Positions 1-64,000 of a stretch of 64,000 nucleotides of DNA are shown piece by piece (the first letter of the stretch is position 1; every line of letters starts with the position of its first letter). The notes under the pieces were generated by a model. That model ran no database searches, was not told the origin of the DNA, and saw only the letters and a program-made list of their open reading frames with translations. The position numbers and the translations under genes are program-made. This stretch comes from Owenia fusiformis (lineage: Eukaryota > Annelida > Polychaeta > Sabellida > Oweniidae): contig CAIIXF020000005.1 of the NCBI GenBank assembly GCA_903813345.2, forward strand, positions 30,321,375-30,385,374, read 5' to 3'.

Positions 1-396
1 GTGACAAAGGGGAAAAACGGAATTTTCTCAGAACCTTCATTGAACTGGACTGCTTATCCCTACATACCAGACTATTTGCTCGGATTTGCAATTGTTGTTA
101 GTGTCGATGTTGCCACTGATTTATACAAACTTGTATGCAAAACTCCCATGACATTCTCTGATGATTCTTATATTGGCATTCTACTGGCAATGCTTGACAT
201 CCCAATGCGTGAATCAGGTTGGCGGGAAAGGGACAACGAGGACAGGCAGTTGGGGAAGTCATACAACAAGACCAAATTGAAGGAATTGATACACACTTAC
301 AATCCAATCTTTACTCATCTGTATTCAGACAATGCAACTGCTTATATGATGGAAGAAATTTGGAAGGATCTCAATCTGAACAAGCCTAGTCTTTAA
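1..396 (+). CDS. Beta-1,3-galactosyltransferase-like (GT31), 3' end of gene
   Basis: This is the last 131 codons of an open frame that runs off the left edge and stops at TAA 394-396. The protein resembles the C-terminal half of the catalytic domain of family 31 glycosyltransferases (B3GALT/B3GNT): a YPxY..Y-LLGFAIVVS segment, matching the family's YP.Y..G.GYVLS, is followed by FSDDSYIGILLAMLDI, matching the conserved EDVYVG..L..LGI block. Family members are type II Golgi membrane enzymes that transfer galactose or GlcNAc from UDP-sugars; the membrane anchor and DxD motif would lie left of the window. The second position of the EDVYVG-like block is D-D-S here, so the acidic pair is kept. One N-x-S/T sequon (NWT) is near the start. 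Family is fairly sure; substrate cannot be told. Confidence 0.75.
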   Translation: MTKGKNGIFSEPSLNWTAYPYIPDYLLGFAIVVSVDVATDLYKLVCKTPMTFSDDSYIGILLAMLDIPMRESGWRERDNEDRQLGKSYNKTKLKELIHTYNPIFTHLYSDNATAYMMEEIWKDLNLNKPSL

Positions 397-1432
397 GACT
401 TGCTTCACTGACGAAAGTGATTCTGAAGCTTATATGAGTGTATGAAGGTTAGAAGTACATAGCCCTATTGTGGTTAAATCATTATTTTGCTTTTGGTATT
501 ATTTATTTCAAACTTAGTTACATTTTAAATGTTGTATCCGATTGGTTATTGTTGTAACAATTGATTTATATTTATACAGGGTGTCCCAAAAAATTGTGCC
601 ATGACAAACATGAAGTAACTCTGTGAGTGATTAAGGTGTATTAATTAAGGATAATTAAACAAACATACAGATCAGATCATTTGTTAACTCTATTTAGTGT
701 TCGAGAAGAGCTTGATTTAGTACCATCCCCCATTTTGCCATATTTGGTGTTCAAAAAGTTAAATAATTTTTTTGAGTGAAGAAATATTCTGAAAATTTGG
801 TCATTTGACTGACAATTCAACTATCATAACCATTAAAGTTTCACCGAGTAAGTCATTTTGGTTTGAAACAAAAGCTTCTTTAAAATCTTTCAGCACCATC
901 ACCCAATTTCGATAAAGGAAAAGAGCTATTCTCGTTTCATTTGGGTACATAATTTTGGAACACCTGGTATACTGAATGTTAATTTTATTATGGGAATAAA
1001 ACTTGGATAGTTTTAAATATATGTATTAATGTTTCAACACATGACATAATAATGTCAAGGATCATATGGTGTGATATAACAGAACAAAAAACAAAAATGT
1101 CATTTTATTGAGAAGTATACCCACACATTTTATATTACAAGCGATATTCCACAAAGCCTGAAAACCTCTCTTATCTGTACACAGCTCAATGTGAACACTT
1201 TCTCAGTTCCATCTCCCATTGACTCCATCTTCGCGCGCTCGGTCTTCACTGCGTTCATCGACCGACGGGAGCTGAGTGAACGAAGATGCATTGACTCCCA
1301 TAAAAAGAGACCTCGAAATGTGGACACCTGCTTAGCCAAACAATTTTTGCCAATCTCAATAGCATTTGTATCAGACAGGTTTTACTACATATACACAATC
1401 CCTACAGAATATAACCATATATCATTACATAC
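397..1432. other. Non-coding stretch between galactosyltransferase stop and G6PD exon 3
   Basis: I see no coding exon here on either strand. In particular, the next expected G6PD exon is absent from the minus strand. The stretch holds a TA-flanked MITE (577-967) and, at roughly 1180-1395, a diverged copy of a repeat that ends in CAGACAGGTTTTA and recurs near 46030-46207. An AATAAA at about 995 could serve galactosyltransferase transcripts. Confidence 0.5.
577..967. mobile_element. TA-flanked mariner-type MITE
   Basis: The ends are imperfect inverted repeats: CAGGGTGTCCCAAAAAATT on the left, and CCAGGTGTTCCAAAATTATG as the reverse complement of the right end. Both are flanked by TA, the target duplication of Tc1/mariner elements. 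It is about 390 bp with no coding capacity. The end sequence resembles that of the mariner at 47044-49877 (CGGGTGTCCCAAAA), so it may be mobilised by a related transposase. Confidence 0.7.
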
Positions 1433-4400
1433 CTTCAACCAAGGGGTACATTTCTTCCTGACATCCTCCATGGTAAGTTTTGACCTAGCATACCCCACAA
1501 AATATGTCTGCGCTGGCAGGAGCCCATCTCTGTATAACCACCTGTAATAAAAATACATAACCAACATTGGTAAATGGTAATAATGCATGGGCGTGGCTAC
1601 ATATACACAGAATGCGCAGCCGTGTACTATTGAGGGTCAAGACAAAAAGTTTAAATTGAAATTAATCATATATTTTGATCCTAAAATCGCTAAGAACGCG
1701 CCAAATAAGCCCAAAAATCCATTAAGAACCAAAGAAATAATGCTTCAGCTACAAACAGAACAAAACTCTCATAATGAAAGTTTTCTTAATCCTAGTCCCA
1801 TATTCTTTGAAAAAGTCTATGACAAATAAGAGGTTATCAAACAAAGTATGAACTGCCTTTCAACATATACATATACGACATATTGCCCAGGTTTTGTGTT
1901 GTATAAATGTATTTTGTGTACTACCATTAAGGTAAGCAATACATGGATACATAATAGGTATGTTTTGAAATGTAACATCAACACTAAAAGCGAGACCCAG
2001 AGAACCCCTCCTAAATGGGCAATTGTTCTGTAATGTATAATGACATACACACATGCCACTTTCAGCCTACCACTCAGCAAAATAAAATATAATGATATAG
2101 TTATTGCTCTCAAAAATTAACATAAACGTGTACTCTTGCAGTAATCATGTTCGTCCTTACATATTTTAGTCTCACGTGACACTCAAATTGCAACAATGAA
2201 TGACAGTGACTTTATCCCTGTAGTTTTACTCAATAAATACCTATACAACTATCTATGTTGCTTTACATTAACCATTGATATGTAATATTATTTAGAACTT
2301 CTTTTTAAGTGCAAATTCCAATATGAGGAATTCAGCAATAGTGTTATCATGAATAATACGGCAGATTCCCCACTTCAAACAATCATACAGGGGATTCCCC
2401 ATTTTAGACAAAAAATTCATTTTTTAGCTTAGTATATTATTATACTATTCTAACAAAAGGTAAGTATTTGGGTATAATTGAGTATAATTTTATCATTATT
2501 CTACTTTACATGAACATTGATATTGATTAAATAATCAAGAATGACATTCTTATGGTGTCATTCATAAAACTAGATCTAAGACCAATCTTAATTCAAAATG
2601 AAACTAATTTTTACAGAATTGGTATTTCTGCATTTCAATAATTCATACTTCATTTCATACAAGATCTACATCTTTCAATTTTGCCCAAAGAGTACATAAC
2701 ACAAATGTATCTAGGTATACTTAAAGGTTAAAATTTTTCTTCATAGTACAAAATGTAAGTTTTAGTGACCTACTTTTAAAAGTATAAAAACGTATGCTAC
2801 TGAATATTCAAATGAAATGAGATTTTCAATACAATTTTACCCAATCAATATATCAATGAAGTAATTGATAATTGATGCCACCATCATATTATTTTTGTTA
2901 TTGTAGGCTTAGCTACCATGTCTAGAACTGCAAAAACAGTTGGAATACCCCTTCAAATAAAGTATAATGTGTATCTGGCACATGCTTCCGAAGATGAGGA
3001 CTTGGCCAAAACAGTAAAAGAAACATTAGAAGCTGAAAAGTACCAGGTGATGATCTACAAAGAGGATTTTGATGCTAGGTTTACAGTTCTGAGAAACATC
3101 GCAACTAAAATTGATGAGTCACTCCGCATGGTATTCCTCCTAACAGAGAACTCACTTGAAAAAAGTTTTCCTAGATATGAAGCTAATGAAGGCATAAGAC
3201 GAATGCTCAATGAAAAGATTCAGTATGTAATTGTACTGCGTAATGGTGTACCAAGAGAGAGGGTTCCACCTTCACTTCGCTGGGTTCAAGACATAGATTA
3301 CAATGACAGAAAGGTTCCGTGGATTGATAAAGTAAAATACTGCATAAGAGGTAATTTTATAACATCCTATCCAAGTGATCCGTTCTACGGCACTGGGTTT
3401 GTTGACATTACTACAGAATATAACTGATCATTTCAGTTAAATGGTGACCTTATCCTTTGGAAATGGAGACAAAGTTTCACAGCTAGTATCGTGTCTGTCA
3501 AGCTGGGAACATCTAAAATGAGTGACTGACAAATGTTGAACACCTTCCTACTACAAATTGTAAACACTTTGGTCAAAATCTGAACATCTTGGTCGATACA
3601 TATATGCAAATTTTGGACATCTCCAAAAAGCTTAATGAAATAACCTTGTTTGCTTGCATTTGCCAAAACATAAAAAAAAAATAGAAAAGTTGTCACAACT
3701 TTTTAAAACCTCAATTACTGGAACCAATTTCACTTGTAGCCTACAGGTATTTTAGTCACACATGAACTGAGCAGGTCAGTCTATTTCATATTATTACCAC
3801 ATTGCCATTTCTAGGGGTTTTAGTGCTAGTTTAGAAGGCATTCATTTTACTATATCGAACTGAGAAATGTGTGACGTCATAGTGGTGGTCCATATGGACC
3901 GGTCTAGAATATATTCTGGACCAGCAATTTTTCCCTGGGAAATTAGATATCGTTCAGTGCGTAAGATTTTCTTGCTATTTCAGCCCTGGTCGTTAACGGT
4001 GGTAATAAACTAATAACGTCATTTCTGCGAGCAACATAGTGAAATATTGGACCTTGGGCCTTCGGCCCTCGGTCTAATATTTCACTATATTGCCCTTAGA
4101 AATGACGTTATTGTACTAATATCTTCAGTTAGGTTGTGATTTACTTGTTTCTTTAAATCAACGTACTGTACTAAAACTGAGTGCCTGAAAGTGTCTTCTA
4201 TTTTCAGAATCACAACCTTTGGAAATTGGCTTAAATGGGAATGATGTTGGGTTTGGCATGGCTTGGAGTTACTTTTACTCCTATCTTAACATCATTGTAC
4301 CTCCACAAGGACCTGAGGGGGGAAGGCTAGGTACATTTGAAATAATTATGTTTAAAGGTTTGATTTGAAATGTTTAACATATATCTTCCATTATGTTTTG

Positions 4401-7400
4401 TTTAAGGAATAAATAATAATAGGTCATTCAATATAGTGAAATTTAGCATGAGTTGGACAGAATATCATATAAAGCATGAACCAAAGGTGGGTGTATTTAT
4501 ATTGACATTCTGTCCAAGGAGTATAGAATTTCACCGTATTGAATGGCCTATCATTATCAATTCCAATTCAAACATGAAACATTGTCCAAAGAATTAGGGA
4601 CTGAAATAACCAGCTTGCAGTCATTTTTGCATCAAAATTTGTCATTGGCCTTGCCTTGAATGTGACTTCACGATACATTGTACAACACAATACACAGATT
4701 CCCATGCACGTGCAGATTCCATATTGAACAGTCGAGAATTATAGAATGGCTATACTGCAACCTGATTGGATGAGAGATTCTGATACAGCATGGCCATGTT
4801 TGAATGTGTGTTTATGTTTCTCTTTAGATATGAAAGGGCGTATAGAAAAGTACCTAGCAACTCGTGAAAAACAGCAAATCACATACATGCCTCGTAAAAT
4901 CTACATCCTGGTACCAGAGTCTGGAATACTACCAAGCAGCATTGCCGATGTTAATGATAGAGTCAATGTACGTGACAAGAAAAGTGACAAACTGAAAACA
5001 ACAGTGATGAGAGGAGGAACTGAAAGGCCATATTTGAATACAATCTATACCATAGAGGATGGTTCAAAGGTATGTTTTTGTCTTGGGTAGAAGAAATTGT
5101 GTCATTACTACTGTAAATGTACAAAAACTTGTCTAATCCAAACAGCACTGGGACTGTCCAAAAGTGTCCAGATTGTCCAAGGTTTTAACATGGTAATGAT
5201 AGATCTATGGCAGATTGAAAAATGAACCAAAAACCATTCACATTGAGAGTTGATCAGATAGAGGCTTTTTACTTTGTACTGAATTTAGTTAAAATATCTG
5301 TTCATTTCTACATGTACTACTATTCTAGTATAGTAATTCTTTGATGTCATTAATTCCCAGGTATACCAGTGCATTGTGGAATATGCAACTGTTCTACAGC
5401 CGCTAAAGGAAATGGAAGACAATGTGAGATTGACAACCTTCTTAGCTATTGATCGTGAGGTGCAGATTAAGATTTTCTATCAAATGCTGAAGAACATCAT
5501 CAGGAACACATTCACTGATGAGCAACAAGCAATGGTAGAGCTGATTCATATCACAGGTGATGGAGACCTCTGTGATATTCTACTTCAGAAAATCAAGAAA
5601 GATGAAGATGATTGTGTTAAGGAGGATGTTGCAAGAGAAACTGAGATGGAAGTTGATACATCAAATGATGGCAAGGTAGATGTTCCTGTTGGGTACCAGG
5701 TAAGCAACCATACTTGTACATGCACACAAAGCTACATTTCAATCATTCAAATGTCAATTATGTCACAAGGAGTCATAGCATATTGTTTTGTAATAGTGCT
5801 ATTTCTATGATTCAAGGTTGAGCATTCGGCATCAAATACTACAACAAATCGTTGCATTTTTGTAATTGAAACCAGTTGACAACATTTGGTCATTTGAATG
5901 CTCTGATTGGTAATGTTTTTACAATATTTTAGGCTGCTCCATGTTTGAGAAATGATATGTCATACCATGCATTCCTAACATATGCTGGTGAAGTAGATGA
6001 AGGAATGGCGTCAGATATCAGAAATATGTTGTCAAACAGTGGATTTCAAATAGCCAGCAAGGATGACTTTACAGGAGGTGCCATAGTGTTGCAAGAATTA
6101 CCTAAATTAATGAACAGGTCTCAAAGAATGATTCTTCTTGTAACAGAAGATTTCTTGAAAAAAGGGGGATCACTGTATGAGGCAAAGCAAGCCATCACAA
6201 AAATGATTGAAATGAATGAGCGATATGTAGTTGTGCTTAGAAATGGTGTCGAAAGGAAAGAAATGCCAAAGTTTCTCCACTGGGCCACAGATATAGACTA
6301 TGAAGAGGAGCCTAATGTTAGAAACAGAAAACTTATTTTTGCTCTAACGGGTATGTTTCTTATTATGATTAATAGATAAAACATCATAGAAACTATGGAT
6401 CACCCATTTCTTAAAAAATTTAAATAAAGATGAGAATAGATTTGAACAAGCCATTAACATGCAAAATTCCACCTGCTGCCATTTGTTACAGATGTCAACT
6501 GCCACCCACTGACCCCCAAATACCAAACCGCTTCCACAAAAAAGTTGGAGACTTTAACAATATGTCATCACATGTGGTGCTGATATAACAACTACATGTA
6601 AATAAAGAGAGCAGTATTGGAATAATACACATACTAAACAGTAAACATATATTAGGATTCAAAGTATTTTATTTCTAGATAATACTCCATTAGAGGTTGA
6701 CCTGTTGGGTAATGATGTTGGGTTTGGCATGGCATGGGCATACTTCTACTCCTATCTTAACATCATTGTGCCTCCACAAGGACCTGAGGGTGAAAAGGCA
6801 CTTGGTATGTATCACATACGTACATGAATACCATTTGGGTTTAGTCAAAATACTTTTCAAAAATATGATGTAAAATATCAAATGAGGAAAGTAGAGAAGC
6901 AATCGGTCCTACATTATGTAATGTTAGAAGAAAGAACAAAATAGTTAATTGAGCCATTAAACATGTACCTCCTTCCAAAGATACTGGCAGCAGGGGGAAG
7001 CAGTGACTCAATGCTATATCTGATTGATTTCCAGATTTGAAAGGTCGCATTGATAAACACGTTGCCTCCCATGGAAACAAGGGCATTAAATACATGCCTC
7101 GTAAAATCTTCATCCTGGTACCTGAATCAGGTATTCTGCCTGGCAACATCGCTGATGCTGATAATCGTATAACATTGTTAGACAAGAACAATGACAAGTT
7201 AGAGACATTGGTGGCGAGAGGAGGGACACCAAGGCCTTACAAGAACATGATACGGACCATTCAGGATGGTGCAGATGTAAGGAACAATACTATTCTTGTA
7301 TCTACAACTATTTTTTGATGTTTTGAGTATTGGCTATCAATTTTGAATTTATTCTTCAACATGTGTTGTTGTAATGACTTCAGTATGAATGAAATCTCCC

Positions 7401-10400
7401 TTGTTGTTATGATCTCGAATTGAGATATTGGTACTTGAATGGTAGGGGAGAGGGGTATTAGACACTTGGTGGATTTACACTAGCGTGCTAAGACGTCTTA
7501 GCTAAAACGTTTTCGCGTTAAACATTTTACAAATGTAATGTAAATCCAGATTTACCCAAGAGCTCTCGGCTAAGAGCGCTTAGCTAAAACGTTTTAGGAC
7601 CCTAGTCATAGCCAAGACGTCTTAGCGTTAAAACGTTTTACAAGCAAGTGTAAATCCATTGGTTTTAGCTAAGAGCTCTTAGCCCGTTTTTTTGCGTTGC
7701 GCCGAACGAAACATTTGAAATCTTCCATTTACATATGTCGCATGTCCTATCCCTTGTTCCCAATATCATCCCAAAATTATTGAGAAGAACTTATTTGCCT
7801 GGCGATTTATCATAATCCTAATTTATGCATAAAATCTTCCTGCTCTCTTTCATGCTTTTAACAATGCTGGCCGGCTTTAGGACATATTTTTCTGAAACCG
7901 ATGCATTCTTTATTACAAAGTCGGGTACAAAGTATAGAAGCGGGAAAGGAACAGCTATATTAACTGAACCGGCCTTCAACTAGTACTGAACTGCCTTTTA
8001 CATGTATACCTACATATCCCTAAGACGTTTTAGGAAAACAGGTGTAAACTCGATTTTATTTCCTAAGACGTCTTGAAAATGGTAATGTAAACTCAACTTA
8101 ATTTTTCTAAAACGCTTTAGCTAAAACGTCAATATTTGATAAGTGTAGTGTAAATTGGGCTGCTGTTTCTTTTCATATTGGATTATGATTTGGGATATTT
8201 GGGGTTTGTATTCCTGGTGTACTAATAGGTGTTTTCTTTTTCTTGCTTTGTTCTGTAACCATTTTTGGTACATTCCCATTGGCACTTGTGCATAACCTAT
8301 TTGGTTAGAAATAGTGCACTGCATTTGACTATAGCACATAAATAACTTTTACATTTATGTACAAATAGGCATCAATCATATCTAATTCAATTCTTAAGAC
8401 TTACAAGGAAATATTCAATTGAGAACAGTATAAGGATGTCAATCTTCTCTATTAGCGTATATTGAGCAAATAATGAGTACAATATCACTTCAATTACCCC
8501 GTGGCGGACCCTAGAATATAAAGTGTCAGGTTTTAACTTATATTTCCAGAAATACCAGTGCCTTGTTGAATATGCAACAGCAATTCAACCATTGAAAGAA
8601 ATGGAAGACAACCCTGAACTGCCATCTTTCAAAGCAGATGATCGCTTTGAACAAGTCAAGATTTTCAAGGAAACTCTACAAAATGTCATCCATGAGACAT
8701 TCAACCCAGAGCAGAGAGCAATGGTTGAGGTTATAGAAATCAGAGACCTGGATGGAGCTTCCCTTCCGCTCGCTGATCTTTTGCTTCAGAGAATCAAAGC
8801 AGACATGCCTGACTAATTGAAAACTGTTTAGACTGCTAAGGCTACAGCATGTACAGCACCAGTTATCTTTGCTATCTTATAGATACCATGGGCTTTTAAG
8901 AGAAAGACTGTGTCTTTAGACATATACCAAAGAGAGCAATATCGTAATTTTCTCAGTTATGACAGACAAGCAAACAAACTTGTCAACAAGTCCTCTTGGA
9001 CTATAAATATTCAACTTTCAATGACACTCTGCTCTTACATTTATCTATATCACCATGGCAATGTCTCTCTTACATGTGTCATGACCAAGACACTCGGATT
9101 CTCCTCAGTTTATTTTAAATCATACAAAATTTGGAAGAATATTTTGTACATAAGACAATTATTATATCCTTGTCATATTCTCCATTCACATTCCCCATGA
9201 CTCAAAAAAGGGACATACTATTACCTGAAATGATTTTGATGTTATTAAAAAGGTGTATTAACAATTAGTGTGTATTCCCCAGCATATTCTTATTCATCAA
9301 GTATAAATACTCATTCAGTATTAATCTAAAAAACTCAAAAAAACTATATCAGTGCTTATCAAATTTCAAATCAGAGAAAATGATTAATATTTAGTATCAT
9401 ATTTTAATATATATGATGTATATAAACATATTTCATTTTTCTTAATTTGCGAAAGTAAATAAACAAAAACAAAAATATTGTTGTCAAAAGTTACTTATGT
9501 GACTTGAATTTCTTTTTAATATATAACAGTCACAGAGCAAAGAAAAAAAAGCGACGAAGTGAAAAATATTTCCAAACCTTGCCTTGCTTGCCTGGCAATA
9601 GCAGAACATGATGATAATCCCTACGTAATGAGAAAGTTATACAATTCATTTACAACTCATCATTGCTAGAGGAATATTTCTCAAAGGATGTTAAAAAGCA
9701 ACGAGGCAAGAGCCTCTTCTGCCTCACCATGGCTATGCTTGAGTCTAATAATAGTACTACATGACCTAATTACAATCATCTAGACTTACCATAAAGTCGG
9801 ATAAATCTTTTTCTTTGCCAAATCACCCTGAAATGAAGAGATAAGGATTAATCATTTCAACTAATCATCAAAGATACTTTCATATTTAAGAGTTTACAAG
9901 GTCATACAATTTTTTGAAATTGGTTTTTTAACACTTCCCCTCTAAAAAAGAAAGTGCAAATGTCTCATATACAGACAACACAAAATAGTCAGCTATATTT
10001 TTCATTTTGTATCCTCTAAGATGAACAATTACGCCTTCGAGTGGTTTCGACACTTATATATTTTATTGACCTGGACTATACCTTAATAATACAGATAATA
10101 TAATACAGCTGATATATTGTCAACAATATCAAGAGCAGCTTCATGAGAAAGCCAATATCAATTACATATGAAATTACATCTATGTATACAATAACTGATA
10201 TTAACTATCAATTTCCAATAAACATGTCCAGAACAATATAAGATAAGAACACTTTCATATATATAGCAAGAAAGGAATTTGAATTTTTACATGGTATCAT
10301 ATATACATTGCACAGAATTCAGAACATTCAAAATTTTGGAATAAATGTCATATTTAGTTTATTCATAATTGCTTAACAGCTGAATTTCTAAAATAACAAT

Positions 10401-13281
10401 GCATCTAAAGATGCCAAAAACAACAAGTCACACAAATGTCAATGTACCCTAATATCATTATCAGATATTGATAGGTAACCTAAATCCCCATCAATTTTGT
10501 CACTCTACTTTCTGACAATGTTATGAATTTACTGTTTTGATGTTGATAGGCCTTTAAAATCTTAAACATACAAAAAATGTAGCATTCGTTTATTTGACTT
10601 TGAATGTGAAATAAATGTTTGCTATTGGTAGAAAAATGTCATGTGATTTTCTTATTTAAAGAGTGTAGATGAAAGGTTGAGCTCTCACGAAGGTTACTTC
10701 ACTGATGGTTAAGACCATCACCATATGTAATGTTTAGCCCACTTGTAGTTATTTAAAGGACTTCACTGATCATGATAAAGCATTTATAAAGGTACTTCAT
10801 CTTTTGTATATGCGTGACATAGCATTTATTTAAGTTAATCTCTTATATTTTACAACAGTTTGCCATAATATGAGTATCTTATAAATATAGATATAGAGGT
10901 TCTTATATGAGTACCTGTGCAAGATTGTTCATTCTTGATGAGCTTTGATAATTCTTCTTTATCGAGTCGTAGACGAGATAAAGAAACATTATCAAAGCGA
11001 GTTAAGAATGGACGATATTGCACAGGTACGAGTACAAGAAAGTTTTTCTCATATGACTCTGTATTATGCCATACTTTCACCTTTTTATGATAAAACTGAG
11101 TGAAAATAAGCTTGAAATTAATGGAACTTCATTTTCAATTGTTATGACGTCATAACAATATTGTAGAAAATACATGGATACGTGTGGCAACAAAGCTACA
11201 TTGTTATGACGTCACAGCTAAGTTTTGTAGAATGAGCATGGATACGCATAACAACGCTGTACCCGTTGCCATGTTGTTGATGTTTATAAACCAGTGATGT
11301 CACAAGTAAATCTCATCTTGCACGTGTGACTTTTTAGGATGAAAGATGGCAATATCTTGCATGGGGTAAAGATGGCTGTATCTTTGTAAGTCATATGAGA
11401 AATACATGTAGTATTATTAGTACATAAGTATATATAGACTAAACCCACTTTGGATCATGAAGATTAAGTTTGTTTAGCAAGATTTCTGAAAAATTACCAG
11501 GCAACTGGAATTCTTATCTTACTATAAAAAGGCAAAATTACTAATCAAAATACATGTAAAGGAAAAATACACAAATTCTCTAAATATCGAGAAACAAAGT
11601 TGACCAGAGAGGCTGTAAGATGATTTGGTAATGCTGCAGACATTTACAAGTATTTGTAAGGACCTTATCAGGGATTCAACAACTATATAACTGTATCATA
11701 AAATATACCATATAACAGTTTGATAAATAAAGAATGCGCAGACTCATTCTGAAACCCTCCTTTTACGACTGTGAGAAAAGAAGGTCGTGAATACCATTAT
11801 GGTGCCAAAAATTCTCAATAACCTTTTTTTCATTTAAATAAAAAAACTTTTCTGAAACTCATAATTTAGATAGGTCTTACTCGATTTACTCATCACATTT
11901 TTCTCTACTGCAAACATTGGACGTAAACATGTCCCTAATTAGCAGAATTATGCATTGCAATGCTACCATAAGGTTCGAATTTCATATTTTATGTTGAAAA
12001 ATTAATAAATATGAATTTTCGATGTCTGTAAGACAGATGAAGAAAGGCCCATGTTAAAATCTAGTGAACAAAAGATGCTCTGATTTAATGATAAAGATAC
12101 ACGTACACTTCCACATATGACATTCTACAGTCAATAAAAGATATATATCCCCCATAACCCACAAAATCTCATGATATATCTTCGAAAAATCTTCGAAGCA
12201 AATGCGTGACATACTGTACGCCCGGTATTATTCGCGAGCTTTAATTTCGCGAATTTTGCGAAAACACGGTTTCGCGGCTATTAAATTTCGCGAATTCTCA
12301 AGCTAAATTACTAGTAGATGTACAGTAATTGTACTAACCTGATGTCATAGTTGGATCAGATTTACAATAACTGGGATCTTTATCATCGGCAAGCTGCATA
12401 TCAACTTCTATTATCGCATCGTTAATTTCGGTCTTATTTTAATACGAAAAAGCAGTTTGAATTCGTATTTTGTATTACATGTTGGTGGAAATCATCCAAT
12501 TATCGCCCAAGAACACTAGACGAAACATTTTACACAAAACGAAATGCATGTTGTAGTTCTTCTTACAGATGTAGGAATGGAGGGATCAGAAGTTGACGAA
12601 ATGCACCAGAGCCCCGGGTAAAAACAAATTCCCGGGGATTTAATTGGCAATTTCGCGACGATAATTTTTCGCGATTTTGACACCATCGCGAAAAGCGCGG
12701 AAGTTAATCGCACGCGAATAATACCGGGCGTACAGTATACGCAATTCACCTGAAATTTCCAAACAAACTGCGTTCGATTTTTTCAGCGTTCGTTTTTTAT
12801 GTTTTTGCATTCTATGCGACTTCAATTTCTTCAGCAAATGCGTGACAAATGTGCAAATTGCGGAACAGTTGACAGGCCTGCACTACATAGGGATTGTCAT
12901 GCAACAGTGAAAGTTTGTATGTAATAAAGCTGTAGACATGGTAATTTGCCCATCTTGTCAGTGGTTGATTTTTCAAAACAGATAAACTTTGTCCTCTGAT
13001 TGAGAGAAAATGGAATTGAAACAATAAAGCGTGACATAGAAATTCCAACAACTTGGATTTTCATGCAAAGTATTTTGTAAAGTCTAAGAGTCTTTTGCCT
13101 CTGTTTTATAAGGAAGATTTACACAGTCCAGAAAATCAACAAACAAAAATATATTTTTTGTTATATCTATAATGTCTATGCTCACCGATGCTCCCATTAC
13201 AACAAACACATGTCTTTTAGATTCCTCGTCGTCTGCAAGTGTTTCCTTGAGAAGGGACAGCCCGTCTTGCTTTGCAGACAT
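1433..13281 (-). CDS. G6PD: Glucose-6-phosphate 1-dehydrogenase, first three coding exons (partial)
   Basis: The enzyme performs the first step of the oxidative pentose phosphate pathway in the cytosol, reducing NADP+ to NADPH. Coding exons on the minus strand are 13281-13186, 9827-9790 (38 nt) and 1541-1433, all with GT-AG borders. They join in phase to give 81 residues. The start ATG at 13281 leaves 29 residues before the Rossmann fingerprint GASGDLAKKKIYPTL (residues 30-44), about as in animal G6PD; it continues WWLYRDGLLP and FVGYARSKLT, characteristic of the family. Remaining exons must lie left of the window. Intron 1 is 3.4 kb. Intron 2 is 8.2 kb and contains the whole TIR-STING gene on the other strand. 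The open frame continues upstream of the chosen ATG, so a longer N-terminus is possible. Identity is very sure; the tiny middle exon is supported only by frame and sequence. Confidence 0.92.
2390..2400. promoter_or_regulatory. Palindromic kappaB-like site upstream of TIR-STING
   Basis: GGGGATTCCCC is a perfect match to the NF-kB/Rel consensus GGGRNNYYCC. It lies 518 bp upstream of the TIR-STING start codon. A second partial copy (AGATTCCCC) is about 25 bp to its left. Because an acceptor at 2905-2906 suggests an upstream untranslated exon, this could be promoter or first-intron sequence. No binding evidence exists here. Confidence 0.4.
2918..8816 (+). CDS. STING1: Tandem TIR-STING-TIR-STING receptor (double fusion)
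   Basis: Eight coding exons: 2918-3350, 4208-4330, 4828-5069, 5361-5699, 5933-6350, 6679-6804, 7035-7276, 8550-8816. All introns are GT-AG and phases agree, giving 729 aa. TIR1 spans about residues 14-144, STING1 about 150-344, an acidic linker 345-379, TIR2 about 388-518 and STING2 about 524-729. Residues matching human STING Y167, R238, Y240, E260 and T263 are Y170, R252, Y254, E273, T276 and again Y544, R627, Y629, E648, T651. The glutamate in the TIR alphaC position (catalytic in NADase TIRs) is E88 in a RYEA and E462 in a LYEA context. There are no N-terminal membrane helices and no TBK1-type tail, as in other TIR-STINGs. The family binds cyclic dinucleotides; oyster TIR-STING is known. 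ATG 2918 has a good context (GCTACCATG) and follows an acceptor at 2906, so a 5' UTR exon probably exists. Exon 4 has no stop before its donor and TIR2 starts in phase, favouring one transcript. Two adjacent genes (second start ATG 5957) remain possible. Confidence 0.88.
4009..4120. repeat. Palindromic element in TIR-STING intron 1
   Basis: Two arms of about 50 bp (left ATAACGTCATTTC..., right GAAATGACGTTAT) fold around a GGGCCTTCGGCCC centre. A related arm recurs at about 45190-45275 inside another MITE. It is probably a non-autonomous transposon remnant. Confidence 0.6.
4421..4550. mobile_element. Short foldback MITE in TIR-STING intron 1
   Basis: The left end AGGTCATTCAATATAGTGAA pairs with the right end (reverse complement TAGGCCATTCAATACGGTGA), and the pairing continues for about 50 bp through a GGACAGAAT block. 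There is no coding capacity. Confidence 0.6.
6447..6592. repeat. Dispersed ~140-bp repeat (copy 1, TIR-STING intron 5)
   Basis: It begins near ATTAACATGCAAAAT, contains TGCCATTTGTTACAGA and GTTGGAGACT, and ends in a TATGTCATCACATGTGGTG hairpin. Clear relatives lie at about 25483-25612, 32946-33089, 34770-34911 and 35058-35164, and a weak one at 43530-43633. I cannot assign it to a known family. Confidence 0.6.
7470..8160. mobile_element. MITE with internal sub-repeats in TIR-STING intron 7
   Basis: The ends are inverted: GGATTTACACTA on the left and TAGTGTAAATT on the right. Inside, short palindromic words (AAGACGTCTTAG, CTAAAACGTTTT, GAGCTCTTAG) recur many times, mostly next to a GTGTAAATCC or GTGTAAACTC word. 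It has no coding capacity and accounts for most of the 1.27-kb intron. Confidence 0.55.
8817..9789. other. 3' flank of TIR-STING inside G6PD intron 2
   Basis: No convincing exon on either strand. A candidate polyadenylation signal AATAAA is at 9458-9463, about 640 nt after the TIR-STING stop. An open frame at 8910-9200 has no recognisable features and is probably untranslated. Confidence 0.4.
10905..11037. repeat. Hairpin element
   Basis: The arms start with GTACCTGTGCAA and end with TTGCACAGGTAC. They pair with mismatches over about 55 bp around a short GTCGTAGAC loop. It lies in G6PD intron 1 and is probably a MITE remnant. Confidence 0.6.
12214..12735. mobile_element. TA-flanked MITE with CTGTACGCCCGG ends
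   Basis: Perfect 23-bp terminal inverted repeats (beginning CTGTACGCCCGGTATTATTC) are flanked by TA on both sides, as for Tc1/mariner-type elements. The sub-terminal sequence is rich in TTCGCGAA words. Smaller relatives with CTGTACTCC ends lie at 24347-24503 and 45126-45403. Confidence 0.75.
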
Positions 13282-13730
13282 TTTCAAGTTTGACAAATTC
13301 AACGACTTCCGGGTTGTCAACAAGTTCTTAGAATTTGAATTATCTAATGTTTTCACTTGAGGTTGATCAGAATGATGTATTTTTATAAAATCTCTATACA
13401 TCGGGTACCTGTCTTGCAACACTATCGAATAGATCAATGTGTCACTCGCTTGGTCTTACGTATACGAATGAATAATATTGGCTAATCATTTCTGTTTACA
13501 TAGATTTCCTAACGAGTGGCAGTTAACTTTCGGTTCACTCTGAGATTGGGTAAGTTGTTTTTGTTTACGTTTGTTTATTATTTTGATCATTAAACAACTT
13601 TACCGTGTATTTATCGAATATACTATTGGGTACGTGTGCTACTGTTTCCGACTCCGAGGTTAATTTCTACTACCAGAATATACCAAAGGTCAGGGCGCAG
13701 TCTTGGAAATCAAGAAGGACAAAAATTGTT

Positions 13731-14395
13731 TTTAAGGTTCAGCTGGAAAGTAACATTTTGGTAAAAAATTGCTATACCTGCACATGTTATTTTCTGGTAC
13801 AAAATTAAGTATGAAGGCATGTGTGTATTTCCTTGCTTTTTTCAGGAAAGTATCATTACACTGTCTACTTTTAGTAAACCTGGAAACATGTCAATGGTAG
13901 CTCCTGTGTTGTCTGGAAACTTTGAAAGAAAATTTGGAAAAAAAGAAATTGTGAAATATCAGAATTTCCTGGAGTTCCCATTGAACTCCTACTAGATATT
14001 CTTAAGGTACAGCTGGAAAGTAACATTTTGGTAAAAAATTGCTATACCTGCACATGTTATTTTCTGGTACAAAATAAAGTATGAAGGCATGTGTCAATTT
14101 CCTTGCTTTTTTCAGGAAAGTATCATTACATTGTCTTCTTTTAGAATATCTGGTAGGCGTTCAATGGGAACTCCACATTTTCTATTTTTCCAAATTTTCT
14201 TTCAAAGTTTCCAGACAACACAGGAGTTACCATTGACCTGTTTCCAGATATTCTAAAAGAAGACAGTGTAATGATACTTTCCTGAAAAAAGCAAGGAAAT
14301 TGACACATGCCTTCATACTTAATTTTGTACCAGAAAATAACATGTGCAGGTATAGGAATTTTTTACCAAAATGTTACTTTCCAGCTGAACCTTAA
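13731..14395. repeat. Foldback with two direct copies and one inverted copy
   Basis: A segment beginning TTAAGGTTCAGCTGGAAAGT occurs at 13732 and again at about 14002 in the same direction. A third copy is inverted, ending at 14395 (CAGCTGAACCTTAA). The copies are nearly identical over about 150 bp or more, so the middle and right copies form a long hairpin. Confidence 0.75.
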
Positions 14396-15982
14396 AAAAA
14401 AATTGGAACTCCACAGCTACAAGTTTGCTTTTTTAGCCAAATCTTGGCTAGAATTCCATCTGGAACACAGTGAACTATTGTAAAATTTCTAGTCGGGTTC
14501 AATAAATTTAATATAGTTAATAAAGTTATATTTCATGAATTGAAATGGAACTGGCTGCGCTCCTAGATGAGATATTGAATGGTATCGTCAGGATTTCGTC
14601 TACAATTAAAACAAACGGCTCTAAGAAAAATGGTGATATTCAAAAACTGGAAGAAATGTTGTAACGTCTGACATTAGTAACTTGGTGTAAATTCTAAGTT
14701 AGTGATCCAGAAGATGTGAACTTATACATTGATCACTTCATGTGTTTTGGAATTTTTGGTGAGGTAGTAAGACCAAACTTCGCAATTCAAATTGTGATGT
14801 GGAAAAATGGTGAATATTTGATTTCAAATTTAATGATTAAGACTTTGTCCAACTTCGATTTTGCATGAATAATCATACATGTTCCTGGGCCAATGTGCTG
14901 CTGAGTTTATGTGATGAGGGGCAAATCTGGGGCCCATCCTAGAGAGGAGGTACAGGGGGCCTGGCTGAAAAGTCAAGATCAGCCATAAACAATAGGGAGG
15001 GGTTATCCATGCAGTGCCAGGACTATTAGTCCTGCAAGCACTCCATTACTTTTACTGTATGTAGTTGAATTCCCAATTGTATGGATTAATCAGCAGAACA
15101 AGCCAATTTTCCTTTTTCATCAGAAAGATCACACCTCTTGTTGGAAGGGGAATCCTCATAATAACTTCTGGGTGTGGAGCTGCAGCCTAGATGTACCAAC
15201 TGATGGAGGAATTTTGACGGTTGAAATGAGTGAAATAACACACAAACATTGCTACTAAAAACGAAGATTATGTATCCTCGTTCTGCCTATAAACCCCATA
15301 CGATTTGAGATTCAACTCCATAAAAATACTCCTTAAATACTCAGGAATTTATTTATGTTATTTTTGTGTCAAATTCTCCTATATTGTAATCATACAGACA
15401 ATGTACATGTATAGGGACGCTTGCATGCAGGGCTATAGTCCAGGAACCTTACAGTACGAGTCAGGAGGATCGATTGATTGAACTTAAGAAATGAGTTAAT
15501 CAAAGGACCACAGTTCAATATTATATAGGAAAAAAACATTCATATTTAGGTGCCTTGGTTAAGATGGGGATTATCTATGATTTTAAGGCATTGCTTTTAT
15601 GAATATATTTTGACATGTCACATAGGTCTTATCAGAAATGTGGCAACTGTTTCACTCTACTGAACATGGTAGCTGTTTGATAAGCATATCTATTTTGGGC
15701 CCCGTATTGACTTTTCATTGGGCCTCACGTGGCCTGTTCTGGTCAAATGAATCATAGTATCATTGGTCAGAGATGTTTTCTATTTGCAGAAAGCCACATT
15801 TTTAAAGGTGGAGGTTGAGAAAACCAATTTCATATGTCCTTGAACGAGAATTGTATATTTGCAATTGAAACACCATTCTATCATTTGCCAATAGGATTTT
15901 GATAAGTAAAGTCTAGAACTAATAGAAACTGCATTTCAAAGCTTTTCACCAAATCCTCTGATGTTGTGCTTTAACACTTTTT

Positions 15983-17471
15983 ATGTCCCCACCACATAGT
16001 GTGGGGCCATATTGTCGTCCTAGGCGCGTCCGTCCGTCCGTCTGTCTGTCTGTCTGGTTGTCTGTCTGTCCGTCCGTACGTCCGGCAGTTTTCTCCAAAA
16101 CCGCTACAGGTATCACCTTCTAATTTTCAGGAATAACTTATGAGTGCCTATAGATGTGGATGAAAAAAATTTAACTCGAAACCTACTTCCTGTCGGCCAT
16201 TTTGAAGTCAAATGCTAAAATCCTTGTCTGCAAACTTTAAGAAAAACTGCTTCACAGTTGCTTTTAAAACTTTAACATCTTGTTCAGCTCACTTCATTCT
16301 AGATCTGATTAGGTTTTGGACCTGCTAGCTCAGTCATGTCAGCCATTTTGAATGTCTTAAGAAAAGTTAGCGTGCGATAATACTTTGTATCATATTGAAT
16401 GGTGTTTTTGAGTTTTCATACTTTAACTATTTAGTAGCTTTATAAATAATTTCAGATGTACTTTGCTGTAAAAGCCTACTTTATTGTTAACAGTAGTTAT
16501 ATGTGATAATTTTGTAAAAAGAAATCAGCAAAAACTCATAAGGACTTTTTTATTGTCGGCCATTTTGGATTTTTTCGGTCCTAAAATCTTGTCTGTGAAG
16601 TCTTGTCTGCGCGTTTTCAGGTGAACCATTTGATGGATCAATTTCAAATTTTCAGGGATGATTCTTAGTATAAAAATCTAGATCTCATTAGTTTTTTGGC
16701 ATTCTGGGTAAATGTCAAGGCAGCCATTTTGGATTTTCCGTCCTAAAATCTTGTCTGTAAAGTCTTGTCTACTTGTTTTCAGGTGAACTGTTTGGTAGAT
16801 CAATTTCAAATTTTCAGGAATGATTCTTAGTATGAAAATCTAGAACTGATTAGTTTTTTTGCATTCTGGGCAAATGTCAAGGCAGCCATTTTGGATTTTC
16901 CGTCTTAAAATCTTGCCTGTAAAGTCTTGTCTACGCGTTTTTAGGTAAACGGTTTGATAGATCAATTTCAAATTTTCAGGGATGATTCTTTGTATGAAAA
17001 TCTACATCTGATTACTTTTTTTGCATTCTGCGTAAATGTTAAGGCAGCCATTTTGGATTTTCTGTCCTAAAATCTTGTCTGTTAAGTCTTGTCTACCCGT
17101 TTTCAGGTGAACCGTTTGGTAGATCAATTTCATATTTTCAGGGATGATTCTTAGTATGAAAATCTACAAACAGATTAGTTTTTGACATTCTTGGTAAATG
17201 TCAAGGCAGCCATTTTGGATTTTCCATCCTGAAATCTTGTCTGTAAAGTCTTGTTTACATGTTTTCTGGTTAACTGTGTGACGGATCAATTTCAAATTTT
17301 CAGGGGTGGTTCTTAGTATGAAAATCTAGAACTGACTAAATTTTTGGCATTCTGGGTAAATTTTAAGGTGGCCACTTTGGATATTCTGTCCTCAAATTGT
17401 GTTGGTAAAGTCTTGTCTACTCATTTTCAGGATAACCATTTCATGGGATCACCACTTGGTGGGGACATTTT
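15983..17471 (-). mobile_element. Pearl/HINE-like element with ~160-bp tandem array
   Basis: Sub-terminal inverted repeats (TGTCCCCACCA on the left, TGGTGGGGACA on the right) enclose a GTCC/GTCT microsatellite (16027-16080) and five to six diverged copies of a unit of about 160 bp. The unit carries GCCATTTTGGATTTTC and AATCTTGTCTGT. This architecture matches oyster pearl elements, regarded as non-autonomous Helentrons. The microsatellite is at the left, so the element is likely inverted. Confidence 0.65.
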
Positions 17472-17996
17472 GTACACATTTGTGTTCTTGTATTATTTTT
17501 CCTAATCCTATATTTCTTGATACATTTTCCAACAGTAGTATCTTGACATCGATTCACTGTTATTATTAATTCAGACATCTCTAATTCATAATTTATGTTC
17601 TTTATACCACCCATACAGTAACATTATTCTACATTGAGTTGTAGTAAAAACAAATAAAATAAAATCACAATTTCTGCTTCCCTATGTACGGTTCCACTTT
17701 TTCCTTATTGTGACATTTCCTCCTACTTTGTCATTTCTGTTTGAAAAATTAGCTCCTGCAAGATCGAATATAGCATTTAAGCGAGAGATTTCATTTAAGG
17801 AAAAAACTTTTATGAAAAAGAAGGAATATTACATTAGAACAATTAATAAATAAACCAATAACATTTTTGGCCCACCCTGTATGCAATATAGTCATTTTAT
17901 CTAACAGTGGATCAACATATGAAATTGACTTGTACCAATCAACAAAAGGTATAACTTCAACATTGTAGATACATAGGGGCAGAAGGAGCGAAGACA

Positions 17997-20900
17997 ATGT
18001 CAAGGATAATGTTTGGGATTATGTTGGCCCTCGCTGTGGTCACCAATACCATGCTGGTCAAGGGAGAAGTTTACTATCAACCACAGCAGATTCATCTCTC
18101 ATATTCAAGTAAGAATTGTCTTCACATAAAAATAGGATATGGATATGGTTTAACATGGGATAAAATGCCATTAAATTGTTATTAAAGTCACGGGCCTTTC
18201 TTTAGAAAGCCCAAGTTGAAATATGTGAATTTTCAAAAATAGGTTAATATTGTCAATTCTCTACTGTGATAAGCAATTAAGATCCTAAGCTTTATTTATG
18301 TACAGTACTCATATGAAGAAAGTCCACATGCCAAGAGACTACTGTACATGAACCAAGGCTGTATATATACTAAATACAATGTACTCTATTTCCCAAAGGA
18401 TCAACCTGATAAACAAATCCCAAAAATTGACAATGCCAAGAAGAATCTTGTTTAAGTTACAGTATTAACAGTTAAGGCTCATGTGACTCCTTTTGATTGT
18501 TTAATTCAAATGTCAACAAGACCTCACATACATGATTCCAACTGGTCTTATCTTTTTGCGATAAAAATAATAACATTACAAGTTGGCCCAAAATTTGATC
18601 AAATATGTGTGCAATAACTTTGTCAATAATAAGTTCAATTGTGCCAAATAGGCCTATCCCAAAAGTTTTCACAATATGCATGGAAGTTAAAGACATTGTT
18701 ACGTATGGGTTGCATTTTTTGATTACCTGTGTGATATTATGACAAATACTGCGGCTCTAGATATATTTGTTACATCTGTATTTTGTTACTTCAATATGTT
18801 GTTTTTTATTATGTCATAGCTGAGGCTGATGGGATGCAGGTTACATGGGTGACATTCAACGCCACCATGGAGTCAATAGTACAGTATGAAACCGAAAATG
18901 GTGGAGGGATGATGGAAGCATCAGGTGGAACCACTGTCTTCAAAGATGGTGGTCCTGAAGGCAGACTACTGTATATACACACAGTTACACTGAGATCCCT
19001 AAAACCAGGAACAAAATACAGTAAGATATTAATTATCCTGAGAAATCTTGTATCATTTATATGTGCCATTTTGAATATTATTCAGGTATTTTATTATTCT
19101 TTTTTGATAGTTGCTGAATCAATAAACTGAACCCCTTTCCACTGGAACTTACTTCAAGTGCCTATGCCTGAGTGCAAAATATCAGTTCAAAGTGTCTAAC
19201 ATAAATGTTTCTACTGTCATATTGTGCTTGATTTGTCATATCATGTTTTACCTGTCATATTGTGTTTTATCTGTCATAGTGTATCACTGTGGAAGTGACC
19301 TTGGATGGAGCGCCATCTATTGGTTCAGAACTTCACCAGCTGGTAGTGATTGGCCAGCGAGGTTTGCAGTCTATGGTGATATGGGTAATAAAAATGCAGT
19401 CTCTATGGGACGTCTTCAGGAGGAAACTCAGCTGGAACATTTTGATGCTATTTTACATGTGGGTAAGCTCAAACAGATTTTTTAAACTTTAGCCTTCTCA
19501 TTTGTCATATTTATGAAGCTACCCTGTACTAGCGTATGATTACCTGGCAGATTTTAATATCTCAGTTTATATAAAATGAAAATTGTGACTAGAAAACTTG
19601 ATGATATCATTCCCATTTCAGTCCTATTATACTAGTATAAATAAATTGTAATATAATGTCTTCACTTTGAATTCCTATATTTAACATTCTGTGTTTTCTG
19701 CTAATTTTGCAATCCTGAAGGTTTCTATTTGTTATTTCATGCTATGATTTAATCTATAAATGTTGATTTCAGGAGACTTTGCATATGATATGGACTCAGT
19801 AAGTAATCATATAAATATACATGTAAATAAAAGCTATGTTTGTATTCATGAATGCAACTAACGGCTACCAGCTACCGGATTAACCTACTTTTTTATGACC
19901 AACTCACTTAAGTATGAATGGAATAGTGGCAGGTACTATTCATATCTAAATGAGTTGCTCATAAAATTGTAGGTTAATCTGGTAGCCGACAGGCGTTAGT
20001 TGCATTCGCGAATACATGGTAAAGCTCAAAAAAAAATTTATCGGGTCTCTCTTTAATTCAATATAATATTTTTTTCTCTATCTTATTTAAGTTTCACAAC
20101 TCATAATAAGTTTATTAAATAATGCACATATTTTGCAATCACTAATTGTCATTTATGCAGCCTCCTTACATTTAAGGAATTGAGAGCAAAATAAAATGTA
20201 TTTTCAAGAAGGATTTACACTAAACAGATATTTCATGTCAGGGGCCTTAGGATGAAGGCTAAAAACACATGCACATTTTTCATAGGATAATGCTAGAGTT
20301 GGAGATGAATTCATGCAACAGATAGAAACCATAGCTGCCTATGTACCATACATGACCTGTGTGGGGAACCATGAAGAGAAGTAGTAAGTATTATTATGCA
20401 CCTCATTAAAATACTCAAATCTGATTGGTTAAGAGCTGCAGGGTCTATTGTCATAGGTGGCAGCAAGATCTCGGCTTCGCCTCGCCTAGTATTTTTTCCT
20501 CGGATAGGTATTCTGGGATATCCAACTCATGGTCATCCAGTATTTGTTTATTACTTGTATGTGTACTTTTATTTCAACTTCATGGAGTGTAAAGGGCTAG
20601 CATTGCACATCCATAGTTATTTAATCATGAGTGTGAAGGGATGCCACATATGCACCAGCCATGAGGCTTGGAACTCAGTTGTTGTTATTCAAGCCATCTA
20701 TTAGAAATATTTGCCTGGTCTTTTATTTGTTCAAGTTGTGACATATCCATATTGTTGAATGAATAATTCAACCAATTGTTAAATCAATTCTTATCAAGAT
20801 GAGGAAAACCATACCTCCAAAAAGTTAGGATGCATGTTAATATCAACCCAGCCAAAAGTTACCATAGCTCCCCTAACACTAGCATTAAATGAAATGGACT

Positions 20901-23743
20901 TGTAATATCCATTGTATTTACATTTAATTATTTCAGCAATTTTTCAAACTACAAACAGAGGTTCAAGATGCCTGGTGGAGATGGAGAGAACCTTTGGTAC
21001 AGGTAATAGCAAAAAGCGTTTATAATGAATATCAACACAAAATAAAATTGAAGATTTTGAAAATCTTGATACATTAAATTCAGTATGGCAGCTGAAAACT
21101 ATATATCAATGTTCTTAATTATATCAGAATCTAAACTAAGATATGCAGGATGATGAAATTGAGAAATAATTAAGAAATAATCTCATCATAATTGTAATAT
21201 AACCCCCCAATAAGGATCATTATCTTGCTTACGGATTAGTTCTAACTATCAACTTCTGAGGCGTTAACTTTTATATTAGCTTCAATGTTTGAAATCCTTC
21301 ATTTCTCAATACCATGTGCTTTCAATTTATTAAATATTATGTGTGTTACCAGCTTCAATGTAGGACTGGCCCATATTGTTGCAATATCTACTGAGGTGTA
21401 CTTTTATACGAACTATGGTACCAAGCAAATCCAGGAGCAATATAAATGGCTCCAGCGGGACTTAGAGGTGAGTTATAAAATGAATAAGGATTTTTAGTAT
21501 TCATTTTTTTTGTTTAGGAGAAATCCAATATGCTGAGTGTGTCTCAGCCAATTTTGTAACTTTCTAATTTCCCATAATTTTGGGATAAATGTTACATTGT
21601 GCTGTTTGTGTAAGTTACAAGTTACGCTTCTTTGTAGAATTCGAAACCCATTTTGTGTTACTGTATGAATGAGGATGAATGAAATAAATTGAATATCTTG
21701 TTGAAAATCTCAACGAATTTACTGACCAATGTATTTTTATAGCGACATTAAATAAACAATCTATTTATTAAAGGTTCTTACATGTATTTTAATTTAACTG
21801 TTCTATAGGTGGCAGCATCAGCTGAGAATCGTAAGATACGCCCCTGGATCATTGTGTTTGGTCACAAACCGATGTACTGCTCAAACCCTGACAACACCTT
21901 ATGTGGAGACTATAAAGACAATATTGTAAGTACAGTGTATTAAAGTATGGATGGGAAAAATCTACTGGTGATTTCTATCATGGAACCTTTTACAATGTTG
22001 AGTGTTTTGTTCAATGGGTTTGCTTCAACATGGAGTTGCTGTTTTTTCTAGTCCTGAGTCACAGTATTATGTAGCTAAGCATACCCTAAGCAAATTAGTG
22101 ATAACTAAAATAACACTATGCAATTAAATTTCTGTTTAGATACGAAATGGCTTGAATGGAGAAAGTTTTGAGAAGTTGTTCTACAAGTATGGTGTGGACC
22201 TTCAATTTTATGCTCATGAACATTCCTATGAAAGACTTTTCCCAGTGTACAACACCAAGGTAAGAATTTTCCCAGTGTACATCACTAAGGTTAGAATTTT
22301 CCCAGAATACAATGCTAAGGTAAACATTTTCCCAGCATACAACACTAAGGTTCTCTCTGTGGCAAGTGGCAAGACCATCAAATCTGAATTGTAAAATTTA
22401 AAGCAATTAGCTGTTCTCCAGTATGTTTAGACAGTTTCCTTATCTTTACTCATCTTCCTTTGGTACTGTTATTTTTAGGTTTGCAATGGGAGTAAGCATG
22501 ACCCATACCTTAATCCAGGGGCCCCAGTCCATATTATCACAGGATCTGCTGTAAGTACAAGTTAATGCACCATTTAAAGGTTTGCTTAAGACCCCCTAAT
22601 GTGTGGAGGGTCAGGAATTTGACATGTATATTCCCTGTAACATGACTTTTGACTTTATTTGACCAGCTATTATTGCTCCCAGGGCAGGGAATATGACAGC
22701 CCAATTATTTCATTTTGTGAAAATCTCCATCTCTTCATATGTGGGGGTCTCAAACAAACTTTTTGATGGTGCATAAAGAAAAGCAAAAGTTCGATGCGCA
22801 TATGGTGAAAGACTTTTAAGATGCTGTAGAATATACTGATAAAAGATCATTGAAGTAAATTATAAATTAGTGACTAAACAACTTTTCAATCACTCCCAGG
22901 TTTTACGAAGGGTGAAATTAAACCTTCAGAGTATCATTATGGCAGGGGGATCAACTTTGTGTTTAGGTTTCAGTAATGATAAGCATTGTGTTGTAGCTCA
23001 GATTACACATTGGGTGCACAGACCTAAAGCATCTGAACATTGCTCCTGATAATCTTTTTTTGTGAAAGTATTGGTTAGTCATTTGCGTAGTTATGCATAC
23101 ATACACATATAACTTTTATATCTGGTAGTTTAGTACATTGAGTGCATCTAGTACGTTGAACTTTCTTCAGGGTTGTCAAGAGGGTCAGACAGAGTTCCGG
23201 CCCAATGTGTTTCCCTGGAGTGCCTTCCACACTAGGGACTATGGCTACACCAGGATGGAAGTCACCAACCACACACATCTCCATATAGAGCAAGTCTCTG
23301 ATGATAAGGTTTGAACAATTTTTACTTATTGGTTTACATGGCCTAAGCATTGTTAATATTTTGCATTGGTTTGAATTAGATTTTTATAGTCTTGCTTCAA
23401 GCTCTTGTGTACCTCTTTCTCCAACATACTTAACAGCTGATATATTATCAATGAGACTCGAAATACAAGTCAAGATTATTTGTGGTCCATTTTCATCAAC
23501 ATCAATTATTTTTACATCAGAGAAAATAAGAAAAAACATTGGGGTCCCAGAATTTCTTTTAAACTTATATTTTACAGCCTTTGTTTTAAGGGCCTCATAG
23601 TTCAAGCATTCTACATCAATCATTTTTGTTTGGGACTAAAGTATATGCCATATTTTCTATTGTACTTTCAGGGAGGTAAGGTTATTGATGCCATCACAAT
23701 AGTGAAGGAACAGCATGGCCTGGAGTCATTCAACTGCCATTGA
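17997..23743 (+). CDS. ACP7: Acid phosphatase type 7 (purple acid phosphatase-like), complete
   Basis: Twelve exons: 17997-18108, 18820-19020, 19280-19462, 19773-19798, 20286-20383, 20937-21002, 21353-21467, 21809-21925, 22140-22259, 22479-22550, 23171-23308, 23672-23743. All junctions are GT-AG and in phase, giving 439 aa, the usual ACP7 length. Residues 1-23 form a signal peptide. A fibronectin-like N-domain (STEADGMQVTWVTFN) is followed by the metallophosphatase domain with the five metal-binding blocks GDMG, GDFAYD, GNHE, VFGHKP and AHEHSYER. Purple acid phosphatases use a dinuclear metal centre to hydrolyse phosphate monoesters; a secreted or lysosomal location is expected. The donor of exon 9 sits in a tandem repeat (see 22236-22350). 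An AATAAA lies at 24636-24641. Several introns carry MITEs. Identity is very sure. Confidence 0.95.
19846..20016. repeat. Hairpin MITE in ACP7 intron 4
   Basis: The inverted ends (ATTCATGAATGCAACTAACG on the left, CGTTAGTTGCATTCGCGAAT on the right) continue inwards through CTACC..GGATTAACCTAC and its complement. No coding capacity. Confidence 0.7.
22236..22350 (+). repeat. Tandem repeat duplicating an ACP7 splice donor
   Basis: Four imperfect copies of a 36-bp unit (TTTTCCCAGTGTACAACACC followed by AAGGTAAGAA or variants) start at the last codons of exon 9. Each repeats the coding end plus the donor: AAGGTAAGA, AAGGTTAGA, AAGGTAAAC, AAGGTTCTC. The unit length is divisible by three and the frame stays open to 22394. 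Confidence 0.85.
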
Positions 23744-24346
23744 GATACATGAAAATTCCTGAAAGAACTTGCTCACAGCATATAGACTGATAAACAGTTG
23801 TTTCATTTAAAGGGACCACTTCAATATTTTAATTGACACCAAATGAAATGTAATGTTCCTAATTTTTCCCCAAAGATTCATGCTTACAAAATATTTTTTA
23901 TTTTTGCTCCTTCCCCCAAAATAAATTAATTACGTTTATGCCGAGATATTGATTTTGTCCCTCAATGTGTAAGCTCTCATCAAGTCTTTATTGTTGCTGT
24001 CAAAGCCATGTGCAATATTTTGTGTTTTATACATAAATGGAGAAATCTTCTAAAACTACTATACCATTTATACACGGTAGTTAGGGATAAACAAATCACA
24101 GCTGATATTTTGATAACATATGATATTTTATTTTTTCAACAAATTACAGATGATATTTCATTATTAGCCATTCACAGCTGATAGTTTTAGAAACATCTGT
24201 ATTATTAATACTACTTAAATCATTCACAGCTGATAGTTTTAGAAACATCTGTATTTTGTTATTTAAACCCATTGTATTTTCCATAAGCATGTGATATTTT
24301 ATCATTTAAACCAATGAGCTGATGTCTTCAATATATTGTAGATCTA

Positions 24347-24503
24347 CTGTACTCCTGGTAATTTTCGTGTGCTACTAGTAGATACTATATTTCACACTTG
24401 TTGCAAGTTTTGGAAAATTCACGAAATAAAATAGCCACAAAATTCCAATATTTTTATTTATAAACGCAAAATATAATAGCGTCAAATACTAGTTGGAGTA
24501 CAG
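24347..24503. mobile_element. Small TA-flanked MITE, CTGTACTCC family
   Basis: 157 bp with CTGTACTCC-type inverted ends and TA on both sides. It shares end design and AATTTTCG/CACGAAAT words with the element at 12214-12735. Confidence 0.65.
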
Positions 24504-25482
24504 TATCTGATATTTTTATTCTGATAATTCAGACCAGAGCAACACAGCTATATTGCTTGTATCTGTTTATATTGCAGTTATCTGAATTATTTAGATGCAT
24601 GTATTTTGTATAAATGATTTATGTTGTATATTTATAATAAACTTTGCTTTAGAGAATAAAATATTTGTTTATACACTTGAGATATTGTACTGTATTTTTA
24701 TTAAGGAAACTGTAAAAATAACGACAGTTCCAATATTGCAATATTTGACGAACTGAATGAAACGCTGAAGTCATGCATCTCATTGCTAGGGAGTGGTCAA
24801 ATTGTAACTGAATTGGTGAGTGAAAGAGAGCACCAAGATCACTTTCTTCTTTAAAACCAGAAAGTAACTTGTATGTTTCATTTTTCATTCAAATATGCTA
24901 AGTATGTCTCCGCCAATCAGCTTTGAATATTTCAGTGCATTTATTCAAAGTATATTGTCTACTGAGCAGAAACATAATTCCAGTCTTGCTTGAAGACCCT
25001 GGACTATCTACTCTTTTAACTGGTGTTTAGATAGAGAGCCAGGCCCTTAGTCTTGAAACAAGACTAATTATTCCACAGTGCATTATGATTTTATAATGAA
25101 CTGAGCAGTGACATTTATTGGTAAAAGAGTGATGTCATCTCAGTGCATTATGATTTCATAAAGAATGTTATTTTTTATAAAGGAGTGAGTGTATTTGAAT
25201 CGCAATAAAAAACCTGTATCATTCTTTGGATTTAAAAGGATTCATGCATGTTCTAACCTATTCCTCTAATTGTAAATAAATGTACAGAGTTTTTAAATTA
25301 ATGACACAGGATTCTTCATTATTCAATTCAAAGTTAATGCATAATAAATATAATATAATAGTAGTATTCATTAACAAAATATTGTGTTGTAAAATAAATT
25401 GAAAGAACTGTATTTCATGTAAAGGCCATTTTGTAAAGAACTGACACAAAGGAGAATAATTCCAGTGTTTACTACAACAGAG

Positions 25483-25612
25483 ACAAGACATTAACATGCA
25501 AAATGTCACCACCTGCCATTTGTTACAGACATCAAACACCAACCTGCCACCACAAACATGTAGGAGACTATAACAATATGTCACCACTTATGGTTATGGT
25601 GGTGACATAAAA
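25483..25612. repeat. Dispersed ~140-bp repeat (copy 2)
   Basis: Same family as 6447-6592: ATTAACATGCAAAAT start, CTGCCATTTGTTACAGA core, and a terminal hairpin ending in GGTGGTGACATAAAAA. Confidence 0.6.
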
Positions 25613-27764
25613 ACAATATCTACAAAGAAACAAAGTTGAAAAGATTAACAAGTATTCACGGGGGTAAAGCAGACCCGATGATGCAATGAGCTTGCTCGGC
25701 GGTATCATGACTGTGTAACGGGTCTTAATGTATAAGTGTGCTCGGCGGTAGGTTCAAACAACGCGGATCCTCAAAGCATGTGCTCATGGTATATTCGTGT
25801 TTTAACACCCGTGAGTATTGATTACTTTTCACTAAGGCATAACATTGTATGTTTTATACCACTGAGCATACATCTTGAATATCACATTCAGTTATCACAG
25901 ATCGATCTATAAAAATAAAGCGTTGGTTTAAAATATGCTTTTTTTGTGGCAAATGCATTGCCATGTCATGTTATAGCAAAATAAAACATTGGTCAAAATA
26001 ACAGTCAATAAACAATTTGCATTATGCATAACAATAAAACTTATAATGTGTAAACAACCACATGTCAACTTTGCATAAATGTATATTAAGTTATCATGAG
26101 ATTTATCTTTCAATATAAAGTATATACATAATTTATGCTTTGTAATAAATTATAAACAGAATAACGAATATAAACCTAAAACTGAAGTACAGAAGAAACT
26201 GCTCATAGGAACAGCTCTCGAAGTGGAACAACTCACAAGTTGAATGGGTTTTTATAAGTATTGTGACCAACTGACTTCATGTTAATGAATCTCTATAAGT
26301 GGAATACCTCACAAGAAGAACACTTTCTGAGGTCCCAATGGTGTTCCACTTACACAGGTCCTGCTGTACATGTAATTTACCTCATTTTCCATTTAGTAAC
26401 AACCATTTAGGTCTAATGTATTCCAACTACATTTGATCTTAACCAAGAAGATACAAAATGTTGACACCCCCATTCATATATGGGACATGAATGTCAATAG
26501 ATGGTAGCACTGGACTGGGTTAATTCATATTCAACAACAGTTATGCAGTGAATACTGCTTCAAAAATCTCATAAATAAATTGCATTATTTAAAAAATGCA
26601 AAGTACAAGTTGATATTGAGTCTTACATCATGTAAAAATGATTAAAGAATTATGCAAATTCTGATAATTTCAATGTATTCCAGTTATGTCAATGACTATT
26701 TCAAGAATTGAAAAATGACATTGTTGTGACCTACTATCTAGTATCTATATACCAACAAGAAGCCATTGATTTCTTGAATTGCATATCTAAAAATAATTTA
26801 TGAAATCGGCTGCTTACTCATTCATTACTGTAGCATGTCAAAAGTTATAATTGCAAAATATTTTCATATATGTACAGATGTAACTGATAACTATTTACTG
26901 GCTTGTTTTAATCCCTTGTTTACAAAAAGTTCTTGCAAAGAATACAATATTATACTGCCAGCAGTCTCAAATTATGCAATAAAAATATTTATGACTATGT
27001 ACATGAGTCAATCTATGTATTATAGATAGGTGGGGCTATACATGTATATCAGATGACCCTCGGCCATAATTTCAGCTAATAGCTCACTGGTACTCATGGT
27101 TTATAAATTGCATAAAGGCACTTTACATTGGCCGAAGTTTTGCATATTTCTGCATGTTACATAAAGGGCTTTGACCTCACATATCCAAATGTTTAGAAAA
27201 TAATGACAGCAATTTGCACCTCCAGTTGACTTATTGACTCAAACCACCTTTTCTGTAAATAATATAGCTTGAAAAACATGCCTTAATAAGCATGTTTAGG
27301 AGGTGACCTATATGCCTCTCATTGCAATATTCAAAAGACAATTCTACCTACTTAAACTATACATTACAGTACTACAAAAATGATTTTCAAATTGCAAAAT
27401 TTACAAAGAAGAATTTGCATCAATATCTATTGATGATGGGAGTTATCATTTATAATTTTGTGTAATTTTAGCGTAACAAGTGCATTTTTGGTACAAAGTT
27501 AAAGTTAAAACTTAGCCCCTTTAGTATTTATCCATTTCAGGACATATTTACAGTGTACATGGTATAAACTTCAGTCAGCAGTATTAAATTATTTGTAACT
27601 TTTAGGTGACACTGATTTAAAAAATAATATCTTTGAACAAAAATAACTGAAAATGCAGCATACATTTTAGGTACCCATAGGTTTCTAAATTATAAGTAAG
27701 GCTTTTGTTAACACTGGGTTGGCGCAGTGATTCCTCTATTAACTCTATGTTCTCTGAGAAAGTA

Positions 27765-27942
27765 CGAGGGGTGATCCAAAAGTCTTGGACGAGAAAAGTA
27801 CCTAAAATAAATTATTTTCTAGTGAAATTTATACACAAAATTGTTAAGACGTTGATCTTTACTCTCTGCAAGTTTCATGTAATTTCATTAAGAAATAGCA
27901 AAGTTAGAGTGGAGCGTCCAAGACTTTTGGATCACCCCTCGT
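27765..27942. mobile_element. 178-bp mariner-type MITE
   Basis: Perfect terminal inverted repeats of about 27 bp (CGAGGGGTGATCCAAAAGTC...) flanked by TA at 27763-27764 and 27943-27944. The end sequence is typical of mariner-derived MITEs. Confidence 0.85.
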
Positions 27943-28276
27943 AAACATACCAATCACTGCACCATCTATCTGCCTAATGTCTAGAACTTCCATCATAGAC
28001 ACACCCATAGTCTTGTACCCTTCCCACTTATCTACTGCACCAGTTGTATTGGTGAAAGTGAAGTACATAGGGGGAAGTACAGTCTTGAAGCAAGACTACC
28101 ATAACACAAAATCCAAATTCCTAGTAGAATACTACAGTGACACTTAGTGAATTCTTGCAGATTCCAATACTTCCTTGAGAGAATGACCAACATATCATCA
28201 GAGTTGATCAAGATGTAGTGAAACTTGGTGGATTCTTGAATATTCCAATATTTTCTAAGGAGTGCCAATCATGTTA

Positions 28277-31200
28277 TCAGAGTTGATCAAGATCCCAGTT
28301 TGCTGGTCCAATATTTGAGTTTTTACTTTTCAATGGTGCTTTCTTTACATTCTGTTTTGCTTGGCCTAGACTGATTTGTTTAGCGCCACTGCCAAACTGC
28401 AAGGTGCTGACAGATTCAGTTACGTTTGACTCTGCAGGACTTATGTTCACGAACAAACAGGCCTGAAATTCAAATAAGAAATACTCATATCCAAAGTGAC
28501 ATACAGGATACAGGATTAATTGTGAAGTTTAAAGTTCATTAACAATCATCTCAATATGAAAGGAGCTTACATAAAAATAATCATGAGGGAGGGGGCACTA
28601 ATGCTCTCAGCCAAGGCCCTCTACAATTACTGTAATCGAATTGTATAATTAATTACCTCAAAAAACCTCAACATAATGTAAAATATGATACTAATTATTG
28701 ACCAAGTCTCTTTGGACAACAAACTGGAAAGTTTATTTCCATAGCTTTTCATATATTTTCTATTATTCTGGCTCCATCTAATGGGCTTAATATACCATGG
28801 TCAAAGATCTTGAGATAATCTGCAATTGCTTTATGATTTTCAACTCTTCTCTTTGTATATCATCTATGCTTCTTCATCAAAATTGGATCTGTCTGTGAAA
28901 ATTCCCCCCTCCCTCCGACATACCTTTGCATCTCCTCCTAGAGAAGGTTGTAACAGGTGAGTGAGCTTGGAGTTGCGATAAGGTACATGTAACTGGTTAC
29001 TCTTCAAAGCAGCAAACACCTGAAACAAGTATTTGTTTGCAATCAGTTAAATGAGATAGCTCTTTAAATTACAGCTTGCTCTTGATCAAAGCCTATACAT
29101 CCAATCAAAATACAGAGTAAGACAATTTTGACATTGTTCATTTTTTGCAATTATTTTACAATTTGGTTTTTAACAATTTAAAACTGCAAACATCATGAAG
29201 ATCAGAACTGTAACTCCATTTGAATTAGTCAGATGGGAATATGTCTAGATTCAGATCAGGGTACTGATTATTTAAGAGTTTTCAAATAATGACAACAGAC
29301 AATACTACAAAACTACATACCTGTCCAAGAGCAGAAAGAGACTTATTGATGGCAGCCGCTTCAACTAATCGTTGACCAGTTGCCTCTGTCTTTGCTATTC
29401 TCTCCGACCCTGCCAGGTCACAAAGTGTCAATGTACCATTTGAAACAGCACCAGAGACTTTATCTCGTCCTTCTAAGCTGATCATGAATAGTAAATGTGA
29501 CCTTGAACTGAAATTAAATTCATTCAACTTTAAATTATTCTTTCCCTTGGATATAATTTTGTAGTTTTAGTAATTAAAATACTTCAATTCACACTTTTGT
29601 CATTTATTCTAATTTCAAGATGAATAGATTTTATGAAGTTTCATGAAAATGTTTTTGTACCTCGTTGAGTTCATCTTTGTTGAAGCAACAGATCGATTCT
29701 TATCCCCCATGTCCATGATTTTCTGTATATCATCTTTTGACTCTACCAGCTTCTTGGTCAGGTTGGGGAGGTTGATTTTGTTCCCTTGAGCTCTGAGTTC
29801 TAAAGTGGTAGGGGTGGGTGATAACAGATCCTGGATTGTTTCATTATAAATCTCAACCATGGAAGCCTAGAAAATGCAGAAAATATGAATGATTTATCAA
29901 TATATTATGAAGACAGTCTGGGCTGAGGCATTTATATGGACTCTAACAACAACATACAAAACAAACTAAACACCTTTGTGGGAACTTAGCAAATACTGTT
30001 TTTTATAAACTGCATAAATCAGTGTGTGCCACCTTAAACAGGCCCGTAGCAAGGATTTGCCAAGAGGGGTTCATTTTTTGAAAAATTCCGAGGAAGGTTA
30101 ATTTTTGCCAATTTTGGTCCAAAAATGGCCCAAATCACTTAAAAAGTGCTCAGAATGATGAAAATTGCATGATTTGGAAAGAATTTTTTGCCAGGGGGTT
30201 CGCTTAAACCCATCGAACCCCCCTTGGCTACGGGCCTGTTAAACTTTAGAGATCAGCATTACCTCAAGTTTATACTGCACTTTTTCTCTTTCACTGCAAA
30301 TCCTTAACAGTTCTTCAATAGACCTGGAAAAAAGTTGACATATCTTGTACATATGAGTGGTTTTATTTTTTTTCATTTAATTTATTTTTTTACCCGGAGC
30401 TTGTCAACTGGTTAAGAAATATATAGGGGGGGGGGGGTGATGAGAAACATTACAGACCAGAAGAGACTTATCTTCTAAAGGCAAAACAACATAATTTTCC
30501 AACTTACAACACTATCAAGGAACAGCATGCAGTGGCTGTACAAATTTATGCAAATATATTGTAATTGTGTGTTATTTCAAAATTAAAGCATTACCTAATA
30601 TTCACCCCAGGGTCATTCTTAGGACCCATCATAGTATGTGTTTTGCCACTACCAGTCTGCCCATATGCCATGATACACACATTGTATCCATCTACACATG
30701 ATGTAATGATTGGCAATGTGTCTTCAAATATCTACAAATATAACAGTACCATTTAACACAGTACAGTATGGTCTTTGCAAAGTATAGTAATTTTCAAAGG
30801 CTTTGTAGAGAAGAGTAACTTTCAAGCATTTGTACTGTACAGAAGGTACAGAAGAGCAAATTTATCAAGCTTAGATTTACAGAAAGGTTAAATTTAAGAT
30901 CAGAGATATCAAAGTTAAGAAAAATCTCTTTTAGTACATGAGCAAATATATGATTTCTGATATTTAATTTTAGATTTCTGATATTTACCTCGGCTTGAGT
31001 TGCCTGCGGGGTAAATACTCTATCAAAACTGAATGGTTTCTTGCTACCCAGGGGTGTGACTTCTTGGTCTGATGGGAAATTATGGCTACAATCAACTCGG
31101 TTGTCATAACGACATCGACAGAACACCCGTATATTGCCTTTTAATTCTTGCAACTTATTGTAGAGCAATTTACGTTGCATAGTTTCTCTTCTGTATAGTT

Positions 31201-34200
31201 CTTTAATTTCCTGAAGTTCTTTGGATTGGCCACTGTCAGCTGTTTTCAGACTCATGACACTAGTCACAACCTGTAAGTTTTTTGAAATGTGATATCATAT
31301 TTAAACAACCTTCATTTTACTTTAAAATATTTTTCACTAAATGTAAGGATCAACATCACATTATTTCATAGTTGTTTCATTTTTGAATCTGTGTTATATG
31401 TTCAATGTACTGTAATTCATTTTTGGTTGATTTAATAATTTTTCAAAAACTGCTTTCAAAACATGATAAAATCATACATCATAACTTTCCATGTAGATAT
31501 ATGTTTCATTAGTTTTATGAATTTAAAACAGGGTCTTTAACATGCATTATAAATTGGAGTAATGTTTTTCAGAAACATCAGATATTACCTGTGTTAACAT
31601 CTTGCCAAGATCTTGTAAATGTTGTTGAGTTTCTCTCTTGAGCATTAGGAATGATTTATGTAGATCCTTAGTGGCAGTGGCAGTATCTTCAACTAGTGCA
31701 GGGTCCACTGTATCTTTCTCTATCTCAATGTATTCTGTCCTGTACTCAACCTGCATTACATAGTTTCAATATATAAGGTTATTTAGAAAACTGACCCCTG
31801 AATTTGAGTAAACATCTAATCAAAAAAATCCCAAAGACCTCAACATATAATATATTTACTGTTGCATTCAATCTACATGGTCTCAACACATTTTTCACTC
31901 AATTTAAAATATGTCATTAAACGACTCCTTAAAACTGATACGGTATTATAAAATTAAAATCAATTGGGAAAATGACAGAGACTATGACATGTACTGTAAA
32001 ATCTGTAAAGTGGAACACCTCTATAAGTCGAAAACCTATGTTAGTGGAACACTTTTCAGAGTTCAAAGACCAAATGACTTAATGTTAAATGAATCTCTAT
32101 AGCGGAACACCTCCTTTTTAGAGGTAGCAAAGTTGTTCCACTTAGACAGGTTTTACTGTAATAAGAAATTTTCAAATTGAATACAACATGTACCTGTGGA
32201 GTTTTGGGCCTAGCAGTCTTTGGTCTTGCTGTCTTTGGTCTCTGGTTTTGTAAGGCTTCCAGAGCCACTGTAGCTGTCCTTGCCTCGACCTCCATGCTGG
32301 ATAGCTGCTCTTGGAGTTCATGAACCTAGATTGTAAATTACAGGTATGTTACACAAGCCCCTAGTCAGCCTTTGCCAAGGGGGGTTCACTTTTCAAAAAA
32401 ATTACAGGGATGTTCACATTTGACAACTCTGGCCCAAAATCACTTGAAAAGTGCTGAAAGAATTTTGGCCAGGAAGGGTTCACTCAAACCCCCTGAACCC
32501 CCTCTGGCTATAGGTCTGGTTGCATGTAAACTGAAAATTGTTGTATTAATATTGTTGTTGTCTGACATGGACAAGTTCAAGGAAAACAATGAACTTAACT
32601 GAAGTTTCCATATTATGACCAGCCTGAGACAGTATATGGCTGAGAAAAGTAACCCCCAAATAAATGATTCCAAGTGTCCCTAATATTTCTTTCCCTTTAT
32701 ATTCCCTTTCAGGTTTATTAGAACAAATACTCACCCTAGATTCGAGGATTTGCTTCTGCTTTCTCTCAGACTCCAGGTCCTCGAAAGACTTGCTTAACTG
32801 GACACACTGGAATACAACAACATGCTGGTGGTTTATAGGAACATGAGGCTGGGTACTTTATAGTACATTGAGCTAATTAGGAAGTCAAGAAATTGCCCTA
32901 AATATTTTATAAGTGTTACCAATCAAATGTTGACTCATACAGATGGCTTTAACATGGTCACAACCCGCCATTTGTTACAGATGGTGAACACCAATCACCG
33001 ACCACCAAACCCAGAACACTCAGTTCACAAAAAAGTTGGAGACTATAACAATACATCTAAATGTATATCACTTGTGGAGTTGACATAATAATCTGAGGAG
33101 CTGAATCGTGGTGTTCTGAGTATAGAAAAAATATTGAACAATGAAACTTGAATAAGCCAAGGAAATGCATGGCAGATCAAAAAAGACCCTCATTGATAAA
33201 AGATACACATACCAGAACATCTCTTTTCTTCTCCAGAGTGGCAATATTTTCATCTTTTTCCAGGATTATATTAATGTCACTGGTACCTCCTGCACTCTGG
33301 TCTACAATTAGTGAAACATACATTAAAACCTGTCAACTTAAACATCCTTTAAGATTAATGCAGTTTACACATGACAATGTTCACAAATACATATACAGTA
33401 CAGTGTATATGCATTTTGTATGCCATTTAACAAAATAACATGAAGATCTCCTTATTGATGATGCATTTAAACTCCATCTTGATCTATCAAAGTATTACAT
33501 ATGACTGAAGTAAAACACTGGTTTAACAACATGTTAAACTCTGTTCCAGTAAATCCAGAATCAATATATAGTAATCAATTGACTATAAAGAAAATAAATC
33601 AGATAATAAATCAAGATACTGTTCAGAGACTTTTTGAATAAAATATTATACATGATTACATGCATGTTTCAGAGATATAGACATTTTATAGATGGCTAAC
33701 AAAATGATTGGAATGATTTGGTTAATTAAAATCACTTCATTGTGCAAGCAATATGTCATAAAAGCAACTACTCAAGGTGCCTCATAGGTGTCTCATGCTG
33801 ATACTCTTACTATCTTTTTTTACATTGGATATACGGTATTAGTCTTTGTAAGGAGATGTGCCTTACCCAAGTTGGTATTTTCTTTGATCTTAAATTATTG
33901 TGAAGTATAAATTTTAAAAAAGAATAATAAAAAGATACATACTTAGGAAGGGCTTGTAATGAGTATCAGAATGGATCAGTTTACTGTTAAAGCAAATACA
34001 TTCATTAGTACACAGACATCCAGACTCAAGAAACTCTGATAATTCCGTTAAATTTTTTAATTTTGTTAACAGTGCTCTTTAACCTCTTGACTACCCAGAA
34101 TGACGAGATTTCTCGTCATCTCAGAAATGACCTTGAAACCCAGAGGGACGAGAAAATCTGTCACAAAATTTTTCACAAAATTTGCTCTCATTTGAACAAT

Positions 34201-37200
34201 TTTCATACAATTTACACAAAAAATTTTTTAAAACATGTAGAAATGATCTCTGCCATCTAATTTTACTAAGTTGAGCATCTTAAGTTGTGTAGGTATGTAG
34301 AAAAATGTCAAAAGGTGGCAAAAATGAAAAAATTCTCTGGTTTCAACCAATTTTAGAGCATGGGATTCAAGAGGTTAAACCACTGCACACTACATGGCCT
34401 CAGTCTAGTTAATGTCTATGTGATTTATAATCTAACTAATGTCTCATCAAGGTAATGTCTAGTCAATGTCTAGTTTAGTTAATGTCTAGATATTATTCAG
34501 CTTAGTTTATGACTAATCTAGTCAATGGCTAGAGTCTAGTCAATGACTAGTCTAAAAGCAATGTTAAAATCAATGTAAATCACACATTTACCTGGGGCAC
34601 CTAGTGTTAAATAAAAGAATAACATTTTTAAATTATCAATTCTGGATTGAATAAAATTAACACATTTGTAAGTATACAGCAAGATACACTAAGAACAATT
34701 GAGCATAATCTTCCGACAACATAATCTGATCATAATCTTCTTCTGCAGAATTTTTGGTTGATATCATGAAAACAAGGCATTAACATGCAAAATGTCACGA
34801 CCTGCCATTTGTTAGAGGCTGAACATTGACCACCAAACACCAACTGCCGAACACTATGATAAATATCCATGTAAAAGTTGGAGACTACAACCAAAAGTGA
34901 TGACATAAAAATGGAAATTAAAATTAATAATCTAATAACAGTGAACATAAAGGGGAGGGAGAAAGGGCCTTTCTATTCAAAAAATTATTGAAAGGGTGAG
35001 ATAAAGCAAATGAAAATTCCTCATATTTCAAAACATTTCATGAGGGTTGGACAAGGTAAACAAGGCAAAATGTGACTACCTGCCATTTGTTTCAGACCCT
35101 GAACACCAACCACCGAACACTGTCCACATAAAAATTGGAGACCCGGGGAGATGACATAAAAATGAGCTTCATGCATATCCATTCACAACTACTGTCATTT
35201 TGAGGAGCTCTTAACTGAAATTAATGAAAGTGTTACTTACCAAAGATTTCATCCCATGCAAGGAAAGTTGCTATTGCATCATCAGGTTTATAGTTACATG
35301 CTCGAAGTGTGGCTATAATGTCATGTTCATTCTTCCATTCTGGGCAGTCATCCTGTAATAATATAAATACATAATCAAATATGCACAAAATCAGTCTACT
35401 GGTATTATTAACTGTCAGGACAGAAAGACAAAATATAAAATCAAAACACTAGAGCAGTATAAATACCATACTATCATGATTTTGCACTAAGTGAGAACAT
35501 AACCCTCCCGATTCATCAGTTTGAGATGGATTTCCTTTGGAATTTTCCCTAGGCTTATGTACAAAGAATCTCCAAAAGATTACCTTTATTGTAGCTACCA
35601 TCTGTCTTACAAGTGGAGAATATAGTTCCCAATGTACTGGCATCTTCATCCAAGTTCCACTGTTTGTGTCATAGTAACAGTGGACATTACGCTTCTCCTG
35701 GAAAAAAAAAATCAGAAATAAAAATATATTTGAAATAATGATTATCAAATGACATCCCATTTTCTGAAGTCTGAACCATTAATCTGAATTCGCAATAAGT
35801 CTGTTTCAAACGAGTTACGAGGGTAAAATGGATGGATTATTTGTAAAATTTTGTGTGGACTTCAAAATGTCCCCTAGAATGTGAAATCTACCTCAAATAG
35901 ATAAGTATGTAGCTTTCCTCTCTTGGGGTGAGCTATTTTTCCTTCCCTGTCATCTATAGATGTGCCTGCTGTGGTAGTGTTGTTTGAAGATGATGCTTCA
36001 TTCTGTACAGGCTAGAAATACATATAAAGTAGTTTTTTACAATAAAGATAAGTGAGTGAGACGTAAAGTTTAATAAAAAAATGTATTTTTCAAAATGAAG
36101 TCATTGATTTGGGGGAAAAAAGGGGTAATATATAAAAGCAATTATTGTAAAATGATCCCATTGATAGTTTTGGGAAGATGGTAATTAGATGTATGTTCAT
36201 CGAATGGTAACACAAGATGTTTCCTCCCAAAAGTACGAGTCCAAAGTTATAGCCTCATCAGAACTCATAAAACTGATATCAGAGCCAAACAATGCTATTT
36301 TGAAAACAAAGAAAACAAAAAATATATTTTCAAATAACTAAGCAAATTAGTGATGACATCACAATATCACAATTACAAATAATGCAGCTTTCTATCCAAG
36401 GAACAAAATCTACTGTTTGCATTCAATTATGACATCATAAGTTTTCAATGTTGTTGCTCAGCGCCACTGTTTGTAACAACCACAATCTCTACTATGAGGT
36501 CACAATCTGTTCTTGCATCAACAATCCATCACCAGGACCCTTATAATTCTATTGTTCTGACAGAAAATATCAACAAAACATCATTTCCTTGCTAGTTTTT
36601 AGTCTGAGCAGACATTAAAGCATTTAAAGGATGGCGAGAAATGTGACTTTGTTCATTTTGCTAAATATCTGTATCGCAATGGTTGCTGACAGGAGCAACA
36701 CCTATCTTGATATTGAGGGCATAAGGTAATTATGATTATTACAGTATGAAGATTCCTTTTTGTCAATGCCATTACTCGTTTTAAAACTGAATATTGAAAA
36801 CAATTACACACCCGGTGATCGTGAATATGGGACAGAGGGGGGGAGCAGGCAATTTCTGCTAGGAAATTCAACAAATCTGGAAGATTTATTTTTTCAAGAA
36901 AAAGTTTACTATTGAATTGCTAAATGGATAGGCGCACAGTATGGTAGAATATGTTAGGTTTTCTGGGATTTTTTCTGAAACGATACGCATCTAAGGTATG
37001 AGATCTATTAAAAAAGGCGCAAGGCCATCAACAGGCACAAATCAACGTTTTTGCTATAAATCAAGCAACAATGGTCTGGACGACCTGTAATAAATACTTG
37101 TAAGTGATGTTATCATAACTAAATTAATGTCATTGCTGAATTTATAAAATAAGTTTCCATATGTGAAATAAAAAATAATCGAAAATAATGAATTTGGGAC

Positions 37201-40200
37201 GAAGGGGGGGGGGGGGGGATGGAGGGGGGGGAGCAATATGTATATAAGACATGATTAGAGATGTTTCGCGACTTTAAGTCCTTTTACTCCAAATGTCCCC
37301 ATTTTTCAGTCTCCAGGGGTATATCATCCAGTTTCTTACTAAGTTAATGAGTTCATTTTTCAAATACAAGAATTCGTGTGAAGTTGTTTCACTTTATAGA
37401 AGTATTACTCCCCCCCTCCGTCCCATTTTAATTATTTTCGATTATTTTTTATTTTACGTATGGAAACTTATTTTATAAATTCAGCAATGACATTAATTTA
37501 GTTATGATAACATCACTTACAAGTATTTATTACAGGTCGTGTAGTCCATTGTTGCTTGATTTATAGCAAAAACTTTGACTTTTGCATGTTGGTTGCGCTG
37601 CGCCTTTTTTAATAGATCTTATATCTTAAAAGAGTATCGGTTGAAAAATAATCCTAGAATACCTAACATATTTTATCATACCGTGCGCTTATTCAATTTG
37701 CAATTCAATCGTAAACTCTGTCTTGAAAAAATAATTTTACCAGATTTGTTGAATTTTCTAGCGGAAATTGCCTGCTCCCCCCTCCGTCCCATTTTCACGA
37801 TCACCGGGCGTGATTAAAAAAAGAAAAGACAAACACTATGTAAAATTGCAAAGCAGTGTTGATTTTACTTTGAAAAATCAGAAGATAAGAATATAAAAAT
37901 CATAATCTAAGCTGTTCAACCATTTGGAAATTAACAAACACTGACACTGGGAGGAGCACTGGCCAAATTGTTGTACATGGGGGTGCCGCTGAGACTCAAA
38001 ATATCTACCCTCATCTAGGGATTTTTTCCCAAAAAATGGACCCACATCTAGGGTTTTTCTTTCAAAAATAGACCCACTACTAGGTAACTTTTAAACAAGG
38101 CACAGGACGTGAACGGGATCACACCATCAAATAGGCAGACACTATGAACCAGGAAAACTGTTCTCCTATTATGTTCACAAATTTCAAGAACAAGAAAACA
38201 AGATGGCCGCCCAAAAGTTAATCAGCTCTAGTACTTGATATCCTCTATCATTTGTGTAAATTTGAAGGAAATCCGATGAGCGGTTTTCCTGAAATGGCGA
38301 TGACAAGATTTTTCGAAAAACCTTCAAAATGGCCACCAGAAAACAAGATGGCCGCCCAAAAGTTAATCAGCTCTAGTACTTGATATCCTCTATCATGTGT
38401 GTAAATTTGAAGGAAATCCGATGAGCGGATTTTCTGAAATGGCGATGACAAGATTTTTCGAAAAAATCTTCAAAATGGCTGCCAGAAAACAAGATGGCCA
38501 CCCAAAAGTTTATCAGCTCTAGTACTTGATATCCTCTATCATTTGTGTAAATTTGAAGGAAATCCGATGAGCGGTTTTCCTGAAATGGCGATGACAAGAT
38601 TTTTCGAAAAACCTCAAAATGGCCACCAGAAAACAAGATGGCCACCCAAAAGTTAATCAGCTCTAGTCCTTGATATCCGTTATCATGTGTGTAAATTTGA
38701 AGGAAATCCGATGAGCTGATTTTCTGAAATGGCGATAACAAGATTTTTCGAAAAATCTTCAAAATGGCTGCCAGAAAACAAGATGGCCGCCCAAAAGTTA
38801 ATCAGCTCTAGTACTTGATATCCTCTATCATTTGTGTAAATTTGAAGGAAATCCAATGAGCGGTTTTCCTGAAATGGCGATGACAAGATTTTTCGAAAAA
38901 CCTTCAAAATGGCCGCCAGAAAACAAGATGGCCACCCAAAAGTTAATCAGCTCTAGTACTTCATATGCTCTATCATCTCTGCGAATTTGGAGAAAATCTG
39001 ATGAGAAGTTTTCCTTAAACGGCGATGACAAAAAGCGGGACGATCACGATCACGACCACGACCACGATCACGATCACGATCACGACCACGACCAGTATGA
39101 CGACTATATCCCACCGATGGTGTGATAAAAACAAGACCCACTTCCTGCAATTTTTTCAGAAATAACACTCAGTTTAAGGATTTTTCCAAAAAGTAAACCC
39201 AGTTCTAGGGAGTTTTTCATCAAAATGGGACCCATATCTAGGTTTTTTCCTCAAAAATGGACCAAAATCTAGGGAATTCGTACGATTCCCAATCCAATCC
39301 AGATAAATTTTATCTTTTAGGATAAATCTTGGATTACTAATCCGATAAATATTTGGTGAATTCGTACGATCCAAGGATTATGAGGGGGATTCCCCAAGAT
39401 TTATCCAATTTGCATTGGAATAAAATTTATCCAAAAAGTAATCTACCTCAAGGGGTGGATTGAGATTTATCCTGAGATTAATCCCAAGATCGTACAAATT
39501 CACCGATTTTTGGATTAATTCTTGGATTAATCCCACAATGCATCATTACCAGAATGAAATTTATCCGGATCGGATCGTGAATCGTACGAATTCACCGCTC
39601 CTAGGGATTTTTGGCGAAAAAGTGACCCAGTTTAGCAACACAACCCTATATAGCCAATATATAGGAAAAGGGAGTACCCCCCCCCCCCCCCGAATGTTTG
39701 AAATTCTAAAAGAGCCAAAGCAAATTTATATTCATGATATCATCAGAGACATTAAACAACACAGTGATGACATCACAATTATACAAAAAGCAGTTTGTAT
39801 CCTAGCAACAAAAAGCAGCTTGCATATAATTATGACATCATAAATATTGAAGTTGTCAATGTTGTTCCTGGAGTTGCTAAGCGCAACTGTTTGTAGCAAC
39901 CACAACCCTATTGTGATGTCACAATTAAGTTTACATCAACAATCAACATCACTAGGACAGTCAATGTTAAGGTTTCCATAGAAAATATCAACAAAAACAG
40001 CATTTCCTTGCTAGCTTTTGTTCTGAAAAGACATAACAGCATTTGAGGATGGCAAAAAATATGACTTTGTTCATTTTAATAAATATTTGCATTGCAATGG
40101 TGGCTAACAGGAGTGCAACATATCTCAACATTGAAGACCTGAAGTAAGAAGAATTCATCTTAGTCAATATTATAGACTTTTATTTTGAAATGTTTGATAA

Positions 40201-43200
40201 GAAAACGAAAATATGGGTTTAACATTTTCTAAAAAATTTGTTTTTTCAGATACAGCCAAGGTTTTAAAGAAGTCTATGATAAAGTTAGGAGTTTGGATAT
40301 GGCCCAGTATAACGACATTATATTTGAAAGGTATAAATGATTATTTATTGATAACTAACAATTTATGTGTTTTAAATTAGTTTGGTTTGTTATTTTCTGT
40401 TGTTGCACTTTGTGAATTCTCATTTTGTATGCATTATCAATTTTTACAAATCTTGTACCTGCTCGACTGCTGTTTTGTGGATAGGTGTAATTGATGCTTA
40501 GATGTTTCCAAATTAAATGGGCTGATTGCATCTTATATCATTGAACTGTTTTTGTATGTTAAGTTTTATTTATTTTTCAGTATGACTTGCACATTTGATA
40601 AACTAACATCAACAACAGACGATTTCAAAGTAGTTGCTAATGACACATTTGATAACATCAAAGAAGCAACAGCTGCACTGGCAGATGAAGTGCTCCAATG
40701 GGTCAATGAAACTACGTTGGACATAATCAGTGGAATGAAAGACCTGATAGCGGCAGTGTATGAATGGATCAATGCAACAACAGACAGCATCAGTGGTAGC
40801 CTAACAGACTTCATGAATGATACCATTCACCAAGTGAATGAGTTGATAGATTCCGTGGCCCAATCCAAATTTGGAATCTGGTTGATAAAAAATGGTAAGA
40901 AACATGTGATAAATTGAACATGAGATAATTATTTAATTATTTTAATAAATTAGATAATACAAGTTTGCTTATACAACAAAAATAATCTTTAAAAATCTCA
41001 GTGTTTTTTGTGTTTTTTTGTTTTCTCAGAGTGTCATGAGACGGCAAAAGAAAGGCACATAATGAGCCAACAAAACAAAATGACAAAATCATGTACATGT
41101 GATACATACATGTAAATAAAATTTATGATTTTTTCAGATCCCTTCAAAAGTCGAGACCTGTTTGAAAGAGCTGTTATCCACTTAGTAGGCATGCTGTGTA
41201 TCATTGCATTTTCCATTAAAGTCATCATAGTAGAGACAGCAAGACTTAGTAAGAAACTATTTTTTATTAAAAATATGTTTTGACTTTCAAAATAAATGTA
41301 CAGACTTTCTCTCAATAAGGCTTATTTGTTAAACATACCATATATGGCACTTGTGTCATTTATTGAAATTATTTAAAAAAAAGGCCCTATGGGCCTTTAT
41401 TTAAAAGGAGAACATAAACAAAATAGGCCTTACTTTAATTTAAGATCCAGGGCATTATTATAAGAACATAGTCTAGTTTTCATATTTTTGGTATACCACA
41501 ACAACAAAATCGATTGAAATGTAGAAGATTGAAAATTGCCTTTTGTCCTTTGTTCAATGGAAAGTACTATACAGTATTCAGAAAATAATATTTTATGGAA
41601 ATTGTATGTTGCAATTTCAGGACACACCCCTCCCAAACCAGATGATTATCAAGCTTACTGTAGACATATTGAGGAACTGCTCTCTGAAGACGACACCATA
41701 TCGAAGAAATCTAAACCAGTAAGAGATATTATGCCCAAATATGGATGGAATAAAAAACAGAGACGAGGAATGAGAAATGTTACGAACAAACAGATTATGA
41801 AGATTGTAATTCAGCACAAACAGAAAGAGCAAGAAAGCAAAAGAGCGAAGACACAAACACTGTCCTATATTTTGTCTTGTATATATGGACTCTGAATTTT
41901 ACACCTGTATATATATTGACTGTTACAATGCTTGCTCATCAAATCTCAATAAATACTTATTATTACATGTAATTAAAATCTCTGTTATTCAGGATGAAGA
42001 AATATAAAAATGTAGTAAACACTATTCTAAACAAAAGACTAGATGCAAGTAGAAATAATCTTGATTTACATCATTACATATTCAAATTTTGTCAAAGTGA
42101 TTTAATATTTAAAATTACTAGTATAAACATGGTTTTAAAAATTGTTTATCAACTCTGAAAATTTAGTTTCTTTAAAACACATTGTAACTTCTAGGTCGGG
42201 TTGATTCCCCATAGATGGTGGTGGTGGTGGTGAAACTGGTAACTACCTACTGGTACCTGGGTTATTGTAGTGTAATCGTATTAACATAATTTGGTCAAAA
42301 TCAATATTTGATCTTTGGAATCAGTTTATTCTATGTGCACATTATAAAATCAAGTTTGTTACTTTGTAATTTGACAAGAACATTTATTCATACCTGATCA
42401 GACTTGACTACACTATTAGTCACAAGGGTACCTTGGTTGTACCACTGCATTGGGAAAGGCTGCCAAGTCTGGAATGAGAAATAAAATCTTTCATCAATAT
42501 GCATCTTAGTAAACTAACTTTAAGGGGCTTTTAAGGCTTTGGATGACCCAAAGGCCATTCAGTGGGGAATAAGAGTTGGGGAGGTGTGAACATATAATAC
42601 ACTCTTATTTCCCACTGAAGGGCCTTTGCAATGGTCCTTAATTTCTCTGCCTTATTAAAATCAATGTAACAATTGTAAAAATGTTTTTTTCCTTCAAAAT
42701 TCAGAAAGAGAGTTTTATTTCTGAAAAAGGCTTCTCAAGATCTGATGAAAAATTACAATGACACATCAAAAAAGTGCTGAATGGTAATGGCAAGAATCAA
42801 TCCTTTTGCATATTGATTCAACATAGTAAAAATTGTAGAGTGTAATGGCCTAGTCACATAGCCCGGCTGATGAGGTTACGATGAGCCAGCGATAAAATTT
42901 TTACCGAACTCGGCCGAACACCGGCCGGACACCGGCCGGACATCCGTGGCGTTTGTTGCTTAAAACCGCATCGGTGGTAGCTTGGTGAAATTTTAACTTC
43001 GGAGTTAAATTTCACCGTTCTCTCACCGAGCTCCCTCATCATGTCATCGCAGCCCCATCGTAACCACATCGGAAAACACGTCGGCCGGTGCACGGCCGAG
43101 TATCGGCCGGTGTCCCGTGCATCTGAGACAACCAGAGGACGAGGTTTTTTAACGGACAGCGGCTGAGCTCCGACCGAGCTCCGGCCGATGTGGGACAGAG

Positions 43201-44755
43201 CATCGGCCGGTCACTGTTCAAAGCCCGTTAACAACCCGGCCGGCGATCACACGGTGTCCTGTTACCTGCTCGGGTACCGGCCGTATTCCTTCCGATGTCC
43301 GGCCGACCTCCGGCCGGTAGTTGCTGCCACATCGGCAGAAAAAAACTACCATTTTGAGACGGACTCCGGCCGGTGTTCGGTCGGTCGCCTGAAGATGTCC
43401 GAACGGAGTCCGTTCACGTCACCGAGCTCTGCTTAAGATGAGGAGAGCTCGGTGGCACCAAAAAAATCCACCGAGCTCTACCGATGCCGGACATCGGCCG
43501 GGCTATGTGACTAGGCCATAACATCTTGTAACAGATTCTGAATGCTGATGCCAACCACCAATCACTGATGCTGGTCACACAAAATCAGTGTCTGTAACAA
43601 ACAAAAAACACCACTTCTCGGTGGTAACATAAAAATCATGTCTTATTTTTTAACAATAATGGATAATAAAAAATGGTTGACTTTATAGAGGATTTAGGCA
43701 ATGTAATATGCAACTGCAACGTGGGACCAATTTCACACATGCCATAAACAGAGAATTTAGTGATATTGGCAATCAAAATTGACCTTCTTATCATGACACA
43801 CTCATCAATTTAATTCTCTTTTATAATTTGCCCTTACCTGTGTTTGCCAGGAGTCTAGTACGTATCTCTGCCCATTCTTGTACATACATGTAAGTGCTTG
43901 TCCATTAACATGGTAGAATGTCTCGAATACTATATCATCTTCCTGAAAATAAGATTCTTCAGTGTTAACAATAGTAGATCATTACCTTATCAAAAAAAAT
44001 TAGACTCAATCAAAGTAGATATAATCTTAAATAATGTTTGTCATTTAAATTTTTCAATTTAATAAAATTGAAAAATTAAAGATTTCTGTTCATTTGGCAT
44101 TATTTAGACTTTTCTGGGGTGAATCCTTTTTAAAATGATATACATGTACATTATTTATATTTAATATTGGGCAATTCAATAAAATTGAATTCAATAAATT
44201 TTTGAATCAAGTTCTATGTTTATATATGCAAATATGATCAGTGTTTAGAACAGACTTTTGCAGACATGAGGAGCACAGTTGACTCACTTCAATCCATTTA
44301 CTGACCTTATATTGCAGTCTCTGCTGTTGCTGTTGATGACCCACTGCCGCTTGAGTCACACCATACATTCCCCCATATTGCCCCCCTTGGCCATATCTCT
44401 GCCCAGAGTTATGGTAGTATCCTTGTGGGTACTGATATTGCTGGTATGCCCCCTGCCATCGACTTTGGGATTCCTGGCGTGTTATTCTTATTTGGGGCTG
44501 TGAACCACCTTGCTGTTGTGTGTTTGACCTTTGAGGGCTGATATTTGATTGGTCCGTCTGCTCGGACCCAGAATGAGACTGGGTCGCCATGGTTTCCCCA
44601 CCAGAGGGGTTTCCCAATTGGGAATCCCTCTGGTTGAGTTGAACCTCCTTAAAAGTAGACCGCTCTCTTCTTGATGGTGCTTGAGATCTTGGTGATGGTA
44701 TATTCCTTGATGATGGCCTTGAAGATTCACTTTCACTTGAGGCTGAACTCCCCAT
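28277..44755 (-). CDS. Kinesin-14 family protein with C-terminal motor, complete
   Basis: Sixteen coding exons, all GT-AG and in phase: 44755-44306, 43942-43838, 42468-42394, 36011-35892, 35697-35584, 35352-35241, 33301-33213, 32806-32735, 32325-32194, 31750-31589, 31270-30989, 30731-30595, 30323-30263, 29866-29661, 29507-29321, 29019-28924, plus terminal exon 28462-28277; total 861 aa. The motor (about 520-840) follows the kinesin-14 neck [13 protein letters not shown] and has P-loop GQTGSGKT (595-602), switch I SSRSH (706-710), switch II DLAGSE (736-741) and [12 protein letters not shown]. Such motors walk to microtubule minus ends. The N-terminus is Ser/Gln-rich (1-150), begins MGSSAS (possible N-myristoylation), then has two similar Tyr/Trp-rich modules (about 158-205 and 244-280), a UBA-like segment (289-325), coiled coil, and three RPKTA repeats (about 409-422). 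Family is certain. The closest named member is unclear; the N-terminal half differs from KIFC1/KIFC3 as I know them. Confidence 0.9.
30038..30240. mobile_element. MITE with ACAGGCCCGTAGC ends
   Basis: The ends are near-perfect inverted repeats (ACAGGCCCGTAGCAAGG and CCTTGGCTACGGGCCTGT) in a kinesin intron. A diverged relative with the same internal order (GGGGTTCA, AATCACTT..AAAAGTGCT, GGGGTT) is at about 32353-32522. Confidence 0.75.
31995..32160. mobile_element. MITE with ACTGTAAAA/TTTTACTGT ends
   Basis: The left end ACTGTAAAATCTGTAAAGTG pairs with the right end GTTCCACTTAGACAGGTTTT ACTGT. It contains several GTGGAACAC words. Relatives lie at about 26190-26370 and, more diverged, 46030-46207 and 1180-1395. 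Confidence 0.55.
32946..33089. repeat. Dispersed ~140-bp repeat (copy 3, kinesin intron)
   Basis: It shares GCCATTTGTTACAGATG, CACCGACCACCAAAC and AAAAAGTTGGAGACTATAAC with the other copies. Confidence 0.6.
34079..34378. mobile_element. TTAA-bounded MITE
   Basis: The ends are inverted repeats TTAACCTCTTGA on the left and TCAAGAGGTTAA on the right. TTAA at both borders is the piggyBac-type target. Similar TTAA borders are seen at 53642-53966. Confidence 0.6.
34400..34560. repeat. Short degenerate tandem repeat (TCTAGTYAATG)
   Basis: About ten imperfect copies of an 11- to 20-bp word containing TCTAGTTAATG or TCTAGTCAATG occur in a kinesin intron. No gene function is suggested. Confidence 0.6.
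34770..35164. repeat. Two adjacent copies of the ~140-bp dispersed repeat (copies 4 and 5)
   Basis: Copies at 34770-34911 and 35058-35164 lie in the same direction and share CTGCCATTTGTT, CACCAACC.CCGAACACT and GATGACATAAAAATG. Confidence 0.6.
36290..36730 (+). repeat. Segmental duplication of the nested gene's 5' region (copy 1)
   Basis: This stretch is similar over its length to 39735-40145: both have the AGCGC(C/A)ACTGTTTGTA.CAACCACAA block, the GAAAATATCAACAAAA block and the TTTCCTTGCTAG block, then a signal-peptide exon. So the promoter, 5' leader and first exon were duplicated together. Confidence 0.8.
36631..36725 (+). pseudogene. Duplicate signal-peptide exon of the nested glycoprotein gene
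   Basis: The 95-nt exon encodes a start [20 protein letters not shown] and ends at a GT donor (36726) in the same phase as the paralogous exon 40049-40143. None of the gene's other exons follows before 40250. It could be an alternative first exon spliced to 40250 in frame, or the remnant of a truncated copy whose rest was lost; a foldback transposon begins 85 bp downstream. I list it as pseudogene only because no further exons of its own are visible. Confidence 0.5.
36811..37812. mobile_element. 1-kb foldback element
   Basis: Two arms of about 400 bp (36811-37210 and about 37415-37812) are inverted copies with moderate divergence. They begin CACCCGGTGATCGTGAATAT and end CACGATCACCGGGCGTG, each followed by a G-run/C-run tract. 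The centre is about 200 bp. There is no coding capacity, and the open frames in the arms are shadows of one another. Confidence 0.8.
38115..39128 (+). mobile_element. Pearl/HINE-like element with ~146-bp tandem array
   Basis: Sub-terminal inverted repeats (ATCACACCAT on the left, ATGGTGTGAT on the right) enclose about six copies of a 146-bp unit (AACAAGATGGCCGCCCAAAA... to ...GATTTTTCGAAAAA). A CACGAC/CACGAT hexamer microsatellite follows (39042-39094). The first five copies are nearly identical and the last is diverged. Long minus-strand frames here are repeat shadows. Confidence 0.7.
39268..39595. mobile_element. MITE with GGTGAATTCGTACGAT-type repeats
   Basis: The word GAATTCGTACGAT or its complement occurs four times, at both borders and internally, with AT-rich TTTATCC words between. 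It looks like a composite or nested short inverted-repeat element. Confidence 0.5.
40049..41895 (+). CDS. Unknown secreted/membrane glycoprotein nested in a kinesin intron
   Basis: Five exons, 40049-40143, 40250-40330, 40581-40894, 41138-41248, 41621-41895, are GT-AG, in phase, and give 291 aa. There is a signal peptide (1-23). An ectodomain of about 140 residues has helical amphipathic sub-repeats ([20 protein letters not shown], then [13 protein letters not shown]) and several N-x-T sequons. A membrane span lies at about 175-196 ([19 protein letters not shown]), and a basic cytoplasmic tail (about 90 residues) is rich in Lys, Arg and Glu. An alternative acceptor before 41032 adds a short Cys-containing ending that stops at 41115, before the membrane exon, predicting a soluble form. 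AATAAA at 41948-41953 lies 53 nt after the stop. The gene is on the opposite strand to kinesin, inside its 6.4-kb third intron. I do not recognise the family. Confidence 0.7.
42846..43518. mobile_element. GC-rich MITE with 3-bp TAA target duplication
   Basis: Near-perfect terminal inverted repeats (TGGCCTAGTCACATAGCCCG) are flanked by TAA at 42843-42845 and 43519-43521, the pattern of PIF/Harbinger elements. The 673-bp interior is strikingly GC-rich compared with its surroundings and full of CCGGCCG words. It lies in a kinesin intron. Confidence 0.8.
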
Positions 44756-46744
44756 AACCGGAGAAGTCGAGGCGAACAGGCCACATGTTTATATACCCAG
44801 TACAGTTCCAAATGTAGGTGCACTTCAGTATTCAAGTCAAGCCATGGTTGCTTGTAGGTACATTCAGATCATGATGGATATTGGAATTCAATCTATTGAT
44901 CTGAAACAAAAAGCCTTCATTAGAAAGTTCATTACACCTCTACGAATTGATCATGGAGGTGTATTATAAAGAGTTTAACACACAACTATAATAGAAGAAT
45001 GTCAGTAAATGTCAACAAAATCATGTTACGAATAGCTTACAAGATTCACTAATACATATATACAATATACATTAAGGCTGGTTTAAATTTTCCAGGCAAA
45101 ATGTTGTCTATCTGAAAATAACATACTGTACTCCCCATATATTTTGACGCTATTTTATTCCATGAATTTTGAGAATTCACAATTCCGCCACTATCAAATA
45201 ATAGTGCCGAAGGCCCAAGGTCCAATATTTCACTATACATGTATTGCCCTTAGAAATGACGTTATTGTACTATTAATCATGTCTATCCAATGTCATATTT
45301 CCCAGGGTTTAAATTGGCAAACTTTGAGATGATTATTTTTTGTGATTTACCACCATTGCCAATTGCATGAAATTAAATCACGTGAAAAATGCAAGAAGTA
45401 CAGTATTTTACTATAAATTAAAGGGCATCTCAATGCTAAAATCTGACAGAATGCCAAATATGTACCAGTCTTGATAATTATAATTGCAATATGATCTTAT
45501 TAATCACTATGTCACCATCTGGCTAAATGTTCTGCAAGAAACAATAGACAAGACATACTCTTATTTGAAACATCAACAAGAGATTTGTACTTTTGTAAAA
45601 AAGATTTGAAAATGAACCAAATATAAACAAGTCTCTCCCCATCCTCCGATCACAGGGCTTCAAAATCCAGAATATATTCTTTCTTTTTACCCCCTGCGAT
45701 TAGAAGTTGGCATTTCCCCGATTAAGAACTCGCAATCTGATTGGCTGTCGCAACACTGTGACAGAAATCATGTATAAGTCATTGCGCATAATTAGATCAC
45801 ATGATTCAGTTTAATCGGGCACTTCCAAATTGGTTATAGCAGGGGGGAAGAAGGAGGTACCGATTCTGGATACCTGCTTAGGAGGATGGTCTCTCCCTTA
45901 TACAGTTACTTTACCTTTATTGTGGGGTTGTAACAGAGGGTGGAAGCTAAACTATGAAAAATGGATTTTCAAGTGATGTTCGTTGAATTAGAAAATGAAA
46001 TAGACACAGTGAAGCTAGTGCAGCACAACCTGTACATCTAAACGTCCTCTCTCATCAAAACACCTCTTGATTTGACAAATGCTTTCAGTCCCAAATTTTG
46101 TTATCATTGACTCACATATTTAAAATGTGAACCTTGAAATGTGAACACCTGCTATTCAAACACTTTTGCCTGGTTCGAGTGATTTTCAGATTAGACAGGT
46201 TTTAGCTTATGATTTGCTATTATACCAAAAGTATTCAAAGGATGACATTGAGAGACCTTGATTCAAATCATGTTTTCATGTATCGTAATTCATTTTTTAT
46301 CAAAAAATAACAGGTATCATCAACCTTGAAAAATACTTAAAGGATTTCTTTTGAATATACTTTTTATTTTGAATGAATGAGAATTCACCCAAGGCATAGA
46401 CAGTTACTGAGCTCAGTGAAAGACATATCATGTAACGTAAGCACTTTATGAATGGTGAATGACATTTCATATACGTAGATTGAAGACAAGCATATTAAAT
46501 ATGTCTGATAAAGTTTCTCCTCAAAAACACCAACCACATGTAAGTATGATATATAAAATAGTATAATTAAACTATAAATTAAAAATAACATACGAAAAAT
46601 ACTATTCTACTGTATATTGCTTACATGTAGGTCCATGATTTGGAGGAAGCCACAGTATTTTAAGAAAGGAAGCACGACAAAAGAAAGAATTCTGAAACTG
46701 AAACAATTTTTCTCAGATTCTATCTTTAACATTAATTCTTTCAG
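44756..46744. other. Region between kinesin start and first visible EF-hand exon
   Basis: The kinesin promoter and 5' exon(s) must lie in the left part. A MITE occupies 45126-45403 and a repeat ending in GACAGGTTTTA occupies about 46030-46207. The earlier exons of the EF-hand gene, including its start, should be in this stretch, but I could not identify them with confidence. Confidence 0.4.
45126..45403. mobile_element. TA-flanked MITE of the CTGTACTYC family containing a palindrome fragment
   Basis: CTGTACTCC and GAAGTACAG ends are flanked by TA. The interior contains a segment (AAGGTCCAATATTTCACTAT ... GAAATGACGTTATTGTACTA) nearly identical to one arm of the palindrome at 4009-4120, so it is a nested or captured piece. 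Confidence 0.6.
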
Positions 46745-49700
46745 ATTAGGGACTTGTCACTAATCTGGATGCGGAAGATAATGACTTTCATAGACTTGCA
46801 GGACATTGATAAAGATGGCGTTATAGGATACAATGACCTTATGCTGCTAGCAGACAGATTTGGAAAATTAGGTATATTTCTTTAAATTTCTTGCTGTTAT
46901 GAAAAATTTTGCAACTGTTTTGCAATCTGAACTTTTTAATTGAGAATGCAACAATATTTACACTAATTCTTAAATCATCTAAATTATGAGGATTTCCAAG
47001 ATGAGTGGTTTCATTGTTTCTTTGTGAGTGATCACTGATGCGTCGGGTGTCCCAAAAAAAACGTCCTGCTTTTTGACATCTCATATCTCTGCAATAGATA
47101 AACCAATTCCTTTGAAATTTATCAGGATGTAATATTAGGGTATTATTCACAAGTTGTGAAAATATACAAGGAATCCAATGTAAATCAAGCGAGTATTGAT
47201 AGATACAAAATAGAATATCAAGAAATGTAATATCAGAGAAAAATATCAGTTATGCTAGAAGTTGGGCAACGTATGACTTGCAAGTTAGCAAATCATCAGT
47301 TTCAAGGATGGCTAAAGAATTGAATCTGAAACCATTTAAGAAAATACAAGTTTCTAGAAGAGACAACAATGTTAGAGGAAAAAGAAAAACAAGATGTTGC
47401 AATTTATATGATCGTTATTCAGCCGCAAATGTCAAGATGATCATTTTCACTGATGAGGACTTTTCTCTTTCAGTAACCAAAAATCGTCAAAATCAGTGCG
47501 CGAAATAGACGTCCGACATCGGCCATTGGCCTGACAAAATTATAGATGGCTTGTTTTGATAAAAACACCCAGACATTTTGGCCTGCCAGACATTTGTAGC
47601 ATTCGTTAGATTACCCATGAATAGAACTTACATTTCAGTCCGGAAATCCTCCGAATTCCCCGCGTTTTCGGCTTATTCCATGACTTTTGTTGAAAATTGA
47701 AAACAATTTCAAAATATTTTTGTTTTCGTACGGAAGCCCAAGATATAACGTGACTTTCGATTGGCTGTTGTTGTGTGTTGAAATTACGGTGATTTTGATT
47801 GGCTATGAATGACTCATTTCTTCATCGTCGTTCGCAAATCGAGTGCATTATCAGTATGCCGGATGTAGGAAAGAAATTGAAAAATCGAGCCGGCATCTAA
47901 GTCGAAAAAGTCGGCAGTTTGGAAGTATTTTGGGACTCTGATATCACAAGGTAGACGAATTGGTAATAGTACACAATCCAGACTATGTGAAATGCCGACC
48001 ACATTCGCGGCAGATGCTTTATATTCGATTTTAATTGACGTATTTCTGAATATGATTTTGAAAAGTGAAACTGAAAGTGAAACTGTCATCATCAGACATT
48101 GTATCATTTTTAATGTTTTGTCCCGTCCCGAAAGTACCGTGTCCCGAGACAAATTGTACCTTTCCGTACCAATAATTCTTTTGGATTGTGACACCTCTAA
48201 TATATACCTTGAATTTTAGTGGAGTCTGTGTCCACAGTATGTGTTTTTGAATACCTTGAAGCTTCTGAGTTCTGAGCAATTCTAAACCGACCAAAATCAG
48301 TACAATTTAGTTTGATCAATATGTACATGTTCCTCATGTTTTTGTAAGGTGAATCTAGGGGGAAATCAGCACACCCAGGCTGTTGGTTAAGTCATCAAGT
48401 ACAGTATAGTGAATAATACATGACATGCAATGGAATTAGTTTTATCTTTGTTAATATTGTACTAAACTAAATCTCATTTTAGAGTGATTGTGGAGAAATA
48501 TGGTACAGTCTGTTTCACTGCTTCAAAGGCAAGCAGTTGAACCTGAAAAATAAGAAATCTATAGACCATTGTGCCATAATATATAAAAAAGTATATTCAT
48601 ATTGCACACGAATGGCATTTGTATATTTCAGATTATTTAGTGTTTAGTGCAATAAGCCTATGCCCTCTTGTAATTTGATGTCTGCCTGCATGTTATTTTT
48701 TGAGAATTAACACGGTAGAGAAGCATCAAAATATAAGAGGTTACAGACTTTATGAGCCAATTTACAAGCAATCCAACATAACAAATGCCATTCGTGTGCA
48801 ATAGAAATAAACAATTTATTATTTAGATTTCTTATATTTCAGGTCTAACTGCTTGCCCTTGAAGCAGTGTAACAGACTTTAAGTGAAATTTTTAGCCAGA
48901 GAAGTAAGAAACAGCCTGCCAAAAATTGGCCTGAGAAAAAATGATATGGCTTGTTAAAATCTGGCTGGCCTGCCAAAATGTCTAGGTTAAAAAAATCCTT
49001 ATTTCATGCACTGCAAAATGATCGGGTGTATGGAAAGCGTAAATGTCAAATTCAGCCATCACGTCTTTACCATGAAACTTCACGTTTTTCCAAAAAGATA
49101 ATGGTTTCTGCAGGAGTAACCTGGAAGGGGAAGACGGACATTTATTTTATTAATACTGTAAGCCAAAGTCAACAGCGAAAGCGATATTAAGTTATTAGAT
49201 GAAAATCTGCTACCTGATTGTAGGAGGATTTACCCTAGAAATGACTATGTGTTTCAACAAAATGGGGCCCCTTCCCACACAATTGGGGTAACCCATGCCT
49301 ATCTGGAGAGATCCAACCCACCATTTATCAAAAAGGTTATATGGCCTCCACAAAGTCCAGACTGTAATCCAATGGATTACTCTGTTTGGGATTCTCTAAA
49401 TCAAAAAGTTTACAGTGGTATAAGGGATAAGTTTACAGAACAAACATTAAAAGAGAGAATAAGTGTGTCATGGCAGGAGATATCACAGGATGAAATCAAG
49501 AGCAGTATCTCTGTATGCAAGAAACGACTCTGTTTAGTTGTGAATGAAGAAGGAGGCCACATTGAGCACAAGTTATAAGATAAGTGAGTTGTCGATCTTT
49601 TGCTTTTTATCTTATGCAGTTTAACTTTTGTATTTGGCGATGCTCATCAATCTATATTATAAGGTGAAATAAGTGAGTTGTCCTCCGATATTACATTTCT

Positions 49701-52700
49701 TGCTATGCTATCTTGTATTTGGGGATACTCATATAATGTACATCCAATTAATTTAATATTTAAATAACTTATAGGTAATATCCTTATCTTACTCCCTGAT
49801 AAATTTCAAAGGAAATGGTTTATATCTTGCAGAGTTATAAGAGCTCAAAAAGCGGGACGTTTTTTTTGGGACACCCGATATGCCCCATAATAAAGTACTA
49901 AACAAGACACACAGTGATAAATATCGCACTTTGAAGAGCAAACTGGCCACCATGCAATTCACCCAGCATGGCCAAAACCTAATCAGACCTTGGCACTAGT
50001 CTGCTCTTGCATCTGTAAACATTTCAAGTTGACAAGGTTAGCGGTTTTCCTGCAATTTTGATGACAAGAATTTATTTGTAGTCTTGAACTTTGGGAAAAT
50101 TTAGATAACATTGTTTGTGACCTAATTTGATGACCTTCGACCTTGAAAATTTTACTTTTTCAGACCTCAGTAGGTGTTTTGTAATTAAGCTGACCTAAAT
50201 TTAAATCCAAAATATCAATTTAGAAAATCAACTTTTTGACCTTTTCAAGGCCACTGAAGGTCAACGAAAGGTCAAATCTGAAATCTAAGGTCAGATTTGA
50301 ACTTCTGAGAACTTGTAGATGATTTTAAAAAAAAATTGGTCAATTTGGAGCAAGTTGAAAAATTCAAAATGGCCGCCAAATTGAAAAATTCAAAATGGCC
50401 ACCATGTAATTCAGCCAGCATACCCAAAACCTAATCAGATCTTGGCAATAGTCTGCTCTTGCATCTGTAAAAATTTCAAGTTGAACAGATAAGTGGTTTT
50501 CCTGGAATTTTGATGACAAGATTTGTTGAAAAATTCAAGATGGCCGCCACATAGTTTACCCAGCATGCCCTAAACCTAATCAGATCTTGGTACTAGTCTG
50601 CTATTGCATGTGTAAAAATTTCAAGTTGAACAGGTTAGCGGTTTTCTTGGAACTTTGATGACAAGAATTGATTTGTAGTCTCAAACTTTGAGAAACTTGG
50701 ATAACATCATTTGTGACCTAGTTTAATGACCTTGACCTTCGACCTTGAAAATTTCACTTTTTCAGACCTCAGTAGGTGTTTTGTAATTAAGCTGACCTAA
50801 ATTTAAATCCAAAGTATCAATTTAGAAAATCAACTTTTTTGACCTTTTCAAGGTCACTGAAGGTGAATGAAAGGTCAAATCTGAAATCTAAGGTCAGATT
50901 TGAACTTTTGAGAACTTGTAGATGTTTTTAAAAAAAAAATTTGGTCAATTTGGAGCAAGTTGAAAAATTCAAAATGGCCGCCAAATTGAAAAATTCAAAA
51001 TGGCCACCATGTAATTCAGCCAGCATACCCAAAACCTAATCAGATCTTGGCAATAGTCTGCTCTTGCATCTGTAAAAATTTCAAGTTGAACAGATAAGTG
51101 GTTTTCCTGGAATTTTGATGACAAGATTTGTTGAAAAATTCAAAATGGCCGCCACGTAGTTTACCCAGCATGCCCTTAACCTAATCAGATCTTGGTACTA
51201 GTCTGCTCTTGCATCTGTAAAAATTTCAAGTTGAACAGGTAAGCAGTTATCCTGGAAATTTGATGACAAGATTTGGTTTATGTCCCGCCCGCCCGCACGC
51301 CCGTACGCCCGTACGCCCGCCCAACAGCACAAGACGACGACAATATAGCACTTTTTCAAAGTGCGATAAAAATTAGTACCGTGGGTACTGGGCTCACATG
51401 GTGACAGAAAAAAACGGATATAATTTTTTGCTGATTTTTTGTAACAAAATTATTTCAAGCCACTTGCCACTATTTTGGACTGACGGAGAGACAGATGGAC
51501 AAATCGATGTTAAGTAAAATTGCTGAAAAAAAACGGATATAATTTTTTTTCAATTATTTGGAACAAAATTATTTAATACAACTACTCTTTACAGTGACAT
51601 GGCTTTTTGCAATGCAAGACACCTGAATATATTTGTAAAGCTAGGAAATGGGCCAAAATTGAATTTCACGAGACAAAAATGACGACCATTTTGAAATCAG
51701 GCAAGCTTTTGAACCAGGAGTCAAAGGGGAGTTTTATTGTATTGATGTTGAACAAAAATAACGTGAAACTGGAATCCTATCGACAGAGGTTTTAAGTAAA
51801 TGGTCCAAAAGAGGATTTCGCGAGACAGATGAACAAATCAATGTTAACTAAATTGGCTGAAAATAAAAAAACAGATATAATATTTTGCCGATTTTTTGTA
51901 ACAAAATTATTTCATACAACTACTCTTTACAGTGACATGGCTTTTTACAATGCAGGACAGCTGAAATTATTTGTAAAGCTAGGAAATGGGCAAAAAGTGA
52001 ATTTCGCGAAACAAGAATGGCGACCATTTTGAAAATAGGCGAGCTTTTGAACCAAGAGTCATAGGAGAGTTTTTTGTATTGATGTTGAACAAAATTAACT
52101 TAAAACGGGAATCCTATCGACAGAGGGTTTAAGGTAAATGGTCCAAAAGTGGATTTTGCGAGACAGATGGACAAATCAATGTTAACTAAAATGGCTGAAA
52201 ATAAAAAAATGGATATAATTTTTCGCTGATTTCTCGTAACAAAATTATTTCATACATCTTCTCTTTACATTGACATGGATTTTTACAATGTAGGACACTT
52301 GAAATTATTTGTAAAGCTAGGAAATGGGTCAAAAGTGAATTTCGCGAGACAAAAATGGCGGCCATTTTGAAAATAGGCAAGCTTTTGAACCAGGAGTCAT
52401 AGGGGAGTTTTCTGTATTGATGTTGAACAGAAATAACTTAAAACAGGAATCCTATCGACAGAGGTTTTAAAACGTGCCACTGTTATTGACGAAAAGTGGA
52501 TTTCGCGAGTCAGATAGACAAATCAATGTTAACTAAAATGGCTGAAAATAAAAAAATGGATATAATTTTTCGCTGATTTTTTGTAACAATATTATAACAT
52601 ATATCTACCCTTTACATTGACATGGATTTTTACAGTGTAGGACACCTGAAATTATTTGTAAAGCTAGGAAATGGGTCAAAAGTGAATTTCGCGAGACAAA

Positions 52701-54346
52701 AGTGACGGCCATTTTGAAAATAGGCGAGCTTTTGAACCAGGAGTCATAAAGGAGTTTTCTGTATTGATCTTGAACAGAAATAACTTAAAACAGGAATCCT
52801 ATCGACAGAGGTTTTAAAGGAAATGGGTCAAAAGTGAATTTAGCGAGACAAAAGTGACGGCCATTTTGAAAATAGGCAAGCTTTTGAACCAGGAGTTATA
52901 GGGGAGTTTTCTGTATTGATCTTGAACAGAAATAACTTAAAACAGGAATCCTATCGACAGAGGTTTTAAAACGTGCCACTATTGTTGACGGACAAACAGA
53001 CGGACGGACGGACGGACGGACGGACGGACGGACGGACGGACAAGTGAGTGATTGCAAAAGCTCACCATGTGAGCTAAAAAGGGTGTCCAAAAAACAGGAC
53101 CAAAGAGAAAGTTGATTAACTCGGTCAATTTTGCATTTTCTTCTTTGATATTTCAGAATTATTTAGATTATTCAAGTTGGATTTTGTTGTAAAAGTTTGA
53201 TTATAATGTGCCTATTGACCTAAGTAATCAACTTTCTTTTCTTTCATTTTTTTAACACCCTGTAGGTTTCGTTTCTCTGGGTTATCGTTAAATATAATTC
53301 GATAGTACAATAAAACGTAATATGATTTTCTAGTTAAAAGTGAGAAGTCAAAGAATGAGCACATAGAGATACATAGAAAAAGACACAAAATTCTCAATGA
53401 AAGCTCTGAAGGACCCATGACATTTAAGAAACAAATCTTAAAGTACTGGCAGCTGATGGATGACCCAGCTATAGTTGAACAATGGCAGAAGGAATCATCT
53501 GGATTTTTCAAGGTATAATACTCACTTTATTCACAATCTACAAACTCTCATAGGTTAAGGAGTGCATAGCTAGAATAAGTTAACATTGACCTGTAATTTC
53601 AAATGTTCAAACGGGTCAAAATTTGGTACTCTAGGTCTACCTTAACCCTTTCCCGATGTGAATATAAGAGGAAAATGTTGTCCCCAGTGACGGATAAGTA
53701 AGAGTGTTTTTTAGGGGAAAACTGCAAAATACCTATGCCCTGGGACCTATACCTTGGATTTCATCACTGATATACAATTTTTAGTAAGGATTATCACATA
53801 AGAACAACTTGTCAAAATTTGGTGTAAAAATACTGAATAGAACTGGAGATATTGTCATTTCATTGATGTATATAAATAAAAATAATGGTGCCAAAAGGAG
53901 CCTATCGTCCTGAAAGGTATTACATAATAGGGCTCCATATGGAGCCTATCGTCGTGAAAGGGTTAAAGTCCAAAGTATGAGCATGGACTGTTGAACAATA
54001 TTTGTATTTTCTTAAATATCATCTGTTACATGTATATGTATTACAGATTCTTGATTCCAAGGGCAATGGTTACTTATCATTTGATGATTTCATTGTTTAC
54101 TGGAGAGTACTTGGGATGGATACAAGGTTCGCCAGAATGCAGTTTGACTATGTTAATACCAACCAAGATGGTTTGATCACAGAAGAAGAATTTGTAAAGG
54201 CAAGAGTGGAATACTTCACTAATACAGATCCAAACAATCAAAATCAAGATCCTCTATCAATAGAGTATTTTCCATATAGCTTTGAAATCTCATTAAAGTC
54301 TTGTTTTAAATTAGATTTTAGGAGATCTGAATTTTTAACCACTTAA
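46745..54346 (+). CDS. EF-hand protein, sarcoplasmic calcium-binding protein/calexcitin type (5' end not found)
   Basis: Three in-phase exons, 46745-46871, 53334-53512 and 54047-54346, encode about 200 residues to a TAA stop. EF-hand loops are DIDKDGVIGYND (exon 1), DSKGNGYLSFDD and NTNQDGLITEEE (exon 3), each with the central glycine and hydrophobic position. The first two end in Asp rather than Glu at position 12. The lead-in WMRKIMTFIDLQDIDKDG and the spacer FKKQILKYWQLMDDPAI match the invertebrate SCP/calexcitin family, cytosolic Ca2+ buffers or sensors of about 180-190 aa. The last 30 residues after NTDPNNQNQ are not family-like, so an unrecognised splice near 54235-54265 is possible. 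The 6.5-kb first intron holds the mariner and two pearl-like elements. Confidence 0.7.
47494..49013. mobile_element. Non-autonomous hAT-like element inserted in the mariner
   Basis: The element is 1520 bp. Its ends are inverted (CAGTGCGCGAAATA and, complemented, CAGTGCATGAAATA) and it is flanked by an exact CAAAAT duplication (47488-47493 and 49014-49019). CAGTG ends fit hAT elements, although 8-bp duplications are more usual. Inside lie mirrored words (CTGACAAAAT/CTGCCAAAA, GGCCTGCCAGACATTT/GGCCTGCCAAAATGT) and a second palindrome, 48504-48883. Confidence 0.75.
48504..48883. repeat. Palindrome nested in the hAT-like element
   Basis: Arms starting with CAGTCTGTTTCACTGCTTCA and ending in the complement (GAAGCAGTGTAACAGACTTT) pair for about 60 bp. 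A further inner pair, CACACGAATGGCATTTGT with its complement, is near 48605 and 48782. This is a third level of nesting. Confidence 0.65.
49905..51372 (+). mobile_element. Pearl/HINE-like element with long repeat units
   Basis: Sub-terminal inverted repeats TATCGCACTTTGAA on the left and TTCAAAGTGCGATA on the right enclose tandem units: a compound unit of about 600 bp repeated at about 50040 and 50640, containing shorter repeats with CCCAGCATGCCC..AACCTAATCAGA. A CGCCCGTACGCC microsatellite (51285-51325) follows, at the right end. Confidence 0.65.
51380..53085 (+). mobile_element. Pearl/HINE-like element with ~330-bp tandem array
   Basis: GCTCACATGGTGA on the left and TCACCATGTGAGC on the right enclose about five copies (the first partial) of a unit of about 330 bp. 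The unit carries GCTAGGAAATGGG, TTTCGCGAGACA and ATCCTATCGACAGAGG. A (GGAC)n microsatellite follows at 52990-53040. It directly abuts the previous element, and open frames within it are repeat shadows. Confidence 0.65.
53642..53966. mobile_element. TTAA-bounded MITE in the EF-hand gene
   Basis: The inverted ends TTAACCCTTTCCCGA and TCGTGAAAGGGTTAA have TTAA at both borders. The interior carries two GGAGCCTATCGTC copies. It is similar in design to 34079-34378. Confidence 0.6.
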
Positions 54347-57300
54347 GTTTAACATACATTTTGTATTTTTTTTGGTAGCATATTTGAATGCTGTGTGTAA
54401 TTTTCTATCAAAACAACTTTGATTTTCACTGTAATTTACCTTTATTCAAATTCTAAAGATTTTCAAGTTTTCTAAAAATGGTTGGGCTAAATTTCCCATT
54501 GACATAACGTTGAAAACCTTTAAAAGTTTATTTACTCTTATAAGGATCACAATTTTAATGTGAAATCACAATCCACATGTCAATAATATTATTTAGTTGC
54601 ATTCCAATGGTGTTTGTTGATAAAAGTTGATACAAATGGAATTACTTCAAGAAATTAAGTGACTCTTGCTATGAGGTTGCCATGTTATTTAGCCCTACCA
54701 ATACCCATGATGCCATCTAGTTTTCCATTTATATGGAAAAGGGTCAATTAAGACTGATGTCTGATATGTTTAAGTGAATAAATTAACTCTTTCCCCATTG
54801 CATTACTTAAGTTAATAAAATATGAGATGCACAGATCTTTTTAAATTGAATTTTTCTAATGCTTATAGTTTAAAATTTCTACAACATGCATGCACAATCC
54901 ACATACCAACACTGAATATACAGTCAAGTTTTCATAAAAATTATCATGAATTTTTTTGTGCCAGCTAACCAGATCCCAATTTGAAAAAAGTGCATGTATT
55001 TTTGAAGTATAAGACAAACAAGATGGGGTTTATTTATACTCATGCCAATTCTGTTTTTAGGCACTCCAGTTCAATACACTATTTCCATTATACTATAACC
55101 TTCCCTGACTTTGCCAATATGCAGCCATGACAACTTTATTTACACTAAGACAAACACTCCACAATAATCCTATATTTCCCAGACAAATGATAACAATTGC
55201 AATCTTGGATATCTTGAATGCATTAATTTCATTGTAGTATAATGGCCCTTAATAAAATAATTTTATATTAAAGTCCCCGTCTAAAGTTTGAAAATATTTT
55301 TTTATCATTCATTTACTATTTGTCATTACTTAAAAAGTGATTTTAGAGACTTTTGAACAAAAAAAAAAAAATTCAAAAAAAGTTATGAGCATTTCATTTC
55401 TCAAATATTCAAATTTCCCGCCATTTTTCAAAAAAAGTTGAAATTTCTTAATCATCAAATATTTCTTAATGCATTTCAAAAAATATTATCTTTTTAACAC
55501 CAATGCAAAGGTTGAACAAAGGACACACTATTTCAATAATAAAATGCCATATTTAATGGGCCACTTCAATGTTTTAAGGTACCAAAAACTTTTGAAAAAA
55601 AATTGTAATTTTTTTTCGATGTCAATCTTTTCTAAATATGTTAGACTTTCATAAAAAACCAATGTTGATTGTCTAACCAGGTTAAAAGGAAGAATAAATT
55701 ATGTTTTAGATATCATTGTACCATTGGTTTCTATGAGAACTAAAATTTTGAAATGCATTTTTCTCAGAACCATTTTCATGCACTGATAAGTTCATTTCTC
55801 GCTTATTTATGAACCGATTTTCTTAATTTTTTGGGCAAAAAACATGGGAGGATGAATGCTATGCATTGGTGTGAATTGTGGCTAATTACAAGATATGAGT
55901 GATAAAAGTTGGTTTTAAATAAATTCACAAATTTTGGAACAAAAAGTCTATCAAAAACCACTTTTTGAAATTTAAAAAAAAAGTTTCACATATCACACTT
56001 TGATAACATTGGGTAAGACTACATTATAAGCCAAAGTGGTTTAAACTTTACATGGGGCCTTTAAAGATTTCTTACAACTCCAAATATTATTAAGAAGTTT
56101 ATTCTATGTATTAGCAGGAATGATTGAATACACTAAAAGTAGTATTCAATATGTACCAATTGCCATTATAATTGACTGACCTTCCTACTAGTGTAATAAC
56201 ATTATGATGTTACAGAAAACATAAAACACCTTGAAGAAATTTGAAGAAGCATGGAAAACAGGAATATTTTCAGATGATTACTTTAAGAATACAGTGTAGT
56301 TAACAAATGAACACATTATGCCCAGATCGAGAGAACACTGTAATATTAGAAAGGATCACCTGGCAGTGTTTCCTATTATCCGTTCAACTGTCTGTATTGA
56401 ATATTGTTTTCTACTAGTATTCAAAGTGATTGTATTGGGTGTTATGTTTGTTTACTTTTTATCTCAAACATATAAAAAATATCTGTAAATAAAGTGCAGT
56501 GCAAATTCATTGACTGCATACTTAAGTATCACTGGGGTGAAATCGGCTGATCTGAATGTTCATTTAACTAAAATACCAGTGTGTTCAAAACAGAAATGGG
56601 GTTTTTCCGAATTCTTTATTTCCACTCTGATTTATCAAAAGTTCCCTTTTATTTAATGCTTGAGAAAGCCTATGAATACAACATTTTCCTTATATTCCTG
56701 GTCAATATATAATATCTGCTTTCTTTTAGAGATAGCAGTTGATGGAAATTTAAGAAGAATCGTTCAAAATCCTTGACTATTCTAAAGCCAGTGATAGGTG
56801 GCATGATAAACACTGCCCCCAGGATTCCGTGTTTGCAGAGCGCGGACGGAATTTGCCTCTGCCCGCGGAATTGCAGAATCAACTATTTTGGTCAATTTCC
56901 GCGGAATTTTCCGCAGAATCCATATATTTTCCAAAAGTTTAAAAAGTCAGTCTTACCTGTAACAATTTGACACGTTTTCAGTCAAATCCCTTGCAGAAAT
57001 AACCCAAATTATGCGAAGTGAAAATTCTAAACGCCATCGTTTGATTTCTGCCGTTAGATGGCAGCATGTATGTAGTGACTGACTACCTGACTATCACGAT
57101 ATTTTCCCGTTTACTGGTTCGAAAACCATTAGTTTTTCTTTCGGTTCTCGTCAGAAAGTTAAACAAAGACATAAATTAATAACAGTTATTTATATTATTA
57201 AGTTATTGATCGAAAACTTCGAACTCCAATGAGATATTACACTTAAAACCTGATTTACATATATCGTGATTCCCATTATGCGCCCGATCCTCCGTGTTTG

Positions 57301-57613
57301 AAGTTTCGAAAAATGTGAAATTTGAAATAAAATCTGAATAAAACATTTAAAATGGATCATGTTTTTAGAATATATGATACTGTTCTTGTTAAACCAATCT
57401 TGATTTTTTTTATAATAACCGCAAAAAAATGCCGCGAATATCCGCGGAATTTCTGCAGAATTAGCCCTTTCTTCTTGCAGAATTCACTAATTTCACTTGC
57501 AGAATTGAGCATTTTAACTTGCAGAAAACTGGGGGGAGTGGATAAATGCTGTTCTATCAGATCAGTCAGCCTTTGAAAGAAAAACATCTAGCCTACCTGT
57601 AAACTTACATATA

Positions 57614-58242
57614 GGGGAAGTGGTCCTAATTATGGCACGGTCCTAATTATCGCACAATTGTCCTAAATAGCTAAAATATACACCCACCATCTTTTAAACC
57701 AGTGTTACGAAAAACAGTTTAACACCATTACTCCCAATCTTCATGATTTATTCATATTTTTAGAAATATCTCTTCATTTTTTAAGAATTGTTTACTTCCG
57801 CTATTGTCATGTATGCTATTGCGCAAAAAGTGAAATTCGTCTGACAAAGTTTGACTCCCTTCCAAATAAAGATAGAAAAGTAAGTGTATAATGGATATTT
57901 TGTTGATATTTTACACTAAAACTGATAGAAAAATGATTATAGCATATGTACATGTATGTATCTGTTCTAAATAGAGAAATGTATACAGTATCGTAAATTG
58001 ACATCTGAAACACAACTGTGCGATAATTAGGACGACTGTGCGATAATTAGGACCACCGCACATGCGAGTCTAAGGGGTCTTTAAGTGTTAGCGTTCGGAG
58101 ATTGAGAAATGTCAAACACTACTTAAATTTTAGAAGAAAGGTTGATCTTTCATCTCATATTCTAAAAGTAAGTTGAAGTTATCATATTTGAAATCGTCAG
58201 TAGTTTTCCAGAGTACCCGTGCGGTGATAGGACCATTTCCCC
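57614..58242. mobile_element. TA-flanked MITE with GGGGAAGTGGTCCTA ends
   Basis: Terminal inverted repeats of about 24 bp (left GGGGAAGTGGTCCTAATTAT, right complement GGGGAAATGGTCCTATCACC) lie between TA dinucleotides. The word TGCGATAATTAGGAC recurs internally near both ends. Confidence 0.75.
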
Positions 58243-59418
58243 TACAACAGATGAGCTCTCGAAAAAAGTAATTTGGACTGTCTGTCTACAAGGTGCAATG
58301 ATCTGGAAAAATTAAATCCTCCTGTCTGCAGTTCAGAAAATATCAACAAGTCTATTTTCGAGTTAATATCTGACCTAAACCCTTCAAAGTATGCAAATCC
58401 AAAGGTGTTGCCAATGTAAACAATTTTTCAAGAAATGAAAAATCTTTGAAAAAATATTCACATTTTGATAAACTGTAAAAAGTACAATAACTTTGCAAAT
58501 AATTCTGTAAGACACGAGTCTTTAGTATACATGGATGGTCTAAGACTTGTTAAAACCAATATATGGAATTAAACTGTAGTTCTTACCTTTAAAATCAAGG
58601 AATATTGAGTGTAAATCGCACAGGTTTTCGAAAAATCAGCCAAATATATGTCATGACAGAGCACATCGCTATTATATTGAAAAGAATGTCTTCATCCAAA
58701 TTATCAAACTAAAGCTTTTTTATTTATCAGACGTAAGCTGAACTATTATTTTAAATAATATATATTCATTGCAAGTAGATACGCAGCTTTAACTGTACAC
58801 ATATCAAGACAAAATAGTAGAGATATTCCTCGACACTACTTCTTTATCGCCACCTATCAGGCTCAACCGGAACCAAAACACAATCCCGGGAACACAACAC
58901 CCTTGCAAATGATTAATATAAGAATAAAACAAGAAGTAAACACGGTTCGAAACGAACGAACAGTCACACGTGTCCTTATTTCAAAATTTGCAAATGGATC
59001 AAATCCGTTAAGTCTAGTCTTGGGATTGCAAATTTGATCAAAGGGTGCACATGACGCAACATTGTGTGTTTTTCTCTTGCAGGCTAAGTCACCCACCCTC
59101 TTATTTTCTCCAGGTCCCTACCAAAAAATCGTAACCATGCAGTTTTCACTATATTGAACACTTCTCAGGTGATTTTGTGATGTTGGGCCAAAGTGACCCA
59201 CTGGCCCCCATTGGCAAAAGCTGCTTCGGGTCTCTAATCTCTATATACACATACCACAGGATGAAACTTTGTCAACTTAATAAGACAATTGAACCACTTT
59301 AATTACGCCTAACAAGATTTGCATACTCCATTTGTTAAAAAGATATGCATTGATAGATGTGTTGCATTTTTTGAAGCACACTATATTACTATGATTACTC
59401 CGTTGATTTTAAGATATA

Positions 59419-60368
59419 CAGGGTGGGCCAAAATGTCCACATTTTTGTTTTTGCTCACGTTTTTAATATTACAGACAAATGTTATAATCATATATCATTG
59501 GGGCAATTCAATTTCCAACTAAATTATATATAATTCATCTCACATAAATGAGTATTTGTCTTAAAATAACACTTGTTGATTGTTGATTTATGTATCAAAT
59601 GAAAGCAAATTGATTTACAAATACAATTGAATTTTATTGGTTATATACCTGTAGCTTAAATAATGTAGTGACCGACAATGCAAATGCAATGATAGACACC
59701 TGAAGAGGAAAAATGGAAATTTATCCCATATCATGGCCGGGTTAAGTTTTGAAGCAAATGTCAATATATCTAACAATCTAACTTTATAACGAACAACAAT
59801 GCATAAAAATAGGTTCTATGATTACTTTAGAGATAGAAAATGACTTAGAAACAACAAAACTCAACTTCAATACTTTTTCTTTATATGTAAAAGCCTAAAA
59901 GTGTTGATTCAGCAATGCAATATTGTGCAATAAGCTCAACGCATATTGCAAAATTCTTGTTTTCCGACTGAACGAATCCACTAAGCGCAGTCTTGCGAAT
60001 AGGAATTGAGTAAAATTCGTTCCCATTAGTACGTGTACGTTGTACATCGTTGGGGTGTTCGTATATGTAAGTACCCCTTCGGAAAGCTTCGGAAGCATGC
60101 GCAAAGATGCGATTCAGTTCGCATGTTTACGTTCCCAATCACCAGAATTGACTTTGTAAGACTGCGTTTAGTGGATTCGTTCATATGTGAGGGGGCCTTT
60201 ACTACATCGCGATACGAAATTACCATTGAGTCACCAATATAGTTATTCATATTTTATGAATCATTCATCATTTTGATGGAAATTGAATTATCTTTCTTAT
60301 GATATAATTTATGATATCAGCAAAGATATTACAAAAATAGAAATGTGGACGTTTTTTGGCCCACCCTG
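59419..60368. mobile_element. TA-flanked mariner-type element with CAGGGTGGGCC ends
   Basis: Inverted ends CAGGGTGGGCCAAAATGTCC and CAGGGTGGGCCAAAAAACGT (complement) are flanked by TA. It is 950 bp with no transposase recognised. A solo right end of the same family stops at about 17880. Confidence 0.8.
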
Positions 60369-60514
60369 TATTGCGCAGTTAAGCTGAGTAAAAAATAGGA
60401 AGAAGATGCTTCTGAATCTTGAAAGAGGATCGGTGAATGCAAAATCATAAACAACAACAAATCCATAATGAGTTTAAAAGCTTTTATTTAATAGTATTAG
60501 TGATACATAATATA

Positions 60515-61404
60515 CACCCTTGGTATACGCAGCTAACGAAAATTGACCGGTACGGGGCAAAAGCTGGACCGGTACGGGTTAACGGTTTTATTTGAATTTA
60601 AAATAGCCATAACTTGCTCAATATTGACTTCCTCGTGTCTAATTTGAAATATATGATGCCTCCCGATGCTTTTAAGTACCCCATTTTTTTACAGATTTTT
60701 AAACGGACCAAAACTCTCTGAATGCGCATTTATGCTCTTTTCTCTCGAGAACGACTGTCTCATTTTCACGATAACTTTTATTTAGTACTTCTAACATATA
60801 AGATCTATTTTTCCCCATCAAGGTATGATGTAAATGACATGCTATTTACATCTTGTGAGTTTCAATAACGCGCGTTTGATTTTATAAAAAATGCCAAACT
60901 TTGTGACAAAGAATTTCATCCTGCTTGCAGCGAGAAGACGGACCGGTTCGGGGCAATCTGCTTGCAGCGAGAAGACGGACCGGTTCGGGGCAATAGCTGA
61001 TGAAATTCTTTGTCACAAAGTTTGGCATTTTTTATAAAATTAAACGTGCGTCATTGAAACTCACAAGATGTAAATAGCATGTCATTTACATCATACCTTG
61101 ATGGGGAAAAATTGATCTTATATGTTAGAAGTACTAAATAAAAGTTATCGTGAAAATGAGACAGTCGTTCTCGAGAGAAAAGAGCATAAATGCGCATTTA
61201 GAGAGTTTTGGTCCGTTTAAAAATCTGTAAAAAATTGGGGTACTTAAAAGCATCGGGAGGCATCATATATTTCAAATTAGACACGAGGAAGTCAATATTG
61301 AGCAAGTTATGGCTGTTTTAAATTCAAATAAAACCGTTAACCCGTACCAGTCCAGCTTTTGACCCGTACCGGTCAATTTTCGTTAGCTGCGTATACCAAG
61401 GGTG
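60515..61404. mobile_element. 890-bp near-perfect foldback element
   Basis: Arms of about 415 bp are almost identical inverted copies starting CACCCTTGGTATACGCAGC. They enclose a short centre with two tandem copies of a word containing AGACGGACCGGTTCGGGGCAAT. The element is flanked by ATATA on both sides (60510-60514 and 61405-61409), a likely 5-bp target duplication. The high arm identity suggests recent origin or conversion. Confidence 0.85.
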
Positions 61405-62490
61405 ATATACATGAAACAAAAAGCACGTGTACTTAATAACAAAAAGCGACTAAAAATTCACACTCATGATTGTGTGTATTATTGCTGTTATGACGTGCAT
61501 GGACCTGGGGACAACTCGGAAAATACGGGCTAATCTCAGCTTTAAGCGTTAATATCTGGCTTATTTAAAAAGCTAACTATGTGCATTATATATCATTTTA
61601 AAGTATTTTTTATTCGCATTTCACTGAAATTATTTTTCCTCGAAAAGTGTGATGGGATCTACGATATTTTTGAAGTTAAATGTACTCCGACATCGTCAAA
61701 TACGCTGTTAGGCGTAACATTTCACGCTTACATGGTTCGTTGAAATCGGGATAACTTTTGAAATACTGATCAGAATTTTACTAAAATTTCACATTTTATT
61801 CATTGAAACATGTGCTTTTATGACGTCACAATTTCCTAGCGGCTACAGTTCAAATCGTCCTATATGAACGCTTTTAAGATTTTCAAAATTGTGTAAGGTT
61901 TTGAAGGCGAAGGAGACAAGCAATAAGTTTACCTTTATTTAACCTTCTAATTTAGGTCTGATTTCAAAAAAAATTTAGCTGCACAATATTGTCATGGCGA
62001 AATTTACAAAACAATAACCGATTTCTTTATTTTTCAAATAATAAGAGAATAAGAGTTGCTTTTAGAGACTTGAAAAAATGTAACGCATCGATTTTTTACC
62101 ACAAATCCAATACACATCAATTTTTACTAACGCCCCGAGTGGATTTCCTGACTGTTTTTCAAAAATCAAAAACATTTTAGAAATATTGTCCTCGAGATCT
62201 TGTTGCTCTGTGAATTTTACCAGGATTGAATAAGAATAAAGCATCTTATTTTTAGGTTGACTAAACTTGACAAAATGTAACGCTTGTCGTTTTTGACGTT
62301 ATAATGCTGATTGCGCCCTATACTGCCCATTGTATTGTTTTGGTATTTTGACGCCATAATGTTACTCTAATTGTCCCCAGTTTCGTGCGACGTGTATGTC
62401 GTTGTAGACAAATTCAAGTGCTATAATTGATTAAAATCGTAGCTTTGGAACGCTCTGGCTATAAAATGACAATGGTGAGGTTGTCTATAA

Positions 62491-63684
62491 TTAATCAAAA
62501 TGACGGAGAAATGCAGAACTTGGAGATTCTATGTCATGTTTGATTTTAAATGGGGGCACCTTTTTCTTTCTGTTATGTCTTGCTTTGTTAACAATCGAGT
62601 GTATCTCTTGTACAAGTGGGACGATGATAATGAATGCGGCGGCAATAAAGGCCCAAGTAAGGGTGAGATTGATCCAATGACGGAATTGGTCCTGGTTCAT
62701 GACTTTGATGGGAAGCATGACAGCAGGCCAAAGGATAAAGAACCCTATGCTGAGACCTATAGCAGTCACAGTTACGATGATGAATGGCTTCCTGTATCGT
62801 TTCCTCAGTTCCTGTTGGGTCGGACGTTCATATACACCAGATTCACCTTTTGGTTTACCAAACTCTTGTGTATAAGTCATCGCCCATGGGTGCAATGGGT
62901 TTTCGATGTTTTGCAATATCCCCCAGACTCGTTCCTCGTTATATGATTCTCTATTCAGTGTAAAAATTGACACTACGATACATACTAGTCCACCCATCAG
63001 CATTGATACACCGTTACCAGCAAGCGTTGGTATTTGCCTCCCCGTGTTCTTAAGAAAATCGGCCAAGCCTCCATCGTAGGTAGACGCTATTATTAGCCAC
63101 ACAGAAATGCCAAAAACACAGCCGCATACCACACCTGGACAAACAATGTATCGTGTTGGAAGATTCAAATATACAGTCACATCATAAAGAACAGAGGACT
63201 GGAAGTTACTAATAATGAACGAAACTAAGTAAATTATATTTTACCAGATATCATGCCTTGATACGTGACCTTACTCCAAGTGACACTCAGAATGACAGGT
63301 ATTGCGGCGCAATTGACTGGTATTCCGATGGCTACAAACACCCAAGCAAGGTCAAGGCCGAGCCAATCAGCGCATAAGACCAGCGGTATGGTACAGATGG
63401 TGATCCAGATAATGCAAAAGTTCTTATACGTCATGAGATGGTCCTGGTATTCATGATAGTGACCATGCTCTTTGCACGTGTACGGTGGCGGAACTCCTAC
63501 AATTTCGTTTAGTTTTGATGTATTGGAACGTGAGTCGTTATCATTGGCGCATTCTGAACATTGAAAGACAGGCTGACATTTACACGTGTCGCGCTTATCA
63601 TCATCCGGGGGTTGATCATTGTAGTTATCGGAGGCAAAATTCGTTTTACCACACAGTATGCATCTTGAGGCATCAAGTTCTTTC
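62491..63684 (-). CDS. DUR3: DUR3-like urea/H+ (or Na+) symporter, C-terminal exons
   Basis: Two exons, 63684-63247 and 63134-62491 (TAA at 62491-62493), are joined by a 112-bp GT-AG intron in phase, giving 360 residues. Segments TWSKVTYQGMISG..VVCGCVFGISVWLIIASTYDGG and TGRQIPTLAGNGVSMLMGGL match the late transmembrane region of DUR3, a member of the sodium:solute symporter superfamily that carries urea across the plasma membrane in fungi, plants and molluscs. Five to six hydrophobic spans are visible; the first part of the protein lies right of the window. A soluble segment at the start of the first exon has a Cys pattern CxxC-x22-CxC-x5-CxxC, which could bind a metal. The family is well supported; direction of transport and ion coupling are inferred from the family. 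Confidence 0.82.
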
Positions 63685-64000
63685 CTGAGGTAAACGATAT
63701 GGTTATTGTTTGATCATACGCTCCCCCTCGGGGGCTTGCAACAGTGTTTCTGGGGCATTTTTGAAATTAATGTAGCTAGGTAACGACTTTTTGATGATTT
63801 TAGAAATACATCTTAGACGCTATTGTGTAATTTTTAGACATTTGACTTCTCAAACCAGTTGATTTCAAAACAAAAAGTCGTTATATTTAGTGAAACAGAA
63901 AGCTGCATCCGGATCCCTTTGATAATGATTTGTACAATGACGCAAACCTCACCTAAAGGGGTTAATGTAGGGCTGATAGATGTCATATACGATCAGGGAT
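63685..64000. other. Upstream intron of the DUR3-like gene
   Basis: The minus-strand acceptor (CTCAG) borders 63684. The remaining 316 bp show no exon that I can recognise. Confidence 0.5.

What the first reader, a model, noticed from the sequence alone, without database searches (positions are those of the whole stretch)
2918..8816. A single gene model encoding TIR-STING-TIR-STING
Two complete TIR-STING units follow each other, with all eight exons in phase and no stop between them. The two units have the same exon pattern (TIR in one exon, STING in three, with splice phases 1, 1, 0), so the gene arose by tandem duplication of a four-exon TIR-STING, and the copies are joined by an acidic linker (residues 345-379). 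Single TIR-STINGs are known in bacteria and oysters. I know of no described four-domain form. A covalent pair could pre-assemble the STING dimer within one chain, or seed filaments that bring TIR domains together for NAD+ cleavage.
Basis: partly seen in the sequence, partly recalled or inferred. Interest (0 to 1): 0.9.

Follow-up and report, generated by a model that had tools for sequence, protein, structure and literature searches.

The report
Fused double TIR-STING gene, two loci
An animal genome, probably a marine worm's, encodes an immune sensor in which two complete TIR-STING units are joined in one chain, and a second copy on another chromosome has the same layout, so the doubling looks old and real rather than an annotation slip.

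Summary
Eight GT-AG exons at 2918-8816 give one open 729-aa frame: TIR-STING, acidic linker, TIR-STING, with splice phases 1,1,0 in both halves. No RNA evidence was available, but the same genome supplies an independent test: a second locus (C7:10983415-10979137) has the same four-domain layout, the same phase-0 joining intron and an acidic linker. A TIR plus last-exon tree pairs first unit with first unit (97/96) and second with second (97/93), and separate doublings at each locus are rejected (AU p 0.0007 and 0.003). So the doubled gene predates the split of the loci. Both second units and singles C and E stop three residues after an IKxD motif; only the two first units run on, by 32 and 25 residues, into a donor site. 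At C7 the second TIR exon has no ATG before the TIR core. I read it as a cytosolic cyclic-dinucleotide receptor that brings two different TIRs together: a new variant of metazoan TIR-STING. No description was found in the searches listed.

The parts
2918..3350 (+). exon 1: start codon and TIR domain 1 (144 aa), donor phase 1
   Evidence: TIR_2 E 1e-12; AF2 model pLDDT 86.1, TIR fold by Foldseek and VIA-align
4208..4330 (+). exon 2: first part of STING 1 (GNDVGFGMAWSYFYSYL)
4828..5069 (+). exon 3: STING 1 core with pocket motif RGGTERPY
5361..5699 (+). exon 4: end of STING 1 (VEYATV) and acidic linker, residues 345-379, no stop, phase-0 donor
5700..5932 (+). intron 4 that joins the two units, 233 bases, no AATAAA or ATTAAA
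5933..6350 (+). exon 5: TIR domain 2 (139 aa)
   Evidence: TIR_2 E 1.1e-8; AF2 model pLDDT 89.1 (not compared with the PDB)
6679..6804 (+). exon 6: first part of STING 2
7035..7276 (+). exon 7: STING 2 core with RGGTPRPY
   Evidence: donor GAT|GTAAGG is the weakest of 23 family donors (1.35)
8550..8816 (+). exon 8: end of STING 2 and stop codon

Best explanation
This is one gene for a soluble tandem TIR-STING receptor. Each half carries an animal-type TIR followed by a STING ligand-binding domain with the main cyclic-dinucleotide pocket residues; the halves are joined by an acidic linker. Shown: gene structure, domain identity, retained pocket motifs, no strongly hydrophobic stretch, a second locus with the same architecture, and orthology of first and second units. 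Inferred: cyclic dinucleotides made by the animal's own cGAS-like enzymes or by microbes close a STING pair, built within one chain or between chains, and this brings the two diverged TIRs together. The paired TIRs act mainly as a seed for TIR-TIR assembly with adaptors of the TLR/MyD88 type. Because both halves sit in one chain, the first assembly step needs fewer molecules, and the chain always offers one TIR of each kind. My confidence is about 0.88 that it is one fused gene, about 0.75 that it binds cyclic dinucleotides, and about 0.5 for TIR scaffolding rather than NAD cleavage.
For: Open 729-aa model with eight exons and GT-AG introns. Second double gene on C7, also 729 aa, same phases, same phase-0 join, acidic linker with 8 D/E of 28. 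Tree of TIR + last exon over 6 units: W1+A 97/96, W2+B 97/93; holding W1+W2 together is rejected (p-AU 0.00066) and so is A+B (p-AU 0.0030). TIR alone over 7 units: 87/91 and 88/95. W2, B, C and E end 3 residues after IKxD, whereas W1 and A continue 32 and 25 residues without a stop. The open frame of the C7 second TIR exon has no ATG before the TIR core. 7 of 7 units compared keep an R(G/A)G...RPY motif and VE(Y/F)AT; in the window's unit 2 these align with human STING 'dRagikdRvY' and 'EyaT'. TIR profile: best PDB matches are TLR15/2, TLR1, oyster TIR-STING, TLR6 and MyD88. 32 Mab-21 family matches in the genome, a family that includes cGAS-like enzymes. Highest 19-residue hydropathy means 1.09 and 0.99.
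Against: No transcript was seen. The C7 joining donor (ATG|GTGTGT) is below average (5.49; 23 donors range from 1.35 to 10.31), and its 690-base joining intron holds two AATAAA motifs. The STING-only tree resolves nothing, and exon 4 alone pairs W1 with A (95/96) but not W2 with B; there W2 is nearer to single C (68%) than to B (61%). The groups tested by AU were named after the tree had been seen. The window's unit 2 has an in-frame ATG (5957) just before the TIR, so it could in principle start alone. The BB-loop P-G pair is present in A, B and C but not in W1, W2, E or D. No experiment shows ligand binding or any output of this protein.
Confidence: 0.6

Rival explanations
1. Two separate neighbouring TIR-STING genes that only look like one because the intergenic stretch is short.
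For: Single TIR-STINGs also lie near each other in this genome (C and D on C7, about 4.5 kb apart); unit 2 of the window has an in-frame ATG at 5957; the C7 joining intron has two AATAAA motifs and a modest donor; no RNA evidence.
Against: In the window the gap is 233 bases without AATAAA or ATTAAA; first units lack the stop that four other units have; the same phase-0 join is kept at a second locus although synonymous change in the TIR exons is saturated; C7 unit B has no ATG before the TIR core.
Confidence: 0.1
2. The same fused protein, but the output is NAD+ cleavage by paired TIRs, as in bacterial TIR-STING.
For: Glu after Tyr kept in 6 of 7 TIRs; the TIR 1 fold matches enzyme TIRs nearly as well as adaptors (SPARTA Z 17.6, SARM1 16.2; MyD88 17.9, oyster 17.9); the CAP12/Pycsar TIR model hits the joined protein just over its cut-off (27.5 against 24.7 bits; TIR 1 alone 24.5, just under). 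In Sf TIR-STING the active site is completed by the opposite TIR (PMC9402430, passage).
Against: The sequence profile ranks TLR, oyster TIR-STING and MyD88 TIRs first; bacterial TIRs follow at 3.7e-8 (7uxr, BtTir) and 2.5e-7 (7uwg/7uxu, AbTir), and no SARM1 is among the 59 matches at E 0.01 (names of 7uxr and 7uxu). C7 unit B has Asp at the Glu position. A tree in PMC10732462 groups the oyster TIR with animal TICAM TIRs, and that paper calls the role of the oyster TIR unclear (passages).
Confidence: 0.25
3. One locus, two products: alternative splicing or a second promoter yields both the double protein and single units.
For: Exon 4 read through gives 36 more codons and a stop, so a single-unit form ending in intron 4 can be encoded; ATG at 5957.
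Against: No AATAAA or ATTAAA in intron 4 of the window; nothing positive for such transcripts.
Confidence: 0.15
4. The second TIR-STING is a decaying duplicate with no function.
For: C7 unit B carries Asp for Glu; window exon 7 has a weak donor.
Against: No internal stops in either double gene; exon 4 W2-B dN 0.294 against dS 1.52; both second STINGs keep the pocket motifs.
Confidence: 0.05

Closest known systems
Oyster (Crassostrea gigas) TIR-STING, PDB 6wt6/6wt7
   Same: Order TIR then STING, animal-type TIR; unit 2 aligns over nearly its full length (residues 2-346 of 350, E 3.3e-18), unit 1 over 15-315 (E 5.7e-15).
   Different: One unit per chain; here two, with a linker and a phase-0 joining intron.
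Annelid TIR-STING (Capitella teleta), named in PMC6723221 (passage)
   Same: STING fused to TIR in an annelid.
   Different: Only a single fusion is mentioned in that passage; sequence not compared here.
Bacterial TIR-STING of CBASS (Sphingobacterium faecium), PMC9402430 (passages)
   Same: TIR-STING layout and, by analogy, ligand-driven TIR packing.
   Different: Single unit; NADase TIR; PMC10732462 argues that the animal fusion arose independently (passage).
Animal STING without TIR (e.g. human, PDB 6ukm)
   Same: STING ligand-binding domain and aligned pocket residues.
   Different: Membrane helices instead of TIR (recalled); single STING domain.

Membership tests
metazoan TIR-STING | N-terminal TIR domain | tested here: met
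   TIR_2 over cut-off in both halves; TIR 1 model matches TIR structures; TIR 2 model confident but not compared with the PDB
metazoan TIR-STING | C-terminal STING ligand-binding domain | tested here: met
   PF15009 two stretches, E 1.3e-58
metazoan TIR-STING | TIR of animal type | tested here: met
   TIR profile best against TLR, oyster TIR-STING and MyD88 chains; by sequence score only, no TIR tree with bacterial TIRs was made
metazoan TIR-STING | cyclic-dinucleotide pocket residues | tested here: met
   motifs kept in both halves and aligned to human STING; residue roles are recalled, binding itself not tested
metazoan TIR-STING | no transmembrane helices | tested here: met
   highest 19-residue hydropathy mean 1.09, a simple scale only
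metazoan TIR-STING | one TIR-STING unit per chain | tested here: not met
   two units in one open model, same at C7; this is the variant, provided the transcript spans both
bacterial CBASS TIR-STING | Prok_STING domain | tested here: not met
   Pfam scan of the joined protein lists PF15009 and no Prok_STING at E 0.01
NADase TIR | conserved catalytic Glu | tested here: inconclusive
   Glu in 6 of 7 TIRs, Asp in C7 unit B; the Glu also occurs in non-enzymatic TIRs (recalled)
NADase TIR | NAD+ cleavage | not testable with these tools
   needs purified protein

The most novel reading that the evidence does not exclude
The double gene encodes a receptor that carries its own STING pair in one chain and presents two different TIRs as an obligate pair. 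The TIRs have split in role, with C7's second TIR having lost the conserved Glu, while at C7 gene conversion keeps the ligand-binding exon 3 of the two halves identical in protein (100% aa, 97% nt, against saturated synonymous change in the TIR exons). Selection would then hold the two STINGs alike so that they can pair, and let the TIRs diverge.
Probability: 0.3. Interest if true: 0.75.

Novelty: new variant of a known kind. Interest (0 to 1): 0.57.

Why it matters
STING works as a dimer and, in bacteria, as a filament that packs TIRs together. A natural chain with two STINGs and two TIRs lets one ask directly which pairing is needed: each half can be mutated on its own, which a homodimer does not allow. 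It also shows that animal TIR-STINGs diversified in architecture and not just in copy number.

Tried and rejected
First exon boundaries were wrong by one or two bases and gave stops; one search replaced them.

The STING-only tree over 7 units resolved no branch, and exon 4 alone did not pair W2 with B. I kept the TIR + exon 4 tree as the main one but report all of them. Unit D was in the trees and left out of the trees; unit F (C346) was left out of all trees because its TIR exon could be only partly modelled. Low synonymous distance between W1 and W2 in exon 2 (0.74) was considered as a sign of gene conversion and not used: other pairs in that short exon are as low (B-C 0.67, C-E 0.73).

Fold comparison of TIR 1 does not separate enzyme from adaptor TIRs, so I draw no output from it. 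The 50 rows show no bacterial TIR-STING chain; that is no evidence of absence. The model of TIR 2 was not compared with any library.

A whole-chain structure model was not asked for: the tool states that it takes only proteins that the DNA gives letter for letter, and a spliced protein does not clearly fit that. Only the two TIR exons, each open on its own, were folded, with rows from the window and its paralogues.

No collection of eukaryote genomes was at hand apart from the window's own genome, so presence in other animals is untested. Paper searches: a direct search for six wordings of a double form found 0 papers; wider searches listed 25 of 350, 2 of 2, 10 of 18,373, 20 of 1,079, 40 of 48, 16 of 16, 8 of 10 and 15 of 104 papers, and I saw no double form in titles, abstract starts or the passages read. 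Passages only were read, in 12 papers: PMC10732462, PMC13142454, PMC6723221, PMC9402430, PMC8204762, PMC5869526, PMC9977687, PMC4346834, PMC10855445, PMC12424679, PMC8218723 and PMC9334734. Two papers that matter were not held: PMC7685563 and the 2020 Nature paper on STING origins. So 'undescribed' means not found in these searches.
Full report
OBSERVATION. With boundaries at 2918-3350, 4208-4330, 4828-5069, 5361-5699, 5933-6350, 6679-6804, 7035-7276 and 8550-8816, all seven introns are GT..AG, the cumulative phases are 1,1,0,0,1,1,0 and the frame stays open for 729 residues to a stop at 8814-8816. Pfam finds two TIR and two STING ligand-binding stretches in the joined protein (TIR_2 E 2.7e-21, STING_LBD E 1.3e-58). 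Against the PDB, unit 1 scores best with STING chains (8ydn, E 3.8e-16; the oyster TIR-STING 6wt6 comes fifth, E 5.7e-15), and unit 2 with the oyster TIR-STING fusion, aligned from residue 2 to 346 of 350 (E 3.3e-18).

WHERE IT IS. The window lies at C5:30321375-30385374 of a 498,259,871-base genome with 525 contigs. C1-C12 are 31.9 to 62.2 Mb long, and C13, C14 and C15 are under 0.7 Mb (lengths of most other contigs were not looked up). This fits Owenia fusiformis, an annelid whose published assembly spans 505.8 Mb with 12 chromosome-scale scaffolds (PMC9977687, passage), but the sizes are not equal and the species was not confirmed.

A SECOND DOUBLE GENE. Searching the genome with each half gave, besides the window, a tandem pair on the minus strand of C7. 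Read at base level, it runs from 10983415 to 10979137 and has eight exons with the same phases. Its first unit (A) ends in an acidic tail without a stop and meets a phase-0 donor; its second unit (B) starts at a phase-0 acceptor. The joined C7 model has 730 codons with a single stop, at its end, so it is also 729 aa long. Three further full single TIR-STINGs have the same four exons and phases: C (C7:10969059-10967400), D (C7:10962919-10960452) and E (C7:12833112-12831447). A fourth, F on C346, is partial in its TIR. Of the 14 PF15009 matches in the genome, four (C10 twice, C9, C12) belong to none of these loci and showed no TIR match beside them; I did not study them further. Exons of the paralogues were placed by hand from tblastn hits and GT-AG sites in phase.

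WHY ONE GENE. (i) W2, B, C and E end exactly three residues after an IKxD motif; D, which is divergent, ends 11 after a similar motif; W1 and A alone run on, for 32 and 25 residues, and reach a splice donor instead of a stop. (ii) The join has phase 0 at both loci. (iii) B has no ATG before the TIR core, also not in the open stretch before its acceptor; its first in-frame ATG lies inside the TIR. (iv) Intron 4 of the window is 233 bases long and has no AATAAA or ATTAAA. Against this, the C7 joining intron is 690 bases with two AATAAA motifs, its donor is weaker than most (5.49; 23 donors range from 1.35 to 10.31), and the window's unit 2 has an ATG just before its TIR. No transcript data were available.

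AGE AND SELECTION. In a tree of TIR plus last STING exon for six units, W1 pairs with A (97/96) and W2 with B (97/93) (repeated). Trees in which the two units of one locus are held together are rejected: W1+W2 p-AU 0.00066, A+B p-AU 0.0030 (the groups were chosen after the tree was seen). The TIR-only tree of seven units agrees with lower support (87/91, 88/95), and the STING-only tree is unresolved. The doubling therefore came before the C5 and C7 loci parted. Synonymous distance between the loci cannot be computed for W1-A and W2-B in the TIR exon (saturated) and is 2.03 (W1-A) and 1.52 (W2-B) in exon 4, with dN 0.38 and 0.29. The layout has thus lasted while synonymous sites were largely randomised, under purifying selection on the protein. 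Within the C7 gene, exon 3 of the two halves is 100% identical in protein and 97% in DNA, inside a 270-nt tract that is 96% identical and takes in a little flanking intron, while the TIRs of the same two halves share 35%. Gene conversion between halves is the simple reading.

LIGAND AND OUTPUT. Both halves keep RGGT.RPY and VEYAT; in unit 2 these align with human STING pocket residues (the roles of those residues are recalled: R232, R238, Y240, E260, T263). The position of human S162 is Ser in W1 and D, Ala in W2 and Gly in A, B, C and E, so ligand preference may differ (numbering recalled). The genome has 32 Mab-21 family matches, 13 of them on C4, so makers of cyclic dinucleotides are plausible, though the family also holds non-cGAS members (last point recalled). 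No membrane-like stretch was seen. The TIR profile ranks TLR15/2, TLR1, oyster TIR-STING, TLR6 and MyD88 first; bacterial TIRs come later (7uxr 3.7e-8, 7uwg 2.5e-7), and no SARM1 is among 59 matches. The conserved Glu is present in 6 of 7 TIRs and is Asp in B. The predicted TIR 1 (pLDDT 86.1) matches Hydra TRR-2, MyD88, oyster TIR-STING, SPARTA and SARM1 TIRs at similar Z (18.3 to 16.2), so the fold does not decide. In bacterial TIR-STING, ligand drives filaments, and a residue from the opposite TIR completes the active site; in the oyster apo structure the linker crosses to the partner (PMC9402430, passages). Whether the animal TIR cleaves NAD+ is open; PMC10732462 calls its role unclear and finds an animal origin for both domains (passages).

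MECHANISM. Most likely the chain is a cytosolic receptor in which ligand closes a STING pair and brings TIR 1 and TIR 2 together as a seed for TIR assembly. That the pair forms inside one chain is an inference; a 28-35 residue linker would allow it, but chains could also link head to tail. NAD+ cleavage remains a serious rival (0.25).

NOVELTY. Single TIR-STINGs are known in bacteria, oyster and the annelid Capitella (PMC6723221, passage). A direct search for a four-domain or tandem form found no paper, and none turned up in the wider, capped listings. The library lacks many papers, including two central ones, and no eukaryote genome collection could be searched. I rate it a new variant of a known kind.

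Noticed in passing
L001 2109-2378 and 4699-4968: 270-nt tract, 96% identical between the two halves of the C7 double gene, covering STING exon 3 and a little intron: gene conversion inside one gene.
   Followed up: partly
window 4012-4112: Hairpin in intron 1 of the double gene: 49-nt arms, 86% complementary, 3-nt loop.
   Followed up: no
L001, second TIR exon (unit B): Asp in place of the conserved Glu, in this one of the 7 TIRs aligned.
   Followed up: partly
G000 contig C4: 13 of 32 Mab-21 family matches of the genome lie on this one chromosome, 11 of them within 22.3-24.9 Mb.
   Followed up: no
window 1-396: Tail of a gene with a weak Galactosyl_T match, below the cut-off.
   Followed up: no
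window 30794-31294, 53981-54346 and 18735-19130: Open frames matching Microtub_bd (kinesin-type), EF-hand and Pur_ac_phosph_N.
   Followed up: no
window 49162-49578: Open frame that looks like a piece of a Tc1/mariner-type transposase by eye (recalled motif); no Pfam match at 0.001.
   Followed up: no
window 7480-8160: Intron 7 holds repeated motifs around AAGACGTCTTAGC that look like a small inverted-repeat mobile element by eye; repeat searches at 30 bases and for tandem arrays listed nothing there.
   Followed up: no
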